Below are positions 1-64,000 of a stretch of 64,000 bases of DNA, in pieces. A program made the position numbers and the translations under genes. The DNA is taken from contig NZ_JAJNCZ010000004.1 in NCBI RefSeq assembly GCF_021026345.1, positions 124,001 through 188,000 of the forward strand. The letters run 5' to 3'. The stretch comes from Rhizobium sp. GN54 (lineage in GTDB: Bacteria > Pseudomonadota > Alphaproteobacteria > Rhizobiales > Rhizobiaceae). How positions within the stretch are numbered: position 1 is the first letter of the stretch; each line of letters opens with the position of its first letter. The notes beneath the pieces are model-generated. The model made no database searches, was not told the origin of the DNA, and worked only from the letters and a program-made list of their open reading frames with translations.

Positions 1-794
1 TCGAGGTTGATCGAGGAATTGACGAAGAAGGCGCGCGGCAGCTTTCCATGGGCCTGGTAGAAGGCCTCGAAGGCGCGGGCGGTCATGGCGGGTGAATAGC
101 CGGTCGGCTGGATGCAGGCCTCCGGATCCGCGCCCAGCATCGATCGCTTCACCGCGCGAAATCCGCGGATGCGTTCGCGGCTGGCGTGATCGTTGCGGCC
201 GCCGAAGAGGTAGATCTCCTCCGGCGCGACCGGGCCGTCCTTCCGTGCATGCTCGATGATCGCCTCCGTCAGCATGCGCGCACCTTCGAAATTGTCGCTG
301 ATGACCGACGGCGCCTTCGTGCCGGGAAGATCGATGTTCACATGCCGGAGCCCGGCCTTCTCGCAGACCGCGTGCACGCCGTCCGGGTCGGTCGCGCCGG
401 CAATGAAGAGCTCGTCGATCGAATAGGAGATCAGGGTCTCGACGACCTGGCGCTCCTCCTCGGGATCGCGGCAGGCGCTGACGACGACGGGGCACTGGCC
501 ACGGCTTCGCACCAGGGCCTCGAAGGTCTGCGCCATCGATGAGAAATAGCGGTTGTCATAGACCGGCAGGAGCAGGCCGACGAGGCCGGAACGCGAGGAA
601 CGCAGGCCTCGCGCCTGCAGGTTTGCCGTATAGCCGTGCTGGTCGGCAAGGTCCTGGATCAGCTTGGCCGTCGCCTCCTTGATGCGCCGCTTGCGCCAGC
701 TTCCGTTCAGGACGGCGCTGACGGTGGATGGCGAACTGCCGGATAAAACCGACAGATCGTAGATCGTCGCCTTCTTCTTTCCAACCTCTGTCAT
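1..794 (-). CDS. LacI-family transcriptional regulator (3' end cut by window edge)
   Basis: About 264 N-terminal residues are visible and the C-terminus lies outside the window. Residues 9-30 (ATIYDLSVLSG...STVSAVLNG) form a LacI-type helix-turn-helix, followed by a hinge (TANLQARGLRSSRSG) and the start of a periplasmic-binding-like sensor domain (GLVGLLLPVYDNRYFS). It is divergent from the sugar operon starting at 1032 and shares its control region, so it is the likely local repressor, released by the imported sugar or an intermediate. The start is the ATG read from 794. Confidence 0.9.
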   Translation of the reverse strand, partial: MTEVGKKKATIYDLSVLSGSSPSTVSAVLNGSWRKRRIKEATAKLIQDLADQHGYTANLQARGLRSSRSGLVGLLLPVYDNRYFSSMAQTFEALVRSRGQCPVVVSACRDPEEERQVVETLISYSIDELFIAGATDPDGVHAVCEKAGLRHVNIDLPGTKAPSVISDNFEGARMLTEAIIEHARKDGPVAPEEIYLFGGRNDHASRERIRGFRAVKRSMLGADPEACIQPTGYSPAMTARAFEAFYQAHGKLPRAFFVNSSINL

Positions 795-836
795 TTCCGC
801 CCCTTCGATCGGTGCTTCCTTAGGGACAAATCCCCC

Positions 837-866
837 TTGACGAAAAGCCCCGGCTTGGTCGATAGT
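837..866 (+). promoter_or_regulatory. Candidate sigma-70 promoter of the sugar operon
   Basis: TTGACG (837-842) and GATAGT (861-866) are separated by 18 bases, 166 bases before the start of the binding-protein gene. Each box matches consensus at 4-5 positions. The LacI-type repeats begin directly downstream, as expected for a repressed promoter. Confidence 0.4.
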
Positions 867-868
867 CA

Positions 869-909
869 TTGCACCATCGATTGTGCAAAAAAGAAAGACC
901 GATTGTGCA
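869..909. promoter_or_regulatory. Candidate LacI-family operator region
   Basis: An inverted repeat TTGCAC-N8-GTGCAA spans 869-888. The half-sequence CGATTGTGCA occurs at 878-887 and again at 900-909, 22 bases apart (about two helical turns). It lies between the divergent LacI regulator and the sugar operon, at the predicted transcription start. Binding by this particular regulator is inferred. Confidence 0.45.
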
Positions 910-1031
910 GGATGGTTCGCCGGAGGAGGCGGAACGGGAGGCAAGGGATACCCCTGGCCAAGGAGCAACCAGTAGAACCTGCCGCTGCGCGGCCGGTCGC
1001 TCGCCGATGCGAGCTTGGAGGAGGAGTGAAC

Positions 1032-2015
1032 ATGAGGAAGCTTGTTGTCGTGGCGCTTGCCGCATCGCTGTCGCTCGCCGGTGCGGTGGTTGCGTTTGCC
1101 CAGGATACCGGGAAGGTCGGTGTGGTCGTGAAGATCGGCGGCATCCCGTGGTTCAATGCGATGGAGGCCGGCATCAAGGAACAGGGCCAGAAGATCGGCG
1201 TCGACGCCTTCATGATCGGTCCGACCAGCGCCGATCCGGCGCTGCAGGTGCGCGCCATCGAGGACCTGATCGCCCAGGGCGTCAAGGTCATCGGCGTGGT
1301 CCCGAACGACGCCAAGGTGCTCGAACCGGTGCTCTCCAAGGCCCAGGCCGCCGGCATCAAGGTCATCACCCATGAATCGCCCGCCCAGAAGGGCGCCGAC
1401 TGGAATTTCGAACTCGCCTCGTCCACCGGCTTCGGCGAAGCCCATGCCAAGCTTCTGGCCGAAAAGACGGGTGGCAAGGGCGAATATGCCGTCTTCGTCG
1501 GTTCGCTGACGGTGCCGCTGCACAATGCCTGGGCCGATGCCGCCATCGAATATCTCAAGGCGAACCATCCGGACATGAAACTGGTCGGCGAGCGCTACGG
1601 CGTTGCCGAGGACGTGGACAAGAGCCGCTCCACGGCACTCGACCTGATCGCCGCCCATCCGGACCTCAAGGGCTTCCTCGCCTTCGGCAGCCAGGGTCCG
1701 ATCGGCGCCGGCCGCGCCGTGGAGGAGCGTCGCAAGACCGGCGAGATCTTCGTGCTCGGCCCGTTCTCGCCCGGACAGGGCCAGAAGCTCATCAAGTCGG
1801 ATGCGATTTCCGGCGGCTTCATGTGGAATCCGAAGCAGGCCGGTGAAGTCTTCGTCACCCTCGCCGATCGCATGATGAAGGGCGAGAGCATCAAGGAAGG
1901 CGACGACATCGTGGGTCTTGGCGTGATCAAGCCGGTCGGCAACGACATCATCGTCGACCAGCTTCTCCCCATCAACAAGGATACGGTCGACGAACTGGCC
2001 GCCATGGGCCTCTGA
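1032..2015 (+). CDS. Sugar ABC transporter substrate-binding protein (LsrB/RbsB type)
   Basis: This 327-residue periplasmic binding protein has a signal peptide (MRKLVVVALAASLSLAG..., likely cleaved after AFA at residue 23). A periplasmic-binding-protein fold follows (VGVVVKIGGIPWFNAMEAGIKEQG; IEDLIAQGVKVIGVVPND) that resembles the AI-2/rhamnose binding subgroup. The ATG at 1032 is chosen because GGAGGAGGAG precedes it and the signal peptide begins there; an in-frame opening reaches back to 837. It is the first gene of an operon with one double-ATPase, two permeases and three catabolic enzymes, so the ligand is probably a ketose or deoxy-sugar rather than the AI-2 signal. Confidence 0.9.
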   Translation: MRKLVVVALAASLSLAGAVVAFAQDTGKVGVVVKIGGIPWFNAMEAGIKEQGQKIGVDAFMIGPTSADPALQVRAIEDLIAQGVKVIGVVPNDAKVLEPVLSKAQAAGIKVITHESPAQKGADWNFELASSTGFGEAHAKLLAEKTGGKGEYAVFVGSLTVPLHNAWADAAIEYLKANHPDMKLVGERYGVAEDVDKSRSTALDLIAAHPDLKGFLAFGSQGPIGAGRAVEERRKTGEIFVLGPFSPGQGQKLIKSDAISGGFMWNPKQAGEVFVTLADRMMKGESIKEGDDIVGLGVIKPVGNDIIVDQLLPINKDTVDELAAMGL

Positions 2016-2036
2016 GAGGCCCCCTCCCGGGTGACG

Positions 2037-2095
2037 GGCCGGTCCTTGCGACCGGCCTGCCACTCGCGAACCGGAGGTTTCCGGCCGAGGCCGGA
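2037..2095 (+). promoter_or_regulatory. Tandem stem-loops between binding-protein and ATPase genes
   Basis: GGCCGGTC-CTTGC-GACCGGCC (2037-2057) is a perfect 8-bp hairpin, and TCCGGCC-GA-GGCCGGA (2080-2095) is a second. No T-run follows, so a complete terminator is unlikely. Such intercistronic structures commonly keep the upstream binding-protein mRNA more abundant than the downstream ATPase mRNA. Confidence 0.5.
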
Positions 2096-2148
2096 GCCAA
2101 TGACGTCCCGTAACCTTGGCCGCAATTTCGGACTGGCAGGCAACCGAC

Positions 2149-3663
2149 ATGAGCACCGCAACGGATGAGGGCGCAAACGCCCGGCCGCTCCTTTCGCTCC
2201 GCGGCATCAACATGACATTCGGCGGGGTCAGAGCTCTGAAGAACGTGTCCTTCGAGGTGATGCCCGGCGAGGTCCATTGCCTGGCCGGCGAGAACGGCAG
2301 CGGAAAGAGCACGCTGATCAAGGTGATATCAGGTGTCTACACGCCGGCGGCCGGCGCCGAGATCGTCTTCGACGGCGAGAGCATACCGCACATGACGCCC
2401 GGCATGGCGCAGGCGCGCGGTATCCAGATCATCTGGCAGGACCTCGCGCTGTTTCCGGAAATGAGCGTCGCCGAGAATATCGCCTTCCAGACCCTGTCGG
2501 GCGCGCGCCCGCGTCCCGTCAACTATGCCACCATCCGCAGCGTTGCCGAGGAAGCGCTGGCCCGGCTCGGCGTCAGCCTCGACGTCGACAGGCCGCTCAA
2601 GGACTATGCCATCGCCCAGCGCCAGATCGTGGCGATCGCCCGGGCACTGGTCGGGGAGGCGCGCGTCGTCTTCATGGACGAGCCGACGGCCTCGCTGACC
2701 CAATCGGAGACCGACCACCTGCTGGCGATCGTTCGCAATCTCTCGGCCTCCGGCGTCGCGGTGGTCTTCGTCAGCCATCGCCTCGCCGAGGTGCTGGAAA
2801 TCTCCTCGCGCATCACCGTGCTTCGCGACGGTGCGCTGGTCGGCGTCTATCCCGTGGAAGGCATGACGCAGTCGAAGATCACCGAACTGATGACCGGCCG
2901 CACCTTCGACCAGAATACCCGCGCCCGCGATGTCTCAGGCAGTTCCGTCGTGCTGTCGGCCAGCAATCTCTCCCGCCCCGGCGAATTCAGCGACATCTCT
3001 TTCGACCTGCACCGCGGCGAAACGCTTGGGATCACCGGGCTGCTCGGCTCGGGGCGCACCGAGCTGGCGCTGACGCTGTTCGGTATGCGCCGGCCCGCCT
3101 CCGGCACTGTCACGCTATCCGGCAGGCCGGTGCGCTTTGCCTCCAACCGCGAGGCAATCGCAGCCGGGGTGGCCTATCTCTCGGAGGACCGGCTGTCGCT
3201 CGGCCTCAACCAGCCGCAGTCCATCGCCGACAATCTGGTCATGGCCTCGCTCAACCGTATCCTGAGCGGCCGGCTGATCTCGACGGAAAAGAAGCGCTCG
3301 CTCGTCTCGCGCTGGATCGCCGACCTCGGCGTCAAGATCGGCCGGCAGGACGATGCGATCTCGACCCTTTCGGGCGGCAACCAGCAGCGGGTGGCGATCG
3401 CCAAATGGCTCGCCACTGATCCGAAGGTGCTGATCCTCGATTCCCCCACCGTCGGCGTCGACGTCGGCGCCCGGGCCGGCATCTTCGAGATCGTCGCGCG
3501 GCTGGCCGAGGCGGGGCTTTCGATCATCCTGATCTCGGACGAGGTGCCGGAGGTCTATTTCAACGCGGACCGGGTCATCCACATGGAAAAGGGCCGTATC
3601 GCCGGTGTGTACGATCCGCGCGCCAGCACGCTGAAGGACCTGGAGGCTTCGGTCTATGCGTAA
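2149..3663 (+). CDS. Sugar ABC transporter ATPase with two nucleotide-binding domains
   Basis: This 504-residue RbsA/LsrA-type protein powers sugar import. The first domain has Walker A GENGSGKST (about 47-55) and Walker B VVFMDEPTASL, but its signature is degenerate (AIAQRQ). The second domain has a good signature (LSGGNQQR), but its Walker A is degenerate (GLLGSGRTE) and the catalytic Glu after Walker B is replaced (LILDSPTVGVDVG). Asymmetric sites are common in this family. The ATG at 2149 fits the family N-terminus; a TTG at 2116 would add 11 residues. Its 3' end overlaps the next gene by 8 bases. Confidence 0.9.
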   Translation: MSTATDEGANARPLLSLRGINMTFGGVRALKNVSFEVMPGEVHCLAGENGSGKSTLIKVISGVYTPAAGAEIVFDGESIPHMTPGMAQARGIQIIWQDLALFPEMSVAENIAFQTLSGARPRPVNYATIRSVAEEALARLGVSLDVDRPLKDYAIAQRQIVAIARALVGEARVVFMDEPTASLTQSETDHLLAIVRNLSASGVAVVFVSHRLAEVLEISSRITVLRDGALVGVYPVEGMTQSKITELMTGRTFDQNTRARDVSGSSVVLSASNLSRPGEFSDISFDLHRGETLGITGLLGSGRTELALTLFGMRRPASGTVTLSGRPVRFASNREAIAAGVAYLSEDRLSLGLNQPQSIADNLVMASLNRILSGRLISTEKKRSLVSRWIADLGVKIGRQDDAISTLSGGNQQRVAIAKWLATDPKVLILDSPTVGVDVGARAGIFEIVARLAEAGLSIILISDEVPEVYFNADRVIHMEKGRIAGVYDPRASTLKDLEASVYA

Positions 3664-4687
3664 GCTATTCCTGTCCCACACGACCGAATTCGTGCTGATC
3701 GGCGTCATCGTGGCGATGAGCGTCTTCCTCGGGTTCGCCACCGATCGCTTCCTGACGCTCGGCAATGCCTTCGACCTTCTCAATATCAGCGCCGTCAACA
3801 TCATCTTTGCCGTCGGTCTGCTGGTGGTGCTGATCGCCGGCGGCATCGACATCTCGTTTGCGGTCGCAGCCTCGGTGGTGCAATACGTCACCGCGCTGGC
3901 GCTGGAGCGCATCGGTGGAGGCGGCTGGGTCTCGGGCCTTCTCATCGCCGGCAGCGCGGGCATTTTTCTCGGCGCGATCAACGCCTTCCTGATCCACCGT
4001 TTCCGCATCATCTCGATCGTCGTGACGATCGCCACCTTCAACATCTATTTCGGCCTCCTGATGTTCTTCACCAAGGGGGTGTCAATCTACAACCTGCCCG
4101 ACTGGCTGACGACGCGCGTCATCGTCTACGAACGCGAGATGGCCGATGGCAGCTGGGCCGAGATCACCCTTCCGGTCGTCGTCATGGCCATCTGCGTGCT
4201 TGCTACCTGGCTGTTCATCAGCCGCACGACGACCGGCCGCCAGCTCTATGCCTTCGGCGACAACCCGGAAGGTGCACGCCGCTTCGGCATCAACATCGGC
4301 GCCATGCAGTTCATCGCCTTCGGCTGGCTCGGTCTGATGGCGGGCATCGCCGGCCTGATGCAGGCGCATTACGCCCAGGAGGTCGTGCCGAACGCGCTCT
4401 ATGGCCGTGAGCTCGACGTGCTCGCCGCCGTGGTGCTCGGCGGCGCCCGGCTTGGCGGCGGCAAGGGCTCGGTGCTCGGCTGCGTGCTCGGCGTGCTGCT
4501 CGTCTCCATCACCCAGAACGGGCTGAACCTGATGGGCGTCTCGCCCTTCGCCTTCAAGATGATCGTCGGCGCCATCATCCTCGCCGCGATCACGCTTTCG
4601 AGCGCCCGCATCGAAAAGCTCGTGCCGATACTTGCTCCCCGCAAACCGGCGGATGGCGAAGCCGCAGCAAGGGGAGAGAGCCGATGA
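3656..4687 (+). CDS. Sugar ABC transporter permease (RbsC/BPD_transp_2 type)
   Basis: This 343-residue inner-membrane permease is strongly hydrophobic. It has the family features ISAVNIIFAVGLLVVLIAGGIDISFA near the N-terminus and a conserved GRQLYAFGDNPEGARRFGIN loop followed by LAAVVLGGARLGGGKGSVLG. It overlaps the ATPase gene by 8 bases and the second permease by 4 (ATGA), which implies translational coupling. It should pair with the next gene product as a heterodimeric channel. Confidence 0.9.
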   Translation: MRKLFLSHTTEFVLIGVIVAMSVFLGFATDRFLTLGNAFDLLNISAVNIIFAVGLLVVLIAGGIDISFAVAASVVQYVTALALERIGGGGWVSGLLIAGSAGIFLGAINAFLIHRFRIISIVVTIATFNIYFGLLMFFTKGVSIYNLPDWLTTRVIVYEREMADGSWAEITLPVVVMAICVLATWLFISRTTTGRQLYAFGDNPEGARRFGINIGAMQFIAFGWLGLMAGIAGLMQAHYAQEVVPNALYGRELDVLAAVVLGGARLGGGKGSVLGCVLGVLLVSITQNGLNLMGVSPFAFKMIVGAIILAAITLSSARIEKLVPILAPRKPADGEAAARGESR

Positions 4688-5670
4688 ATGCGCTCGCCGC
4701 CCGCTTCAACGCCATCTTCGGGGCCGACATGGCCGGTCCCTTCGCGGCGCTCGCCGCCGTGCTGATCTTCTTCGGCTTCGCCTCGCCGCAGTTCCTGACG
4801 GGCGCGACCTTCGGGTCGGTGGCGTTCCAGCTGCCCGAGCTCGGCATCCTGACGCTCGCGATGCTGCTGCCGATCCTGACCGGCGGCCTCAATCTCGCGA
4901 TCACGTTTACCGCCAACATCGCCGGCCTGACGCTCGCCTGGACGCTGCAGACCAATGGCGGCGCCGATGCCGGGCCCGCCGCCTTCCTGCTCGGCTCGGT
5001 TCTGGCGTTGGCGGTCGGCGGCGCCAGCGGCCTCGTGATGGGCCTCGTGATCGCCTTTACCCGGGCGCATCCGATCCTCGTGTCGCTGTCGATGATGATC
5101 TTCCTGCGCGGCCTCGGCGAATTCCTGACGCGTGGCGGCGATATCTCGGGCTTTCCAGCCTTCGTTTCTCCGATCGGCCACGGCAGCATCTTCGGTATCC
5201 CAGTGCCGCTTCTGATCCTGATCGCCTGCGTGATCGTCTGCCATATCCTGCTGTCACGCTCGAAGCTTGGTTTTTCCACCTACATGATCGGCTCCAACAT
5301 CGAATCCGCCCGCTATTCCGGCATCAACACGCGCAAGGTGCTGGTGCTGGTCTATGTGCTGTCGGGCGTGATGGCGGCGATTGCCGGCATCATCATGCTC
5401 GCCCGTTTCAACTCGGTGCGTGTCGGACACGGCGAATCCTATCTGCTGATCACCGTGCTCGCCTGCTTCCTCGGCGGCATCAATCCGTTCGGCGGCTTCG
5501 GTCGTGTCCTGCCCGTCTTCGTGGCGCTCGTCGTGCTGCAGCTTCTGTCCTCGGGGCTCAACCTGCTCGGCGCCAACCAGCATCTGACCACCGCCGTCTG
5601 GGGCATCCTGCTCATCGTCGTGATGGTGCTCCGGTGGTTCTCGGCAACGTTCGTCAAAATCGTGAAATAG
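4684..5670 (+). CDS. Sugar ABC transporter permease, second subunit
   Basis: This 328-residue permease is of the same class as its upstream neighbour. Its membrane segments include LPELGILTLAMLLPILTGGLNLA, and it has the inner loop YMIGSNIESARYSGIN and the motif LLITVLACFLGGINPFGGFG. The ATG overlaps the previous stop codon. It completes the importer with the binding protein and the double ATPase. The catabolic enzymes follow after 11 bases, so the whole set is probably co-transcribed. Confidence 0.9.
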   Translation: MNALAARFNAIFGADMAGPFAALAAVLIFFGFASPQFLTGATFGSVAFQLPELGILTLAMLLPILTGGLNLAITFTANIAGLTLAWTLQTNGGADAGPAAFLLGSVLALAVGGASGLVMGLVIAFTRAHPILVSLSMMIFLRGLGEFLTRGGDISGFPAFVSPIGHGSIFGIPVPLLILIACVIVCHILLSRSKLGFSTYMIGSNIESARYSGINTRKVLVLVYVLSGVMAAIAGIIMLARFNSVRVGHGESYLLITVLACFLGGINPFGGFGRVLPVFVALVVLQLLSSGLNLLGANQHLTTAVWGILLIVVMVLRWFSATFVKIVK

Positions 5671-5681
5671 GAGAAACGACC

Positions 5682-6530
5682 ATGGAAGGTTTCGGCGTTC
5701 ACACCAGCATGTGGACCATGAACTGGGACCGGGCAGGCGCCGAGAAGGCGATTGCCGGGGCTGTGCATTACAAGATGGACTTCATCGAGATCGCGCTTTT
5801 GAACGCACCCGCCGTCGATACGAAGCACACGCGCGACCTGCTGGAGAAGAACAGGCTGCGCGCCGTCTGCTCGCTCGGGCTGCCCGAACACGCCTGGGCC
5901 TCCGTCCGCCCGGATGCGGCGATCGAGCACCTGAAGGTCGCGATCGACAAGACCGCGGAAATGGGGGCGGAGGCGCTGTCCGGCGTCATCTTCGGCGGCA
6001 TCGGCGAGCGCACCGGAGTTCCGCCGACGCAGGGCGAATACGACAACATCGCTAAAGTGCTCGAGGCGGCCTCGAAGCATGCCAGGCAGTACAATATCGA
6101 GCTCGGCGTCGAGGCCGTGAACCGCTACGAGAACCACCTGATCAATTCGGCCCAGCAGGCGGTCGACATGGTGGAGCGCGTCGGTGCCGACAATATCTTC
6201 GTCCACCTCGACACCTACCACATGAACATCGAGGAAAAGGGTGCTGCCAACGGCATCCTGGTCGCCCGCGATCACCTGAAATACATCCACCTCTCCGAGA
6301 GCGACCGCGGCACGCCGGGCTATGGCAACATTCCCTGGGATGCGATCTATGCGGCGCTGGCCGCGATCGGCTTCAAGGGCGGGCTTGCGATGGAGAGCTT
6401 CATCAACATGCCGCCGGAAGTGGCCTACGGCCTTGCCGTCTGGCGTCCCGTCGCCCGCGACATGGAGGAGGTGATGGGCAACGGCCTGCCCTTCCTGCGC
6501 AACAAGGCCGAGCAGTACGGTCTGATCTGA
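5682..6530 (+). CDS. Ketose 3-epimerase family protein (D-tagatose/D-psicose/L-ribulose 3-epimerase type)
   Basis: This 282-residue TIM-barrel sugar epimerase probably interconverts ketoses at C3. Candidate metal ligands are E144 (GVEAVNRYENH), D177 (HLDTYHMNIEE), H203 (YIHLSES) and E238 (AMESF). The spacings of 33, 26 and 35 residues equal those of the E-D-H-E sites of characterised D-tagatose and D-psicose 3-epimerases. The ATG at 5682 follows AGGAGA; a longer in-frame opening runs back through the permease gene and is not used. Its place before a kinase and an aldolase suggests it prepares the ketose for phosphorylation. The exact substrate is unknown. Confidence 0.8.
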   Translation: MEGFGVHTSMWTMNWDRAGAEKAIAGAVHYKMDFIEIALLNAPAVDTKHTRDLLEKNRLRAVCSLGLPEHAWASVRPDAAIEHLKVAIDKTAEMGAEALSGVIFGGIGERTGVPPTQGEYDNIAKVLEAASKHARQYNIELGVEAVNRYENHLINSAQQAVDMVERVGADNIFVHLDTYHMNIEEKGAANGILVARDHLKYIHLSESDRGTPGYGNIPWDAIYAALAAIGFKGGLAMESFINMPPEVAYGLAVWRPVARDMEEVMGNGLPFLRNKAEQYGLI

Positions 6531-6546
6531 TCAGGTTGTCGAAAGC

Positions 6547-6572
6547 CCGCATTCCCGGGGTCGGGAATGCGG
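6547..6572 (+). promoter_or_regulatory. Intercistronic stem-loop before the kinase gene
   Basis: CCGCATTCCC-GGGGTC-GGGAATGCGG is a perfect 10-bp stem with a 6-base loop, ending 5 bases before the kinase ribosome-binding site (AGGAGGGGA). There is no T-run. It could trim or stabilise mRNA, or tune kinase translation. Confidence 0.55.
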
Positions 6573-6591
6573 CGCAGGAGGGGAGTGTACC

Positions 6592-8046
6592 GTGTCCGCT
6601 GATGCGTCCGCCGCGAGCGTTGCCGTGCTCGATATCGGCAAGACCAATATCAAGCTCAGTGCCGTCACGCGAGACGGCGTGGTCGCGGAGACGCTCTCTG
6701 TCACCAATGCCGTGCTGTCTGGCCCGCCCTGGCGTCACCACGATCTCGCAGGGACCGGCGACTGGGTCCTCGACGGCCTTGCGACCCTTTCCCGCCGCCA
6801 TCCGATCGATACCTTCGTGGCCACCGGCCATGGCTCCGGCGCGGTGCTCGTCGGGCCGGATCCGGACGACGGGGGCGGCGTGGCGTTGCCGATGATCGAC
6901 TACGAACAGCCGCTGCCCGAGGCGATCGGCCGTGCCTATCGGCCGCTGGCCGGCTCCTTCCGCGACCGCGGCAGCACGATCATGCACGGGGCGACCCATC
7001 AGGCCCGGCAGTTGCTGTGGATGGAGATCGCCGAGCCGGAGCGCTTTGCCGGCGCCCGCTGGCTTCTCTGCTCGCCGCAATACTGGGCCTTCAGGCTGAC
7101 GGGTGTTGCCGCGGCGGAAGCGACGAGCCTCGGTGCGCAATCCCATCTCTGGAATACGCCGGATTCTTGCCCGGCGCCGATCGTCACCGTGCGCGGCTGG
7201 CAGCGGCTGATGCCCAGGTTCGTTCCTGCCTGGGCGAGCCTCGGCACGGTGCGCCCCGCGCTTGCCGCCCGTTTCGGCCTGCCGACCGGCTTGCGGGTTC
7301 TGACCGGCATCCACGACAGCAGCGCCAATTTCTACCGCTACCAGGCCGCGGGCCTTGCCGATGCGGCAGTGGTTTCCACCGGCACCTGGATCGTCGGCAT
7401 GAGCGCCGCAACCCCGCTCGACAGCGTGCGGGAGGAAAGCGGCATGACGATCAACAGCGACGTCTTCGGCAACCCCGTCGCCGGCGCGCTGACGATGGGC
7501 GGGCGGGAATTTACCCATGTGGCCGGCGAGACGGACAGCGCAGCAGTCGACCCCGCCCTGGCGCTTCGCCTCGTCGAGCGCGGCACCATGGCGCTGCCGA
7601 CCTTCGGCGCCGACGACGGCTTCTTTCCGGGCAGCGCCGGACGCGGCGAGATCGTCGGGCCACCGCCGGAAACGGCAGCCGAGCGCAAGGCGCTCGCGAC
7701 CCTCTACATGGCGCTCCTGACCGTGGAATGCCTCGACGCGCTCCAGGCGAAGGACCGCGCCGTGCTCGACGGCAGCTATCTGCGCGAGCCGCTCTACGCG
7801 CGGCTGGTCGCCGCGTTCCGGGCTGGCGGCGAGACGCTCTTCAACCTCGACGCCTACGGCGTTGCGACCGGCACCGCGCTGCTTGCTTCCCATGGCACGA
7901 GCCGGGCGCGCGACAGCCTGGCGCTGCAGCGTCCCGATCCGCTTCCCGGTGCTGCGGCCCTGCTCGACGCCTATCGCGCGCGCTGGCGCGAAGCGGCCCA
8001 CCGCCATTATTCCACTTCCGTATCGTCCCGAAAGGCATGGACATGA
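6592..8046 (+). CDS. FGGY-family carbohydrate kinase (rhamnulokinase/fuculokinase-like)
   Basis: This 484-residue kinase probably makes a ketose-1-phosphate for the adjacent aldolase. The phosphate-binding loop near the N-terminus reads VLDIGKTNIKLSAV. A sugar/catalytic-Asp region reads GIHDSSANFYRY, and VVSTGTWIVGM resembles the STGTW-type motif of deoxy-ketose kinases. The start is GTG at 6592 after a strong AGGAGGGGA site. The stop codon overlaps the aldolase ATG. The substrate cannot be read from sequence alone. Confidence 0.85.
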   Translation: MSADASAASVAVLDIGKTNIKLSAVTRDGVVAETLSVTNAVLSGPPWRHHDLAGTGDWVLDGLATLSRRHPIDTFVATGHGSGAVLVGPDPDDGGGVALPMIDYEQPLPEAIGRAYRPLAGSFRDRGSTIMHGATHQARQLLWMEIAEPERFAGARWLLCSPQYWAFRLTGVAAAEATSLGAQSHLWNTPDSCPAPIVTVRGWQRLMPRFVPAWASLGTVRPALAARFGLPTGLRVLTGIHDSSANFYRYQAAGLADAAVVSTGTWIVGMSAATPLDSVREESGMTINSDVFGNPVAGALTMGGREFTHVAGETDSAAVDPALALRLVERGTMALPTFGADDGFFPGSAGRGEIVGPPPETAAERKALATLYMALLTVECLDALQAKDRAVLDGSYLREPLYARLVAAFRAGGETLFNLDAYGVATGTALLASHGTSRARDSLALQRPDPLPGAAALLDAYRARWREAAHRHYSTSVSSRKAWT

Positions 8047-8747
8047 CCGACACCACCGATATCGCCACCCTGCGTCGCCAGATGCTGGAAACCTGCCGCC
8101 GGATGAATTCGAGCGGCATCAACCAGGGCACAGCCGGCAATCTTTCCGTGCGCACCGGCACCGGCTTCCTCATCACGCCCTCCTCCATGCCCTACGACAC
8201 GATGACGCCGGAGGATCTGGTGGAGATGGATTTCGACGGCACCTATGCCGGCCACCGCCCCTCGTCGGAATGGCGCTTCCACCGCGATATCCTGAAGAAC
8301 CGGACCGATATCGACGTCGTGCTGCACTGCCATTCCATCTATGCGACGACGCTCGCCTGCCATCATCGGACGATCCCGAGCTTCCACTACATGACCGGGG
8401 TTGCCGGCGGCACGACGATCCGCTGCGCCGACTATGCCACGTTCGGCACGCAAGCACTTTCGGATGCGGCGCTGAAGGCGCTGGACGGCCGGCTTGCCTG
8501 CCTGCTCGGCCAGCACGGCCAGATCTCGCTCGGCAAGACGCTGGAGCATGCATTGTGGCTTGCGATCGAGGTGGAGACGCTGTCGCGCATGTATGTGCAG
8601 GCGCTGACCCTCGGCGAGCCGCCAATCCTGCCGGACGACGAGATGGAGCGGGTGATCGCGCAGATGAAGCGCATGAGCTACGGCCACGGGCCGGAGGCCG
8701 AAGGCTCCAACGACATCGCCCGCCCGAGAGCCAGGCCGCCGGAATGA
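8043..8747 (+). CDS. Class II aldolase (FucA/AraD family), ketose-1-phosphate cleaving
   Basis: This 234-residue zinc aldolase-type protein has SSEWRFHRDI, carrying the expected catalytic Glu. It also has zinc ligands in VVLHCHSIYATTLACH and LLGQHGQISLG. With the upstream kinase it would split a ketose-1-phosphate into DHAP and a short aldehyde, as FucA does for L-fuculose-1-phosphate. The chosen ATG (8043) overlaps the kinase stop (ATGA); another ATG lies 6 bases earlier. It is the last gene of the operon. An L-ribulose-5-phosphate epimerase is less likely given the kinase type. Confidence 0.85.
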   Translation: MTDTTDIATLRRQMLETCRRMNSSGINQGTAGNLSVRTGTGFLITPSSMPYDTMTPEDLVEMDFDGTYAGHRPSSEWRFHRDILKNRTDIDVVLHCHSIYATTLACHHRTIPSFHYMTGVAGGTTIRCADYATFGTQALSDAALKALDGRLACLLGQHGQISLGKTLEHALWLAIEVETLSRMYVQALTLGEPPILPDDEMERVIAQMKRMSYGHGPEAEGSNDIARPRARPPE

Positions 8748-8781
8748 CGGGTCGCCTGCATTCGGCTCGCTGCCGCAGGTT

Positions 8782-8806
8782 CGAGCGCCCGCGTCGCGGA
8801 CGCTCG
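8782..8806. terminator. GC-rich hairpin between convergent genes
   Basis: CGAGCG ... CGCTCG with a self-complementary interior (CCGCG/CGCGG) sits between the aldolase and the opposing cytochrome c gene. No clear T-run is seen on either strand, so its efficiency is uncertain. Confidence 0.35.
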
Positions 8807-8817
8807 ACGCCGTCGGT

Positions 8818-9204
8818 TCAATCGGATGCCGTCAGGCTCTGCAGATAGGCGACGATGCCGGCGCGGTCCGACGCATTCGGCACCGAGACCGACATGGTGG
8901 TTCTCGGCACCAGTTTGCGCGGGTTGGTGATGTACGTCTCGATCTGCGCTGCGTCCCATGTCAGCCCGGAGTCGCGAAGGGCCGGGGAGTAGCGGGCGCC
9001 CTCGACGCTTGCAGCCGGCCTGCCGATGACGCCGAAGAGATGGGGGCCGACCCGGTTCTGCCCCTCCTGGACCGAATGACAGGAGCCGCACCGCTGGCGA
9101 AAGAGGCGTTCGCCGGCGGTGGCATCCTGTGCCTGTGCGCCCCCGGATATCAGGACGGGAGCGGCAATTGCTGCGGAAAGCAGGGCAACGCGTAGACAGT
9201 GCAT
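8818..9204 (-). CDS. Periplasmic mono-heme cytochrome c
   Basis: This 128-residue protein has a Sec signal (MHCLRVALLSAAIAAPVLISGGAQA) and one heme attachment site C39-G-S-C42-H43. VGPHLFGVIGRPA is typical of class I cytochromes c (cytochrome c552/cy-like), and a Met in PRTTMSV is the probable axial ligand. It faces away from the molybdenum dehydrogenase genes at 9708-12388. It may accept electrons from that enzyme, by analogy with cytochrome-linked aldehyde dehydrogenases; the link is inferred from position only. Confidence 0.85.
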   Translation of the reverse strand: MHCLRVALLSAAIAAPVLISGGAQAQDATAGERLFRQRCGSCHSVQEGQNRVGPHLFGVIGRPAASVEGARYSPALRDSGLTWDAAQIETYITNPRKLVPRTTMSVSVPNASDRAGIVAYLQSLTASD

Positions 9205-9707
9205 GAATTTCTCCGATGATGATGGGACAGGAATGCGCGGCAGCGGCCTGGCTACCGGTGAGGAACAGGTCGTCAGGAGATAGTTCGGACGAGGCGCGCC
9301 GATAAGGACCGTGAAACCGGATAGGCCTATGCGCGTCGTTCATAACCAGCCGTCCCTGTCGTGGCCGTGACAGCCACATCATCGCCATCGCTCCGGGCCA
9401 TTCATGAACGTCGCGCATAAAGCCATTCGATCTGACGGGGGTAATCGCGCCGCTGCCTCGGTGATAACCTGATCCTGTACAATTCCCCTTGCGAATGTCT
9501 GGATGCGGCAAGGATTTAGGTATGCATCTTCAGTATAGTCTAATATTTATTTGAAATCCTTTGCTTATCGTGGCGATTTTGGCAAGTGATACTTGAGGGT
9601 ATTAGTCAATTATGACGATCGTCAAGTAATATATTCTCACATAAATTTGAGGATATCTTCGATTATTCATCCTGTATTTGGAAATTGACCAGTACGGGAG
9701 ATTCATC
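9205..9707. other. 503-base divergent intergenic region with an AT-rich segment and palindrome
   Basis: No coding sequence is apparent. From about 9530 to 9690 the DNA is much richer in A+T than its surroundings, as expected of a promoter zone for the iron-sulfur subunit gene at 9708. A perfect 12-base palindrome TGACGATCGTCA lies at 9613-9624, and the arms ACTTGA (9591-9596) and TCAAGT (9622-9627) overlap it. These are candidate operator sites; no regulator gene is adjacent. Confidence 0.5.
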
Positions 9708-10175
9708 ATGGCGAAGCTGAACGTCAACGGGGCGGACGTCGATGTCGACGTCGAAGAGGATACACCGCTTCTGTGGGTGATCCGCGAGCATCTCGGCCTG
9801 ACCGGAACGAAGTACGGCTGCGGCGTGGCGCAATGCGGCGCGTGTACGGTGCATATCGACGGCGTGGCGACGCGGTCCTGCGCCATGCCCGTCAACGCAA
9901 TGACGCCCGACCAGAAGATCGTGACGATCGAGGCTTTGGGCACGGAGAAGCCGCATCCCGTCCAGCAGGCCTGGGCGGAGCTGGATGTGGCGCAATGCGG
10001 CTATTGCCAGGTGGGCATGATCATGACCGCCGCATCGCTGCTGGCGCAGAATCCCGATCCGAGCGACGACGACATCAGGGCCGAGATCACCAACATCTGT
10101 CGTTGCGGCACCTATCCGCGCGTTCTCGCCGGCGTGAAGCTGGCGGCCGAACGCATGTCCACAGACCGCGGTTGA
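9708..10175 (+). CDS. 2Fe-2S subunit of a molybdenum hydroxylase (aldehyde/isoquinoline oxidoreductase type)
   Basis: This 155-residue small subunit passes electrons from the molybdenum centre. An N-terminal plant-ferredoxin-like cluster site (YGCGVAQCGACTVHIDG plus a later Cys in RSCAM) is followed by the helical cluster site (QCGYCQVGM ... NICRCGTYPR). The ATG at 9708 follows GGGAG. The large subunit begins 11 bases after its stop. The order small subunit then large subunit without an FAD subunit matches the IorAB/periplasmic aldehyde dehydrogenase group. Confidence 0.9.
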   Translation: MAKLNVNGADVDVDVEEDTPLLWVIREHLGLTGTKYGCGVAQCGACTVHIDGVATRSCAMPVNAMTPDQKIVTIEALGTEKPHPVQQAWAELDVAQCGYCQVGMIMTAASLLAQNPDPSDDDIRAEITNICRCGTYPRVLAGVKLAAERMSTDRG

Positions 10176-10186
10176 GGAGGCCGACG

Positions 10187-12388
10187 ATGCAGCATCATCA
10201 AGACATCCCTTCGGCCCGCGGCAGCCTCGCGCTCTCCCGACGCGGCTTTCTCGTCTCGGCGGCGGCGACTGCGGGCGCCTTCACGCTCGGCTTCACCGTG
10301 CCGGAAGCCGGCGAGGCCTTTGCCCAGAGCGCGACCCCGGAAGTGAATGCCTGGGTCGTGATCCAACCGGACGAGACCGTCATCATCCGCATTGCGCGGG
10401 CGGAGATGGGGCAGGGGTCGCTCACCGGCCTTGCGCAGCTCGTCGCCGAGGAACTGGAATGCGACTGGGACCGCGTCCGCTTCGAACTGGTGAAGCCCGG
10501 CGAAAACCAGCGCCGGGACCGGGTGTGGCAGGACATGTCCACCGGCGGATCCCGCGCCATCCGCGGCTCGCACGACTATGTGCGCATGGGGGGTGCTGCC
10601 GCCCGGATGATGCTTGTTCAGGCGGCGGCCGACATCTGGGGTGTGCCTGCATCGGAATGCAGCGTCAGCAAGGGTACGATCACGCACGCGGCAAGCGGCC
10701 GCTCGACCACCTATGGTGCGATGGCGGAGGCGGCCGCGCGCCAGACCGCGCCCACCGAAATCGCGTTGAAGGACCCGAAGGACTGGACGATCGCCGGCCA
10801 GCCGGTGAAGCGTCTCGATACGATGGACAAGCTCGACGGCTCCCTTGTCTACGGCATGGACTACACGATGCCGGACATGCTGGTGGCCGTTCCCATGGCC
10901 TGTCCGGTGCATGGCGGCAAGCTCGTCAGTTTCGATGCCGCGGCGGTGAACGGCATGCGCGGCGTGAAGCATGTGCTGCGCGTCGACGACGAGACGGTCG
11001 CCGTCGTCGCCGACACATTCTGGCGGGCGAAGACCGCTCTGGAGAGCCTGCCGGTCGTGTGGGACGAGGGAGAGAACGCCCAGGTCTCTTCCGCGAGCAT
11101 TTCGGCGTACATCCGCGAAGGGCTTTCGGCCGAGACCGGCTTCGTCGGAAACCGGGCCGGAGACGCCGCAGCCGTGCTGGCGGCGTCGGGCCGGGTGGTC
11201 GAAGCCGACTACAGCTTTCCCTTCCAGAACCATGCGCCGATGGAGGTTCTCTGCGCGACCGTCCGCTGGTCGCCGGAGCGGTGCGACGTCTGGGGGCCGA
11301 CGCAGGTGGCGGAGGCGGCGCTGAGCGCCGTCGCCGACGCGGCCGGTCTGGCGCCGGAGAACTGCGAGATCCACACGATGCGCATCGGCGGCAGCTTCGG
11401 TCGGCGCCTGCAGACGGACTACATTCGCATGGCGGTCAATATCGCCAGGCAGGTGCCGGGGACGCCGGTGAAGATGATGTGGACCCGCGAAGAGGACATG
11501 GCGCAGGGGCGCTTCCACCCCGTCACCCATTGCCGGCTGCGCGCAGCGCTTGACGACGACGGAAACGTCGAGGCGCTGCACATGCGAATCGCCGGCCAGT
11601 CGATCACGGCCTCCGTCCGCCCTGCGGCGATGACCGAGAACGGCGACCCCGTCATCTTCCAGGGGCTCGTTGCCGAGGGAACCGAGGGAACGCTGGCCTA
11701 CAGCTTCCCCAACTTGCTGATCGATTTCGCGATGCGCAATCCGCATATCAGGCCGGGATACTGGCGGGGGGTGAACCTCAACCAGAACGCGGTCTACATG
11801 GAATGCTTCATCGACGAGATGGCCCATGCCGCCGGGCAGGATCCGCTGGCGTTTCGCCGCAAGCTGATGGCGAGCAATCCGAAGCATCTGGCCGTTCTCG
11901 AGGCAGCGGCGAGCTGGATCGGCTGGGAAACCGCGCCGCCGGAAGGCATTCACCGCGGCATCGCCCAGATCATGGGCTTCGGCAGCTATGTCGCCGCCGC
12001 CGCGGAGGTTTCGGTCACCGAAGGGCGGCTGAGGGTACATCGGATCGTCGCGGCGACCGATCCCGGCCACGTTGTCAATCCGCAGCAGGTCGAGGCGCAG
12101 GTCTCCGGTTCGTTCGCCTACGGGCTGTCGGCGGTGCTTTATGGCGCCTGCACCGTCGCCAACGGGCGGATCGAGCAAACCAACTTCGACACCTACAACG
12201 TCATGCGGCTCGAAGACATGCCCGTCGTCGAGGTGATCCCGATGCCGTCCGGCGGCTTCTGGGGCGGCGTCGGCGAGCCGACGATCGCGGTTGCCGGGCC
12301 GGCGGTGCTGAACGCCGTCTTTGCCGCGACGGGAAAGCGGATCAGGAACCTGCCGCTGGCGGATTTCGACCTCACCTCCGGCAGTTGA
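10187..12388 (+). CDS. Molybdopterin-binding subunit of an aldehyde/isoquinoline-type oxidoreductase, Tat exported
   Basis: This 733-residue large subunit belongs to the xanthine oxidase family. The Tat signal is LSRRGFLVSAAATAGAF near residues 17-33, so the folded complex is probably exported to the periplasm. Cofactor motifs include RAEMGQGSLTGLAQ near the N-terminus and the GVGEPTIAVAGPAVLNAVF motif near the C-terminus, whose Glu is the usual catalytic base. The ATG at 10187 follows GAGGAGG. Substrate class (aldehyde or N-heterocycle) is not resolved. Confidence 0.9.
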   Translation: MQHHQDIPSARGSLALSRRGFLVSAAATAGAFTLGFTVPEAGEAFAQSATPEVNAWVVIQPDETVIIRIARAEMGQGSLTGLAQLVAEELECDWDRVRFELVKPGENQRRDRVWQDMSTGGSRAIRGSHDYVRMGGAAARMMLVQAAADIWGVPASECSVSKGTITHAASGRSTTYGAMAEAAARQTAPTEIALKDPKDWTIAGQPVKRLDTMDKLDGSLVYGMDYTMPDMLVAVPMACPVHGGKLVSFDAAAVNGMRGVKHVLRVDDETVAVVADTFWRAKTALESLPVVWDEGENAQVSSASISAYIREGLSAETGFVGNRAGDAAAVLAASGRVVEADYSFPFQNHAPMEVLCATVRWSPERCDVWGPTQVAEAALSAVADAAGLAPENCEIHTMRIGGSFGRRLQTDYIRMAVNIARQVPGTPVKMMWTREEDMAQGRFHPVTHCRLRAALDDDGNVEALHMRIAGQSITASVRPAAMTENGDPVIFQGLVAEGTEGTLAYSFPNLLIDFAMRNPHIRPGYWRGVNLNQNAVYMECFIDEMAHAAGQDPLAFRRKLMASNPKHLAVLEAAASWIGWETAPPEGIHRGIAQIMGFGSYVAAAAEVSVTEGRLRVHRIVAATDPGHVVNPQQVEAQVSGSFAYGLSAVLYGACTVANGRIEQTNFDTYNVMRLEDMPVVEVIPMPSGGFWGGVGEPTIAVAGPAVLNAVFAATGKRIRNLPLADFDLTSGS

Positions 12389-12718
12389 CCGGTCCATAGA
12401 GCACCGGATCGCCGTCCTTGCGGGACTGCGATCCGGTGCATCCGGTTTTCGGGCGGACGCCTGCAGCCTCCGGCTTGGAGGCTGTTCATCGGCCGTCACG
12501 CCAAGGCAGCCCATTCTCCTAGGTGAATTGCCAGGCATCGCCGGTTCATCCCGAGCTACTGCGGGCGCGCGATGCGCTTCTTCCGGTGCCGCGGGAAATC
12601 GCAGTGGCCGCCCGGTCGCGCCGCTCATATTGGCCGAGAGTGTGGCAGAAGCTCACTTGCGTGGGTTCGGCGGCGCGCCTATTGCTCCCGGCCGGTATTT
12701 CACCACGAGGCGCAAATC
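12389..12718. other. 330-base intergenic region holding a terminator and hairpin
   Basis: It contains the strong terminator at 12401-12448 and a second 8-bp hairpin CAGCCTCC-GGCTT-GGAGGCTG at 12464-12484. The remaining stretch to the terC-like gene shows no coding sequence I can support. I looked for the manganese riboswitch that often precedes terC-type genes and did not find its conserved core. Confidence 0.5.
12401..12448 (+). terminator. Strong intrinsic terminator of the molybdenum dehydrogenase operon
   Basis: A perfect 12-bp stem (GCACCGGATCGC with GCGATCCGGTGC, 12401-12412 and 12428-12439) encloses an inner GTCC/GGAC stem. TTTT follows at 12445-12448. It begins 12 bases after the large-subunit stop codon. 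Confidence 0.8.
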
Positions 12719-13336
12719 ATGGAAATTTTCACATCGGCCGGTTTCCTGGCCCTCCTGCAGGTCATCATGATCGATCTGGTGCTCGCCGGCGACAACGCGG
12801 TGGTCATCGGCCTGGCGGCTGCCGGATTGCCGCTCGAGCAGCGAAGGAAGGCCATTCTCGTCGGTATCCTTGCGGCGACCGTCCTGCGCATCGCGCTCGC
12901 CAGCGTCACCGTTCAGTTGCTCGATATCATCGGCCTGCTTCTGGCCGGCGGCATTCTGCTGCTTTGGGTCTGCTGGAAGATGTGGCGCGAGCTTCGTGCT
13001 GCCGCAGGCATGGACCAGCAGGAAGGCAACGGCGTCGTTGCGCACAAGAAGACGTTTCTCCAGGCGGCGACCCAGATCGTCATCGCGGACGTATCGATGT
13101 CGCTCGACAACGTGCTGGCGGTTGCCGGTGCGGCCCGCGAACATCCGACCGTTCTCGTCATCGGACTGGCCCTTTCGATCGCGATGATGGGCATTGCGGC
13201 AAACTTCATTGCGCGCCTCCTCAACCGCTACCACTGGATCGCCTATATCGGCCTGGCGCTCATCCTCTACGTCGCCCTGCACATGATCTACCGCGGCTCG
13301 ATCGAGGTGTGGCCGCATCTGGTCGCGGCCCTCTAG
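12719..13336 (+). CDS. TerC-family integral membrane protein
   Basis: This 205-residue protein has about seven hydrophobic segments. The two hallmark acidic motifs are MIDLVLAGDNAVVIGLAA near the N-terminus and IADVSMSLDNVLAVAGAA in the second half. TerC/YkoY/Alx relatives export manganese or act in metal and redox stress; no tellurite genes are nearby. GAGG at 12707-12710 supports the ATG at 12719, although an in-frame opening reaches further upstream. It stands alone between terminators. Confidence 0.85.
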   Translation: MEIFTSAGFLALLQVIMIDLVLAGDNAVVIGLAAAGLPLEQRRKAILVGILAATVLRIALASVTVQLLDIIGLLLAGGILLLWVCWKMWRELRAAAGMDQQEGNGVVAHKKTFLQAATQIVIADVSMSLDNVLAVAGAAREHPTVLVIGLALSIAMMGIAANFIARLLNRYHWIAYIGLALILYVALHMIYRGSIEVWPHLVAAL

Positions 13337-13357
13337 CCAATTCCATACCCTGACGAT

Positions 13358-13383
13358 GCGACGCCCGGGGAACGGGGCGTCGC
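13358..13383. terminator. Bidirectional terminator between convergent genes
   Basis: GCGACGCCC and GGGCGTCGC form a 9-bp stem with an 8-base loop between the TerC gene and the opposing LysR gene. A short T-containing tail follows on the plus strand. Confidence 0.6.
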
Positions 13384-13428
13384 TCTATCGGCCGGAACGT
13401 TGACCGGTCGCGCTCGGCGGCCGCGATC

Positions 13429-14319
13429 CTAGCGATAGCGCAGGGCGTCTACCAGCAGCGCGAATGCCGGTGATGCCAGTCTTCGGCTGGGGTAATAGAG
13501 GTGATAGCCGGGAAAGGGCGGTGACCAGTCCTGAAGGACCGGGATCAGCTTGCCCTCGTCCAGAAGCGGCTGGAGATGATCGTCTGGCAGGCAGGTCAGG
13601 CCCAGTCCGTCGACGGCCGCGTCGATGATCATCGGGACGTCGTTGCAGACGAACTGCCCTTCGACGCGCACGTTCAGCGGGCGGCCGTCACGCTCGAATT
13701 CCCAGGCATAGAGACCGCCTAGCGTCGGCATGCGCAGGTTGATGCAGCGGTGTTGCGTCAGGTCGTGCGGGGTGACCGGTTTCGGATGCCGCTCGAAATA
13801 GGCCGGGGAGCCGGCGACGACCATGCGCAGTTCGGGGCCGATCCTGACGGCGATCATGTCCTTTTCGACGCGCTCGCCCAACCGCACGCCCGCGTCGAAG
13901 CGCTCGGCGACAAGATCGACAAGCCTTTGCTCGATCGAGACCTCGACATTGATCTCCGGGTACTCCACCATCAGCGCCTTGACCGCGGGCATCAGGATCG
14001 TTTCGGCGGCGTGGCGGCTGGAGGTGATGCGGATCGTGCCGCCCGGCCGCTGGCGCATGGCGCTCAGGGCGTCGATCCGGCCTCGAATGTCGTTGAAGGC
14101 CGGACGCAGGGTCTCGGCCAGCTGCTCCCCGGCTTCCGTCGGAACGACGTTGCGCGTCGTCCTGGTCAGCAGCCGGACGCCCATGCGCTCCTCGAGCCGG
14201 CGGACGGTGTGACTGAGCGCCGACTGCGACGTGCCGAGCTGTGCCGCTGCGCGGGTGAAGCTGCGCTCGTCTGCGACCGCCAGGAAGGCGACGAGGTCGC
14301 CGAGTTCATCTCGCTTCAT
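13429..14319 (-). CDS. LysR-family transcriptional regulator
   Basis: This 296-residue regulator has an N-terminal winged helix (FLAVADERSFTRAAAQLGTSQSALSHTVRRLEERMG) and a LysR substrate-binding domain. It is divergent from the aldo/keto reductase and zinc dehydrogenase genes and probably activates them, a common arrangement for oxidoreductase clusters. A T-N11-A box lies in the shared intergenic region. The inducer is unknown. Confidence 0.92.
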   Translation of the reverse strand: MKRDELGDLVAFLAVADERSFTRAAAQLGTSQSALSHTVRRLEERMGVRLLTRTTRNVVPTEAGEQLAETLRPAFNDIRGRIDALSAMRQRPGGTIRITSSRHAAETILMPAVKALMVEYPEINVEVSIEQRLVDLVAERFDAGVRLGERVEKDMIAVRIGPELRMVVAGSPAYFERHPKPVTPHDLTQHRCINLRMPTLGGLYAWEFERDGRPLNVRVEGQFVCNDVPMIIDAAVDGLGLTCLPDDHLQPLLDEGKLIPVLQDWSPPFPGYHLYYPSRRLASPAFALLVDALRYR

Positions 14320-14350
14320 TCATGAATCCATAAGATATGTCCATGCGCAA

Positions 14351-15463
<1,113 letters not shown>

Positions 15464-15536
15464 ACGCCGGCCGCGCCCACGGGCATGACATCCGCCGCCT
15501 TGCGGCTCCACGTCCAGACATGAAAGGGAAACGTCC

Positions 15537-16553
15537 ATGCTAGGCACCATGCTTTACGGTCCGGGCGACGTCCGATGCGAAGAGGTCGACGAACCGAAGA
15601 TCCTGAAACCGACCGATGCGATCATCCGGCTGTCGGCCACCTGCATCTGCGGCTCCGACCTGTGGCCGTTCCGCGGCGCGAACGAAGTGACGGCGCCGAT
15701 GGCGATGGGCCACGAATATTGCGGCGTCGTCATGGAGGTCGGCAGCGCAGTCAGGACCGTGCGCCCCGGGCAGTTCGTCGTCGGCTCGTTCTGCCTTTCC
15801 GACAACACCTGCCCGCACTGCCGCTTCGGTTTCCAGTCCTCCTGCGAGCAGCGCGAGTTCATGGTCGGGGCGCAGGCGCCGTTCGCGCGCGTTCCGCTCG
15901 CCGACGGCACGCTCGTCGCCACGGCCGAAACTCCGTCCGACGACCTGATCCCCAGCCTGCTGGCGACGTCGGACGTTCTCGGCACGGGCTGGTACGCGGC
16001 CGATGCGGCCGGCGTGCAGGAAGGCTCGACCGCCGTCGTCGTCGGTGACGGCGCAGTCGGCCTGATGGGGGTTCTGGCGGCCAAACAGATGGGGGCCGCG
16101 CGGATCATCGCCATGAGCCGCCACAAGACGCGGCAGGACCTCGCGCTCGAATTCGGGGCGACCGACATCATCTCCGAACGCGGCGACGAAGGCGTGGCCC
16201 GCATCAAGGACCTGACCGGCGGTGTCGGCGCCGAATCCGTACTCGAATGCGTCGGTACGCAGGAATCGATGATGCAGGCGATCAATTGCGCCCGTCCCGG
16301 CGGCAAGATCGGCTTCGTCGGCGTGCCGCACGGCGTCCAGTTCGACGGCCAGAGCCTGTTCTTCCAGCAGAAGAGCCTGCTTGGCGGCCCGGCACCGGTT
16401 CGCCGCTTCCTGCCCTACCTGATGGATCTCGTGCTCGACCGCACCATCAATCCCGGCAAGGTCTTCGACCTCGAACTTCCGCTGGCCGATGTGGCGGAAG
16501 GCTACCGGGCAATGGACGAGCGGCGCGCGATCAAGACGCTGCTGCGCGTCTGA
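15537..16553 (+). CDS. Zinc-dependent alcohol dehydrogenase (MDR family)
   Basis: This 338-residue dehydrogenase has catalytic zinc ligands in TCICGSDLW and MGHEYCG. The four-Cys structural zinc site spans SDNTCPHCRFGFQSSC, in altered spacing, and the Rossmann loop is VVVGDGAVGLMGV. The ATG at 15537 has AAAGGGA upstream. It lies 73 bases after the aldo/keto reductase and is probably co-transcribed. The frequent pairing of these two enzymes with LysR suggests a carbonyl-stress module. Confidence 0.9.
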   Translation: MLGTMLYGPGDVRCEEVDEPKILKPTDAIIRLSATCICGSDLWPFRGANEVTAPMAMGHEYCGVVMEVGSAVRTVRPGQFVVGSFCLSDNTCPHCRFGFQSSCEQREFMVGAQAPFARVPLADGTLVATAETPSDDLIPSLLATSDVLGTGWYAADAAGVQEGSTAVVVGDGAVGLMGVLAAKQMGAARIIAMSRHKTRQDLALEFGATDIISERGDEGVARIKDLTGGVGAESVLECVGTQESMMQAINCARPGGKIGFVGVPHGVQFDGQSLFFQQKSLLGGPAPVRRFLPYLMDLVLDRTINPGKVFDLELPLADVAEGYRAMDERRAIKTLLRV

Positions 16554-16564
16554 CGACGACGGGA

Positions 16565-16594
16565 GCCATCCTGCGCGACGGCGCGCGGGATGGC
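16565..16594 (+). terminator. Hairpin after the zinc dehydrogenase gene
   Basis: GCCATCCTGCGC pairs with GCGCGGGATGGC (12 pairs including one T-G wobble) around a 6-base loop, starting 12 bases after the stop codon. There is no T-run, so it may be a weak or factor-dependent terminator. Confidence 0.5.
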
Positions 16595-16777
16595 ACATTC
16601 AGGTGCGCTGGCGTGGCTCCGGCCGCGCGCGTTTTCATGAGCCGGAAAGATAGGCCCATGCGGATTTCGCCATCTAATCCGGCGAACCGCAATGCCCACC
16701 TTATGCCCTTCGGCAAGACGCCTTCCCCGATCGAGGCCTGCCACGCGACAATTCATCCAGCAAAAGAGGAAAGTCCC

Positions 16778-17974
16778 ATGAAGAAGATTGCCGCCGGCAT
16801 CGCCATCTCCGCGCTCGCTGCGACGATGGCGGAAGCGGAGGACCGTCGGACGCGTGTGGCCCCGCCGGCCGTCTACGACGTCGCCCCAGGGCTCGGTCAT
16901 TTCACCGACGACGTCCTCTTCGGGGAGGTGTGGGAGCGGGCGGAACTCGCCCCGCGCGACCGCAGCCTCGTCACGGTCGCAGCCATCGTCTCCACCGGCA
17001 AGACGGCGCAGATCGGCGGCCATGTCCGCAGGGCGCTCGACAACGGCGTCCAACCGGCGGAGATCGGCGAACTGATCACCCAGCTCGCCTTCTATTCGGG
17101 CTGGCCGAACGCCATCTCGGCGGTGGGCGAGGCGAAGAAGGTATTCGACGAGCGCGGCATTGCCGCGGTGGCGGACAGCGAGGCGGCACGGGTCGCGCTC
17201 GAGGCTGCGGCGGAGGCGGCGCGTTCGGCAACAGTCGAGACGGTGGTGGCGCCGACGGCTCCGGCGCTTGCGGACCTCACCAACCGCGTCCTGTTCGGTG
17301 ACCTCTGGCAGCGCCCCGATCTCAGTGCCCGCGACCGCAGCCTCGTGACCATGTCGGCGCTGATCGCCATCGGCCAGCCGGAGCAACTGCCCTTCCATGC
17401 CAACCGGGCGATGGACAACGGCCTCGGCCAGGCGGAAGCATCCGAGGTCGTCACCCATGTCGCCTTCTATGCGGGATGGCCGCGGGCGATGTCCGCGGTG
17501 CCGGTGCTGCAGCGCGTTTTCGAGGCCCGCGCGACCCCGGCAGCGGCGCAACCGGCCGCGGGCGATCTGAAGGTCATCCGCGCCGACGAGGGGCGGGCAA
17601 GCGCCCCGGAGCAGTATTTCACCGGCCGGGTCGAGACCTCCGGCTTCTATCGCGGCGATGCGCCCGCCCGGATCGGCGGGGCGACGGTGTCGTTTTCGGC
17701 AGGCGCGCGCACGGCCTGGCACACGCACCCGCTGGGGCAGACGCTCTTCATCATCTCCGGCCGCGGCTGGATCCAGAAGGAGGGCGGGCCGGTCGAGAAG
17801 GTCGGTCCGGGAGACGTCGTCTGGATCCCTCCGCATGTGAAGCACTGGCATGGGGCATCTGCCGATGAACCGATGACGCATTTCGCCGTCGCCGAGGCAC
17901 TGGACGGCAGCGTGGTGACCTGGATGGAGAAGGTGACCGACGAGGACTACAATCAGGGTGTCGAGGCCGACTGA
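16778..17974 (+). CDS. Secreted CMD-CMD-cupin three-domain fusion protein
   Basis: This 398-residue protein has a predicted signal (MKKIAAGIAISALAATMAEA). Two carboxymuconolactone-decarboxylase-like repeats follow: LAPRDRSLVTVAAIVSTGKTAQIGGH... at about 57-120, and LSARDRSLVTMSALIAIGQPEQ... at about 182-245. Neither has the CxxC of AhpD peroxidases. A C-terminal cupin (about 295-365) has metal-type residues in AWHTHPLGQTLFIISG and VWIPPHVKHWHGA. CMD-cupin fusions recur in oxidoreductase clusters without a firmly assigned reaction. The ATG at 16778 fits the signal peptide. Confidence 0.85.
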   Translation: MKKIAAGIAISALAATMAEAEDRRTRVAPPAVYDVAPGLGHFTDDVLFGEVWERAELAPRDRSLVTVAAIVSTGKTAQIGGHVRRALDNGVQPAEIGELITQLAFYSGWPNAISAVGEAKKVFDERGIAAVADSEAARVALEAAAEAARSATVETVVAPTAPALADLTNRVLFGDLWQRPDLSARDRSLVTMSALIAIGQPEQLPFHANRAMDNGLGQAEASEVVTHVAFYAGWPRAMSAVPVLQRVFEARATPAAAQPAAGDLKVIRADEGRASAPEQYFTGRVETSGFYRGDAPARIGGATVSFSAGARTAWHTHPLGQTLFIISGRGWIQKEGGPVEKVGPGDVVWIPPHVKHWHGASADEPMTHFAVAEALDGSVVTWMEKVTDEDYNQGVEAD

Positions 17975-18017
17975 CGTGTCGATCGAGATGTCCGGCAGAA
18001 CCCGGGAAAGCCGCCGA

Positions 18018-18590
18018 ATGCAGGGCGGCATTGCAAGGCGCGATCTCCTGAAGGCCGTGCCCCTTGCTGCGGCCGGCCTGATGGCCGTGGCAGGCGAGGC
18101 GGCATCCGGGAACGGGGCCGATTCCGGCCGGACGCTGGTCGCCTGCTTCTCGCGCACCGGGAACACGCGAGTCGTTGCCCGTCAGATCGGCAGGGCAAGG
18201 GCGGCGAGCCCCTTCGAGATCGAAGCCGCCACGCCCTATCCGGAGGACTACGAAGAGACCGTGGCGCAGGCCCGGCGGGAGACCGCGACCGGCACCTTGC
18301 CGGGCCTCGCCCACTTCGTGGCGGACGTTCGCCGGTACGACACGATCTATCTCGGCTTCCCCATCTGGGGCATGACGGCGCCACCCGTCATCCGGTCCTT
18401 CCTGCGGGCGCACGACCTTTCCGGCAAGGTCGTCCATCCGTTCGTCACCCATGGCGGCTATGGATTGGGAGACAGCCTCGAGGTCGTCGGCCTGCTCGCC
18501 CAGCGGGCCGACATTCGCCCCGTGTTCGCGATGGAGGCTGATCAGGAACGCAGGACGCTGGAACGGGTGACCGGCTGGCTCGCCGGCTGA
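18018..18590 (+). CDS. Exported flavodoxin-family protein
   Basis: This 190-residue protein carries a short Tat-like leader (IARRDLLKAVPLAAAGLMAVAG) followed by a flavodoxin fold. LVACFSRTGNTRVVARQIG is the FMN phosphate loop, and YLGFPIWGMTAPPVIRSFL and THGGYGLGD are the other FMN contacts. Start choice is uncertain: the ATG at 18018 follows GGGAAAG and gives a compact leader, while an ATG at 17988 or GTGs at 17976 and 17958 would add up to 20 residues. It lies next to the CMD-cupin gene and may supply reducing power to the same process. Confidence 0.8.
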   Translation: MQGGIARRDLLKAVPLAAAGLMAVAGEAASGNGADSGRTLVACFSRTGNTRVVARQIGRARAASPFEIEAATPYPEDYEETVAQARRETATGTLPGLAHFVADVRRYDTIYLGFPIWGMTAPPVIRSFLRAHDLSGKVVHPFVTHGGYGLGDSLEVVGLLAQRADIRPVFAMEADQERRTLERVTGWLAG

Positions 18591-18685
18591 CCGGTCCGGC
18601 GCACAACAACCGGCGGTGCGTATTCCGAACTTTCTTTCGGGGCCGAGATGCGACACAATTCGGCTTTCGGGGGAAGGGGAAGATC

Positions 18686-19615
18686 ATGCCCATGTCGTGC
18701 AGCCTTGCCGCGATGCGCCTCGTGAAATCCCTGGGGACCGTGGGGGCGGTGGCCCTGATCGTTGCGACGCCCGGCCCTGCCGGCAGCCGCCAATTGCCGC
18801 CGCATGCGGAGCCCTGGCTTTCGCTCGCACAGGCGGGAGGCGCGCGCAGCGGGATCGTCCTGGTGGACGCCGCTGCCGCATCCGGCTTCCCGGATGCCGC
18901 GAGCGCCGGCGTTCCGCCGGGCACCACGCTCGAGGCCTATAGCGGTCCGATGGAGATATCGGAGGACGGCACGGTGATCGAGAACGCGATCATCAACGGC
19001 TCGCTGCGCATCACCGCCGACAACGTCGTGATCAAGAACAGCGTCATCAAGTACACCGGCACCTGGGGTATCGACGCCGAGGGCGCCAAGAACGTCACCA
19101 TCCAGAACAACGACATCACCGGTCCGGGCTATTCCGGCACCGCCAATGCCGCCATCCTCGGCAGCGGCAACTTCAGCGGCAACGACATCTCCAGGTCCGA
19201 GAACGGCATCGTCCTGCAGGGCGGCGCCAGCACGGTGAAGGGCAACTACATCCACGACCTCGAGGCGGCCGGTTCCGATCCGCACTATGACGGCATCTCG
19301 GTGCAGGGCGGCCAGAACGGCGTGCTGATCGAAGGCAACACCGTCATCGGCCGCGACACCTCCGACGTCTTCATCAAAAACGACTTCGGCCCGATCGCCA
19401 ACGTCAAGGTGACCGGCAACCTGCTGCTCGGCGACAGCGGCTATCCGATCTATGTCGACGGCCGCGCCAATGGCGGACCGATCACCGGCGTCACGATCAC
19501 CAACAACCACCTGGAGATGGGTGGCTACGGATATTATTCCGTCGATAGCTCCAGCCCGACGATCTCCGATAATGTCGAATATCCGAGAAACGGCGCTCCG
19601 GCGCCCGGCCGCTGA
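18686..19615 (+). CDS. Secreted right-handed parallel beta-helix protein
   Basis: This 309-residue protein has a hydrophobic leader (VGAVALIVATPGPAGS). From about residue 100 there are repeated short strands of the beta-helix type: GTVIENAIINGSLRI, DNVVIKNSVIKYTG, KNVTIQNNDITG and NGVLIEGNTVIG. Such folds occur in pectate-lyase-like and polysaccharide-modifying proteins. I cannot see a defined catalytic site, so enzyme activity is not claimed. GGGAAGGGGAAG precedes the ATG. It has no obvious operon partner. Confidence 0.8.
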   Translation: MPMSCSLAAMRLVKSLGTVGAVALIVATPGPAGSRQLPPHAEPWLSLAQAGGARSGIVLVDAAAASGFPDAASAGVPPGTTLEAYSGPMEISEDGTVIENAIINGSLRITADNVVIKNSVIKYTGTWGIDAEGAKNVTIQNNDITGPGYSGTANAAILGSGNFSGNDISRSENGIVLQGGASTVKGNYIHDLEAAGSDPHYDGISVQGGQNGVLIEGNTVIGRDTSDVFIKNDFGPIANVKVTGNLLLGDSGYPIYVDGRANGGPITGVTITNNHLEMGGYGYYSVDSSSPTISDNVEYPRNGAPAPGR

Positions 19616-19627
19616 GGGGGAGCGGCC
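19607..19627. terminator. Convergent hairpin overlapping the beta-helix stop codon
   Basis: GGCCGCT and AGCGGCC form a 7-bp stem around a 7-base loop, between the beta-helix gene and the opposing zinc dehydrogenase gene. The stop codon sits in the hairpin. Confidence 0.4.
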
Positions 19628-19641
19628 CGCGGAGTGTGGAC

Positions 19642-20685
19642 TTAGCCGCCGAAGGTGAGTTGCACCTTGCAGGCGACCGTGCGGTCGCCGGCCTGTTCGA
19701 AGGCCTCGACCGCCCTTTCGAGCGGAAATGCGTGGGAAATGATCGGCCGCACGTCGATGGCGCGGCGCGACAGGAGATCGACCGACTGCGCGAACTCGTG
19801 ATGGAAGCGCTGCGAGCCGCGCCAGACGATTTCCTTGCCGACCAGCGCGTTGAGCGGAATGGTGATGTCGCCGGTGACGCCGACCTGGACGACGGTGCCG
19901 CGCGGCCTGACGGCGGCGAAGGCTGTGCGCAGCGCCGGTCCGGCGGCCGAACAGTCGAAGACGACGTCGAAGGTTCCCTTGTCCTTCTGCCAGGGTGCCA
20001 ATCCCTCGGGGTTCTGCGCGACATTGACGGTGGTGGTCGCCCCCATCGCCGGCGCGCGCAAAAGGGCCGCGTCGGTCAGGTCGGTGACGACGATCTCGCC
20101 GGCGCCGGCGTAACGTGCCGCAGCCGTCGTCAGGAGACCGATCGGGCCGGCACCCGTCACAAGCACCCTTGCTCCTTCAAGGTCACCCGCCTGGGCGACC
20201 GCATGCAGGCAGACGGCGAGCGGCTCGGCGCAGGCGGCTTCCCCGGGTGACAGCTCTTCGGCTACGGCATGGCATTGGATGGCCGGCACGAGCAGCCGGT
20301 CGCGGAACATGCCCTGTTCGTGCGGCAGGCGCATGGCGCTGCCCATGAAGCGCATTTCGAGGCAGTGGATGGGCTGGTCGATGGTGCAGTAACGGCATTT
20401 GCCGCAGGGCTGCGACGGGTTGACGGCGACGAGCATGCCGACCTTCAGAGGGGTCGTGCCGTCGCCGATCGCCTCGACGTATCCCGATGCCTCATGCCCG
20501 GAAATGATCGGCTCGCGCACCCGGACGGGTCCGAAGCCGCCGTCCTGATAGTAATGGAGGTCGGAGCCGCAGATGCCGCCGGCGGCCATGCGCAGCAGCA
20601 CCTCGCCGGGGTCGGGCTGGCGGACCTCCTGGGTCTCGACCCGCAGGTCGCGTGTTCCGTGAAGACGTGCCACCCGTGTCAGCAT
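19642..20685 (-). CDS. Zinc-dependent polyol/aldonate dehydrogenase (L-idonate 5-dehydrogenase-like)
   Basis: This 347-residue medium-chain dehydrogenase has a catalytic zinc site in GICGSDLHYYQDGGFG and SGHEASGYV. Its four-Cys structural zinc loop is PCGKCRYCTIDQPIHC, and the Rossmann motif is VLVTGAGPIGLLTT. The Cys-Gly-Ser-Asp-Leu-His start and overall pattern fit IdnD (L-idonate to 5-ketogluconate), but related sorbitol and threonine dehydrogenases look similar. It is the last gene of the TRAP transporter operon, which supports an aldonate substrate. Confidence 0.8.
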   Translation of the reverse strand: MLTRVARLHGTRDLRVETQEVRQPDPGEVLLRMAAGGICGSDLHYYQDGGFGPVRVREPIISGHEASGYVEAIGDGTTPLKVGMLVAVNPSQPCGKCRYCTIDQPIHCLEMRFMGSAMRLPHEQGMFRDRLLVPAIQCHAVAEELSPGEAACAEPLAVCLHAVAQAGDLEGARVLVTGAGPIGLLTTAAARYAGAGEIVVTDLTDAALLRAPAMGATTTVNVAQNPEGLAPWQKDKGTFDVVFDCSAAGPALRTAFAAVRPRGTVVQVGVTGDITIPLNALVGKEIVWRGSQRFHHEFAQSVDLLSRRAIDVRPIISHAFPLERAVEAFEQAGDRTVACKVQLTFGG

Positions 20686-20717
20686 GCCGCTTCTTCCTTG
20701 GTCTTGGTTGGGGACGA

Positions 20718-20746
20718 GGCCCGCGCCGGATCGTCCGGCGCGGGCC
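20718..20746 (-). promoter_or_regulatory. Strong stem-loop between TRAP permease and dehydrogenase genes
   Basis: A perfect 13-bp stem (GGCCCGCGCCGGA with TCCGGCGCGGGCC) closes a 3-base loop. There is no T-run on the transcribed strand, so it is likely a processing or stabilising element or a partial terminator. Confidence 0.55.
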
Positions 20747-20754
20747 AGGCTGCG

Positions 20755-22161
20755 TCAGCGGATCAGGCCCATCTCGGTCGGCAGCCACAGCGTGACGGCC
20801 GGGACGAAGGTGATGATGATCAGCGCGATGAACAGCGGCACCAGCCAGGGGACGATCGCCATCGTGGTCCGCTCGACCGAGAGTTTGGCGACGCGCGAGA
20901 GCACGAAGAGCACCATGCCGAGCGGTGGGTGCAGCAGGCCGATCATCAGGTTCAGCGTCATGATCAGGCCGAAGTGCACCGGGTCGATGTCGAACTGCAG
21001 CACCAGCGGCAACAGGATCGGGACGAGAATGGTGATCGCCGCGATCGTGTCGAGGAAGCAGCCGACGAAGAGCATCAGCAGGTTGACCAGGATGAGGAAC
21101 ACCCATTTGCTGTCCGTCAGGCCGGTAATGGCCGTCGAGAGCAGTTGCGCCGTCTGGCTGACGGTGAGCAGCCAGGCGAAGACCGAGGCGGCAGCCACGA
21201 TGAAGAGCACCGAGGCGGTCGTTTCGATCGTGTCCATGGTCGCCTTGGCGAGCGTGCGGAAGGTCATCGTGCGATAGCGCACGAGGCCGAGGAACAGCGA
21301 CCAGAGCACCGCTGCGACGGCGGCCTCAGTGGGTGTGAACCAGCCCATCGTCATGCCGCCGATCAGGATCACCGGCGTCATCAGCGCCATGACGGCGGAG
21401 AAGTCGAAGTACCAGTCGCAGACGAGCAGGACGGCGAGCGCGACCAGGATGGCGCCATTGAGCGGAAGGCCGATGAGGGTCAGCAGATAGATGCCGATCG
21501 GCACCATCATGACCACGAGGACTTCCAGCGATGCGCCGAAGATCATGCGCAGGCTGAAAGGCGTGTCCGAACCCCAGCTCTTGATGTAGGCGAAGATCGC
21601 GACCGTCACCATCATCAGGACCGTCATGACGACGCCGGGAACGATGCCGGCCATGAAAAGGGCGCCGATCGAGACGTTCGCCATCATGCCGTAGATGACG
21701 AAAGGCAGGGACGGGGGGAAGATCGGGCCGAGCGTGGCAGACGCCGCGGTGACGCCGACGGCGGCCTCGACCGGGTAGCCGTGATCCTTCATCGCCTTGA
21801 TCTCGATGGTGCCGATGCCCGCCGCATCGGCAAGGGCCGTGCCGGACATGCCGGAGAAGACCACCGAGCCGATGATGTTCACCTGCGCCAGCCCGCCCTT
21901 CATCCAGCCGACCAGCGCGACCGCGAAGGAATAGATGCGGCCGGTGACGCCCGCGACGTTCATCAGGTTGCCGGCGAGGATGAAGAAGGGAACGGCGAGC
22001 AGCGGGAAGCTCTCGACGCCGGCGATCATCCGCTGCGCTGCGATGATGTCGGGCGCAACGCCATAGAGGACGATGTAGAGCACGGACGAGACGGCCATCG
22101 AGATTGCGACGGGAAGGCCGATGAGCATCAGCAGAAGAAAGGAGCCAATCAGAACCAGCAT
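20755..22161 (-). CDS. TRAP transporter large permease (DctM type)
   Basis: This 468-residue inner-membrane protein has about 12 hydrophobic segments. Family stretches include LPVAISMAVSSVLYIVLYG near the N-terminus and FFILAGNLMNVAGVTGRIY and GSVVFSGMSGTALADAAGIG in the middle. It forms the sodium-driven channel of a tripartite transporter with the small permease (4 bases upstream) and the binding protein. Such systems import C4-dicarboxylates, aldonates, uronates and diketogulonate. Confidence 0.93.
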   Translation of the reverse strand: MLVLIGSFLLLMLIGLPVAISMAVSSVLYIVLYGVAPDIIAAQRMIAGVESFPLLAVPFFILAGNLMNVAGVTGRIYSFAVALVGWMKGGLAQVNIIGSVVFSGMSGTALADAAGIGTIEIKAMKDHGYPVEAAVGVTAASATLGPIFPPSLPFVIYGMMANVSIGALFMAGIVPGVVMTVLMMVTVAIFAYIKSWGSDTPFSLRMIFGASLEVLVVMMVPIGIYLLTLIGLPLNGAILVALAVLLVCDWYFDFSAVMALMTPVILIGGMTMGWFTPTEAAVAAVLWSLFLGLVRYRTMTFRTLAKATMDTIETTASVLFIVAAASVFAWLLTVSQTAQLLSTAITGLTDSKWVFLILVNLLMLFVGCFLDTIAAITILVPILLPLVLQFDIDPVHFGLIMTLNLMIGLLHPPLGMVLFVLSRVAKLSVERTTMAIVPWLVPLFIALIIITFVPAVTLWLPTEMGLIR

Positions 22162-22165
22162 GTCA

Positions 22166-22744
22166 TCAATCCTCCGCGTTCTGGAATGCTTCCGGCCGCT
22201 CGAGCACGGAGTAGCCGCGGCGCATGTTGGCGATGAAGACCTGGATGGAACGCAGGAACATCAGGGCGAAGGCTGCGAGCACGGTGTAGAAGACGATATT
22301 GCGCGGCAGGGCCACGGTCACCATCTCCTCGTCGGCGACGATCTCCATGTAGCGCCACATCAGCCAGGTGCCGTAGGCGAAGAAACCGATCCTCACGAGG
22401 TCGACGATCGTCGCGAGGACGCGAGTCACCCTTTTCGGAAGATAGTGGTAGAGAACGTCCACCTGGATATGGCGCGACATGCGCACGCACATCACCGATC
22501 CGAGGAAGACCACGCCGATCAGGCAGTTGACCGCGATCTCCTCCGTCCAGGCATAGCTGTTGTTCAGCACATACCGCGTAAAGAACTGGAGGAATACGCA
22601 GCCCGTCATCAGCCAGAAGAGCGCCAGCGTGACCCAGTCCTCGAAGGAATAGACCTTCAGGTCCACGTCCACGGGTGCTTCGTCGAAGGTATGGGCAAGT
22701 TCCTCAGGCGTGACCTGAGTGTGAATTTCCTGCGTCGCAGACAT
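22166..22744 (-). CDS. TRAP transporter small permease (DctQ type)
   Basis: This 192-residue membrane protein has four hydrophobic segments and the family motif RYVLNNSYAWTEEIAVNCLIGVVFLGS. Its acidic N-terminus (residues 1-40) is longer than in most DctQ proteins. It is encoded between the binding protein and the large permease. Confidence 0.92.
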   Translation of the reverse strand: MSATQEIHTQVTPEELAHTFDEAPVDVDLKVYSFEDWVTLALFWLMTGCVFLQFFTRYVLNNSYAWTEEIAVNCLIGVVFLGSVMCVRMSRHIQVDVLYHYLPKRVTRVLATIVDLVRIGFFAYGTWLMWRYMEIVADEEMVTVALPRNIVFYTVLAAFALMFLRSIQVFIANMRRGYSVLERPEAFQNAED

Positions 22745-22771
22745 AGAGAATATCCCGTCTCGAAAGTGTGG

Positions 22772-22799
22772 ACGGCGCGACCCTTCCGGGCCGCGCCGT
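22772..22799 (-). promoter_or_regulatory. Stem-loop between TRAP binding-protein and small-permease genes
   Basis: ACGGCGCG and CGCGCCGT form an 8-bp stem with an inner CCC/GGG stem. The position just after the binding-protein gene suggests differential mRNA stability within the operon. Confidence 0.5.
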
Positions 22800-22807
22800 T
22801 GCCGAAA

Positions 22808-23782
22808 TCACTTGATGGCGCGGATGGCTTCCCAGTCGGCCTTGTCGTAGCCGAACTCCTCGAAGGTCACCTTTTCGAGCACGGTCTTCTCGAAGTCGGC
22901 CTTATCGACCTCGACGACGTTGAGGCCGCGCTTCTTGAAGTCCTCGACGAGAGCCACCTCACGCTCCTCGATGATCTTCGTCGTGCGGGCCGCGGCTTCC
23001 TGCATGACCTCGACGAAGATCTTCCGGTCTTCTTCCGAAAGGCTCTCCCAGCGGCTCTTGGAGATCAGGGTGTTGAGGTGATCGACGATGTGGCCGGTCA
23101 GGATGATGTTCTTCTGCACTTCGAAGAACTTCTTGGCCTCGATGGTGGTCAGCGGGTTTTCCTGTGCGTCCACGGTGCCGTTCTGCAGGGCGAGGTACAC
23201 TTCCGCGAAGGCGATCGGCGCGGTGTTGGCTCCGCAGGCGCGCGGCATGGCCAGATAGGCCGGCACGTCCGGAACGCGCATCTTCACGCCCGCCAGGTCG
23301 GCGCATTTCTCGACCGCCGTGTTCGAGGTCGTCTGGCGCGTGCCGTAATAGCTGACGGCGGTGATGATGTTTCCGGTCTTGTCCTCGTAGCCCTTGGCGA
23401 GGCGCTTGAAGACGTCGCTCTTGGTGTAGGCGATCAGATGGCTCGGATCGCGGAAGATATAGGGGAAATAGGTGACCCCGATCGGCTTGAAGTCACGCGC
23501 GGCGAAGCTCGAGCCGGAGATGATGATGTCGACGGTGCCGAGCTTCAAGCCCTGGTTGATATCGGCTTCCTTGCCGAGCTGCGAGGCGGGGTACACCTCG
23601 ATCTTGTAGCGGCCGTCAGTCCGCTTGGCGATCTCCTCGGCAGCCCAGACGGATTCGGTGTGGAACGGCTCGGACGTCTCGTAGACATGCGCCCATTTCA
23701 GGACGGTCTCTGCCTGGGCCGCGAAGGCGGACACCATGACGAGGGCGGTGGCGCCCAGGACTGCTTTCAAACTGAATGTCAT
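22808..23782 (-). CDS. TRAP transporter substrate-binding protein (DctP type)
   Basis: This 324-residue periplasmic protein has a signal peptide (LGATALVMVSAFAAQA, cleaved near residue 24). DctP motifs include VLKWAHVYETSEPFHTESVWAAEEI, the conserved PDVPAYLAMPRACGANTAPIAFAEVYLALQNGTVDAQENP region, and a downstream dimer helix. The Arg in KMRVPDVP is the usual carboxylate anchor, so the ligand should be an organic or sugar acid. It is the first transporter gene after the GntR regulator. Confidence 0.92.
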   Translation of the reverse strand: MTFSLKAVLGATALVMVSAFAAQAETVLKWAHVYETSEPFHTESVWAAEEIAKRTDGRYKIEVYPASQLGKEADINQGLKLGTVDIIISGSSFAARDFKPIGVTYFPYIFRDPSHLIAYTKSDVFKRLAKGYEDKTGNIITAVSYYGTRQTTSNTAVEKCADLAGVKMRVPDVPAYLAMPRACGANTAPIAFAEVYLALQNGTVDAQENPLTTIEAKKFFEVQKNIILTGHIVDHLNTLISKSRWESLSEEDRKIFVEVMQEAAARTTKIIEEREVALVEDFKKRGLNVVEVDKADFEKTVLEKVTFEEFGYDKADWEAIRAIK

Positions 23783-23845
23783 TCTTTCCTCCCGAATTGA
23801 GTTCAGTTTCCTCTTTCCCTCTCCTGCGCATCCCGTGCGGCAGGA

Positions 23846-24559
23846 TCAGTCTTCCCTTGCCTGCTCCTCCCCGAAGCTCTCAGAGAATCTCTTCTGCGCC
23901 AGCGTCAGATGCGTTCGCATGGCTTCGCGCGCGGCGGACGGATCGGCTGCGGCGATGGCGTCGCGGACGACCTGGTGCTCCTCCAGCGCCAGTTTCCACG
24001 TGTGCGGACCTTCGAAATAGCTCGCGAGCTTTGCGAAGTAGGGCGACGAGCGCCGGTCGTAGACGAGACCGGTGAAGCGCTTCAGCGCCGCGTTTCCGAT
24101 GATGTCGATGATGGCGCCGTGAAAGGCGCAATCCAGGGTGATGGCACGCTCCGGATCGCCGAGCGCATCCTGCATCAGCCTCAGGTTTGCGTCGAGCGCT
24201 GCAATGCTTTGCGGGCCGGCGCACCGGGCGGCTTCCTCGGCGATGGCGCTCTCGACGATGCAGCGGGCCTGCAGGATCTCGAACGGGCCGTCCTTGTCAT
24301 CGGCCGGCAGCGCGGCAGGGCCGGCGGCCGGCTGGCGCATGATGTAGACGCCGGAACCCATGCGGATCTGGATCAGACCCTCCAGTTCGAGGACGATCAG
24401 GGCCTCGCGCACGGTCGGACGCGAAATGCCGAAGCGTTCCGCAAGCTCGCGTTCGGCCGGCAGCCGTTCGCCGACGACGAGTTCGCCGGTTCCGATGAGC
24501 GTACGGATCTGGTCCGCGACCTGCCTGTAGAGGCGGCGCGGCTCCAATGCCATGAACAT
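23846..24559 (-). CDS. GntR-family regulator, FadR/FCD subgroup
   Basis: This 237-residue repressor-type protein has a winged helix (LYRQVADQIRTLIGTGELVVGERLPAERELAERFGISRPTVREALIVLELEGLI) and an all-helical FCD ligand domain containing the Asp/His-type metal pattern. The start MFMALEPRR (24559) is preceded by GGAGGA; a longer frame upstream lacks a better site. It is the first gene of a reverse-strand unit with the TRAP genes and dehydrogenase. An operator-like palindrome precedes it, so autoregulation and control of the TRAP operon are likely. Confidence 0.9.
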   Translation of the reverse strand: MFMALEPRRLYRQVADQIRTLIGTGELVVGERLPAERELAERFGISRPTVREALIVLELEGLIQIRMGSGVYIMRQPAAGPAALPADDKDGPFEILQARCIVESAIAEEAARCAGPQSIAALDANLRLMQDALGDPERAITLDCAFHGAIIDIIGNAALKRFTGLVYDRRSSPYFAKLASYFEGPHTWKLALEEHQVVRDAIAAADPSAAREAMRTHLTLAQKRFSESFGEEQARED

Positions 24560-24599
24560 CCTGGTCCTCCCCGCGTGCTCATCCTCCCGCGCACGCATC

Positions 24600-24618
24600 T
24601 GGTAAGGTGGCCTTACCA
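24600..24618. promoter_or_regulatory. Candidate GntR/FadR-type operator
   Basis: TGGTAAGG-TGG-CCTTACCA is a perfect palindrome with 8-base arms and the TGGT...ACCA ends of many FadR-subfamily sites. It lies just downstream of a good reverse-strand promoter (24628-24655) and 41 bases before the GntR start, covering the predicted transcription start. Confidence 0.6.
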
Positions 24619-24627
24619 ATTTCTCCC

Positions 24628-24655
24628 ATTAGATAGCATTGTCGGGCGAAGTCAA
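24628..24655 (-). promoter_or_regulatory. Candidate promoter of the GntR-TRAP operon
   Basis: On the reverse strand TTGACT (24655-24650) and TCTAAT (24633-24628) are separated by 16 bases, each 5 of 6 to sigma-70 consensus. The promoter lies inside the last codons of the LDH2-family gene, so the TRAP operon can be expressed independently of that gene. Confidence 0.55.
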
Positions 24656-25732
24656 CCGGCCTTCTCCCGCATCAGGCAGGTCCACGCCGTATCGGTCCGC
24701 AAGTTCGGCAAACGCCGCAAGTGTCGCCGGATCGAGACTGACCCCGTTGGCTTCGCGGTTTGCTGCCTCCCGCCACTCCCTGTCGCCCGGCGCCATGACC
24801 GTGCACTGTTCCCGCACCGCCGATCCGCGCAGCACCTCCAGGTAGCGTGCCATGCCCGCCTCGAAGGTGTCGCGCGGGACGAAGGCCTCCGGCTTGAGCG
24901 CAAGCACAAAGGCGCCCATGCCGCGCGGGGTCGAGAAGTCCGGTCCCTGCATGGATGCGATGTCGACGCTCAGCCTCATGCCGGTCAGGACCGCGCTCAG
25001 GATTTCGACGAGCCCCGCCAGCCCGGCGCCCTTGAAGCCGAATTCGCCGCCGAGCGGTGCCAGCATCTCCGCCTTTGCCGCGTCGGGCGTGTCGATGCCG
25101 TTCAGGTCGGAGGCGACGGCGTCCGGCAGCGGCGTGCCGAGGCTGCGATAGAGCAGGACCCGGTTGAAGGGGACGGCGCTGGTGGCCATGTCGAGCAGCC
25201 AGGGATCCTGGCCCGGAGCCGGGACGGCGACGGACATGGGGTTCGTTCCGTGGAAGCGCGTGGCGCCGTCGTGCAAGCGCACGATGCTGTCGGAATTGCA
25301 GACGGCAAGGCCGATGAAGCCCTGCCGCGCCGCCTCCAGCGCATAGGCGCCGGCGGGTCCGAAGTGCGAGGTGTTGCGGATGGCGACGGCGCCGATGCCG
25401 AAGCGGCCGGCCAGATCGACCGCGCGTTCCATCGCCCGGTAGGCGGCGAGCGCGCCGTGCCCGTCGTCCGCGTCCAGCGTTTCCACGGCGCCGAAGCCGC
25501 CGAGCGTGCGCACCTGCGGCGTCCTGTTGATCCGCCCGCCGGAAAGACCGGCGACATAGTGGGCCAGCAGGCGGACACCATGGCTGTCGACGCCGTGGCG
25601 GGTGCCGTGCAGCATGGCGCGGGTGGCCGCATCGGCCGTCGCCTCGTCGGCGCCCGCACCTTTCAATATGTCGCGGCAGAAGCGGTCCAGCGCGGCGAGC
25701 GAAACGCGGGCCTGCGCATCGGCATGCAACAT
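24629..25732 (-). CDS. LDH2-family (malate/L-lactate/diketogulonate-type) NAD(P)-dependent oxidoreductase
   Basis: This 367-residue protein belongs to the Ldh2 fold, distinct from Rossmann dehydrogenases. HGTRHGVDSHGVRLLAHYV carries the conserved catalytic His, and NTSHFGPAGAYAL, FHGTNPMSVAVPAP and MATSAVPFNRVL are cofactor regions. Family members reduce 2,3-diketo-L-gulonate (YiaK), 2-oxo acids or ureidoglycolate. Neighbouring TRAP transporter and aldonate-type dehydrogenase genes make a YiaK-like sugar-acid role plausible, as E. coli pairs YiaK with a TRAP transporter. Confidence 0.85.
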   Translation of the reverse strand: MLHADAQARVSLAALDRFCRDILKGAGADEATADAATRAMLHGTRHGVDSHGVRLLAHYVAGLSGGRINRTPQVRTLGGFGAVETLDADDGHGALAAYRAMERAVDLAGRFGIGAVAIRNTSHFGPAGAYALEAARQGFIGLAVCNSDSIVRLHDGATRFHGTNPMSVAVPAPGQDPWLLDMATSAVPFNRVLLYRSLGTPLPDAVASDLNGIDTPDAAKAEMLAPLGGEFGFKGAGLAGLVEILSAVLTGMRLSVDIASMQGPDFSTPRGMGAFVLALKPEAFVPRDTFEAGMARYLEVLRGSAVREQCTVMAPGDREWREAANREANGVSLDPATLAAFAELADRYGVDLPDAGEGRLTSPDNAI

Positions 25733-25898
25733 GAAAACCTCTCCGGGGTATGCAATGTACTATGTGCACACTAGACAAGCGTCTGGTCCCATGCAATCCC
25801 CTCTTGCACGAAGGGCGCCTGGCATTGCGCAGGCGGGGCTGCCGCAGGGCGACGTCCGGGTGCCGTCGACAGGACCGCAAGCAGGAGCGATCGGCGAA

Positions 25899-26894
25899 AT
25901 GGGAAGCAGCACATCCGGGATCGCCCCCAGGCTCTACCAGCGCGCCCGCGACGCGCTGGCATCCGAGATCACAGGCGGCGCGCTTTCCGCAGGCATGCGC
26001 CTGACCGAAAGCGGCGTGGCCGGGCGCTTCGGGATCAGCCGGGCGCCGGCGCGCCACGCGCTTGCCGAACTGGAGCGTCTCGGCCTGGTGCACAAGGCGG
26101 GGGCGAGGGGATACGAGGTGGTTGCCGGAGATCGCCCGTCGCGAGCCGAACCGGATACCGGCGGGGTCGAGCCGCAACCGGCGGCGGATCCGCGGATCCA
26201 TTTCCTCTCGAGCTGGGAACTGCTCTACCCGCAGATCGAGATCGAGATCGTTTCGCGAACCTCGCTTGCCAGCTGGCGGATCAACGAGGCGATGCTCGCC
26301 AAGCATCACGGCGTCAGCCGGACGGTCGCGCGCGACGTCGTGGCGCGCCTCCAGCAGCGCGGCATCGTCCGTAAGGACGACCGCGGACGCTGGTATGCCC
26401 CGGCGCTGACGGCAAAGCACATCGACGAACTCTATGAGTTGCGCTGGGTGCTCGAACCGCTCGCGCTGGAGAAAGCTTTCCCCCTGCTGCCGGAAGGCCT
26501 GCTGTTGCGCCTTCGGCATAATGTCGAGGCCGCCATCGCCTCCGCGTCCCCGACCGAGGCGGAGATGCTCGATGCGCTGGAGCAGGAGCTTCACGTCGAG
26601 CTTCTGGGCCATTGCGGCAACGATTCGCTGATGCGGGCGATCAGCCTGCCGCAGGCGCTGCTGGTCGCCCACCATTTCCTCTACCGGTGGACATCGGAGC
26701 TGTTCGACACCGAGCCCTTCCTGCCGGAGCACCTGGACGTCATCGACCGGCTTCTCGCCGGCGACATCGGCGGGGCGAAGGAGGCGTTGGTTCGCCATCT
26801 GCAGATATCGCGCGAGCGGGCGATGCGGCGCATCCAGGCGGTGGCGCAGGTCATCTCGCCGGAGCCACTGCCCTATCTCGAACGCCTCGATTGA
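25899..26894 (+). CDS. GntR-family regulator with two tandem winged-helix domains and FCD domain
   Basis: This 331-residue regulator is longer than the usual 220-260 of FCD-type GntR proteins. Residues 11-75 form a first winged helix (LYQRARDALASEITGGALSAGMRLTESGVAGRFGISRAPARHALAELERLGLV). Residues 106-168 form a second (RINEAMLAKHHGVSRTVARDVVARLQQRGIVRKDDRGRWY). The FCD ligand domain follows from about 175. The ATG at 25899 follows AGGAG; the frame is open further upstream. It is divergent from the LDH2-family gene and is probably its regulator. Confidence 0.88.
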   Translation: MGSSTSGIAPRLYQRARDALASEITGGALSAGMRLTESGVAGRFGISRAPARHALAELERLGLVHKAGARGYEVVAGDRPSRAEPDTGGVEPQPAADPRIHFLSSWELLYPQIEIEIVSRTSLASWRINEAMLAKHHGVSRTVARDVVARLQQRGIVRKDDRGRWYAPALTAKHIDELYELRWVLEPLALEKAFPLLPEGLLLRLRHNVEAAIASASPTEAEMLDALEQELHVELLGHCGNDSLMRAISLPQALLVAHHFLYRWTSELFDTEPFLPEHLDVIDRLLAGDIGGAKEALVRHLQISRERAMRRIQAVAQVISPEPLPYLERLD

Positions 26895-26903
26895 GGATGG
26901 CTT

Positions 26904-27581
26904 TCACGAGCGCGGCGCCTGCTCCGCCAGGATGCGCACCTGCCGCAGCGTATTCTCGCGGCTTCGCGCCAGGTGATGGACCAGAGCCTGCACGGTCTGC
27001 TGCCTGTCCCCTGCGGTGATCGCGTCGAGGACGGCCCCGTGCTCGTCGACGGACCTTTCATAGTCCCCGGGCACGGACACGAACAGCGTATGGGTCTGCC
27101 CGAGGATGCGCGCATGCGCTTCCGAGATCGTGCGGATGCCGGCGGCTTCCACGAGGGTGCTATGGAACGCTCGGTCGTGGACCAGTGCCTGTGCGAGATC
27201 GTCGAGCGAGGTGCCTGCGGCAAACTGCCGATGCCTGTCCAGGCTCCGGGACAGGTCGCGACACAGCGTATCGGTCATCCGGCCGGTGTCGAAGGCGGCT
27301 TCGACGGCGCCTTTCTCGATCAGGATGCGGGCCGCGTACAGTTCCTCGACATCCTCTTCGCTGTAGCTGCGGACGACCATGCCGCGTCGCGTCGATGTCG
27401 CCACGAGTCCATCGGCCTCGAGCCTCAGGCAGGCTTCTTTCACCGGCGTCGGGCTGATCCCGAGATCGGCGGCGAGTTCGTTCGGCAGCAGCCGCCGGCC
27501 GCCGGGTAGCCGCCCGCTGACGATGCGCGCGCGAAGTTCCTGGTAGGCCTGCTCGGCCAGGGTGGTCCTGATCATGGTCAT
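26904..27581 (-). CDS. GntR-family regulator, FCD subgroup
   Basis: This 225-residue regulator has an N-terminal winged helix (LAEQAYQELRARIVSGRLPGGRRLLPNELAADLGISPTPVKEACLRLEADGLV) and an FCD ligand domain. It is divergent from the enolase-superfamily gene at 27701, with an AT-rich palindrome between them, and is probably its repressor. It ends 9 bases from the opposing tandem-domain GntR gene. A second in-frame ATG (MIRTT) lies two codons in. Confidence 0.9.
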   Translation of the reverse strand: MTMIRTTLAEQAYQELRARIVSGRLPGGRRLLPNELAADLGISPTPVKEACLRLEADGLVATSTRRGMVVRSYSEEDVEELYAARILIEKGAVEAAFDTGRMTDTLCRDLSRSLDRHRQFAAGTSLDDLAQALVHDRAFHSTLVEAAGIRTISEAHARILGQTHTLFVSVPGDYERSVDEHGAVLDAITAGDRQQTVQALVHHLARSRENTLRQVRILAEQAPRS

Positions 27582-27622
27582 GGCCGGAGAATCCGCCAGC
27601 CGTATCCGACAGGCAAGTAAAT

Positions 27623-27642
27623 AAATAAAAAATTTTTTATTT
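27623..27642. promoter_or_regulatory. 20-base AT palindrome in a divergent promoter region
   Basis: AAATAAAAAATTTTTTATTT is perfectly palindromic and stands out in GC-rich DNA. It lies 41 bases before the GntR start and 58 bases before the dehydratase start. It could be the operator, an UP-element or a bend site. Confidence 0.45.
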
Positions 27643-27700
27643 TTCGACTCGCTCGCCTTGCGCTAGGACTCTTGCCGAGGAAGAGGAGAGGAGAAGCCCG

Positions 27701-28819
27701 ATGAAGATCGCGTCAGTCGAGCCGTTCATTCTGCATCTGCCGCTGACGTCGGAGTCGATTTCGGATTCGACGCACAGCATCACGCATTGGGGCGTCGTCG
27801 GCACGAAGGTCGTGACCACCGACGGGCTGGTGGGCTACGGCTTCACCGGCACCCATGCCCACCTGCCGTCCGATCGGCTGATCACGGCCTGCATCCGCGA
27901 CTGCTATGCGCCGCTTCTGGTCGGCGAGGACGCAAACGACCATGCGCGGCTGTGGACCAAGCTTGCGCGCTATCCCGCCCTGCAATGGGTGGGCCGCGCC
28001 GGCATCACGCATCTGGCCCTGGCCGCGGTCGATGTCGCGCTGTGGGATCTCAGGGCGAAGAAGGCCGGGCAGCCGCTCTGGGCCTATCTCGGCGGCGCGC
28101 GAACGAACAGCCTGGAGGCCTACAACACCGATATCGGCTGGCTGTCGTTCCGGATGGAGACCCTGCTTGCCGGTGCGGCGAAGGCGGTCGAGGTGGACGG
28201 GTTCACTCGCCTGAAGATCAAGGTGGGGCACGACGATCCGAACACGGACATCGCCCGGCTTGCGGCCGTGCGCAAGCGGGTCGGATCGTCCGTGCGGATC
28301 GCCATCGACGGCAACGGCAAATGGGACCTGCCGACCTGCCAGCGCTTCTGCATGCAGGCGCGCGACCTCGACATCTACTGGTTCGAAGAGCCGCTCTGGT
28401 ACGACGACGTGGCCGGCCATGCCGCTCTTGCGCGCAGCACGGCCATTCCGATCGCGCTCGGCGAACAGCTCTATACGGTGGATGCCTTCAGTGCGTTCAT
28501 CTCGGCCGGGGCGGTGGCCTATGTGCAGCCCGACGTTACGCGGCTCGGAGGGGTGACGGAATATATCCAGGTCGCCGACCTCGCCCATGCGCACCGGCTG
28601 CCGGTGGTGCCGCATGCGGGCGAGATGAGCCAGGTGCATGTGCACCTGAGCTACTGGCATCCCGCCGCGACGATCCTGGAATACATTCCGTGGATCAAGG
28701 ACCACTTCGAGGAGCCGATCGACGTTCGCGACGGCGTCTACCGGCGGCCCGAGAAGCCCGGCGCAAGCACGACCGTGCTGGAAGAGAGTTTTGCGCGCTA
28801 TGGCAAGAGCATCGGCTGA
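27701..28819 (+). CDS. Enolase-superfamily (mandelate racemase/muconate lactonizing) protein, probable acid-sugar dehydratase
   Basis: This 372-residue protein has an N-terminal capping domain and a modified TIM barrel. Catalytic-type residues are K172-x-K174 (LKIKVG), metal ligands D203, E229 and E255, then D278 ([10 protein letters not shown]) and H305 (VPHAGEMS), with E327 (ILEY). This Lys plus Asp-His dyad pattern is that of mandelate racemase-group enzymes, many of which dehydrate aldonates or aldarates. GAGGAGAGG lies upstream. The specific acid sugar is unknown; the nearby TRAP and aldonate genes support the class. Confidence 0.85.
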
Positions 28820-28849
28820 CCGGGACAGTGCCCCATCCCGGCAACGCGT

Positions 28850-29080
28850 TCAGTGCTTGCCGGGCAGGCCCTGGATCGCATAGCGGTGCAGGCGCGACGG
28901 GCTTGCGGCGGTGTCCCTGCCCAAGGCCGGTGCCGGATTGCCGGCGTCCGGCCCGGGCGTCTTCATGGCAACCGGCGATCTCTGCCGCTCGGCGCGGTCA
29001 GTGCTGGTGTCGAACACGGTCCATGGTCCGTCCGGCTCGCGCCTTTGCCCGTGAGGCGTGGGCCGCGCCACGGCGGTCAT
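28850..29080 (-). CDS. Possible small hypothetical protein coupled to its upstream neighbour
   Basis: A 76-residue reading frame begins with an ATG overlapping the stop codon of the 68-residue gene (ATGA), the arrangement of coupled genes, and fills an otherwise empty gap. It is polar and proline/arginine rich, with no signal or membrane segment. The stretch DGPWTVFDTSTDRAER is the only part that looks structured. I do not recognise it, and chance openness in GC-rich DNA is possible. Confidence 0.4.
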   Translation of the reverse strand: MTAVARPTPHGQRREPDGPWTVFDTSTDRAERQRSPVAMKTPGPDAGNPAPALGRDTAASPSRLHRYAIQGLPGKH

Positions 29081-29283
29081 TTGGGTTGTTCCGGCATGGT
29101 CAGGGTCAGGAAGCGGCGGAGGACGGAACGGGACGCGTCGTGCAGGGGACCGGCGAGCGGCTTCAGGTTGGCCGTCGTGTAGCCGGCGTTGTGAAGCATG
29201 TCCTTCAGGACGCGTGCGCTGATCTCGCCGGGAACGGGCTTGTCGCCCGTGCGGAACTCGATGTGATGGACATTGGAAGACAT
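29077..29283 (-). CDS. Small hypothetical protein, 68 residues
   Basis: The ATG at 29283 is preceded by a strong GGGAGGG. The protein is soluble and basic at its C-terminal end (HDASRSVLRRFLTL), beginning MSSNVHHIEFRTGDKP. No known domain is recognised. The clear ribosome-binding site and isolated position support a real gene. It may be translationally coupled to the frame that follows. Confidence 0.6.
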   Translation of the reverse strand: MSSNVHHIEFRTGDKPVPGEISARVLKDMLHNAGYTTANLKPLAGPLHDASRSVLRRFLTLTMPEQPK

Positions 29284-29451
29284 TGCGCCCTCCCTTTCAA
29301 ATGGGGGGAAACACCGCGTTTCCGCAGCGACGCCCGAAATCCTTGTTGCTGAGGGCGCAACAGTGCGCCCACGCGCCCCCCTTGGCAAGCGAACAATTAA
29401 GGTCAATGCGAGGCAGGCGAGGGGCTATTCCGCCACCGTCGAACCGGCGGA

Positions 29452-29481
29452 CTTGTTTTGAACACAATGGCCACCTATATG
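29452..29481 (+). promoter_or_regulatory. Candidate promoter of the upstream RNA element
   Basis: CTTGTTTTGAAC (29452-29463) is followed by CCTATATG (29474-29481). The same 12 bases recur before cspA. The boxes could be read as sigma-70 (TTGTTT-N17-TATATG) or as a heat-shock sigma-32 type (CTTG...CYTATNT); the sequence does not decide. Confidence 0.4.
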
Positions 29482-29552
29482 CCTGTCATCGGCATTGCTG
29501 ATGAGCGCTGGAATGCATCTGTCGCTCGCAATTGCCGTAGTCGCCGCCTGCC

Positions 29553-29628
29553 TTTGACCACGGATGTACTGGCACTGGAAGATAGGCGACCATAGGAAGG
29601 TCGGTGCGGTTTCGCCCCGACCTTTTTT
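29553..29628 (+). ncRNA. Candidate small RNA / orphan copy of the cspA 3' element
   Basis: The 20 bases at 29556-29575 (GACCACGGATGTACTGGCAC) are identical to 30158-30177 after cspA. About 20 bases later an intrinsic terminator (AAGGTCGG/CCGACCTT, 29597-29624) ends in TTTTTT. Here no gene precedes it, but a promoter-like stretch lies 75 bases upstream, so a short RNA of roughly 140 bases could be made. Confidence 0.5.
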
Positions 29629-29774
29629 ATATTGGCGGGTACTGTTCGAACAGGCGAACGTCTTCGCAAGATCTTCTGCCCGGCGCGAGAATATTCTCGG
29701 TTGCATGGGTCCGGATCTGCGCAGTCGACATCGAGTGTCCGGGACAAGCGGCGGGAAAATAAAACGTTTCCGCC

Positions 29775-29803
29775 CTTGTTTTGAACTGGTATTCCGCTAT
29801 CTT
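29775..29803 (+). promoter_or_regulatory. Candidate cspA promoter
   Basis: CTTGTTTTGAAC (29775-29786) and CTATCTT (29797-29803) resemble the promoter stretch 323 bases upstream. It would give a leader of about 120 bases before the cspA start, typical of cold-shock genes. Confidence 0.4.
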
Positions 29804-29928
29804 ATGTTTATCGAACCTTGCTAGCGACTCTTGTCCGCGGCCGAACGGCGCTTTCAGATATCCCTTCATCGTCGATAATTCAGATCGGTCATCGTGACCG
29901 GGCCCACAAGCGATTGAAAGGAATCGTT

Positions 29929-30138
29929 ATGAACACTGGAACCGTAAAGTGGTTCAACAGCACCAAGGGTTTTGGCTTCATCCAGCCGGATAACGGCAGC
30001 CAGGACGTCTTCGTGCACATTTCCGCCGTCGAGCGTGCCGGCATGCGTGGCCTGACCGAAGGTCAGAAGATCAGCTACGACATCGTGCAGGACAAGCGTT
30101 CGGGCAAGAGCTCGGCCGACAACCTGCAGGCCGCCTAA
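29929..30138 (+). CDS. cspA: Cold-shock protein CspA family
   Basis: This 69-residue single cold-shock domain ([23 protein letters not shown]) has RNP1 KGFGFI and RNP2 VFVHIS. It binds single-stranded RNA/DNA and acts as an RNA chaperone. The ATG at 29929 follows AAAGGA; upstream in-frame codons do not resemble the family. The 3' region holds the second copy of the structured element, ending in a strong terminator. Confidence 0.97.
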
Positions 30139-30157
30139 CGCGCTTCATTGCCCCCGT

Positions 30158-30228
30158 GACCACGGATGTACTGGCACGCCGGCGGCAATGCTAAGGAAGG
30201 TCGGGAGCAGTCCCGACCTTTTGTTTTT
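30158..30228 (+). ncRNA. cspA 3' structured element with intrinsic terminator
   Basis: The element opens with the same 20 bases as 29556-29575. It ends in a perfect 10-bp hairpin (AAGGTCGGGA-GCAG-TCCCGACCTT, 30197-30220) followed by TTGTTTTT. It clearly terminates cspA. The conserved 5' portion beyond the hairpin suggests an added function, such as a 3'-derived small RNA. Confidence 0.6.
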
Positions 30229-30429
30229 CGATCATCATGAGGCGCCGTCTCCGGTGCGGCATGTCCAGACATGCCTGATCGCGCAGGTTCTGCCAGCCGA
30301 TGTCGCGGGAGGGTTCGTCTCCTGGCCGCGAAAACGGCCACCGGTCGCCCCTGCGGAACGATCCTCCCGGGGCAATCCGTCCGCAATCAGGATCAGGAAA
30401 CGGCAGCACTGGCTGCGTAAGGAGATACT

Positions 30430-30669
30430 TTGCAGGTACTCGTCAGGGACAACAACGTCGAGCAGGCGCTTCGCGTACTGAAGAAGAAGATGCAGCGCGA
30501 AGGCCTCTTCAGGGAAATGCGGACACGCAGCGCCTATGAGAAGCCCTCGGAAAAGCGCGCGCGCGAGAAGGCCGATGCGATCCGCCGGTCCCGCAAGCTG
30601 GCGCGCAAGAAGGCACAGCGCGAAGGTCTTCTGCCCGCTCCGAAGAAAAAGGTCGCCCGTACCCGCTAG
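30430..30669 (+). CDS. rpsU: 30S ribosomal protein bS21
   Basis: This 79-residue, strongly basic protein begins with the family start [25 protein letters not shown] and has an extended Lys/Arg-rich C-terminus ([20 protein letters not shown]) as in rhizobial homologues. The start is TTG at 30430 behind AAGGAGA. It joins the 30S subunit during initiation. It lies downstream of cspA but is separated from it by a terminator and 200 bases. Confidence 0.96.
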
Positions 30670-30680
30670 CGGCCGAACAC

Positions 30681-30710
30681 AATGCAGCCCTCGTGGCTGC
30701 ATTCTTTTTT
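30681..30710 (+). terminator. Intrinsic terminator after rpsU
   Basis: AATGCAGCC-CTCGT-GGCTGCATT is a perfect 9-bp hairpin followed by CTTTTTT. The ribosome-binding site of the next small gene (AGGAGA) begins a few bases after the T-run, so expression of that gene depends on read-through or a promoter in this short gap. Confidence 0.85.
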
Positions 30711-30725
30711 GTCGAGGAGAACGGT

Positions 30726-30932
30726 ATGACCGTCACCAAGGAAGACCTCTTCAAGCCCGGGCAGAAGATGTCGGCGCAGGCAAAGGCCGACCAGACCAAT
30801 GCGACCGCGAGAGAGATCCTTGCGGCGGAAACCGTCGCGCGGGAAAAGAAGACCGAAAAGCTGCGGGCGCTTCGTCTGGCGCAGTCCGCCTCCGAGGCCC
30901 CGGTTGCCCCCAAGAAGGGCCGGCGCAAGTAG
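30726..30932 (+). CDS. Small basic hypothetical protein, 68 residues
   Basis: The ATG at 30726 follows AGGAGA. The protein is Lys/Arg/Ala rich and likely helical (KADQTNATAREILAAETVAREKKTEKLRALRLAQS), ending in KKGRRK, which suggests nucleic-acid or ribosome association. I recognise no named domain. It sits directly behind the rpsU terminator. Confidence 0.7.
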   Translation: MTVTKEDLFKPGQKMSAQAKADQTNATAREILAAETVAREKKTEKLRALRLAQSASEAPVAPKKGRRK

Positions 30933-31089
30933 CTTCCGAAGCCTCCCCGTCCGTTTCGCAAGACGCGCCGGACCGGTCCTTGCATCCTTCATGCCGGCGA
31001 TTGCCGCTCTCGCCATGCGTCCCGCGCGCGACAGGGACCAGAGCGCTCCCTCGCCAATGAGGCCGGCTCTCCTTGCCAGCGTTCCCGTG

Positions 31090-31791
31090 TCAGGCCAGTT
31101 GCCGGATGTCGCGACCGCCGACCAGCCGCATGGCCGATCTCTCGGGACAGAGATAGGGTGCGTCGTGATAGGCGATCGCGAGCGCCTGCGTCGTGCCGAA
31201 GATCGCGCTCAGACGCTTCCGTTCGGGGGCGTCGAGAATCTTGCCCAGGCGATCCAGTTCCCCCTTCAGCCAGTAGGCCCGGGCGGCGAATTCGTCGCTC
31301 GCGTGCAGGCCGACCCATTCCTTCAGCAGCGGATCGCTGATCGTTCCTGCCGCCGCCGCCTTCGACCAGGTCCAGCACATCCAGTCGGTTGCGAACATGG
31401 CGGCGATCGTGCCGTGATAGCCCCCGTCGCGGGCGATTGCGAGCAGGCCGTCGCGGAAATCGCCCACTTCGTGAATGTCGGTGTCGTAGGCGTCCGGGTC
31501 GATGCCGCGGGCCGCAAACGCTTTTTCGAAATAGGCCATTTTCCGGTTGGCGAGAGCATCGAGCACGCCGATCAGCCATCGCTTCTGCACGATCGTCTCG
31601 GCTCGGGCGGTGGCAAAGGAACAGATCGAGATCGTCGTGTCGGCGAAGGCGCGCTCGAAGACGAGGTAACGCTCGAAGACAGGCTTCGGCAGACAGTCCG
31701 CCTTGACGTCGGCAATGAAGCGGTGGCCGGCCATCTTGTCGAAGATGAGCCTGTTTTGCCGCAAGATCTGTTCGGAGAGTGTTTCCCACAT
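31090..31791 (-). CDS. TenA/THI-4/PqqC-fold protein
   Basis: This 233-residue all-helical protein of the TenA family opens with MWETLSEQILRQNRLIFDKMAGHRFI. TenA hydrolyses aminopyrimidines in thiamin salvage using a Cys nucleophile. By eye, that position (AAMFATDWMCWTW) holds Thr135 here, so classic thiaminase II activity is doubtful. No other thiamin gene is nearby. The start at 31791 follows GGGAAAG; the frame is open further upstream without family similarity. It is divergent from the iron-uptake operon. Confidence 0.75.
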   Translation of the reverse strand: MWETLSEQILRQNRLIFDKMAGHRFIADVKADCLPKPVFERYLVFERAFADTTISICSFATARAETIVQKRWLIGVLDALANRKMAYFEKAFAARGIDPDAYDTDIHEVGDFRDGLLAIARDGGYHGTIAAMFATDWMCWTWSKAAAAGTISDPLLKEWVGLHASDEFAARAYWLKGELDRLGKILDAPERKRLSAIFGTTQALAIAYHDAPYLCPERSAMRLVGGRDIRQLA

Positions 31792-31979
31792 ATTGCTTTC
31801 CCAGGGCCGGAAGGGCGGTTGCAAAGAACGTCTGCAACGCAGGTGTGGTCGCCCGGGTTCCACTGCATGCCGCCTTTTCTTGCGCGGTGAGGCCGTGCTC
31901 CGACGTTCGGCGACGCAACCGTCCACAACCTTTCCTGCCGGTCAGGGCGATGTGTCGCAGGGAAAATTATGTCGGATGA

Positions 31980-32008
31980 TTGACTTGAAACTTTGTTATG
32001 CCTAATAC
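31980..32008 (+). promoter_or_regulatory. Promoter of the siderophore-uptake operon
   Basis: TTGACT (31980-31985) and TAATAC (32003-32008) are separated by 17 bases, close to sigma-70 consensus. The iron-responsive box begins two bases downstream. Confidence 0.6.
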
Positions 32009-32009
32009 C

Positions 32010-32024
32010 TGAGAAAAATTGTCA
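32010..32024. promoter_or_regulatory. Iron-responsive operator (RirA type, TGA-N9-TCA)
   Basis: TGA (32010-32012) and TCA (32022-32024) with exactly nine bases between match the IRO motif described for RirA-controlled iron genes of rhizobia. It covers the predicted transcription start of a TonB receptor gene, so iron-replete repression is the natural reading. Confidence 0.6.
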
Positions 32025-32113
32025 TCAATCTTTTCCTGCCAGAAAATGCTATACATATCAGTATTTTAGCAGGGAATTGATTGCTCATATCCGTGAATGA
32101 AAGGAATTGCGCC

Positions 32114-34276
32114 ATGGTGCTTCGATCGACCACTCCTGTCTCTCCGGACAAAGGCGCATCGAAGCGAAAGCCAGGCGGAAAACGGCATATCTGGGTTGCG
32201 CTGCTGTCGAGTTCAGCGCTTCTGGCACCGCTTCCGGCCATCGCGCAATCCGCCGGTGATGCCGGCTCCAGCACCACGCTTGAGACGATCACGGTCGAGG
32301 GTGGCGGGCAGACCGCCATCGGGCCCGATACTTCGATCGTGGCCAAGGACACCTCGACGGGTAGCAAGACCGATACGCCGCTTCTGGACCTGCCGGGTTC
32401 GGTATCCGTCGTGACCGAACAGGAAATGCGCGAACGGGGCGTCCAGACGCTCGATCAGGCCCTTTCCTACACGGCGGGCGTTTCCACCGATATCTACGGC
32501 TCCGACGATCGCTACGACTTCTACCTGATCCGCGGCTTCTACAGCGGCGGCAGCAAGTATCGCGACGGCCTGCCGATCCGCACCCAGAACTTCACCACCA
32601 GCCGACTGGAGCCCTATGGCATGCAGCGGATTGAGGTGCTGAAGGGATCCACCTCGTCCCTGTTCGGCCTGAACGGCCCCGGCGGCATCGTCAACGCGAT
32701 CACCAAGCGGCCGCAGGCCGGTACGTTCGGCGAAGTCTACACGACGCTCGGCGACGACCATGTCGAGACCGGCACCGACTTCGGCGGCGTGCTCGACGAG
32801 AACGGCGACTGGAGCTATCGCCTGACCGCGAAATGGCAGGACGGCAACAACGGCGCCGACTTCACCGACGACGACCGCCTCTACATCGCGCCCGCGCTGA
32901 CCTGGAATCCGACGGATGCCACCACCTTCACGATCCTGACCGACTACAACAAGCGCGACGGAAGCCCCGGAACCTCGATCCCGCTGGGGTCGGGCCTGGA
33001 CACGAAGACCTTCCTGGGCGAGCCCGATTTCAACAACATGGACACGATCGAGCGGAATATCGGCTACTCGTTCGAACATGACTTCGGCAACGGCCTGCAG
33101 TTCCGCCAGGTGGCCCGCCATACCAATCTCGACCTGGATTACGAGACGGTCTACGGCGCGTCCGCCGATCCGAGCGCGCGGCGTACCGCCTTTGCCGTTT
33201 ACGGCGAACTCGAAAGTTTCGCGATCGACAACCAGCTGCAATACGATGCCAGCTTCGGCCGGTTCGACAGCCGCACGCTGCTCGGTCTGGAATATACGCG
33301 AACGACAACGGACGAGACGCGGTACGACGGCACTGCCGACGGCATCGACATCTACAATCCCAGCTTCTGCGGCGTCGAATGCATTACCTGGGCATCGGTC
33401 TCCAATTCCGACTTCGGGATGACCACGAAGTCGGTCTATCTTCAGGAGGAACTGACCTTCGACGACCGCTGGATCCTGACGCTCGGTGGTCGCTACGACC
33501 ACGTGGATTCGTCCACCGGGTCGAGCGCCGGCTCCTACAGCGCCACGGACGAGGCCTTCACCAAGCGCGTCGGCCTTACCTACAAGGCAACGAGCGAAAT
33601 CTCGCTCTATGCCAACTACTCCGAATCCTTCGAGCCCGTCGGCGCCAACCGCACCTCCTTCACCAGCCCGCCGCAGCCGCAGGAAGGCGAACAGTACGAG
33701 GTCGGCGTGAAGTATGCGCCGACGGCCGTCGACGCTCTGTTCACGCTCGCCTTCTTCGATCTCACCCAGAACAACGTCGCGCAGTGGAACGCCACCTATA
33801 CCGAGCAGATCCAGATCGGCCAGGTCAACGTCCGCGGCGTCGAGCTGGAGGGCAAGGTCGCGGTGACAGACAGAACCAACCTGACGCTCGCCTATTCCTA
33901 CTGGGATCCGAAGATCGAGAAGGACCTCAACCCGGCACTGGTCGGCAATCAGCCGGAGCGCGTGCCCAACCATCTCGCCTCGATCTGGGCCGACTACACG
34001 ATCCCTGGCAACGGCACGATCGGCGACGTGACCCTCGGCCTCGGCGCGCGTTTCGTCGGCAAGACCTATGGCGACATCGCCAACACGACCGAACTGGCGT
34101 CTCGCACGGTCTTCGACGCGGCGCTCAACTACAAGGTGACGGAGAACGCGTCGCTCCAGGTCAACGCGACCAACCTGTTCGACAAGGAATACGTCACCCA
34201 TGTCGACACATGGAGCAACAGCGCCTGGTATGGCGATCGCCGCACGGTGACGGCGACGCTGCGCTATACGTGGTAA
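32114..34276 (+). CDS. TonB-dependent siderophore receptor
   Basis: This 720-residue outer-membrane receptor has a signal peptide (WVALLSSSALLAPLPAIAQ) and a TonB-box-like TLETITVEG near residues 62-70. A plug domain follows (LLDLPGSVSVVTEQEMRERGVQTLDQALSYTAGV; IEVLKGSTSSLFGLNGPGGIVN), then a 22-strand barrel ending in an aromatic residue (LRYTW). There is no N-terminal signalling domain, so sigma-factor signalling is not expected. AAGGA precedes the ATG at 32114. The following ABC genes should carry the same ferric siderophore across the inner membrane. Confidence 0.93.
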   Translation: MVLRSTTPVSPDKGASKRKPGGKRHIWVALLSSSALLAPLPAIAQSAGDAGSSTTLETITVEGGGQTAIGPDTSIVAKDTSTGSKTDTPLLDLPGSVSVVTEQEMRERGVQTLDQALSYTAGVSTDIYGSDDRYDFYLIRGFYSGGSKYRDGLPIRTQNFTTSRLEPYGMQRIEVLKGSTSSLFGLNGPGGIVNAITKRPQAGTFGEVYTTLGDDHVETGTDFGGVLDENGDWSYRLTAKWQDGNNGADFTDDDRLYIAPALTWNPTDATTFTILTDYNKRDGSPGTSIPLGSGLDTKTFLGEPDFNNMDTIERNIGYSFEHDFGNGLQFRQVARHTNLDLDYETVYGASADPSARRTAFAVYGELESFAIDNQLQYDASFGRFDSRTLLGLEYTRTTTDETRYDGTADGIDIYNPSFCGVECITWASVSNSDFGMTTKSVYLQEELTFDDRWILTLGGRYDHVDSSTGSSAGSYSATDEAFTKRVGLTYKATSEISLYANYSESFEPVGANRTSFTSPPQPQEGEQYEVGVKYAPTAVDALFTLAFFDLTQNNVAQWNATYTEQIQIGQVNVRGVELEGKVAVTDRTNLTLAYSYWDPKIEKDLNPALVGNQPERVPNHLASIWADYTIPGNGTIGDVTLGLGARFVGKTYGDIANTTELASRTVFDAALNYKVTENASLQVNATNLFDKEYVTHVDTWSNSAWYGDRRTVTATLRYTW

Positions 34277-34328
34277 GGGAAGCCTTGACCGGGGCAGGCC
34301 TGCGCGTCTGCTCTACCGGATATCGATC

Positions 34329-34351
34329 CTGCCGGCCCTCGGGGCCGGCAG
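34329..34351 (+). promoter_or_regulatory. Stem-loop between receptor and binding-protein genes
   Basis: CTGCCGGCC-CTCGG-GGCCGGCAG is a perfect 9-bp hairpin without a T-run, 52 bases after the receptor stop codon. It may reduce expression of the ABC genes relative to the receptor. Confidence 0.5.
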
Positions 34352-34401
34352 ATGCATTCGGCGGACCGGCAGACGCGGGCCGCCGCGACGAAGGATACGA
34401 G

Positions 34402-35454
34402 ATGGAAGATGCAGCCGATAGCGAACAGGGCCGGTCCGGTGATCTGACGGGTCTCCCGCGTCGCCGGTTCCTGGTCGGCATGGCCGCGGGCGCGTTCCTT
34501 TCGGGAACCGGCGGCGCACGGGCCCTTGCCGCCGGCGAGGAGCTGCATTTTGTTCACGCCTTCGGCGAGACCACGCTGCCGAAACCGGCAGAGAGGGTCG
34601 TTTCGCTCGGCTATACGACGCAGGATCCGTTGCTGGCGCTTGGCGTGCGCCCGGTCGCGATCCGGCGGTGGTTCGGCAGTTTTCCCCACGGTGTCTGGCC
34701 GTGGGCGCAACCACTACTGGGGGATGCACAGCCCACGATGATCTCCGGCGAGGTCTCGATGGAGGTCGTCGCGGCCCTCGCGCCCGACCTGATCGTCGGC
34801 ATCGGCTCGGGCATCTCGGAGGCGGAGTATGCGGTGCTGTCGCAGATCGCACCGGTGCTGATGCAGCCGGTCGGCCTGCCGGCCTATGGCATGGCGTGGG
34901 ACGAACTGACGCGATTGCTCGGTCGCGCCGTGGGCCGGAGCGCGCGCGCGGAGGAGGCGATCGCCGCCTCCCGGCGGGTGTTTGCCGATGCGCGGGCGCG
35001 CCATCCCGGCTGGGCCGGGCAGACCGCCGTCTGCGCCTACAACTACGGCGGCAAGACCGGGGCGTTCACCGGCTTCGACACGCGCGCGAGCTTCCTTGCC
35101 GAACTCGGCTTCCGTCCGCCGCCTTCGCTCATCGAGCTCGCGGACCCGAACGTCTTCTATACGCCGCTCTCCCCCGAGGACCTGTCGCCGCTCGATGCGG
35201 ACCTGCTGGTCTGGATTTCGTCCTCGGACGTCGTTTCCGATATCGTTGCGCTGCCGATGCGGCGCACGCTGCGGGCGCACAAGGAGGGGCGCGAGGTGCT
35301 GGCCGGGGCGCTTGTCGCCGGCGCCCTGTCCTTCGGCAGCGTGCTGTCGCTGCCGTTCGCGCTGGAACAGCTCGAAGCCGACATCGCGCTGGCGCTCGAT
35401 GCAGATCCGGCGACGGTGGTGACGTCGGCCGCAGCGGCAGGGCTTGCGCCGTGA
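34402..35454 (+). CDS. Ferric-siderophore ABC transporter binding protein, Tat exported
   Basis: This 350-residue protein of the FepB/FhuD/BtuF class has a Tat leader (LPRRRFLVGMAAGAFLSGTGG). The binding-protein core includes KPAERVVSLGYTTQDPLLALGVRPVAI, MEVVAALAPDLIVGI and a late LPMRRTLRAHKEGREV segment. AAGGA lies before the ATG at 34402. Its stop overlaps the GTG start of the first permease, and it is encoded in one transcript with the receptor. Confidence 0.9.
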   Translation: MEDAADSEQGRSGDLTGLPRRRFLVGMAAGAFLSGTGGARALAAGEELHFVHAFGETTLPKPAERVVSLGYTTQDPLLALGVRPVAIRRWFGSFPHGVWPWAQPLLGDAQPTMISGEVSMEVVAALAPDLIVGIGSGISEAEYAVLSQIAPVLMQPVGLPAYGMAWDELTRLLGRAVGRSARAEEAIAASRRVFADARARHPGWAGQTAVCAYNYGGKTGAFTGFDTRASFLAELGFRPPPSLIELADPNVFYTPLSPEDLSPLDADLLVWISSSDVVSDIVALPMRRTLRAHKEGREVLAGALVAGALSFGSVLSLPFALEQLEADIALALDADPATVVTSAAAAGLAP

Positions 35455-36437
35455 GAGCGGTCGCCGGCGTCGTTCTGCTGCTCGTGGCGGCAGGGGCCCT
35501 GACGCTCGGCGTCGGCGTGCGCCCCGCCACGTTCACCGAGATCTGGCAAGCGCTGACCGCCTTCGATCCGTCCGATCCGGTCCATGTCGCCGTCGGATCG
35601 ATCCGGCTGCCGCGGCTCCTGGCCGGCATCATCGCCGGGGCGGGCCTCGGCATGGCCGGCACGGTGATGCAGGCGCTGACGCGCAATCCGCTTGCCGATC
35701 CGGGGCTGCTCGGCGTCAATTCCGGCGCTGCCTTTGCGATCGTGTTCGGGGCCTTGCTCTTCGGCCGTTCGGATGCGGGGCTGATGGCGGCGCTGGCCTT
35801 TCCGGGCGCAGCACTCGCCGCCATGGCCGTCTTCGCGCTCGGCGGCGGCCTGCGGGGAGACGCCGGCCCCGTCCGCCTGACGCTATCGGGCACGGCCATC
35901 AACGCGCTGCTGCTGTCGCTGGTCTCGGCGATCGTGCTCGTCCGCGGGGAAACGCTGGAGATCCTGCGGTTCTGGGTCGTCGGCTCGCTGTCCCAGGCCG
36001 GGGCCCGGCCGCTGGCGGCCATGGGCCTGACCGTGATCCTCGGCACGGCGCTGGCGATGGCGCTGGCGCCGCGGCTGGAGGCGCTCTCGCTCGGGGCAGC
36101 GCTTGCCCGCGGGCTGGGGACGCGTCTCGGCCGGGTGCAGTTCGGCTCCCTCGTCGCCGTGACGCTGATGACGGGGGCGGCGGTGGCGGTGGCGGGGCCG
36201 ATCGTGTTCGTCGGCCTGATCGTGCCGCCGATCGCGCGCCGCATCGGCGGCCATGTGCTGCGGGTGGAGTTGCTGCTGTCCGCCCTGCTCGGCGCGACGC
36301 TGCTGCTTCTCGCGGACACGGCGGGACGGATCGTGCTGGCGCCGGCGGAGATCCGCGTCGGCATCATGACCGCCCTGATTGGCGCGCCGGTGTTCGTCCT
36401 GATCGCGCGCCGCCTGCGGGCGGGAGCTTCGGCATGA
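35451..36437 (+). CDS. Siderophore ABC transporter permease (FecCD family)
   Basis: This 328-residue permease has FecCD hallmarks: RLPRLLAGIIAGAGLGMAGTVMQALTRNPLADPGLLGVNSGAA near residues 45-87 and GPIVFVGLIVPPIARRIGGH near the C-terminus. The start is GTG at 35451, overlapping the binding-protein stop (GTGA); the next gene overlaps its own stop (ATGA). Confidence 0.93.
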   Translation: MRAVAGVVLLLVAAGALTLGVGVRPATFTEIWQALTAFDPSDPVHVAVGSIRLPRLLAGIIAGAGLGMAGTVMQALTRNPLADPGLLGVNSGAAFAIVFGALLFGRSDAGLMAALAFPGAALAAMAVFALGGGLRGDAGPVRLTLSGTAINALLLSLVSAIVLVRGETLEILRFWVVGSLSQAGARPLAAMGLTVILGTALAMALAPRLEALSLGAALARGLGTRLGRVQFGSLVAVTLMTGAAVAVAGPIVFVGLIVPPIARRIGGHVLRVELLLSALLGATLLLLADTAGRIVLAPAEIRVGIMTALIGAPVFVLIARRLRAGASA

Positions 36438-37414
36438 GAGGGGGGAATCTCGTTCTCGGCGTCGTGCTGGTGTCTGCCGTCCTCCTTTCGCTCATGGTCG
36501 GCCAGGTGATGCTGACGCCCGCCGATCTCTGGGCGGGGCTGTGGGGCGGAACGGGACCGGGCGCGCTGACGATGCGCGTGCTGCGCGGCCCGAGCACGCT
36601 GACCGCGCTCGGGCTCGGCGCCGTGCTCGGCATATCCGGCGCCATTTTCCAGATCCTCCTGCGCAACCCGCTGGCCGCGCCCGACGTGATGGGGTTCACC
36701 TCCAGCGCCGGGCTGGCGGTGCTCGTCGGCGTCACCGCGGGCCTCACGGTGCCGATGCCGCTCCTTTCGGCGGCGGGCGGCCTTGCCGCGGCGGTCATCG
36801 TCGCGGCGCTCTCGATGCGTCGGGACGGATCGCTGGCGACGCTCACGCTCATCCTGGTCGGCATCGGCGTGGCCTTCTTTGCCTCCGCCGCCGGCAGCTT
36901 CCTGATGACGCGACTGCCGCCGGAGCAGGCGGCAGAGGCACAGCGCTGGCTGACCGGTTCGCTCGCCGCCCGCAACTGGGGCCATGCCGCGCAGGTCCTC
37001 GGGCTCGGCGCGCTGCTGTCGCTCGCGCTGGCGCTGCAGGTCAGGAACCTGGCGCTTCTGGAATTGGGCGACGAGCTTGCAGCCGGGCTCGGCCTCCGGG
37101 TCGACCGGGCGAGGCGGCGGCTGGCGGCCACCGGGGTGCTGTTTGCCGCAGCCGGCGTCGCCGTGGCCGGGCCGGTACCCTTCGTCGCCCTGATGGCAGC
37201 GCCGCTCGGCGCCCGGCTGACCGGCGCGCGGAGCCCGACGGCGCGCATCCTTGCCGCCGCCGCCGCGGGTGCGGCGATCACGGTGCTGGCGGACCTCGCC
37301 GCACGCTCGCTCATCCCCGGGCTGCAACTCCCCGTCGGCGTCATGACGGGCATCTTCGGCGCCCCCTACCTGCTGTGGCTGCTGGCACGTGAAATGGAGG
37401 CTGGAGAGCTTTGA
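36434..37414 (+). CDS. Siderophore ABC transporter permease, second FecCD subunit
   Basis: This 326-residue permease matches its neighbour: LRGPSTLTALGLGAVLGISGAIFQILLRNPLAAPDVMGFTSSAG and GPVPFVALMAAPLGARLTG. Two distinct FecCD proteins form the heterodimeric channel. It is coupled by 4-base overlaps on both sides. Confidence 0.93.
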   Translation: MRGGNLVLGVVLVSAVLLSLMVGQVMLTPADLWAGLWGGTGPGALTMRVLRGPSTLTALGLGAVLGISGAIFQILLRNPLAAPDVMGFTSSAGLAVLVGVTAGLTVPMPLLSAAGGLAAAVIVAALSMRRDGSLATLTLILVGIGVAFFASAAGSFLMTRLPPEQAAEAQRWLTGSLAARNWGHAAQVLGLGALLSLALALQVRNLALLELGDELAAGLGLRVDRARRRLAATGVLFAAAGVAVAGPVPFVALMAAPLGARLTGARSPTARILAAAAAGAAITVLADLAARSLIPGLQLPVGVMTGIFGAPYLLWLLAREMEAGEL

Positions 37415-38190
37415 CCGGCATCGAACTCAAGACGGAGGCGCTGACGCTCGGCTACGGCGAGCGCATCGTCATCCGCGACCTCTCGCTCGTCTTTTCCGAA
37501 GGGCGGATGACGACCATCCTCGGGCCGAACGGTTGCGGCAAGTCCACCCTGCTGCGAGCGCTGGCGCGGCTGGTGCGGCCGCAGAAGGGCAGCGTGACGC
37601 TCGGCGGCGAGGATATCTTCGCAACGGACACGCGGGCACTGGCGCGCCGGCTGGCGATCCTGCCGCAGGCCCCGCGCGCGCCGGAAGGGATCACGGTCGC
37701 CGACCTGGTCAGGCGCGGCCGCACACCGTGGCGCGGACTGCTCGCTCCGTGGAGCAAGGCCGATGCCGACGCGTGCGCGATGGCGCTCGAGGCCGTCGGC
37801 CTCACGGATCAGACGGAGCGGCCGCTGGACGAGCTTTCCGGGGGGCAGCGCCAGCGGGCCTGGATCGCGCTGGTGCTCGCCCAGAACACACCCTGCCTGC
37901 TCCTCGACGAGCCGACGACATGGCTGGACCTGAGCCACCAGATCGAGGTGCTGAGCCTTTTGCGGGAGCGTAACCGCCGGCACGGCGCCACCGTGGTCAC
38001 GGTCCTGCACGACCTCAATCTCGCCGCGCGCTTCTCCGATCATCTGGTTCTGCTCGGGCCCGCCGGGCTGGTTTCGACCGGGACGCCGCGGGAGGTTCTG
38101 ACGGAGGATAACCTGAAGACGGCCTTCGACCTCTCGGCCCTGGTCATGCCCGATCCCGTCACCGGCGCGCCGATGGCCGTGCCGCGGTAG
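37411..38190 (+). CDS. Siderophore ABC transporter ATPase (FepC/FhuC type)
   Basis: This 259-residue ATPase has Walker A GPNGCGKST (38-46), a Q-loop in LAILPQAPRAPEG, signature [17 protein letters not shown], Walker B CLLLDEPTTWLDL and switch His in VTVLHDLNLAARF. The start is TTG at 37411, overlapping the permease stop (TTGA). It completes the iron-uptake operon. Confidence 0.94.
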   Translation: MTGIELKTEALTLGYGERIVIRDLSLVFSEGRMTTILGPNGCGKSTLLRALARLVRPQKGSVTLGGEDIFATDTRALARRLAILPQAPRAPEGITVADLVRRGRTPWRGLLAPWSKADADACAMALEAVGLTDQTERPLDELSGGQRQRAWIALVLAQNTPCLLLDEPTTWLDLSHQIEVLSLLRERNRRHGATVVTVLHDLNLAARFSDHLVLLGPAGLVSTGTPREVLTEDNLKTAFDLSALVMPDPVTGAPMAVPR

Positions 38191-38202
38191 GCGCCCCGGC
38201 AG

Positions 38203-40284
38203 CTACTTCCACATGGAGCGCATGCGGGCGCCGACGTCGATGCGGACCGCCCTCGCGCTTCGTTCGCCTGCGGCATGGGCGACAATCGGCCAGGTGGCCG
38301 TCTCGAAGAACTGCAGCAGCGTGGCCGGGATGAAGCGCGTGCGCGCGGCATAGACGTGGCGGTCGCCCTGGGCATGCTGGCCGCCGGTGAAGAAACGCTG
38401 GGGCGTGACCAGCGTCAGGTTGTCCCTGGCCCGCGTCATGCCGACATAGAGCAGACGGCGCTCCTCCTCGATCTCGTGCGTGGTGCCGACGCCGAGATCG
38501 GAGGGAATGCAGCCGTCGACGACGTTGAGCATGAACACCGCGCGCCACTCCTGGCCCTTGGCGGAATGGATCGTCGACAGGATGAGATAGTCCTCGTCGA
38601 GCAGCGGCACGCCCGCCTGGTCGCTGGTCGCGTCGGGCGGGTCGAGCGTTAGCTCGGTCAGGAAGCGCTCGCGGCTCGGATAGCCCGAGGCGATCTGCTC
38701 CAGTTGCAGGAGGTCCGCCTTTCGCGTCTCCGCGTCCTCGTGGACGCGCTCGAGATGCGGCTCGTACCAGGTGCGGGCCTGGGCGAGGTCCGAGGGCCAG
38801 TCGCCGCCCGACCGTTTGAGTCCGACCATGAGCTCGATGAAGGCTGTCCACGCCTCGCCGGTCTTGGGCGGCGGCGGGATTTCGGCCAGGGCGACCAGCG
38901 GTTCCGGATCGGCCGCGATCGTGTCCAGCATCCTGCCTGCGGTCTGGGGGCCGATGCCGGGCAGCATCTGCAGCAGCCGGAAGCCGGCGACCCGGTCGAG
39001 CGGGTTCTGCGCGAACCGGAGCACGGCCAGCATGTCCTTGACGTGGGCCGCGTCGAGGAATTTCAGGCCGCCGAACTTCACGAACGGAATGTTGCGCCGG
39101 GTGAGTTCCACTTCCAGCGGGCCGCTGTGGCTGGAGGTGCGGAACAGCACGGCCTGCTGCTTCAGCGTCATGCCCGCTTCGCGGTTGGCCAGCACCTGGT
39201 CGACGATGCAGTTCGCCTGGTCGTTTTCGTCCTTCACCGTCACGAGCCTCGGACGCTCGGCGCTCTCGCGCTCGGTCCACAGGTTCTTGGTGAAGCGTTC
39301 GCGGGCGAGGTCGATCACCGCATTGGCGGCGGCCAGGATCGGCTGGGTCGAGCGATAGTTGCGGTCCAGGGTGACGATGTCGGCTTGCGGTGTGAACTGC
39401 CGGGGAAAATCGAGGATGTTGCGCACCGTCGCCGCCCGGAAGGAATAGATCGACTGCGCGTCGTCGCCGACCACGGTCAATCCGCGACCGCCGGGCCTCA
39501 GCGCCATTAGCACCGATGACTGCAGCTTGTTGGTGTCCTGGTATTCGTCGACGAGCACATGGTCGAAGCGGTTGCCGATGTCTTCGGCGAGGTCCGGATC
39601 GTCGATCATCTGTGCCCAGTAGAGAAGCAGGTCGTCGTAATCGAGGACGTTCTGCGCCTGCTTCGCCTCGACATAGCCGGCGAAGAGTTCCTTCAGTTGC
39701 TCCTCCCAGCCGCCGACCCAGGGATACCAGTTGCGCAGCACCTCGTGCAGCGGCGTCTCGGAATTGACCGCGCGCGAATAGATCGAAAGGCAGGTGCCCT
39801 TGGTCGGAAACCGGCTCTCGGTCTTCGAGAAGCCCAGTTCGTGGCGGACGAGGTTCATCAGGTCGGCGGAATCCTCGCGGTCGTGGATGGTGAAATCGAC
39901 GTTGAGGCCGATCTGTTCGGCATAGATGCGCAGGAGCCGCGCGCCGATGCCGTGGAAGGTTCCGGCCCAGGTGAGCGCATCGGTCATCAGCGCGGCGTTG
40001 GCGCCCAGCACGGTGCGGCAGATGCGCTCGACGCGCCGCGACATTTCTGAGGCGGCGCGGCGCGAGAACGTCATCAGCAGGATACGGCGCGGGTCGGCGC
40101 CGTTGACGATCAGGTGGGCGACCCGGTGGGCCAGCGTGTTGGTCTTGCCCGAGCCGGCGCCGGCGATGATCAGGAGCGGCCCGCCCAGGCCACAACCCGC
40201 CGGCCCGACCCCGTGCTCCACCGCCAGTCTCTGCCGGTCGTTGAGTTTTTCGAGATAGGCGGTGGCGGTCATGCCGGATTCCAT
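38203..40284 (-). CDS. UvrD/Rep-family ATP-dependent DNA helicase (superfamily 1)
   Basis: This 693-residue 3'-5' helicase-type protein has motifs in order: LNDRQRLAVEHG (Q motif), IIAGAGSGKTNTLAHRVA (I), TFHGIGARLLR (Ib), VLVDEYQDTNKLQ (II), VVGDDAQSIYSFRAA (III), LDRNYRSTQPI (IV), LSTIHSAKGQEW (V) and LLYVGMTRARDNLTLVTP (VI). It is probably a housekeeping repair or replication helicase. The start is uncertain between 40284 (MESGMTATAYLEKL) and 40272 (MTATAYLEKL). It ends 12 bases from the convergent ATPase gene. Confidence 0.92.
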   Translation of the reverse strand: MESGMTATAYLEKLNDRQRLAVEHGVGPAGCGLGGPLLIIAGAGSGKTNTLAHRVAHLIVNGADPRRILLMTFSRRAASEMSRRVERICRTVLGANAALMTDALTWAGTFHGIGARLLRIYAEQIGLNVDFTIHDREDSADLMNLVRHELGFSKTESRFPTKGTCLSIYSRAVNSETPLHEVLRNWYPWVGGWEEQLKELFAGYVEAKQAQNVLDYDDLLLYWAQMIDDPDLAEDIGNRFDHVLVDEYQDTNKLQSSVLMALRPGGRGLTVVGDDAQSIYSFRAATVRNILDFPRQFTPQADIVTLDRNYRSTQPILAAANAVIDLARERFTKNLWTERESAERPRLVTVKDENDQANCIVDQVLANREAGMTLKQQAVLFRTSSHSGPLEVELTRRNIPFVKFGGLKFLDAAHVKDMLAVLRFAQNPLDRVAGFRLLQMLPGIGPQTAGRMLDTIAADPEPLVALAEIPPPPKTGEAWTAFIELMVGLKRSGGDWPSDLAQARTWYEPHLERVHEDAETRKADLLQLEQIASGYPSRERFLTELTLDPPDATSDQAGVPLLDEDYLILSTIHSAKGQEWRAVFMLNVVDGCIPSDLGVGTTHEIEEERRLLYVGMTRARDNLTLVTPQRFFTGGQHAQGDRHVYAARTRFIPATLLQFFETATWPIVAHAAGERSARAVRIDVGARMRSMWK

Positions 40285-40445
40285 CTTGCGTGCGATTCGA
40301 GGCGACCATAGCAGTTTGCGAACATATCCGGAACTTTCGTCGCTGCCGCCACCATGTCGACGGGTTTTCGTGCCTTCGGCCCCGAAGCAGGGGCGGCTGC
40401 GGCGCAAGGGCCGCGAAAATCCGCCACGCGATGCCCAAAGCCCTG

Positions 40446-40465
40446 ATCCGCAGGGCGTTGCGGAT
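40446..40465. promoter_or_regulatory. Inverted repeat upstream of the efflux operon
   Basis: ATCCGCA-GGGCGT-TGCGGAT is a perfect 7-base-arm repeat in the 290-base region between the helicase and efflux genes, followed by AT-rich DNA with a GATAAT box (40468-40473). It looks like a repressor site, but no regulator gene is adjacent. Confidence 0.35.
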
Positions 40466-40574
40466 AACGATAATGTGAGGGCTGGTGACCGACATTACAG
40501 ATTTTTCATTTTTGTTCCGCGCGGCGTTCCGCAATGATGCTGTTTGGTGCGATGCAGCAAAAACGAGGAATTTC

Positions 40575-41681
40575 ATGCGGGTGTTGGCGGTGATCCTGGC
40601 CGTTGTCTTTGCCGGTGCGGCGGGGGCGGCGGCGGTCCAGTGGCGGTGGATCGATCTCGATGCGCTCTCGCAGGTCGCTGCCGCGCCGGCAAGCGAGCCG
40701 GCGCGGCAGCGCTCCGGCCCTTCGAGCTTCCCCGTCGAGGTCGCCGACGCCGAGGAAATGTCGACGACGGCCGACATCAGCGCCATCGGCACGCTGCAAT
40801 CCGACGAATCGGTACAACTGGCGCCGGAAGTCGCCGGCCGGATCGAGGCGATCCGCTTCGACGAGGGCCAGCCGGTCAAGGCGGGTGCGGTGCTGGTCAG
40901 CCTCGACAATGCGCTGGCCAAGGCGGAGGAGGAGGAGGTCAGGGTTCGCCTCGACCTCGCCAACACCAACTACGAGCGCGCCCAGCGCATGTCTGCAAAC
41001 GGCACGGGCACGACGCGGGATCTCGATTCGGCCATCGCCGAGCGCAACACAGCGACCGCCCTTCTCAATTCGCAACGCGTGCAGCTTTCCAAGCACGACA
41101 TCGTCGCTCCCTTCGACGGCGTCGTCGGCCTGCGCAGCGTCTCGACCGGAAGCTATGTCGGCATCGGCACCGCGCTGGTCAATCTCGAGAAGATTGACGT
41201 CCTGAAGGTCGACTTCAAGATCCCCGAGGCAAACCTGCAGAAGGTGAAGATCGGCCAGACCCTCGAGGTCACCGTCGATGCCCTTCCCGGCCGGACGTTC
41301 CCGGGCACGGTCTATGCGATCGATCCGATGCTCGACGTCAACGGCCGCGCCATCAGCATCCGCGCGCGCCTGCCGAATGCGGACCTGGCGCTGCGACCCG
41401 GCCTGTTCGCGCGCATCACCGTCCGGGGGCTGGAGGAGCGCAAGGTGGTCACCGTTCCGGAATCCGCCATCGTGGCGCGCGGCCAGGAACGCTTCGTGTG
41501 GAGCGTCGTCGACGGCAAGGCGCAGGAAAACCGCGTCACCGTCGGCGGGCGCAAGATCGGGTTCGCGGAAGTGGAAGGGCTGACCGCCGGCACGGTCGTG
41601 GTCACGGCGGGGCATGCGCGCCTGCGCGACGGCGCGAGCGTCGAAATCGTCGGCAACGAGACCGCGCAGGTCCAGGGCTAA
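40575..41681 (+). CDS. RND efflux periplasmic adaptor (membrane fusion protein)
   Basis: This 368-residue adaptor has an N-terminal membrane anchor (MRVLAVILAVVFAGAAGAAAV) and a lipoyl half-motif (VQLAPEVAGRIEAIRFDEGQPVKAGAVLVSLDNA). A coiled hairpin follows (about 120-180), then the second lipoyl half (HDIVAPFDGVVGLRSVSTGSYV), a beta-barrel and a membrane-proximal domain. GAGGAA precedes the ATG at 40575. The transporter gene follows 11 bases later; no outer-membrane channel gene is present, so a remote TolC-like protein is needed. Confidence 0.92.
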   Translation: MRVLAVILAVVFAGAAGAAAVQWRWIDLDALSQVAAAPASEPARQRSGPSSFPVEVADAEEMSTTADISAIGTLQSDESVQLAPEVAGRIEAIRFDEGQPVKAGAVLVSLDNALAKAEEEEVRVRLDLANTNYERAQRMSANGTGTTRDLDSAIAERNTATALLNSQRVQLSKHDIVAPFDGVVGLRSVSTGSYVGIGTALVNLEKIDVLKVDFKIPEANLQKVKIGQTLEVTVDALPGRTFPGTVYAIDPMLDVNGRAISIRARLPNADLALRPGLFARITVRGLEERKVVTVPESAIVARGQERFVWSVVDGKAQENRVTVGGRKIGFAEVEGLTAGTVVVTAGHARLRDGASVEIVGNETAQVQG

Positions 41682-41692
41682 GGGGGCGCAGG

Positions 41693-44600
41693 ATGGGCAT
41701 TTCCGAACTCTGCATCCGGCGGCCGGTCTTCGCCACCGTCCTCAGCCTCCTGATGCTGCTGATCGGGGTCGTCTCCTATGAGCGCCTGGCGGTTCGCGAA
41801 TATCCGAGCATCGACGAGCCCGTCGTTTCAGTCGTCACCTCCTATCCCGGCGCCTCGGCGAGCATCATCGAAAGCCAGGTGACGCAGGTCCTGGAAGGAT
41901 CGATCGCCGGCATCGCCGGCATCGACGTGCTGGAATCGACGAGCCGGGCCGAATCGAGCCGCATCACCGTCCGCTTCCGCCTCGAGGTCGATCCGGACGT
42001 GGCCGCCAGCGACGTGCGCGACCGGGTGAGCCGCGTGCGCCGGCAGTTGCCGGACGAGATCACCGAGCCGGTCATCTCGAAGGTGGAGGCCGACGCGCAG
42101 CCCGTGGTGTTCGTCGTCTTCCGCAGCGACCGGCTGAGCCCGCTGGACCTGACGGACTATGTCGACCGCAACATCGTCGACCGATTCAAGAACGTGAACG
42201 GCGTCGCCGACGTGCAGATCTATGGCGAGCGCCGCTATGCCATGCGCATCTGGATCGACCGGGAGCGCCTCGCCTCGCTCGGGCTGACCGTGCAGGACGT
42301 GGAGGACGCGCTCGAGGCGCAGAACGTCGAGATCCCGGCCGGGCGGCTGGAAAGTGCGGATCGCGAGTTCACGGTGCTGTCCAAGACCTCGCTCAGCAAT
42401 GTCGAGCAGTTCGAGAGGATCGTCGTCAAGCGCGGTGAGGGCGTGCTGGTGCGGCTCGGCGAAGTGGCGCGCGTCGAGCTCGGCGCGGCAGACGAGCGGC
42501 GGGCCGGTCGCTTCAACGGCGAGAGCGCCATCGTCGTCGGCGTCATCAAGCAGGCGGTGGCGAACCCGCTCGACGTCTCGGCCGGCGTGCAGGCGATCCT
42601 GCCCGACATCAACGCCAATCTTCCAGAGGGCATGACCGGCGCCGTCGGCAACGACAATTCGGTGTTCATCGACGAGGCGATCAGCGCCGTCTACCACACG
42701 ATCGTCGAAGCGATCGTGCTGGTGCTGATCGTGATCGTGCTCTTCCTCAGATCCGCCCGCGCGTCGATCATCCCGATCGTCACCATCCCGATCTCGCTGA
42801 TCGCGACCTGCGCCATCATGTATGCGCTCGGCTTCAGCGTGAACACGCTGACGCTGCTGGCCATGGTGCTGGCGATCGGCCTCGTCGTGGACGACGCCAT
42901 CGTCGTGCTGGAGAACATCTTCCGGCACATCGAGAACGGCATGAAACCCGTGCCGGCGGCGATCAAGGGAACGCGCGAGATCGGCTTCGCCGTCATCGCC
43001 ATGACGCTGACGCTGGCTGCCGTCTATGCGCCGGTCGCCTTCGCCGCCGGACGCACCGGGCGGTTGTTCCTCGAATTCTCGCTGACGCTGGCCGGCGCGG
43101 TCCTGGTGTCGGGCTTCGTGGCCCTGACGCTGACGCCGATGATGTGCTCGAAGCTGCTCAGGCACCAGGAGAAGCCGGGGCGCGTCTCGGCCTTCATCGA
43201 GCGCGGCCTGACCGGGCTCGAAAGCGGGTACCGCCGCCTGCTGTCGGCGTCGCTGCGGATCCGGCCTGTCGTTGCCGTGCTGGCGGCCGTCGTCGCGTTC
43301 GGCAGCGTCTACTTCTACCTGCAGCTGCCCCAGGAACTGGCGCCGGTAGAGGACCGCGGCGTGATCCGGGTCATGGGCACGGCGCCCGAAGGCTCGACGC
43401 TCGCCTATACCGAGCGCTATTCCCGGCAGGTCGAGGAGTTGCTCAAGCCGATCAGCGAAGTCGGCAGCATCCAGACCATCAACGGCATGCCGGAGGTCAA
43501 CCGCTTCCTGGTCATGGGACGGTTGAAGGCCTGGGACGAGCGCGGCCGCTCGCAGCAGGAACTGGTCGCCGAGTTGCTGCCCAAGCTTCGCCGCATCGCC
43601 GGCGTGAACGCCTTTGCCAGCAATCCGCCGTCGCTCGGCACCTCGAACAATGCGCGTCCGATCGAATTCGTGCTGCAGAGCTCAGGCACTTATGAAGAGC
43701 TCGACCGGCTGAGCAAGTCCTTCCTCGAGCAACTGTCCGACTATCCCGGCGTCACCAACGTCGATACCGACCTGAAGCTGAACAAGCCCGAGATGACGAT
43801 CGAGATCGATCGCGACAAGGCCTCCGACATGGGCATCGATGTCGCCGTCGTCGGCCGGACGCTGGAGACGCTGCTCGGCAGCCGGCAGGTCACCCGCTTC
43901 GAGATCGACGGCGAGCAGTATGACGTCTACGTGCAGCTGGCCGCGGCCGACCGCGCCTCGCCGTCGACGCTGTCGACGATCTTCCTGCGGTCCGCCAGCG
44001 GCGAGATGGTGCAGCTGGCGAACGTCGTGAAGGTGACCGAGACGGTGGCGCCGCAGGAACTCAAGCGCTTCAACCAGATGCGTTCGGTGACGGTCTCGGC
44101 CAATCTCGCGCCGGGCTATTCGACCGGCGAGGTGCTCGCCCGGATGAACAGCATCGCCGACCAGGTCCTGCCCGAGAACGTCCAGACGGACGTCTCCGGC
44201 CCGAGCCGCGAATTCCTCGCTTCCGGCCAGAGCCTTGCGGTCGTCTTCGTCCTGGCGCTCGGCTTCATCTATCTCGTTCTCGCCGCCCAGTTCGAGAGCT
44301 TCCGCGATCCGCTGATCATCATGATCTCGGTGCCGCTGTCGATGACCGGGGCGCTGGCGGCGCTCTACTTCACGGGCGGTTCGCTGAACGTCTATTCGCA
44401 GATCGGCCTGGTGACGCTAGTGGGCCTGATCACCAAGCACGGCATCCTGATCGTCGAGTTCGCCAACCAGCAGCAGGAGGCGGGAGAGGGGCGGCTGGCG
44501 GCCGTCATCGATTCCGCCGTGCTCCGCCTGCGGCCGATCCTGATGACGACCGGTGCGATGGTGCTGGGCGCGGTGCCGCTGGCGCTCGCTGCGGGCGCCG

Positions 44601-44767
44601 GTGCGGAGAGCCGCCAGCAGATCGGTTGGGTCATCGTCGGCGGCATGTCGTTCGGCACGCTGCTCACGCTCTTCGTCGTGCCGATGGTCTATTCCGTGTT
44701 CGGGCGCAGGATCGAGGCCGAGGAAGCGCCGGCGAACGTCGAATACCTGCCCGCGGCGGCGGAGTAG
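41693..44767 (+). CDS. RND efflux transporter (HAE1 family)
   Basis: This 1024-residue inner-membrane proton antiporter starts MGISELCIRRPVFATVLSLLMLLIG and has PSIDEPVVSVVTSYPGAS in the first porter loop. The proton-relay Asp pair lies in LAIGLVVDDAIVVLENIFRHIENG, and the repeat half has its own late LVGLITKHGILIVEFANQ segment. Full length fits the AcrB/MexB class; no sequence feature fixes the drug range. There is a strong GGGGGCGCAGG region before the ATG at 41693. Confidence 0.94.
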   Translation: MGISELCIRRPVFATVLSLLMLLIGVVSYERLAVREYPSIDEPVVSVVTSYPGASASIIESQVTQVLEGSIAGIAGIDVLESTSRAESSRITVRFRLEVDPDVAASDVRDRVSRVRRQLPDEITEPVISKVEADAQPVVFVVFRSDRLSPLDLTDYVDRNIVDRFKNVNGVADVQIYGERRYAMRIWIDRERLASLGLTVQDVEDALEAQNVEIPAGRLESADREFTVLSKTSLSNVEQFERIVVKRGEGVLVRLGEVARVELGAADERRAGRFNGESAIVVGVIKQAVANPLDVSAGVQAILPDINANLPEGMTGAVGNDNSVFIDEAISAVYHTIVEAIVLVLIVIVLFLRSARASIIPIVTIPISLIATCAIMYALGFSVNTLTLLAMVLAIGLVVDDAIVVLENIFRHIENGMKPVPAAIKGTREIGFAVIAMTLTLAAVYAPVAFAAGRTGRLFLEFSLTLAGAVLVSGFVALTLTPMMCSKLLRHQEKPGRVSAFIERGLTGLESGYRRLLSASLRIRPVVAVLAAVVAFGSVYFYLQLPQELAPVEDRGVIRVMGTAPEGSTLAYTERYSRQVEELLKPISEVGSIQTINGMPEVNRFLVMGRLKAWDERGRSQQELVAELLPKLRRIAGVNAFASNPPSLGTSNNARPIEFVLQSSGTYEELDRLSKSFLEQLSDYPGVTNVDTDLKLNKPEMTIEIDRDKASDMGIDVAVVGRTLETLLGSRQVTRFEIDGEQYDVYVQLAAADRASPSTLSTIFLRSASGEMVQLANVVKVTETVAPQELKRFNQMRSVTVSANLAPGYSTGEVLARMNSIADQVLPENVQTDVSGPSREFLASGQSLAVVFVLALGFIYLVLAAQFESFRDPLIIMISVPLSMTGALAALYFTGGSLNVYSQIGLVTLVGLITKHGILIVEFANQQQEAGEGRLAAVIDSAVLRLRPILMTTGAMVLGAVPLALAAGAGAESRQQIGWVIVGGMSFGTLLTLFVVPMVYSVFGRRIEAEEAPANVEYLPAAAE

Positions 44768-44774
44768 ATCCCGC

Positions 44775-45557
44775 TCAGCTGCTGCCCCCGCCGAGGGCCT
44801 TCAGCCAGCCGAGACCGTCCACCGTGGCCGCCTTCGGGCGATATTCGCAGCCGACAAAGCCGGCATAGCCGAGCGCGTCGATCTCGGCAAAGATCCGGGC
44901 GTCGTCCAGTTCGCCGGTGCCCGGCTCGTTGCGCAACGGCACGGCCGCGGTCTGGATATGGCCGATATGCGGCATCATCGCGCGCAGCGCCATGGTCAGG
45001 TCGCCATGCAGGATCTGGCGATGGTAGATATCGAACTGCAGCCGGACATGGGGCAGGTCGAGTTCGCGGACGAAACCGAGCGCACGGTCGAAGTCGTTGA
45101 GGAAATAGCCCGGCATGTCGCGGCCGTTGATGGGCTCGATCACGAGCCCGACGCCCGCTTCCCCGGTCCGGTCCGCGGCGTATCGCAGCGAATTGCGATA
45201 GCACCGGATCGCTTGCGGATCGCGGGCATCGGCGAGCCCTGCCATCATGTGCAGCAGCGGTGTGCCGATGACCCTGGCATAGCGGATGGCGGTATCGACC
45301 GAGGCGCGGAATTCCTGGGCGCGGTCCGGCAGGGCGGCCAGCCCGCGGTCGCCGTCCGACCAGTTGCCGGGCGGCATGTTGAAGAGCGCCTGTTCCAGCC
45401 CGGCAGCCTCCAGCCGTCCGGCCACGGTGTCCGCCGGATCGTCATAGGGGAACAGGTATTCCACGGCCTTGAAGCCGGCATCGGCTGCTGCCTGGAAGCG
45501 GTCCAGGAAGGCATGCTCGTTGAACATCATGGTGAGGTTGGCGGCGAAACGCGGCAT
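44775..45557 (-). CDS. otnI: 2-oxo-tetronate isomerase (hydroxypyruvate isomerase family)
   Basis: This 260-residue TIM-barrel isomerase of the Hyi family opens with MPRFAANLTMMFNEHAFLDRFQAAADAGFKAVEYLFPYD. Metal/catalytic residues lie in LVIEPINGRDMPGYF, LQFDIYHRQILHGDL and GCEYRPKA. Alone it could be hydroxypyruvate isomerase. Together with LtnD, OtnK and OtnC it fits OtnI, which converts 2-oxo- to 3-oxo-tetronate. It is separated by one base from the dehydrogenase gene upstream. Confidence 0.8.
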   Translation of the reverse strand: MPRFAANLTMMFNEHAFLDRFQAAADAGFKAVEYLFPYDDPADTVAGRLEAAGLEQALFNMPPGNWSDGDRGLAALPDRAQEFRASVDTAIRYARVIGTPLLHMMAGLADARDPQAIRCYRNSLRYAADRTGEAGVGLVIEPINGRDMPGYFLNDFDRALGFVRELDLPHVRLQFDIYHRQILHGDLTMALRAMMPHIGHIQTAAVPLRNEPGTGELDDARIFAEIDALGYAGFVGCEYRPKAATVDGLGWLKALGGGSS

Positions 45558-45558
45558 G

Positions 45559-46500
45559 TCAGGTGTCCTGTCCTGTGTCCGTCCCGGGATCCTGACCGGT
45601 GCCCGGCAGGTCGACGCCGGCGATCCTTGCGAGAAGGCGCGCGACGGAGCTGTCGTCGTCGCGCCCCATGCCGGCGGCCTCGGTCATGATGAAGAGCTGG
45701 AGCGCCGCACTTGCGATCGGCAGCGGGAACTTCTGCCGACGGCCGATATCGGAGACGATGCCGAGATCCTTGGTGAAGATGGATACGGCGCTGTGGGGCG
45801 TGTAGTCGCCGGCAAGTACGTGCGGAATGCGGTTTTCGAACATCCAGCTGTTGCCGGCCGATTTCGTGATCACTTCGAAGACGCGGGAAATGTCGAGATC
45901 GAGGCTGCTTGCGAAGGTGATCGCCTCGCAGGCGGCGGCGATATGGACGCCGGCGAGCAACTGGTTGACGATCTTGAAGGACGAGCCGATGCCCGGCTGG
46001 TCCCCCAGCTCGTAGACGGTGGCGGCCATGGCATCGAGCGCCGGTCTTGCGGCGGCGAAGGCTTCGGGCGCGCCGGAGGCCATGAAGGTGAGTTCGCCGC
46101 TATTGGCCTTGACCGAGCCCCCGCTGATCGGGCCATCGACATAGTGGAGGCCGCGTTCGCCCGCACGCCTTGCGAAGTCCTTCGCCTCGGCCGGTGCGAT
46201 GGTGGCGCAGGATATGATCGCCGATCCGGGTTTCAGCGCATCGACGATGCCGCCGTCGCCGAACAGGACGGTTTCGGTCTGGGCGGCGTTGACCACCACG
46301 ACCACGGCAATGTCCGCCGAGGCGGCAGCATCGGCCGGACTGGCGCAGGCCTTGCCGCCGGCGTCCCGGAGGGCTGCGAGTGCGGCGGAACTGACGTCGA
46401 AGCCGTGCACCTCATGGCCGCCGCGCAGGAGGGAGCGGGCCATTCCAAGCCCCATCGAGCCCAGGCCGATCACGGCAACGGCGGCGCGGCGACTGGACAT
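45559..46500 (-). CDS. ltnD: L-threonate-type dehydrogenase (beta-hydroxyacid dehydrogenase family)
   Basis: This 313-residue NAD-dependent dehydrogenase has a Rossmann motif (VAVIGLGSMGLGMARSLLRGG), the family substrate motif VDGPISGGSVKANSGELTFMASG, and a catalytic Lys in GSSFKIVNQLLAG. Clustering with the DUF1537 kinase and OtnC-type aldolase follows the L-threonate pathway, in which LtnD makes 2-oxo-tetronate. Glycerate or gulonate-type relatives cannot be excluded by sequence. The ATG at 46500 follows AGGGAGGG. Confidence 0.82.
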   Translation of the reverse strand: MSSRRAAVAVIGLGSMGLGMARSLLRGGHEVHGFDVSSAALAALRDAGGKACASPADAAASADIAVVVVVNAAQTETVLFGDGGIVDALKPGSAIISCATIAPAEAKDFARRAGERGLHYVDGPISGGSVKANSGELTFMASGAPEAFAAARPALDAMAATVYELGDQPGIGSSFKIVNQLLAGVHIAAACEAITFASSLDLDISRVFEVITKSAGNSWMFENRIPHVLAGDYTPHSAVSIFTKDLGIVSDIGRRQKFPLPIASAALQLFIMTEAAGMGRDDDSSVARLLARIAGVDLPGTGQDPGTDTGQDT

Positions 46501-46522
46501 GGATTTCCCTCCCTCTGGATAA

Positions 46523-46538
46523 ATCTCAGCGCTAACAC
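46523..46538. promoter_or_regulatory. LacI-family operator, ltnD-proximal copy
   Basis: ATCTCAGCGCTAACAC contains the AGCGCT core. It is the reverse complement, in 15 of 16 bases, of the second site 54 bases away. It lies just upstream of the ltnD ribosome-binding site. Confidence 0.75.
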
Positions 46539-46576
46539 TTTTACAAACCATATCCTCTAGCCAGGTTCAAGAGTTT

Positions 46577-46592
46577 ATGTTAGCGCTGAGAT
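46577..46592. promoter_or_regulatory. LacI-family operator, regulator-proximal copy
   Basis: ATGTTAGCGCTGAGAT has the AGCGCT core. The two cores are centred 54 bases apart, about five helical turns, on the same DNA face and in inverted orientation. This is an ideal geometry for one LacI-family tetramer or two dimers controlling both divergent units. Confidence 0.75.
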
Positions 46593-46616
46593 AATTTCGA
46601 GGAGGATGGTCCGACG

Positions 46617-47618
46617 ATGCAACGGGAGGCGCCCACTCTGGCGCATGTGGCGCGGCTGGCGGCGGTGAGCGAGAACACCGTCTCGCGCGTCATCCGCAAC
46701 AAGGGGCCGATTGCCGAGGAGACGCGAAAGCGGGTCATCGCGGCGATCGACAGCCTCGGCTATGTGCCGAACCGCGCCGCCGGCTCGCTGGCCTCGTCGT
46801 CCTCGCTCATCATCGGCGTGCTTCTGCCGTCGCTGTCGAACATCGTGTTTCCCGAGGTGCTGCACGGCATACATGCGGCCCTTGCGGACACGTCCTACCA
46901 GGCGATGATCGGCGTGACGGATTATGACCTCCTGCAGGAGCAGAAGCTCTTGAGTTCGCTGCTCGCCTGGCAGCCTGCAGCGATCGTCACCACCGGCTTC
47001 GACCATACGGACACGAGCCGAAGAATGCTTGAGCAGAGCGGGATCCGGATCGCTGAACTGATGGACATCGACGACCGGCCGATCGACATCGCCGTCGGGC
47101 TTTCCCATCGCCGCGCGGGTCGGGAGAGTGCGCGCCATCTCGTCGGTCGCGGCTATCGGCGCATCGGCTATGTCGGCCATGACTGGAGCGCCGACCGGCG
47201 GGCCCATTTTCGCTACGAGGGCTTGCGGCAGGGTTTGCAGGAGGCCGGATTGTCGCTTGCCGCCGAGTTCCGTTTCGAGGGCGCGAGCTCGACGATGGCG
47301 GGACGCGAGGCGCTGGCGCAGCTGCTCGGGGGCGGCCATGGCGTCGATGCCGTGGTGTTCTCGAACGACGACATGGCGGTCGGCGGCTTCATGCACTGCC
47401 TCGGCGCCGGGCTGGCGATCCCCGAACGGCTGGCGCTCTTCGGCTTCAACGGGCTCGACATCGGCCAGGCGCTGCCGCGGCCGCTGTCGACGATCCGCTC
47501 CAACCGGTTTCTGATCGGGCGGACGGCCGTGGAGAAGCTGCTGGAGGCGCGGGAGCGACCGACGGAGCCGCAGATCATCGATACCGGTTTCGAGATCGTC
47601 GACGGTGCGACGGCATGA
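46617..47618 (+). CDS. LacI-family regulator of the tetronate genes
   Basis: This 333-residue repressor has a helix-turn-helix (TLAHVARLAAVSENTVSRVIRNKG), a hinge (VPNRAAGSLASSSS) and a periplasmic-binding-like sensor domain (IIGVLLPSLSNIVFPEVLHGI). GAGGAGG precedes the ATG. It is divergent from ltnD and upstream of otnK, with two matching operators in between. It therefore probably represses both units and itself until a tetronate intermediate appears. Confidence 0.93.
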   Translation: MQREAPTLAHVARLAAVSENTVSRVIRNKGPIAEETRKRVIAAIDSLGYVPNRAAGSLASSSSLIIGVLLPSLSNIVFPEVLHGIHAALADTSYQAMIGVTDYDLLQEQKLLSSLLAWQPAAIVTTGFDHTDTSRRMLEQSGIRIAELMDIDDRPIDIAVGLSHRRAGRESARHLVGRGYRRIGYVGHDWSADRRAHFRYEGLRQGLQEAGLSLAAEFRFEGASSTMAGREALAQLLGGGHGVDAVVFSNDDMAVGGFMHCLGAGLAIPERLALFGFNGLDIGQALPRPLSTIRSNRFLIGRTAVEKLLEARERPTEPQIIDTGFEIVDGATA

Positions 47619-47640
47619 ACGAATTTTCAGGAGGAATACC

Positions 47641-48906
47641 ATGCTTCTAGGGGCGATAGCCGATGATCTGACGGGGGCGACCGACCTCGCCCTGACGCTT
47701 GCGCGCGAGGGGATGCGGACGGTCCAGACGGTTGGCGTGCCGCCGGAGGGCTTCGACTTCACGGGCATCGACGCCGTGGTCGTGGCGCTGAAATCCCGAA
47801 CCATTCCGGCCGCGGATGCGGTCACGCTCTCGCTCGAGGCCCTTTCATGCCTCGTCGGCGCCGGCGCCCGCCAGATCATCTTCAAATATTGCTCGACCTT
47901 CGATTCGACGCCTGCCGGCAATATCGGGCCGGTGACGGAGGCGCTGGTCGAAGCGCTCGGCGAGGATCTGACGATCGTCTGCCCGGCCTTTCCGACGAAC
48001 GGACGCACGATCTATCGCGGGCATCTGTTCGTGGGCGACCAGCTCCTGTCGGAGAGCCCGATGAAGGACCACCCGCTCACGCCGATGACCGATTCCAGCG
48101 TCGTCCGGCTGATGCAGGCGCAGACGCGCCTCGCCGTCGGCCTTGTGACGCGCGACACGGTGGCCAAGGGGCCGGCGGCGGTGCGGGACGCCTTCGCCAG
48201 GGCGCGGTCAGACGGCCAGGCCGTGGTCGTGGTCGATGCGATCGCCGACGACGATCTGCGCGTGATCGGCGAGGCGGCAGCGGACCTGAAGCTCATCACC
48301 GGCGGCTCGGGCATCGCGCTCGGCCTGCCGGAGAACTTCCGCCGCGGCGGTCTGCTCGATCACGGTGCCGGCTCCCGCCGGTTCGAGGCGCCGGGCGGTC
48401 GCGCGGTCATGCTGGCCGGCTCCTGCTCGGCTGCGACGCGCGGCCAGATCGAGGCTGCCATCGCGGCAGGCACGCCATCGTTCAGGATCGATCCGCTTGC
48501 GATCGCCGACGGCAGCGTATCGCCGCAGGAGATCGTAGACCGGCTGGTAGCGGAAACCGACCGTGTGCCGCTCGTCTATTCCAGCGCCGAGCCGGACCGC
48601 GTCCGCGCCGCGCAGGCAAGGCTCGGACGCGAGCGCGCCGGTGACGTGGTGGAGCATTTTCTCGCAGACGTCGCCGTCGCTCTGCGCGACCGCGGGTTTT
48701 CCCGCTTCCTCGTCGCCGGCGGCGAGACGTCTGGCGCCGTCGTCGGCGCGCTTGGTGTTTCCGCGCTTCTGATCGGCCCGGAGATCGATCCCGGCGTGCC
48801 GTGGACCCACAGCCTCGGCGACGAAAGGCCGGTGGCGCTGGCTCTGAAGTCGGGCAATTTCGGCGGCGTCGATTTCTTCTCGAAGGCCTGGAAGGTGCTG
48901 GCATGA
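47641..48906 (+). CDS. otnK: 3-oxo-tetronate kinase (DUF1537/four-carbon acid sugar kinase)
   Basis: This 421-residue kinase phosphorylates a four-carbon acid sugar at O4. The N-terminal substrate domain begins LLGAIADDLTGATDLALTLAREG (DD-TGA motif at about 8-13). The C-terminal nucleotide domain has RFLVAGGETSGAVVGALG and LALKSGNFGGVDFF. CAGGAGGA precedes the ATG. Its 3' end overlaps the aldolase-family gene by 4 bases. The neighbouring otnC, rather than pdxA2, favours OtnK over DtnK. Confidence 0.88.
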   Translation: MLLGAIADDLTGATDLALTLAREGMRTVQTVGVPPEGFDFTGIDAVVVALKSRTIPAADAVTLSLEALSCLVGAGARQIIFKYCSTFDSTPAGNIGPVTEALVEALGEDLTIVCPAFPTNGRTIYRGHLFVGDQLLSESPMKDHPLTPMTDSSVVRLMQAQTRLAVGLVTRDTVAKGPAAVRDAFARARSDGQAVVVVDAIADDDLRVIGEAAADLKLITGGSGIALGLPENFRRGGLLDHGAGSRRFEAPGGRAVMLAGSCSAATRGQIEAAIAAGTPSFRIDPLAIADGSVSPQEIVDRLVAETDRVPLVYSSAEPDRVRAAQARLGRERAGDVVEHFLADVAVALRDRGFSRFLVAGGETSGAVVGALGVSALLIGPEIDPGVPWTHSLGDERPVALALKSGNFGGVDFFSKAWKVLA

Positions 48907-49544
48907 CGGCGATCCTGTCGGAGGAGACGCGCCTGCGCGACGAGATCGCGACGGTCGGCAGGTCGCTGTTCGACCGGCTGTTCACCTTCGGCTCGACCGG
49001 CAACATCAGCGCACGGCTTTCGAGCGGCGAGGTGCTGATGACGCCGACGAATGCCTCGCTGGGCACGCTCGATCCGGGGCGGCTTTCGAAGTTCTCGGCG
49101 GAGGGCGTCCACCTGTCGGGCGACAAGCCGACCAAGGAGGCGTTCCTGCATCAGTGCATGTACTGCGAGCGGGGGGAGGCCGGCGCCGTCGTGCACCTGC
49201 ATTCCACGCATGCGGTCGCCGTCAGCATCATCGAGGGGCTGGACGAGGCCGACCTGCTTCCGCCGCTGACGGCCTACTACGCCATGCGCGTGGGCCGGCT
49301 GCCGCTCGTTCCCTACTATCCCCCGGGCGATGCCGCGCTTGCCGGGGCAGTGGCGGAGAAGGCGCGCGAGAGCCATGCGGTGCTGCTTGCCAACCACGGC
49401 CCCGTGGTGGCCGGCGCGACGCTGCGCGAGGCGCAATATGCCACCGAAGAACTGGAGGAGACTGCCAAGCTTTTTCTGATGCTGCGGGGCGAGCGCATCC
49501 GGCCGCTGACGGCCGAGCAGCGCGACGCGCTGGCGCGGAAGTGA
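48903..49544 (+). CDS. otnC: 3-oxo-tetronate 4-phosphate decarboxylase (class II aldolase family)
   Basis: This 213-residue zinc protein of the aldolase II family has FGSTGNISARLSSGEVLMTPTN, catalytic-type Glu in PTKEAFLHQCMY, and zinc His residues in VVHLHSTHAVAVS and LLANHGPVVAG. In the tetronate pathway it decarboxylates 3-oxo-tetronate 4-phosphate to DHAP. Translation is coupled to the kinase (ATGA overlap). Confidence 0.87.
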   Translation: MTAILSEETRLRDEIATVGRSLFDRLFTFGSTGNISARLSSGEVLMTPTNASLGTLDPGRLSKFSAEGVHLSGDKPTKEAFLHQCMYCERGEAGAVVHLHSTHAVAVSIIEGLDEADLLPPLTAYYAMRVGRLPLVPYYPPGDAALAGAVAEKARESHAVLLANHGPVVAGATLREAQYATEELEETAKLFLMLRGERIRPLTAEQRDALARK

Positions 49545-49663
49545 GGCGGACTGTGCCTTCGATTGCCCGGCCGCCGGCAACGGCCGGTCACGCGCGCAGC
49601 ACCCGCTATCGCGACGCACAATCAAGCCGGCGTTATTTGGTGCGTCGCCGCGACGAAGTTGGA

Positions 49664-49692
49664 TTGACTAGTCATACTTTTGACCGTTCAAT
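49664..49692 (+). promoter_or_regulatory. Candidate promoter of the GntR-denD operon
   Basis: TTGACT (49664-49669) and TTCAAT (49687-49692) are separated by 17 bases, in a locally AT-rich stretch after otnC. The GntR-type inverted repeat begins 10 bases downstream. Confidence 0.45.
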
Positions 49693-49702
49693 CGCAACTG
49701 AT

Positions 49703-49718
49703 CTGGTGGACCAACCAG
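49703..49718. promoter_or_regulatory. Candidate GntR/FadR-type operator
   Basis: CTGGT-GGACCA-ACCAG is an inverted repeat that also contains TGGT-GG-ACCA. These are TGGT/ACCA half-sites typical of FadR-subfamily regulators. It lies at the predicted transcription start, 27 bases before the GntR gene, which suggests autorepression. Confidence 0.45.
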
Positions 49719-49744
49719 TAGTCAGTTATCAGCGGGTACGGTGC

Positions 49745-50518
49745 ATGGGCGGACGTCCGATCCTCACGCAGATGCCGAAAGTCGGGCACAGCCTCGACCG
49801 TCGCACCGCGCGTGACGTGATCGCCGAGAAGCTGATGGTGCTGATCGCCACCAACATGCTGCATCCGGGCGACGAGATTCCCGGCGAGCGGGAGCTGGCG
49901 CAGGTGCTGCATGTGAGCCGGGAGACGGTGCGCGGCGCGATCCAGTCGCTGGCGGCGCGGGGGATCGTGGAGGTCTCCCAGGGCAGCAGGACACGGGTCG
50001 CAAACGTCGATCTCGGCAACCTGACCGTGACGATCGCCACGCCCAACGCCATCGACGCCTACGACCTCGAAGCGGTCCATGCGGCACGGCTGCATATCGA
50101 ACTGAAGGTCGTGGGCGATGCGGCGGAACGGATCGACGCCGAGACGCTGGGCAAGCTGGAAAGCCTGCTGGAGGCGCAGAGGCTGGGCGGCAGCGATTCG
50201 ATGCGGTTTTTGATCTGCGACCGGGAATTTCACCTGGCGATCTATCGTACCTGCGGCAACGCGCTTCTGTCGGATTTCGTCACCGACCTCTATACCTACA
50301 TGATGAACCACCGGCGCATCGCCATGTCGCGTCCCGGCGCGATCGATGCCAGCTATGAAGACCATGCCGAGATCGTCGCCGCCCTGCGGCGGCGGGATCG
50401 CGACGCCGTCGTCGCGGCCTTCCGGCACCACCTGACACGCATATACGAGACGACACGCGAGCTTCTGGCCGAGGTCGGCCAGGGCTCGGAGGAGACGAAG
50501 ATCGAAACGGCACGCTGA
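49745..50518 (+). CDS. GntR-family regulator, FadR/FCD subgroup
   Basis: This 257-residue regulator has a winged helix (TARDVIAEKLMVLIATNMLHPGDEIPGERELAQVLHVSRETVRGAIQSLAARGIV) and an FCD ligand domain (FLICDREFHLAIYRTCGNALL). The ATG at 49745 is favoured; another at 49772 would remove 9 residues. Ribosome-binding signals are weak for both. It is the first gene of a unit with denD, an SDR and an ABC importer, which it probably controls. Confidence 0.9.
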   Translation: MGGRPILTQMPKVGHSLDRRTARDVIAEKLMVLIATNMLHPGDEIPGERELAQVLHVSRETVRGAIQSLAARGIVEVSQGSRTRVANVDLGNLTVTIATPNAIDAYDLEAVHAARLHIELKVVGDAAERIDAETLGKLESLLEAQRLGGSDSMRFLICDREFHLAIYRTCGNALLSDFVTDLYTYMMNHRRIAMSRPGAIDASYEDHAEIVAALRRRDRDAVVAAFRHHLTRIYETTRELLAEVGQGSEETKIETAR

Positions 50519-50560
50519 TCCGGACCTTCCGGACGGCACAACTGGGAGGGTTGGCCGCGA

Positions 50561-51544
50561 ATGCATGTGATGGTGATAGGCGCGGCCGGCATGATCGGCC
50601 GCAAACTGGTGGAAGCGATCGCGGCCGATCCGGCGGCGGTCGGGGCGGAGGTCGACAGGCTGACCCTCGTCGACGTGATCGCGCCCGCCGTTCCGCCGGC
50701 GCTGGCTTCGGTCGGCAAGGCGCTGGCCGTGGACCTGTCGCAGCCGGGCGAGGCCGGGCGGCTCGTCGAGATGCGCCCCGATCTGGTGTTCCATCTTGCC
50801 GCGATCGTGTCCGGCGAGGCGGAGGCTGATTTCGACAAGGGCTACAGGGTCAATCTCGACGGCACGCGTGCGCTGTTCGAGGCGATCCGGCACGAGGGCC
50901 AGCGCGAGCCCTACGCTCCGAAGGTGATCTTCGCTTCGTCGATCGCCGTCTTCGGCGAGCCGTTTCCGGAGAAGATCGGCGACGAGTTCTTCACCACGCC
51001 GCTGACGAGCTACGGCACGCAGAAGGCGATCTGCGAGCTGCTGCTGGCGGACTATACGCGCCGCGGCATCTTCGACGGCGTCGGCATCCGCCTGCCGACC
51101 ATCTGCATCCGTCCCGGCACGCCGAACAAGGCGGCCTCGGGCTTCTTTTCCAACATCCTGCGCGAACCCCTGTCCGGCAAGGAGGCGGTGCTTCCGGTCG
51201 ACGAGAGCGTGCGGCACTGGTTCGCCAGCCCGCGGTCGGCGGTCGGCTTCTTCCTTCATGCCGCGCGGATGGGCACGTCCGCGATCGGCCCCCGGCGCAA
51301 CCTGACGATGCCGGGCCTCTCGGCGCTGGTCGGCGAGGAGATCGAGGCGCTCAGGCGGGTCGCCGGCGAACAGGCAGTCAAGCTGATCCGCCGCGAGCCC
51401 GACCCGGTCATCCGCCGGATCGTCTCCGGCTGGGCGACCGATTTCGACGCCAGGCGCGCCAGCGCGCTCGGGTTCAAGGCGGAGACGACCTTCGACGAGA
51501 TCATCCGCATCCACATCGAGGACGAACTCGGAGGAAAGATCTGA
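50561..51544 (+). CDS. denD: D-erythronate dehydrogenase (NAD-dependent epimerase/dehydratase family)
   Basis: This 327-residue extended SDR has a nucleotide loop GAAGMIG (7-13) and the catalytic set S126/S127 (FASSIAVFG) and Y151-GTQ-K155. Substrate-region motifs are [32 protein letters not shown] and the [13 protein letters not shown] patch. The overall pattern matches DenD proteins that oxidise D-erythronate in DUF1537 clusters, and otnI/otnK/otnC lie close by. Other sugar-acid extended SDRs remain possible. Confidence 0.8.
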
Positions 51545-52320
51545 TGGCGCGCAGGGAGCAGACGGGCAAGGGGCGGATCGCGGTCGTCACCGGCGGCGGC
51601 ACGGGCGTCGGGCGCGGCATCGCCGAAGCGCTGGCCGCCGAGGGCTATGCCGTTGTCATCACCGGCCGGCGCCTGGATGTGCTGGAACAGGCGGCGGCGG
51701 AGATTGCCAGCGCGAGCGAGGCGAAAGTCAGGGCGATTGCCTGCGACATCGGTGATTCCGAGCAGGTCGCCCGCCTGTTCGACGCCGTCCGTTCCGAATT
51801 CGGCCGGCTGGATCTGCTGGTCAACAATGCCGGCAGCGGCGCGCCGACGATCCCGATGGAAGAGCTGACCTTCGAGCACTGGAACAAGGTCGTTTCCGCC
51901 AATCTCACCGGCGCCTTCCTCTGCACGCAGCAGGCGCTTAAGATCATGAAGGCACAGGAGCCGCGCGGCGGGCGCATCATCAACAACGGGTCGATTTCCG
52001 CCACGACGCCGCGCCCGCATTCGGCACCCTATACCGCGACCAAGCACGCGATCACGGGGCTGACGAAATCCACCGCGCTCGACGGGCGGCCCTTCGACAT
52101 CGCCTGCGGCCAGATCGACATCGGCAACGCAGCGACGAACATGACGTCGAGGATGAGCTCGGGCGTAATCCAGGCGAACGGCGAGATCGCGACGGAGCCT
52201 ACGATCGCCGTCGAGCATATCGCCGATGCCGTCGTCTACATGGCAAGCCTGCCGCTGGAAGCGAACGTGCTGACCATGACGGTGATGGCGACCAAGATGC
52301 CGCTGGTCGGCCGCGGGTAG
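51544..52320 (+). CDS. Short-chain dehydrogenase/reductase
   Basis: This 258-residue classical SDR has a cofactor loop ([21 protein letters not shown]), NNAG ([11 protein letters not shown]), and catalytic Ser in NGSISATTP with Y-x-x-x-K in APYTATKHA. The loss of a usual Val/Ile pattern before the C-terminus ([15 protein letters not shown]) is typical of sugar-alcohol and acid-sugar SDRs. The ATG overlaps the denD stop by one base, so it belongs to the same pathway, perhaps oxidising a tetritol or aldose precursor. Confidence 0.88.
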
Positions 52321-52423
52321 CGGCAGCCGGCAGGAGGATGCGTCCCGGCGCGGCGGCAGACGGCCTGGGGAGGCCCGCCGCACGCGGCCGGGGAAGAGGA
52401 ACAACGTTCTGGGAGGAACGCAG

Positions 52424-53491
<1,068 letters not shown>

Positions 53492-53508
53492 TACTGTCGC
53501 GGATGCGT

Positions 53509-53537
53509 GCATGCCGGGGAGAGGAGCCCCGCCATGC
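53509..53537 (+). promoter_or_regulatory. Stem-loop between ATPase and binding-protein genes
   Basis: GCATGCCGGGG pairs with CCCCGCCATGC (10 of 11 pairs) around a 7-base loop. There is no T-run. Another in this importer follows at 54979-55010. Confidence 0.5.
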
Positions 53538-53651
53538 CGCTTCCGGGACGGACGTTTCCGGCGCTGCCGGGAGCCGATGCCGATGCATCCGCCAAACGGG
53601 ACGGCGGGTGCCGGAATGTGACGTTCCCGTATTTTTCGAGGAGGAACTTTC

Positions 53652-54959
53652 ATGACTTTCAAGAGACGTGATTTTCTTGCAGCATCCGCCGCTGCCGCCG
53701 GCATTGCCGGCCTCGGCATCCGGCCGTCCTTCGCGCAGGCCGCCGAGCCGGTCTACAAGCCCGAGGAAGGCGCAAGCCTCAGGCTCCTGCGCTGGACGCC
53801 CTTCGTCAAGGGCGACGAGGACGCCTGGCTCGCCAACACCGCGAAGTTCACCGAGGCGACCGGCGTCGAGGTCCGCATCGACAAGGAGAGCTGGGAGGAC
53901 ATCCGCCCGAAGGCTGCGGTTGCCGCCAATGTCGGCTCCGGCCCGGACATGGTGATGTGCTGGTTTGACGATGCGCACCAGTATCCCGACAAGCTCGTCG
54001 ACATGACCGAGCTCGCCAACTATCTCGGCGGCAAGTATGGCGGCTGGTACGACGGCATGAAGGGCTATGCCGCCCGTGACGACAAGTTCATCGCCATCCC
54101 GCTGACGGCGATCGGCAACGCGGTGGTCTATCGCGACAGCCACATGAAGGCCGCCGGCTTCAACGAGTTCCCGAACGACACCGACGGCTTCCTCGAACTC
54201 TGCAAGGCGATGAAGGCCAAGGGCACGCCCGCAGGCTTCCCACACGGCAAGGCCGTCGGCGACGGCAACAACTATGCGCACTGGCTGCTCTGGAGCCATG
54301 GCGGCAAGATGGTGGACGAGAGCGGCGCCGTCACCATCAACAGCCCGGAGACGCTGAAGGCGATCAACTATGCCAAGGCGCTCTACGAGACCTTCATCCC
54401 CGGCACGGAGAGCTGGCAGGACATCAACAACAACCGCGCCTTCCTGGCCGGCCAGGTGTCGCTGATCGCCAACGGCGTCTCGGTCTATTATGCGGCGCAG
54501 AACGACCCGGCGCTGGCGGAGATCGCCGCCGACATCCGCTCGACCAACTTCCCGATCGGCCCGATCGGCCAGAGCGTGGAACTGCACCAGACCAGCTCGC
54601 TGCTCTTGTTCAGCCACACCAAGTATCCGGAAGCGGCCAAGGCCTACATCAAGTTCATGATGGAGGCCGACCAGATGAACTCGTGGATCTCTTCGGCGAG
54701 CGGCTATTGCTGCCAGCCGCTCAAGGCGTTCGCCGAGAACCCGGTCTGGACCTCCTCGCCGATCCTGGCTCCCTATGCCAAGGCGTCCGAGACGCTTCGT
54801 CCGAACGGCTATGCCGGACCTCTCGGCTATGCATCCGCCGGCACGATGGCCGACTACGTGCTGGTCGACATGTTCGCCGCAGCCGTGACCGGGCAGATGA
54901 CGCCGGAAGAGGCCATGGTCGAGGCCGAGCGCCGGGCCAACCGCTACTATCGCGTCTAA
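53652..54959 (+). CDS. Carbohydrate ABC transporter substrate-binding protein (family 1), Tat leader
   Basis: This 435-residue periplasmic protein has a twin-arginine leader (MTFKRRDFLAASAAAAGIAGLG) and a class-1 sugar-binding fold (LRLLRWTPFVKGDEDAWLANTAKFTEATGVEV; AANVGSGPDMVMCWFDDAHQYPDKLVDMT; LFSHTKYPEAAKAYIKFMM). GAGGAGGAAC lies before the ATG. Class-1 proteins bind sugars, polyols and glycosides; the ligand here could be a tetritol, an acid sugar or a precursor, judged only from the operon. Confidence 0.92.
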   Translation: MTFKRRDFLAASAAAAGIAGLGIRPSFAQAAEPVYKPEEGASLRLLRWTPFVKGDEDAWLANTAKFTEATGVEVRIDKESWEDIRPKAAVAANVGSGPDMVMCWFDDAHQYPDKLVDMTELANYLGGKYGGWYDGMKGYAARDDKFIAIPLTAIGNAVVYRDSHMKAAGFNEFPNDTDGFLELCKAMKAKGTPAGFPHGKAVGDGNNYAHWLLWSHGGKMVDESGAVTINSPETLKAINYAKALYETFIPGTESWQDINNNRAFLAGQVSLIANGVSVYYAAQNDPALAEIAADIRSTNFPIGPIGQSVELHQTSSLLLFSHTKYPEAAKAYIKFMMEADQMNSWISSASGYCCQPLKAFAENPVWTSSPILAPYAKASETLRPNGYAGPLGYASAGTMADYVLVDMFAAAVTGQMTPEEAMVEAERRANRYYRV

Positions 54960-54978
54960 GCCCCCGCAGCCTCGCCAA

Positions 54979-55010
54979 GGGAAGGCGCGGACTCTCCCCC
55001 GCGCCTTCCC
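54979..55010 (+). promoter_or_regulatory. Strong stem-loop between binding-protein and permease genes
   Basis: A perfect 12-bp stem (GGGAAGGCGCGG with CCGCGCCTTCCC) surrounds an 8-base loop, 19 bases after the binding-protein stop. With no T-run it should favour a high ratio of binding protein to permease rather than full termination. Confidence 0.6.
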
Positions 55011-55078
55011 GGAACGCCCGCGCGGCGCCACCGGCGCCGCAGTGAAATTCCGTGCAACCGCATCGCCGGAGACGCCCG

Positions 55079-56011
55079 ATGACGACCGTATCCACGACCC
55101 AGCCGAAAGCGACGTCGGCGCCCTGGCTGCAGAACAACAACCTGCTCGGCTTCTTCTTCATGCTGCCGGCCGCCGTCTTTCTCGTCTGCTTTCTGACCTA
55201 TCCACTGGGTCTCGGCGTCTGGCTCGGCTTCACCGATACCCGCATCGGCCGCGACGGCGTGTTCATCGGGCTGGAAAACTACGTGTTCCTCTCACAGGAC
55301 AAGGTGTTCTGGCTCGCCGTCTTCAACACGCTGCTCTACACGCTGGTCGCCTCGATCCTGAAGTTCGCGCTCGGGCTGTGGCTGGCGCTGCTTTTGAACG
55401 AGAACCTGCCGATGAAGTCGTTCTTCCGCGCCATCGTGCTTCTGCCCTGGGTGGTGCCGACGGTGCTTTCGGCGCTGGCGTTCTGGTGGATCTTCGACAG
55501 CCAGTTCTCGATCCTGTCGTGGTCGCTGATGCGGCTCGGGCTGATCGACGGGCCGATCAACTTCCTGGGCGACCCGACCAATGCGCGCATGTCGGTGATC
55601 GCGGCAAATGTCTGGCGCGGCATCCCCTTCGTGGCGATCTCGCTGCTCGCCGGCCTGCAGACGATCCCCGCCTCGCTGCAGGAGGCGGCCTCGCTCGACG
55701 GCGCCACCAACTGGCAGCGCTTCCGCTATGTGACGCTGCCGATGCTGACGCCGATCATCGCCGTCGTGATGACGTTCTCGGTACTGTTCACCTTCACGGA
55801 CTTCCAGCTCATCTACGTGCTGACCAAGGGCGGGCCGGTAAATGCGACGCATCTGATGGCGACGCTGTCCTTCCAACGCGGCATCCCCGGCGGGCAACTC
55901 GGCGAGGGGGCTGCGATCGCGGTCGCCATGATCCCGTTCCTGCTTGCCGCCATCATGTTCAGCTTCTTCGGTCTGCAGCGCCGCAAATGGCAGCAGGGCG
56001 GCCAGGATTGA
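55079..56011 (+). CDS. Carbohydrate ABC transporter permease (MalF/UgpA type)
   Basis: This 310-residue permease has six hydrophobic segments (NNLLGFFFMLPAAVFLVCFLTYPLGLGVWLGF first). The coupling-loop EAA motif is LQEAASLDGATNWQRFRYVTLPMLTPI. The ATG at 55079 has GGAGA just upstream; the frame is open 27 bases further back. The partner permease follows after 13 bases. Confidence 0.93.
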   Translation: MTTVSTTQPKATSAPWLQNNNLLGFFFMLPAAVFLVCFLTYPLGLGVWLGFTDTRIGRDGVFIGLENYVFLSQDKVFWLAVFNTLLYTLVASILKFALGLWLALLLNENLPMKSFFRAIVLLPWVVPTVLSALAFWWIFDSQFSILSWSLMRLGLIDGPINFLGDPTNARMSVIAANVWRGIPFVAISLLAGLQTIPASLQEAASLDGATNWQRFRYVTLPMLTPIIAVVMTFSVLFTFTDFQLIYVLTKGGPVNATHLMATLSFQRGIPGGQLGEGAAIAVAMIPFLLAAIMFSFFGLQRRKWQQGGQD

Positions 56012-56024
56012 GGGGAGAGAGACG

Positions 56025-56927
56025 ATGAACACGACCACCACCAAGATCCAGCCCGACGTCCTGACCGACAATGCCGAGGGGATGAGCTACCTCAACCGCC
56101 TGCCGCGGCGGGTCGTCACGCTCTACCTGCCGATGGCCGTCTTCGTCTTCGTGCTGCTGTTTCCGTTCTACTGGATGGCGATCACGGCAATAAAGCCGAA
56201 CGCGCAGCTGACCGACTACAACAACTACAGCCCGTTCTGGGTGGTGGGGCCGACGCTGGACCACATCAAGTACCTCCTGTTCGAAACCTCCTATCCGGGC
56301 TGGCTGTGGAACACGATGCTGGTCGCGGTCTGCTCGACCTTCCTGTCGCTGGCGGCCTCGGTCTTCGGTGCCTATGCGATCGAGCGCGTGCGCTTCACCG
56401 GTGCGCGGCCGGTCGGGCTGATGATCTTCCTCGCCTATCTGGTGCCGCCGTCGATCCTGTTCATCCCGCTCGCCTTCATCGTCTTCAAGCTCGGCATGTA
56501 CGATACGAAGCTGGCGCTGATCTTCACCTACCCGACGTTCCTCATCCCCTTCTGCACCTGGCTCCTGATGGGCTACTTTCGCTCGATCCCGTTCGAGCTG
56601 GAGGAAAGCGCGCTGGTCGACGGCGCATCGCGCTGGCAGATCCTGGTGAAGATCATCCTGCCGCTCGCCGTGCCCGGATTGATCTCGGCCGGCATCTTCG
56701 CCTTCACCCTGTCCTGGAACGAATTCATCTATGCGCTCACCTTCATCCAGTCGTCGGAGAACAAGACGGTGCCCGTCGGCGTACTGACGGAGCTCGTGCG
56801 CGGCGACGTGTTCGAATGGGGATCACTGATGGCCGGCGCTCTGTTCGGCTCGCTGCCCGTCGTGATCCTCTATTCCTTCTTCGTCGACTACTACGTGTCG
56901 TCGATGACGGGCGCGGTGAAGGAATAG
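56025..56927 (+). CDS. Carbohydrate ABC transporter permease (MalG/UgpE type)
   Basis: This 300-residue permease has the coupling motif LEESALVDGASRWQILVKIILPLAVPGLISAGIF and the late SWNEFIYALTFIQSSENKTVPVG typical of MalG proteins. GGGGAGAGA precedes the ATG at 56025. Its N-terminal cytoplasmic tail (about 40 residues) is longer than usual. Confidence 0.93.
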   Translation: MNTTTTKIQPDVLTDNAEGMSYLNRLPRRVVTLYLPMAVFVFVLLFPFYWMAITAIKPNAQLTDYNNYSPFWVVGPTLDHIKYLLFETSYPGWLWNTMLVAVCSTFLSLAASVFGAYAIERVRFTGARPVGLMIFLAYLVPPSILFIPLAFIVFKLGMYDTKLALIFTYPTFLIPFCTWLLMGYFRSIPFELEESALVDGASRWQILVKIILPLAVPGLISAGIFAFTLSWNEFIYALTFIQSSENKTVPVGVLTELVRGDVFEWGSLMAGALFGSLPVVILYSFFVDYYVSSMTGAVKE

Positions 56928-56970
56928 CCCGCGTGTCTTTCAGCGCTTCTTTTCAAGGATGGATTTGCCG

Positions 56971-57717
56971 ATGAACCGGATTGATCTTGCAGGCCAGCAC
57001 GCCGTCATCACCGGTGGCGCGCAAGGGCTGGGTTTCGCCATGGCCCGGCGCATGGTGGCCTCGGGGGCGAAGGTGACGCTCTGGGACATGGACGCTCCGC
57101 TTCTGGAAAAGGCGGCGGCGGCGCTCGGTGAACAGGCGCGTGCGGTTCGCGTCGACGTGACGGACTGGAATGCGGTCGAGGCGGCGGCGGCAGAAACGGC
57201 CTCGGGCGGCAGGCCGATTTCGATCGTCGTCAATTCGGCCGGCATCGCCGGTCCGGCGGCAGCGCTCGACGTCTACGACGTCGCGACCTGGAAGAAGATC
57301 GTCGACGTCAACCTGCACGGCACCTTCCACGTCTGCCGGGCGATCGTGCCGGGCATGAAGGCGCGCAACTACGGGCGGATCGTCAACATCGCCTCGATCG
57401 CCGGCAAGGAGGGCAATCCGAATGCGTCCGCCTATTCGGCTTCGAAGGCGGGCGTGATCGGGCTGACCAAGTCGCTCGGCAAGGAACTGGCCTCCTACGA
57501 CATTGCCGTCAACTGCATCACGCCGGCCACGGCCGAGACGCGCATCCTCGAGCAACTGACGCCGGAGTTCATCGAATACATGCGTTCGCGCATTCCGCGC
57601 GGACGGTTCCTCGAGGTCGAGGAGGCCGCCTCGATGGTGGCCTGGCTGGTGTCGAAGGAGAACAGCTTCACCACGGCCGCCGTGTTCGACCTTTCGGGCG
57701 GACGGGCGACCTACTGA
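56971..57717 (+). CDS. Short-chain dehydrogenase/reductase, acid-sugar cluster
   Basis: This 248-residue classical SDR has a cofactor loop (AVITGGAQGLGFAMARRMVASGA), NSAG (VVNSAGIAGP), Ser in NIASIAGKEG and Y-x-x-x-K in SAYSASKAGVIGLTKSLGKE. The end AAVFDLSGGRATY is the SDR family terminus. The ATG at 56971 is favoured by the AAGGAT spacing and family N-terminus; an ATG at 56959 adds 4 residues. It closes the importer operon and probably oxidises or reduces the imported compound. Confidence 0.88.
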   Translation: MNRIDLAGQHAVITGGAQGLGFAMARRMVASGAKVTLWDMDAPLLEKAAAALGEQARAVRVDVTDWNAVEAAAAETASGGRPISIVVNSAGIAGPAAALDVYDVATWKKIVDVNLHGTFHVCRAIVPGMKARNYGRIVNIASIAGKEGNPNASAYSASKAGVIGLTKSLGKELASYDIAVNCITPATAETRILEQLTPEFIEYMRSRIPRGRFLEVEEAASMVAWLVSKENSFTTAAVFDLSGGRATY

Positions 57718-57742
57718 ACGGACGGGGTGGCCGCTGTGGCGA

Positions 57743-58201
57743 TCAGGCCAGGCGCGCAATCACGCCGAGGGCGATGACGGCGGCGGCGAAGAAGTCGGTG
57801 AGCATGGCGATGTTCTCCGCCCTGCTGCGGCCCGTATTCATGGCGTGCTTGATGCCGGCGAGCCCCAGGTAGAGCCCGCCGGTGATGCCCGCAGGAACGA
57901 CCCAGGCCGGCTCCAGAAGCGTCAGCACCCCGACCAGTCCCATGGCGAGATTGCCGAAGCCGATCTCGGTCACGAGCTTCTCGGCTTCCGGGTCTTTGAT
58001 CCGGAAGATCGTCGTCGCCGTGAACGAGGGCTGCATCACCTGCCGAACGCCGGCGAGGAGGAGCCGGACGCCGACGATCCAGAACACGAACCATTTGCCG
58101 ATCAGAAACAACAGGCTGGCGTCTGTGCCGGACAGTTGCTCGATCAGGATCGAGGCGATCGGAAGGACGACCATCAGGGCCAAGAGCATCAGCAGGTACA
58201 T
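57743..58201 (-). CDS. Small integral membrane protein of unknown function
   Basis: This 152-residue protein has four hydrophobic segments: MYLLMLLALMVVLPIASILIEQL, FLIGKWFVFWIVGVRLLLAGV, FGNLAMGLVGVLTLLEPAW plus VVPAGITGGLYLGLAGI, and DFFAAAVIALGVIARLA. It may belong to the DUF6790 group, but I give no function. The ATG at 58201 is preceded by GGGGGA. A good promoter lies upstream, so it is a single-gene unit. Confidence 0.8.
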   Translation of the reverse strand: MYLLMLLALMVVLPIASILIEQLSGTDASLLFLIGKWFVFWIVGVRLLLAGVRQVMQPSFTATTIFRIKDPEAEKLVTEIGFGNLAMGLVGVLTLLEPAWVVPAGITGGLYLGLAGIKHAMNTGRSRAENIAMLTDFFAAAVIALGVIARLA

Positions 58202-58229
58202 CGGTATCCCCCGGTTTGCGCAGGATGCC

Positions 58230-58257
58230 ATCATAGATTGCGGAGGTTGTTGTACAA
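58230..58257 (-). promoter_or_regulatory. Candidate promoter of the small membrane protein gene
   Basis: On the reverse strand TTGTAC (58257-58252) and TATGAT (58235-58230) are separated by 16 bases, 29 bases upstream of the start codon. Confidence 0.5.
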
Positions 58258-58309
58258 GCGCTTTCTCATATAACGCGCCTGCCTTGATCGAGGCGCACTC
58301 CACCCGCGT

Positions 58310-59182
58310 TCAACCCAGCTCAAGCGTGGTGACGGCGAAGACGCCGGAGGTCTCCACCGCGGGAGGTGTGCCGCGGTACATGCGGGCCGTGACGAAGCCC
58401 CTTTGCAGGCCGCCGTCGGCGAGCATGCCGGAGAAGTGCTCGGCCGTTTCCGGAACGTCGAGATGGATCGTCGCGTCGCCGCATTCGGCGGTGAGGGCCG
58501 ACAGGAGCGTGCTTGCCCCCTGCGCGTCTTCGGCGAAGAGCGGCCCGATCTTGAAGCCGTCGCCGCAACGCCGCGCGACGCCGTAGCCGCGCACGATACC
58601 GTCGCGCACAAGCACGCGGGCGATCCGCGGGCTCTCCAGCCAGCGGGCCAGGAAGGCGGGGCGAGGAGCGGGGAAGAAGCGACGGTCGAAGGTTTCGATC
58701 GCCGGGGCGAGTTCAGGCTGCGGCGGGACTATGTCGCGGACGTTTCCGCCCGATGTCGTTGCCCATCTCGTCGCTTGTACCGGGCCGGGGCGGCCGCTCC
58801 AGCGCCAGGTCCGGTAGAGGGAGCAAAAGCCCATCCTCGTATAGTTCGCCTGCTGCTCGGGCACGCCGTCGAGGCCGATCGTGCGGCCTTCGAGACGGCG
58901 CATGCCCGCGTTCCACACCAGTCTTCCATAGCCGCGGCCTCGGCAATCCGGACGGCAGATATAGAGGCCGATGAAGCCAAAGTCTTCGCCATAGGCAACG
59001 GCCGAGATACCGGCGACCATGGCGCCGTCGACAAAAGCGCCGATGAAGCCTGCCGGGTCCGTGGCGTGGAAGGCAGGCGCGTCGGCAATGCCCGGGTTCC
59101 AGCCTTCGCCGGCGGCCCAGCCGAGCAACATTCCGGTTTCGGCCGGCGTCAGCGTCCGGATTTTGGATGCATCGTCGTTCAT
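58310..59182 (-). CDS. GNAT-family acetyltransferase, two-domain (YitH-like)
   Basis: This 290-residue protein has an N-terminal GNAT domain with the acetyl-CoA loop IGLYICRPDCRGRGYGRLVWNAGM (about 71-94) and the VPEQQANYTRMGF strand. A second, divergent acetyltransferase-like half follows (RVLVRDGIVRGYGVARRCGDGFKIGPLFAED). The substrate is unknown. It overlaps the racemase gene by 4 bases and is the last gene of the polyamine-type importer operon. Confidence 0.85.
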   Translation of the reverse strand: MNDDASKIRTLTPAETGMLLGWAAGEGWNPGIADAPAFHATDPAGFIGAFVDGAMVAGISAVAYGEDFGFIGLYICRPDCRGRGYGRLVWNAGMRRLEGRTIGLDGVPEQQANYTRMGFCSLYRTWRWSGRPGPVQATRWATTSGGNVRDIVPPQPELAPAIETFDRRFFPAPRPAFLARWLESPRIARVLVRDGIVRGYGVARRCGDGFKIGPLFAEDAQGASTLLSALTAECGDATIHLDVPETAEHFSGMLADGGLQRGFVTARMYRGTPPAVETSGVFAVTTLELG

Positions 59183-59925
59183 GCCGACAGGATGGCCTGC
59201 GGGGAGAAGATTTCAAGGGCGCCGCGATGGGGCTTGGCGACCGGCGTGGCGTAGGGGCCGCGCTTGGCGGTACGCAGGCCGAGCGCCACCAGCGCCTCGG
59301 CCTGCTTGACCGCGGCTGCGACGCCGTCGACGACCGGGACGCCGAACTCGGCCCTGAGCGCCGCCGTCAGGTCGGCCATGCCGGCGCAACCCAACACGAT
59401 CGCCTCCGTCCGGTCTTCGCGCAGCGCTGCGTCGATCTCGCTGCGCAGGCGATCGCGGGCGTTCGATTGCGGGTTCTCTAGCGACAGGACCGGGATGTCG
59501 GCGGCGCGGACGTTGCAACGCGCGGCCATGCCGTAGCGATGAACGAGATCGGCCACCGGCAGGCGCGAACGTTCCATGGTCGTGACGATGGTGAAGCGGC
59601 GGGCGATGAAGGAGGTCGCGGCAAGCGCCGCCTCGCAGATGCCGAGCACGGGAATGGCAGCGAGCGCGCGGCAGGCGTCCAGCCCGGTGTCGTCGAAACA
59701 GGCGATGATCGCGGCATCCGCGCCTTCGCGCTCAGCCCTTGCCAGTTCCAGGAGCAGGCCGGGCACGGCCAGCGCCTCGTCGTAGTAGCCCTCGATCGAC
59801 GCCGGTCCCATCGAAGAGGTCACGGCCACGATCTCGGTGCCCGAGGCGGCCGCGCGCCGGGCCGCGTCGGCGATCGTCTCCGTCATCGACGGGGTGGTGT
59901 TGGGATTGATGACTGCAATGCGCAT
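59179..59925 (-). CDS. Asp/Glu/hydantoin racemase family protein
   Basis: This 248-residue protein opens MRIAVINPNTTPSMTETI. Its two catalytic-type cysteines are C76 (AAIIACFDDTGLDA) and C180 (AIVLGCAGMADL), as in hydantoin and aspartate racemases. It may racemise an amino acid derivative brought in by the adjacent importer. It lies 12 bases after the permease gene and is coupled to the acetyltransferase gene. Confidence 0.88.
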   Translation of the reverse strand: MRIAVINPNTTPSMTETIADAARRAAASGTEIVAVTSSMGPASIEGYYDEALAVPGLLLELARAEREGADAAIIACFDDTGLDACRALAAIPVLGICEAALAATSFIARRFTIVTTMERSRLPVADLVHRYGMAARCNVRAADIPVLSLENPQSNARDRLRSEIDAALREDRTEAIVLGCAGMADLTAALRAEFGVPVVDGVAAAVKQAEALVALGLRTAKRGPYATPVAKPHRGALEIFSPQAILSA

Positions 59926-59937
59926 TTCGAAAAAGCC

Positions 59938-60756
59938 TCAAGCGCGCGTGCGGCGCCGGTTCAGATAGAAGATCGCGCCGACGGTGACGGCGATCACGAG
60001 GAACGAAAACAGCGTCGTCACCGTGCCGAGCGCATAGAGCACCGGCGTCGTGACGTTAGTGGTCATGGCGTAGATCTCGAGCGGCAGCGTGTTGTAGGTG
60101 CCGGCCGTCATCAGCGTGCGGGCGAACTCGTCATAGGAGAGCGAGAAGCCGAACAGGCCGACGCCGATCAGGCTGGGGGCGATCATCGGCAGGACGACAT
60201 GCAGGAAGGTCTGCCACGAACTGGCGCCGAGATCGCGCGCCGCCTCCTCGTAGGCCGGCGAGAAGCGGTTGAACACGGCGAACATGATCAGCACACCGAA
60301 GGGTAGCGTCCAGGTCAGTTGGGCGCCGAAGGCGGACGAGTACCACGCCGGCTGGATGCCGAGTTGCTGGAACAGGACACCGATGCCGAGCGAGACGATG
60401 ATGGAGGGAACGACGAGACTTGCGACGGAGAGATAGAAGAGCGGGGTGGCGCCGAGGAACCTGCGGCGGAAGGCGAGGCCCGCGAGCAGCGACACCAGCA
60501 CGGTAACCACCATTACCGACAGCCCGAGCGCCAGCGAGCGGCGGAAGCTGCCGCCGAAATCGCCGACGGCCTGTGTCTGCATCAGATTGGCGAACCAGTG
60601 TAGCGACACGCCGTTGAGCGGGAAGGTCAGGCCACCGTTCGGCCCCTGGAAGGACAGGATGATGATAGCCGACAGCGGCCCGTAGAGGAAGACGACGAAG
60701 AGCGCGAAGAAGATGGCCAGGACGTAGAACTCGCGGCTGCGGGGTTCCCTGTGCAT
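59938..60756 (-). CDS. ABC transporter permease (PotC type)
   Basis: This 272-residue permease has six hydrophobic segments and the coupling motif YEEAARDLGASSWQTFLHVVLPMIAPSLIGVGLF. It follows the PotB-type gene by one base. In PotABCD systems it is one half of the spermidine/putrescine channel; related systems carry other cationic amines, so the ligand is open. Confidence 0.92.
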   Translation of the reverse strand: MHREPRSREFYVLAIFFALFVVFLYGPLSAIIILSFQGPNGGLTFPLNGVSLHWFANLMQTQAVGDFGGSFRRSLALGLSVMVVTVLVSLLAGLAFRRRFLGATPLFYLSVASLVVPSIIVSLGIGVLFQQLGIQPAWYSSAFGAQLTWTLPFGVLIMFAVFNRFSPAYEEAARDLGASSWQTFLHVVLPMIAPSLIGVGLFGFSLSYDEFARTLMTAGTYNTLPLEIYAMTTNVTTPVLYALGTVTTLFSFLVIAVTVGAIFYLNRRRTRA

Positions 60757-60757
60757 G

Positions 60758-61669
60758 TCAGAGCTCCTTGCGGATATCGACGATGCGCAGGATGCCCGCC
60801 ACCATCATCAGGACGAGGACGAGCAACACGACCGCATTGGCGGCGGCTGCCGGATACTGCAGAAGCGACATCTGGTTCTTCATCATCAGCGCCACCGAGG
60901 CGCTCTGGCCGCCCGACATGACCTGTACGGTCGAGAAGTCGGCCATCACCAGCGTGACCACGAAGATGGTGCCGATGGCCATGCCGGGCTTGGCGAGCGG
61001 CAGGATGACGTTGATCAGCACCTGGAAGCTTGACGCGCCGGCATCGCGGGCGGCTTCCACCAGCGCGCGGTCGATGCGCATCAGCGTGTTGAAGATCGGC
61101 GTGACCATGAACAGCGTGTAGAGATGCACCATGGCGAGAACGACGGCGAAGTCGGAATAGAGCAGCCATTCGACCGGCGCGGAGACCAGGCCGGCCTCGA
61201 CCAGTGCCGAGTTGACCAGGCCGTTGCGTCCGAGAACCGGGATCCACGAGATCATGCGGATGATGTTCGACGTCAGGAACGGAACGGTGCAAATGAGGAA
61301 CAGCACCATCTGCATGGAGGAGGTGCGGACGTGGAACGCCAGAAAATAGGCGACCCAGAAGCCGACGAAGAGCGTGATCAGCCAGACGATGACGGCGAAC
61401 TTGAGCGTGTTGAGATAGGTCTGCCACGTCACCCAGGATCCGAGCGTCTCGGTATAATTGAAGGTGACGAAATCGGGGTACATGGCCGCGAAGTCGTAGT
61501 CCCAGAAGCTGACGACGGCGATGAGCAGCAACGGCAGCAGCAGGAAGGCGCCGAGGATCAGAAAGAGCGGCAACGCCTGCAGGTAGGCGGCAAATGTCGG
61601 TGGAAAGCGGAAGCCCTCGCTCCTTGCTCTCTGTGGCTTGTCCGTTTCGGTGGATGTCATGGTAGCCAT
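60758..61669 (-). CDS. ABC transporter permease (PotB type)
   Basis: This 303-residue permease has a longer N-terminal tail (MATMTSTETDKPQRARSEGF). The coupling motif is LVEAARDAGASSFQVLINVILPLAKPGMAIGTIF. It pairs with the PotC-type protein. The RIME-like repeat lies between it and the binding-protein gene upstream. Confidence 0.92.
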   Translation of the reverse strand: MATMTSTETDKPQRARSEGFRFPPTFAAYLQALPLFLILGAFLLLPLLLIAVVSFWDYDFAAMYPDFVTFNYTETLGSWVTWQTYLNTLKFAVIVWLITLFVGFWVAYFLAFHVRTSSMQMVLFLICTVPFLTSNIIRMISWIPVLGRNGLVNSALVEAGLVSAPVEWLLYSDFAVVLAMVHLYTLFMVTPIFNTLMRIDRALVEAARDAGASSFQVLINVILPLAKPGMAIGTIFVVTLVMADFSTVQVMSGGQSASVALMMKNQMSLLQYPAAAANAVVLLVLVLMMVAGILRIVDIRKEL

Positions 61670-61685
61670 TGTCGCTTCCCTGGTT

Positions 61686-61740
61686 GGCCCTCATCCGCCC
61701 TGCCGGGCACCTTCTCCCCGCAAACGGGGAGAAGGAAATG
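61686..61740. repeat. RIME-like rhizobial intergenic palindrome
   Basis: Two hairpins lie side by side: GCCC-TGCC-GGGC (61697-61708) and a perfect 11-bp stem CCTTCTCCCCG/CGGGGAGAAGG with loop CAAA (61710-61735). The run CCCTCATCCGCCCTGCC followed by CCTTCTCCCCG is characteristic of the abundant RIME-type intergenic elements of rhizobia. It has inserted, or been kept, between the binding-protein and permease genes of the importer operon. Confidence 0.75.
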
Positions 61741-61823
61741 CGTGGCAACCGCCGACCGCCCAACGTCTCCGGCCGGGCACGTCCCGCTCGCCGTTCACGA
61801 GGGGCAGCGGCACTTGCCGACCC

Positions 61824-63113
61824 TCAGGCCGCGATGAATTCGTTCCAGCGGCGGACCATGTAGCGGTCCTCGTCCATGACCGAGTTCCAGCAGGCGACCC
61901 TGCCCATGCGCTCCTCGAACGAGCCGCCGTCGCGGACGGCGCCGGCCTTCTCCATCACCTTGCCTTCCGGCGAGAGGATGTCGCCCTGCGCCGGCTTGCC
62001 CTCGATCCAGTAACCCCATTCGTCGGCGGACATGTATTCCTTGGCGGTTTCCATGCAGGCCGAGTAGTAGCCCTGGCGGTTCAGGTAGCCGCCGACCCAA
62101 CCGGAGGTGTACCAGTTGATGTATTCGTAGGCCGCATCGAGCTGGGCGCCGGAAAGGTGCGAGGCGAGGCCGAGGCCGCCGCCCCAGGAGCGGTATCCTT
62201 CCTTCAGCGGCTGGTACTTGCAGGAGATCCCGCGCGAACGCACGGCAGCGACGGCCGGCGACCACATGGACTGGATGACGACTTCGCCGGACGCCATCAG
62301 GTTGACCGACTCGTCGAAGGACTTCCAGAAGGCGCGAAACTGGCCGTCCTGCTTGGCCTTGATGAGGAAGTCGATCGTGGCGTCGATCTCTTCCTTGGTC
62401 ATGTTGCCCTTGTCGGTATATTTGATGTTGCCGAGCGCCTCCATGATCATTGCCGCATCCATGATGCCGATGGAGGGGATGTTGAGGATCGAGGTCTTGC
62501 CCTTGAAGGCCGGGTCCATGATGTCGGCCCAGGTGGTGATCTCGCGGCCGACGAGGTCTGGGCGGATGCCGAGCGTGTCGGCATTGTAGATGGTCGGCAT
62601 CATCGTGAAGAATTCGGTCTCGCTCGTGGAGAACGTCTTGGCGTCCTTGCTGTCGACATAGCCGACGGTGTGGGGTGCGGTGCCTTGCGCGATCACGCTG
62701 TCGGGCAGGAGTTTGCCGTTTTTGAACAGCGGCACGACCTTGTCGTAGAATTTCAGCTTCGACGTCTCCATCGGCTGGATCACGCCGCTCGGATAGACCT
62801 TCTTGAGGATCCAGTATTCGATGTCGGCGATGTCGTAGGAATTCGGCTGGGTGACCGCGCGCTGGGCGGCGGCGTCGGAGTCCATGGCCGTCATCTCCAG
62901 CGTGATGCCCAGGTCTTCCTTGCACTTTTCTGCAACCGCATTGATGTTCGACACGCCGGTTCCGAACTGTCGCAGCGTGATCGGGTTCTGCGCCCAGATG
63001 GTCGGAAAGCCCGTGATGGCGCCGGAGCCGGCGACGAGGCCGGCGGCGGCGGCTCCCGTCTTCAGGAGTGAGCGGCGGTTGATGCCCGTCTTTGCGGAAG
63101 TCGTCTTGGTCAT
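61824..63113 (-). CDS. ABC transporter substrate-binding protein (PotD/spermidine-type), Tat leader
   Basis: This 429-residue periplasmic protein has a twin-arginine leader (INRRSLLKTGAAAAGLVAGSG). PotD-type fold segments include YDIADIEYWILKKVYPSGVIQPME, TIYNADTLGIRPDLVGREITTWADIMDPAFKGKTSILNIP and SGEVVIQSMWSPAVAAV. AGGAGA precedes the ATG at 63113; the frame extends upstream without similarity. The ligand is probably a polyamine-like or amino compound. Confidence 0.92.
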   Translation of the reverse strand: MTKTTSAKTGINRRSLLKTGAAAAGLVAGSGAITGFPTIWAQNPITLRQFGTGVSNINAVAEKCKEDLGITLEMTAMDSDAAAQRAVTQPNSYDIADIEYWILKKVYPSGVIQPMETSKLKFYDKVVPLFKNGKLLPDSVIAQGTAPHTVGYVDSKDAKTFSTSETEFFTMMPTIYNADTLGIRPDLVGREITTWADIMDPAFKGKTSILNIPSIGIMDAAMIMEALGNIKYTDKGNMTKEEIDATIDFLIKAKQDGQFRAFWKSFDESVNLMASGEVVIQSMWSPAVAAVRSRGISCKYQPLKEGYRSWGGGLGLASHLSGAQLDAAYEYINWYTSGWVGGYLNRQGYYSACMETAKEYMSADEWGYWIEGKPAQGDILSPEGKVMEKAGAVRDGGSFEERMGRVACWNSVMDEDRYMVRRWNEFIAA

Positions 63114-63168
63114 TGGCTGTTCTCCTATTTTTGCTTTGTGATTGTCGGGTCCGCCGGGTGGCCGGCGG

Positions 63169-64000
63169 TCATTTCGGGATGCGTCCGAGCACGGTCGCGT
63201 CCGCTGCCCCCCAGGAAAGCGGCACGGCATCGCCGACCTTGGTCGTCCGTTCGAAGAAGGCCGTGTCGTCGAGGATGACGGTGAAATCCTCGACGCCGGC
63301 ACCGTCGATGCTGAGCTTCACCGTCGAGCCGCGGTATTCGATGTTGGAGACGATGCCGGTGAAGCCGAGGCCGGGGACGTCGGTCGGCGCGATGCGGACG
63401 CGGTCTGTCCGCACGGCGATGTCGACCGGCTGGCCCGCCGCGACCGGGGCGCCCTGGGCCGTGAACTGCCCGCCATTGACGACATCCAGTGTGACGATGC
63501 CGTTCGCGGCTGTTGCCGCCCGCCCGGAGATCACGTTGTGGTCGCCCATGAAGCGCGCCACGAAGGCGGTGGCCGGCCGCTCGAACACCACGCGGGGCGC
63601 CGCCGCCTGCTCAATCCGCCCGTCGTTCATCACGACGATCAGGTCGGCGAGCGCCATCGCTTCTTCCTGGCTATGGGTAACATGCACGAAGGTGATGCCG
63701 AGCGAGGTCTGCAGGCGCTTCAGTTCCGCGCGCATGCGGATCTTCAGGAAGGGGTCGAGGGCCGACAGCGGCTCATCGAGGAGCAGCGCTTCGGGATCGG
63801 TGATCAGCGCGCGGGCAAGCGCCACCCGTTGCTGCTGGCCGCCGGAAAGCTGGGCGGGACGGCGCGTCGCATAGGCCTCGAGCTGCATCAGCCGCAGCAT
63901 GTCGAGCGCCTTCCGGCGCCGCTCGTCCTTGTCCACGCCCTTCATCTTCAGGCTGAAGGCGACGTTGTCGATGAGGTCGAGGTGGGGAAAGAGCGCGTAG
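63169..64000 (-). CDS. ABC transporter ATPase (PotA type), N-terminus outside the window
   Basis: The visible part starts YALFPHLDLIDNVAFSLKM just after the Q-loop; Walker A lies beyond the edge. It has signature LSGGQQQRVALARALITDP, Walker B LLLDEPLSALDPFL and switch His VTHSQEEAMALAD. A C-terminal TOBE-like domain follows (VDIAVRTDRVRIAPTDVPGLGFTGIVSNIEYRG). It is the first visible gene of the operon that continues through the binding protein, two permeases, racemase and acetyltransferase. Confidence 0.93.
   Translation of the reverse strand, partial: YALFPHLDLIDNVAFSLKMKGVDKDERRRKALDMLRLMQLEAYATRRPAQLSGGQQQRVALARALITDPEALLLDEPLSALDPFLKIRMRAELKRLQTSLGITFVHVTHSQEEAMALADLIVVMNDGRIEQAAAPRVVFERPATAFVARFMGDHNVISGRAATAANGIVTLDVVNGGQFTAQGAPVAAGQPVDIAVRTDRVRIAPTDVPGLGFTGIVSNIEYRGSTVKLSIDGAGVEDFTVILDDTAFFERTTKVGDAVPLSWGAADATVLGRIPK

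Follow-up and report, generated by a model that had tools for sequence, protein, structure and literature searches.

The ar35 family (Rfam RF02346) comprises the SmrB35 (SmelB053) small RNAs of Sinorhizobium. In S. meliloti, SmrB35 was detected as a 139-nt transcript that luteolin stimulates about fourfold; the accessible text of that study gives it as not detectable in nodules (PMC2780559), and a later review tabulates its expression in nodule zone II (PMC7143759). Microarray signals of SmrB35 were reported for oxidative and salt stress and, in the available part of the report, not for cold; smB5, the second SmrB35 copy, gave a signal in cold too (PMC2573895). The sharing of a hairpin between the SmelB053 sRNA and 3′-UTRs was published in 2011 (PMC3927594). 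According to that paper, GGAUGUA is the conserved loop of stem-loop 2 in the SmelB053 family, and 33 related 3′-UTRs exist, 29 of them belonging to cold-shock genes. Its authors suggested an Hfq-dependent action for the related 3′-UTRs and, for the sRNA, a possible role as an ‘interceptor’ by which degradation complexes are sequestered. SmelC691, an 83-nt chromosomal sRNA of S. meliloti (PMC2873474), is described there as stem-loops 2 and 3 with the first absent (PMC3927594). Among the matches listed in our literature search, PMC3927594 was the sole paper joining GGAUGUA, cold shock and rhizobia; a search by sequence letters gave a sole match, on human cancer.

The window analyzed here is a 64-kb stretch of the Rhizobium sp. 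GN54 genome, in which a unit without a gene precedes cspA in the same direction (Table 1). The unit matches the ar35 model over positions 1–144 of 144 and scores 127.1 bits, where the cut-off is 45. When it is aligned to the family consensus, stem-loop 2 with a GGAUGUA loop is found in it, followed by the terminator. The sequence identifies this gene-less unit as an ar35 (SmrB35/SmelB053) sRNA gene, a further copy that stands in tandem with a cspA gene bearing the same 3′ module, and a separate transcript of ~140 nt is predicted from it. An earlier note on this DNA had postulated a short RNA at this place. The unit is indeed there, ~145 nt long and with a 3′ half like the cspA 3′-UTR, its transcript being predicted, and the ends proposed for it (~29485 and ~29628) agree with the Rfam match. 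Its description as a cspA transcription unit ‘stripped of its coding sequence’ was not supported: the repeat search found only the promoter 12-mer and the 3′ module to be shared, and it gave no match between the first stem-loop of ar35 and the cspA leader.

Table 1 Features of the ar35–cspA region (positions in the window)
Feature	Position	Strand	Basis
Predicted ar35 sRNA promoter, CTTGTT ... CTATAT	29452–29480	+	Sequence; pattern retained at relatives' ar35-like loci
ar35 / SmrB35-type sRNA gene, three stem-loops	29488–29632	+	Rfam RF02346
ar35 stem-loop 2, shared tip TGACCACGGATGTACTGGCAC at 29555–29575	29540–29590	+	Repeat; minimum-energy fold; model R1 52.2 bits
ar35 Rho-independent terminator, AAGGTCGG stem and T-run	29594–29632	+	Fold, sequence
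Predicted cspA promoter, CTTGTT ... CTATCT	29775–29802	+	Sequence; retained in tandem loci L021, L042
cspA, single cold-shock domain protein, 69 aa	29929–30138	+	Pfam CSD 9.1e-25
cspA 3′-UTR hairpin, shared tip at 30157–30177	30143–30195	+	Repeat; fold; ar35 model 39.7 bits; model R1 43.1 bits
cspA Rho-independent terminator	30196–30228	+	Fold, sequence
rpsU, ribosomal protein S21, next gene past the cspA terminator	30430–30669	+	Pfam Ribosomal_S21 3.3e-19

Both repeats that had been noticed around cspA were recovered by the repeat search at the places claimed. The shorter, CTTGTTTTGAAC, lies at 29452–29463 and 29775–29786, and each copy is followed by a -10-like box of the CTAT type (CTATAT at 29475–29480, CTATCT at 29797–29802). 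The longer, described as 20 bases, extends in full to 21 nt, and a GC-rich hairpin with a T-run follows each copy. Every exact 20-mer that recurs on the + strand of the window derives from this 21-nt block. In first-order random versions of the 1.3-kb region, a repeated 20-mer occurred in 0/2000 and a repeated 12-mer in 128/2000; this randomization rules out chance as the origin of the 21-mer repeat, not of the 12-mer alone, which taken by itself is poor, weak evidence. Despite these weak statistics, the predicted promoter 12-mer is retained in relatives: at two other tandem loci, the csp promoter has CTTGTCTTGAAC (in L021) or CTTGTTTTGAAC (in L042), and CTTGTTTNNAACACAATG occurs in 8 of 23 ar35-like loci among the matches listed. 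A 68-aa open reading frame (MSSNVHHIEF...; 29077–29283, − strand), without a Pfam match, lies divergent from ar35, and the same small frame also adjoins other ar35 copies (in L003, L021 and L042), also one elsewhere in the own genome.

The block follows the cspA stop codon by 19 nt, and the terminator comes next. The cspA 3′-UTR stays under the cut-off of the full-length ar35 model because only stem-loops 2 and 3 have counterparts in it, without stem-loop 1. It fits the SmelB053-related csp 3′-UTRs, in which stem-loops 2 and 3 follow a cold-shock domain gene, and in S. meliloti too a second csp gene and rpsU come after a hairpin-bearing csp gene. The cspA thermoregulator family RF01766 was rejected at 21.8 bits, under its cut-off of 78. 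Another csp 3′-UTR (L080:6449–6574, +) scores 49.0 bits with the ar35 model, above the cut-off, and some ‘ar35’ annotations may therefore be mRNA ends.

The shared module consists of a tip with a bulged A, a CCA/UGG stem and the loop CGGAUGUAC, a covarying basal stem, and then the Rho-independent terminator. In an alignment of 103 sequences (A1), which spans the stem, the bulged A, CCA/UGG and a nine-nt loop, four basal pairs covary, with 88 double-changed cells against 39.8 in shuffles that ignore relatedness; the covariation score is 0.255, against 0.123 shuffled and at most 0.084 in slid controls. Most of these sequences were collected through the exact core, so that core constancy in A1 holds by construction, and the four invariant pairs fall inside the searched core and are uninformative. 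A view independent of the core comes from csp 3′-UTRs read from the stop codon, which are all-or-none: 9 of 17 carry a perfect tip, 8 of 17 have six or more mismatches and none lies between (the 17 are the distinct csp 3′-UTRs left after filtering 30 loci from seven genomes, and orthologues are among them). A copy matching the ar35 model (L268) has CTA/TAG for CCA/TGG with the loop CGGATGAAC, a paired change. The block departs by more than two mismatches in 3 of 55 ar35-model matches; in one of the three, an ar35-like copy, the tip is degraded. A peptide encoded in the block (ATG TAC TGG) was rejected as the driver of conservation: as judged by eye, third codon positions do not vary, and the frame after the block varies between copies.

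One csp 3′-UTR that is convergent with an ar35 gene (L206; G001, contig C6) has the sequence TGACCGGCAC, in which the loop is missing between the stem ends: TGACC and GGCAC are kept and the intervening 11 nt are gone, a natural loop deletion. In a Rhizobium leguminosarum csp 3′-UTR (L147:6013–6078, +), one perfect copy stands amid a row of hairpins whose GCTGACC/GGCAGC-like stem ends are alike and whose loops are different. Martelella radicis carries two perfect tip copies in tandem after one csp gene (L138:6582–6733, −).

Five places in the own genome come within three mismatches of the 20-mer (reversed control, 0), namely three ar35 genes, the one after cspA and one other unit; several ar35 copies per genome are the general picture. 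Across the own genome and 40 relatives, the 19-mer was found with up to two mismatches in 20 of 41 genomes (reversed control, 0), comprising 20/25 of the same family and 0/16 of other families, and of the places with two mismatches, two or more seem to be chance. A covariance search across the order, using a model of the 103 instances, detected it at E <= 0.01 in 70 of the 199 genomes, in many families, with the proviso that the model leans on the core and weak matches near E 0.01 may be chance. A scan of named genomes gave at least 119 stretches, with Rhizobium, Agrobacterium, Mesorhizobium, Brucella, Bartonella, Aureimonas, Martelella and Phyllobacterium among the matches listed; about 120 chance matches to a 16-mer are estimated for the whole named collection, and single matches in distant groups therefore mean little. 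One ar35-like match, 80% identical along 69% of the query, lies at 6410–6549 of plasmid NZ_CP084754.1 of Roseateles sp. XES5, a record named as a beta-proteobacterium, which points to misnaming or transfer.

Conservation of the block beside csp genes in relatives, as had been expected, is borne out: 26 of the 63 exact-core places in the own genome and the 40 relatives are csp 3′-UTRs, 17 are ar35-like and 20 other, and the named set has 44, 4 and 33 of 81, respectively, among the matches listed, all classes being approximate since they were assigned by regular expressions. With a simple detector, a terminator was found within ~120 nt downstream in 131/141, against 31/136 and 18/135 in controls shifted by 600 nt. 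Of the 13 ar35 copies with the highest scores in seven genomes of the genus, seven stand no more than 0.9 kb from a csp gene (three tandem, two divergent and two convergent), perhaps representing three or four independent arrangements, some being orthologous. The block is present on 13 of 33 single-domain csp genes of the genus and missing from the other 20.

A third set of units carries hairpin and terminator and is neither csp nor ar35-like. The CtrA consensus of S. meliloti is given as TAA-N7-TTAAC (PMC3616915). Predicted sites of this S. meliloti type occur within 200 nt upstream, on the transcribed strand, in 15 of 55 third-class units (14/48 in the first set, where the motif was noticed before the test, and 1/7 among independently fetched loci), against 0/88 csp promoters, 0/21 ar35 promoters and 0/166 downstream windows; related copies inflate the count, six being one conserved unit beside a divergent small gene and three coming from Mesorhizobium. 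Before these upstream counts, three loci were set aside as products of chance (L118, L152 and L032, the last resembling by eye the coding sequence of a methionyl-tRNA synthetase), and a unit whose upstream stretch was too short was dropped, taking the first set from 49 to 48.

The third-class unit of the own genome (G000:C26:89022–89087, −, in L005) has a GCGGGG-stem terminator and adjoins a divergent small gene; its relatives are L016, L017, L022, L027, L049, L052, L057, L083 and L101. Upstream in these units, a repeat that can be written TGTCAC-N4-CTGTAAC, which we take to resemble a Pho box, separates the CtrA-type site from a -10-like sequence. The repeat is present upstream in 10/10 and the CtrA-type site in six distinct copies, ~143 nt before the block, where it could serve the divergent gene. 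CtrA-type boxes lie 51–57 nt before the block in L078, L099 and L131 (Mesorhizobium) and in L129 (a Rhizobiales isolate), and half sites 46–47 nt before it in L100 and L143; judging from the sequence, a spacing of 46–57 nt would leave an RNA barely longer than hairpin and terminator. All five S. meliloti copies examined are devoid of CtrA-type boxes, a result against generalizing the CtrA link. One of them, a hairpin-only copy between cpdR1 and ilvD, is probably SmelC691. A record titled pSymB of S. meliloti Ak57 (CP090106.1; loci L255, L263 and L264) is 3.72 Mb long and carries cpdR1, ilvD and ilvN, and looks like a mislabelled chromosome. A plasmid search with the own-genome third-class unit returned one record, a Shinella replicon. 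Our literature search, narrow on this question, found no paper linking the hairpin to CtrA or Pho boxes.

Together, our results suggest that the 3′ hairpin on csp mRNAs is bound by a putative factor for which ar35 is a free decoy; this is the best explanation, and we give it about an even chance (roughly 0.5). The tip is found in csp 3′-UTRs, in ar35 and in other units. By its anatomy, the structure can be regarded as a candidate recognition hairpin, which would work in cis where a csp mRNA carries it and in trans where an sRNA does. The ar35 and cspA transcripts would both end in the same hairpin-and-terminator module, whose tip we infer to be the recognition site for a putative trans-acting factor, the likeliest candidates being an RNA-binding protein and a decay or processing complex. 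Such a reader would set csp mRNA stability or 3′ processing. ar35 and the other hairpin-only RNAs would offer the tip without a coding region, as decoys, and would draw the factor off once their own promoters fire. The competition by a free RNA that the earlier note had imagined is in substance the ‘interceptor’ proposal, as far as the accessible text of PMC3927594 presents it, and this prior proposal supports the model. So do the covarying basal pairs, the all-or-none csp 3′-UTRs, the paired change in L268, the RF02346 membership, the terminators in 131/141 and the seven of 13 ar35 copies near csp genes. The model is weakened by the 20 of 33 single-domain csp genes without the block, by the reported SmrB35 signals in oxidative and salt stress, not cold (in the available part of PMC2573895), by the constancy built into the core of A1 and a shuffle that ignores relatedness, and by the 3 of 55 ar35-model matches in which the block is not found within two mismatches. 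We also count against it that the accessible literature on the hairpin names no reading factor, target or phenotype. Competition for Hfq in particular is weakened: the available text of PMC2848018 reports SmrC9, SmrC15, SmrC16 and SmrC45 in Hfq-FLAG co-immunoprecipitates and SmrB35 as not detected, and its authors allow for a very low Hfq affinity of SmrB35. Hfq is not favoured as the reader of the hairpin.

One other possibility is that the ar35 loop CGGAUGUAC is a base-pairing seed for target mRNAs, and that a processed csp 3′-UTR releases a second sRNA with the same seed. A single-stranded loop held constant in varied stems is indeed what other rhizobial constant-loop sRNAs have, and the published 83-nt SmelC691, described as stem-loops 2 and 3, also speaks for a seed (PMC3927594). 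A seed needs the loop only, yet the bulged A and CCA/UGG are kept in the csp 3′-UTRs read independently of the core, and no anti-Shine-Dalgarno or anti-AUG sequence is seen by eye in the loop; on balance we think this improbable, while taking it seriously. Terminator-proximal hairpins commonly stabilize mRNA, and this general effect, together with the closeness of the hairpin to the terminator wherever one was detected (131/141), would suit a passive 3′ end that merely protects or terminates the csp mRNA, with ar35 a copy lacking a trans role. However, structural protection requires no constant loop, whereas the loop is unchanged in 9/17 csp 3′-UTRs as the stems drift, and several ar35 copies are kept per genome, which makes the passive reading unlikely. 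The palindromic GUAC of the loop could let two tips pair and so join ar35 to csp mRNA, or like RNAs to each other; such a contact would have four pairs only and leave the constant CGGAU part unexplained, and we regard it as very improbable. The loop CACGGAUG, with its GGA within a hairpin loop, matches CANGGAYG, which we take to be the consensus of CsrA/RsmA sites, and would suit a CsrA decoy. CsrA (PF02599) was found in only 1 of 41 genomes and not in the own genome, with positive controls in E. coli, B. subtilis and T. maritima, so that a CsrA decoy is ruled out for the own genome, barring an unrelated protein of like specificity, and deserves next to no credence in general.

Our data narrow the search for a reader, with CsrA out and Hfq probably out. 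The ~20-nt tip with its bulged A is directly usable as bait, and nature offers controls in the copies that lack the loop or whose tip is degraded. If the hairpin-only units are transcribed from the CtrA- and Pho-type sites, they would tie cold-shock proteins to cell-cycle and phosphate control. It is tempting to speculate, though we think it rather doubtful, that the hairpin is an order-wide post-transcriptional tag, free copies of which would come from housekeeping-type promoters (ar35), from CtrA-type boxes (Rhizobium, Agrobacterium, Mesorhizobium and relatives) and from a Pho-box-like site (C26), so that cell-cycle and phosphate signals would set how much csp mRNA is kept through a shared putative tip-binding factor. 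S. meliloti CspA5 raises ctrA translation (PMC5928217), and if the tag reading is true, this effect would close a regulatory loop.

The observation made at this locus is true, but of something already described, the family and its connection with csp genes having been on record since 2011. Added here are the bulged A, the covarying basal stem, the order-wide spread, the all-or-none csp pattern and the third class of units. CsrB/RsmZ-type decoy RNAs have a GGA in a hairpin loop and a proposed sequestration in common with ar35; here there is one tip per RNA, not many, and no CsrA in the genome. A 3′-UTR structure on csp mRNA is also shared with the Hfq-bound E. coli cspA 3′-UTR named in PMC3927594, unlike which SmrB35 was not detected with Hfq in the accessible text of PMC2848018. 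SmelC691 resembles the third-class units in having stem-loops 2 and 3 only (PMC2873474, PMC3927594), and its presumed copy is without the CtrA-type box of 15/55 such units. As far as the available text of PMC3927594 allows comparison, the SmelB053-related csp 3′-UTRs share with cspA both stem-loops 2 and 3 and the csp gene, with no essential difference; our additions are a larger set and finer detail on how the tip is built. Closest of all are ar35/SmrB35/SmelB053 themselves (RF02346; PMC2780559, PMC3927594), which, as described in the accessible texts, are like the unit here over the whole length, with three stem-loops, the GGAUGUA loop, a terminator and several copies per genome. Unlike known ar35, the gene here stands in tandem with a cspA that shares its 3′ module, an arrangement also present in two other genomes of the genus.
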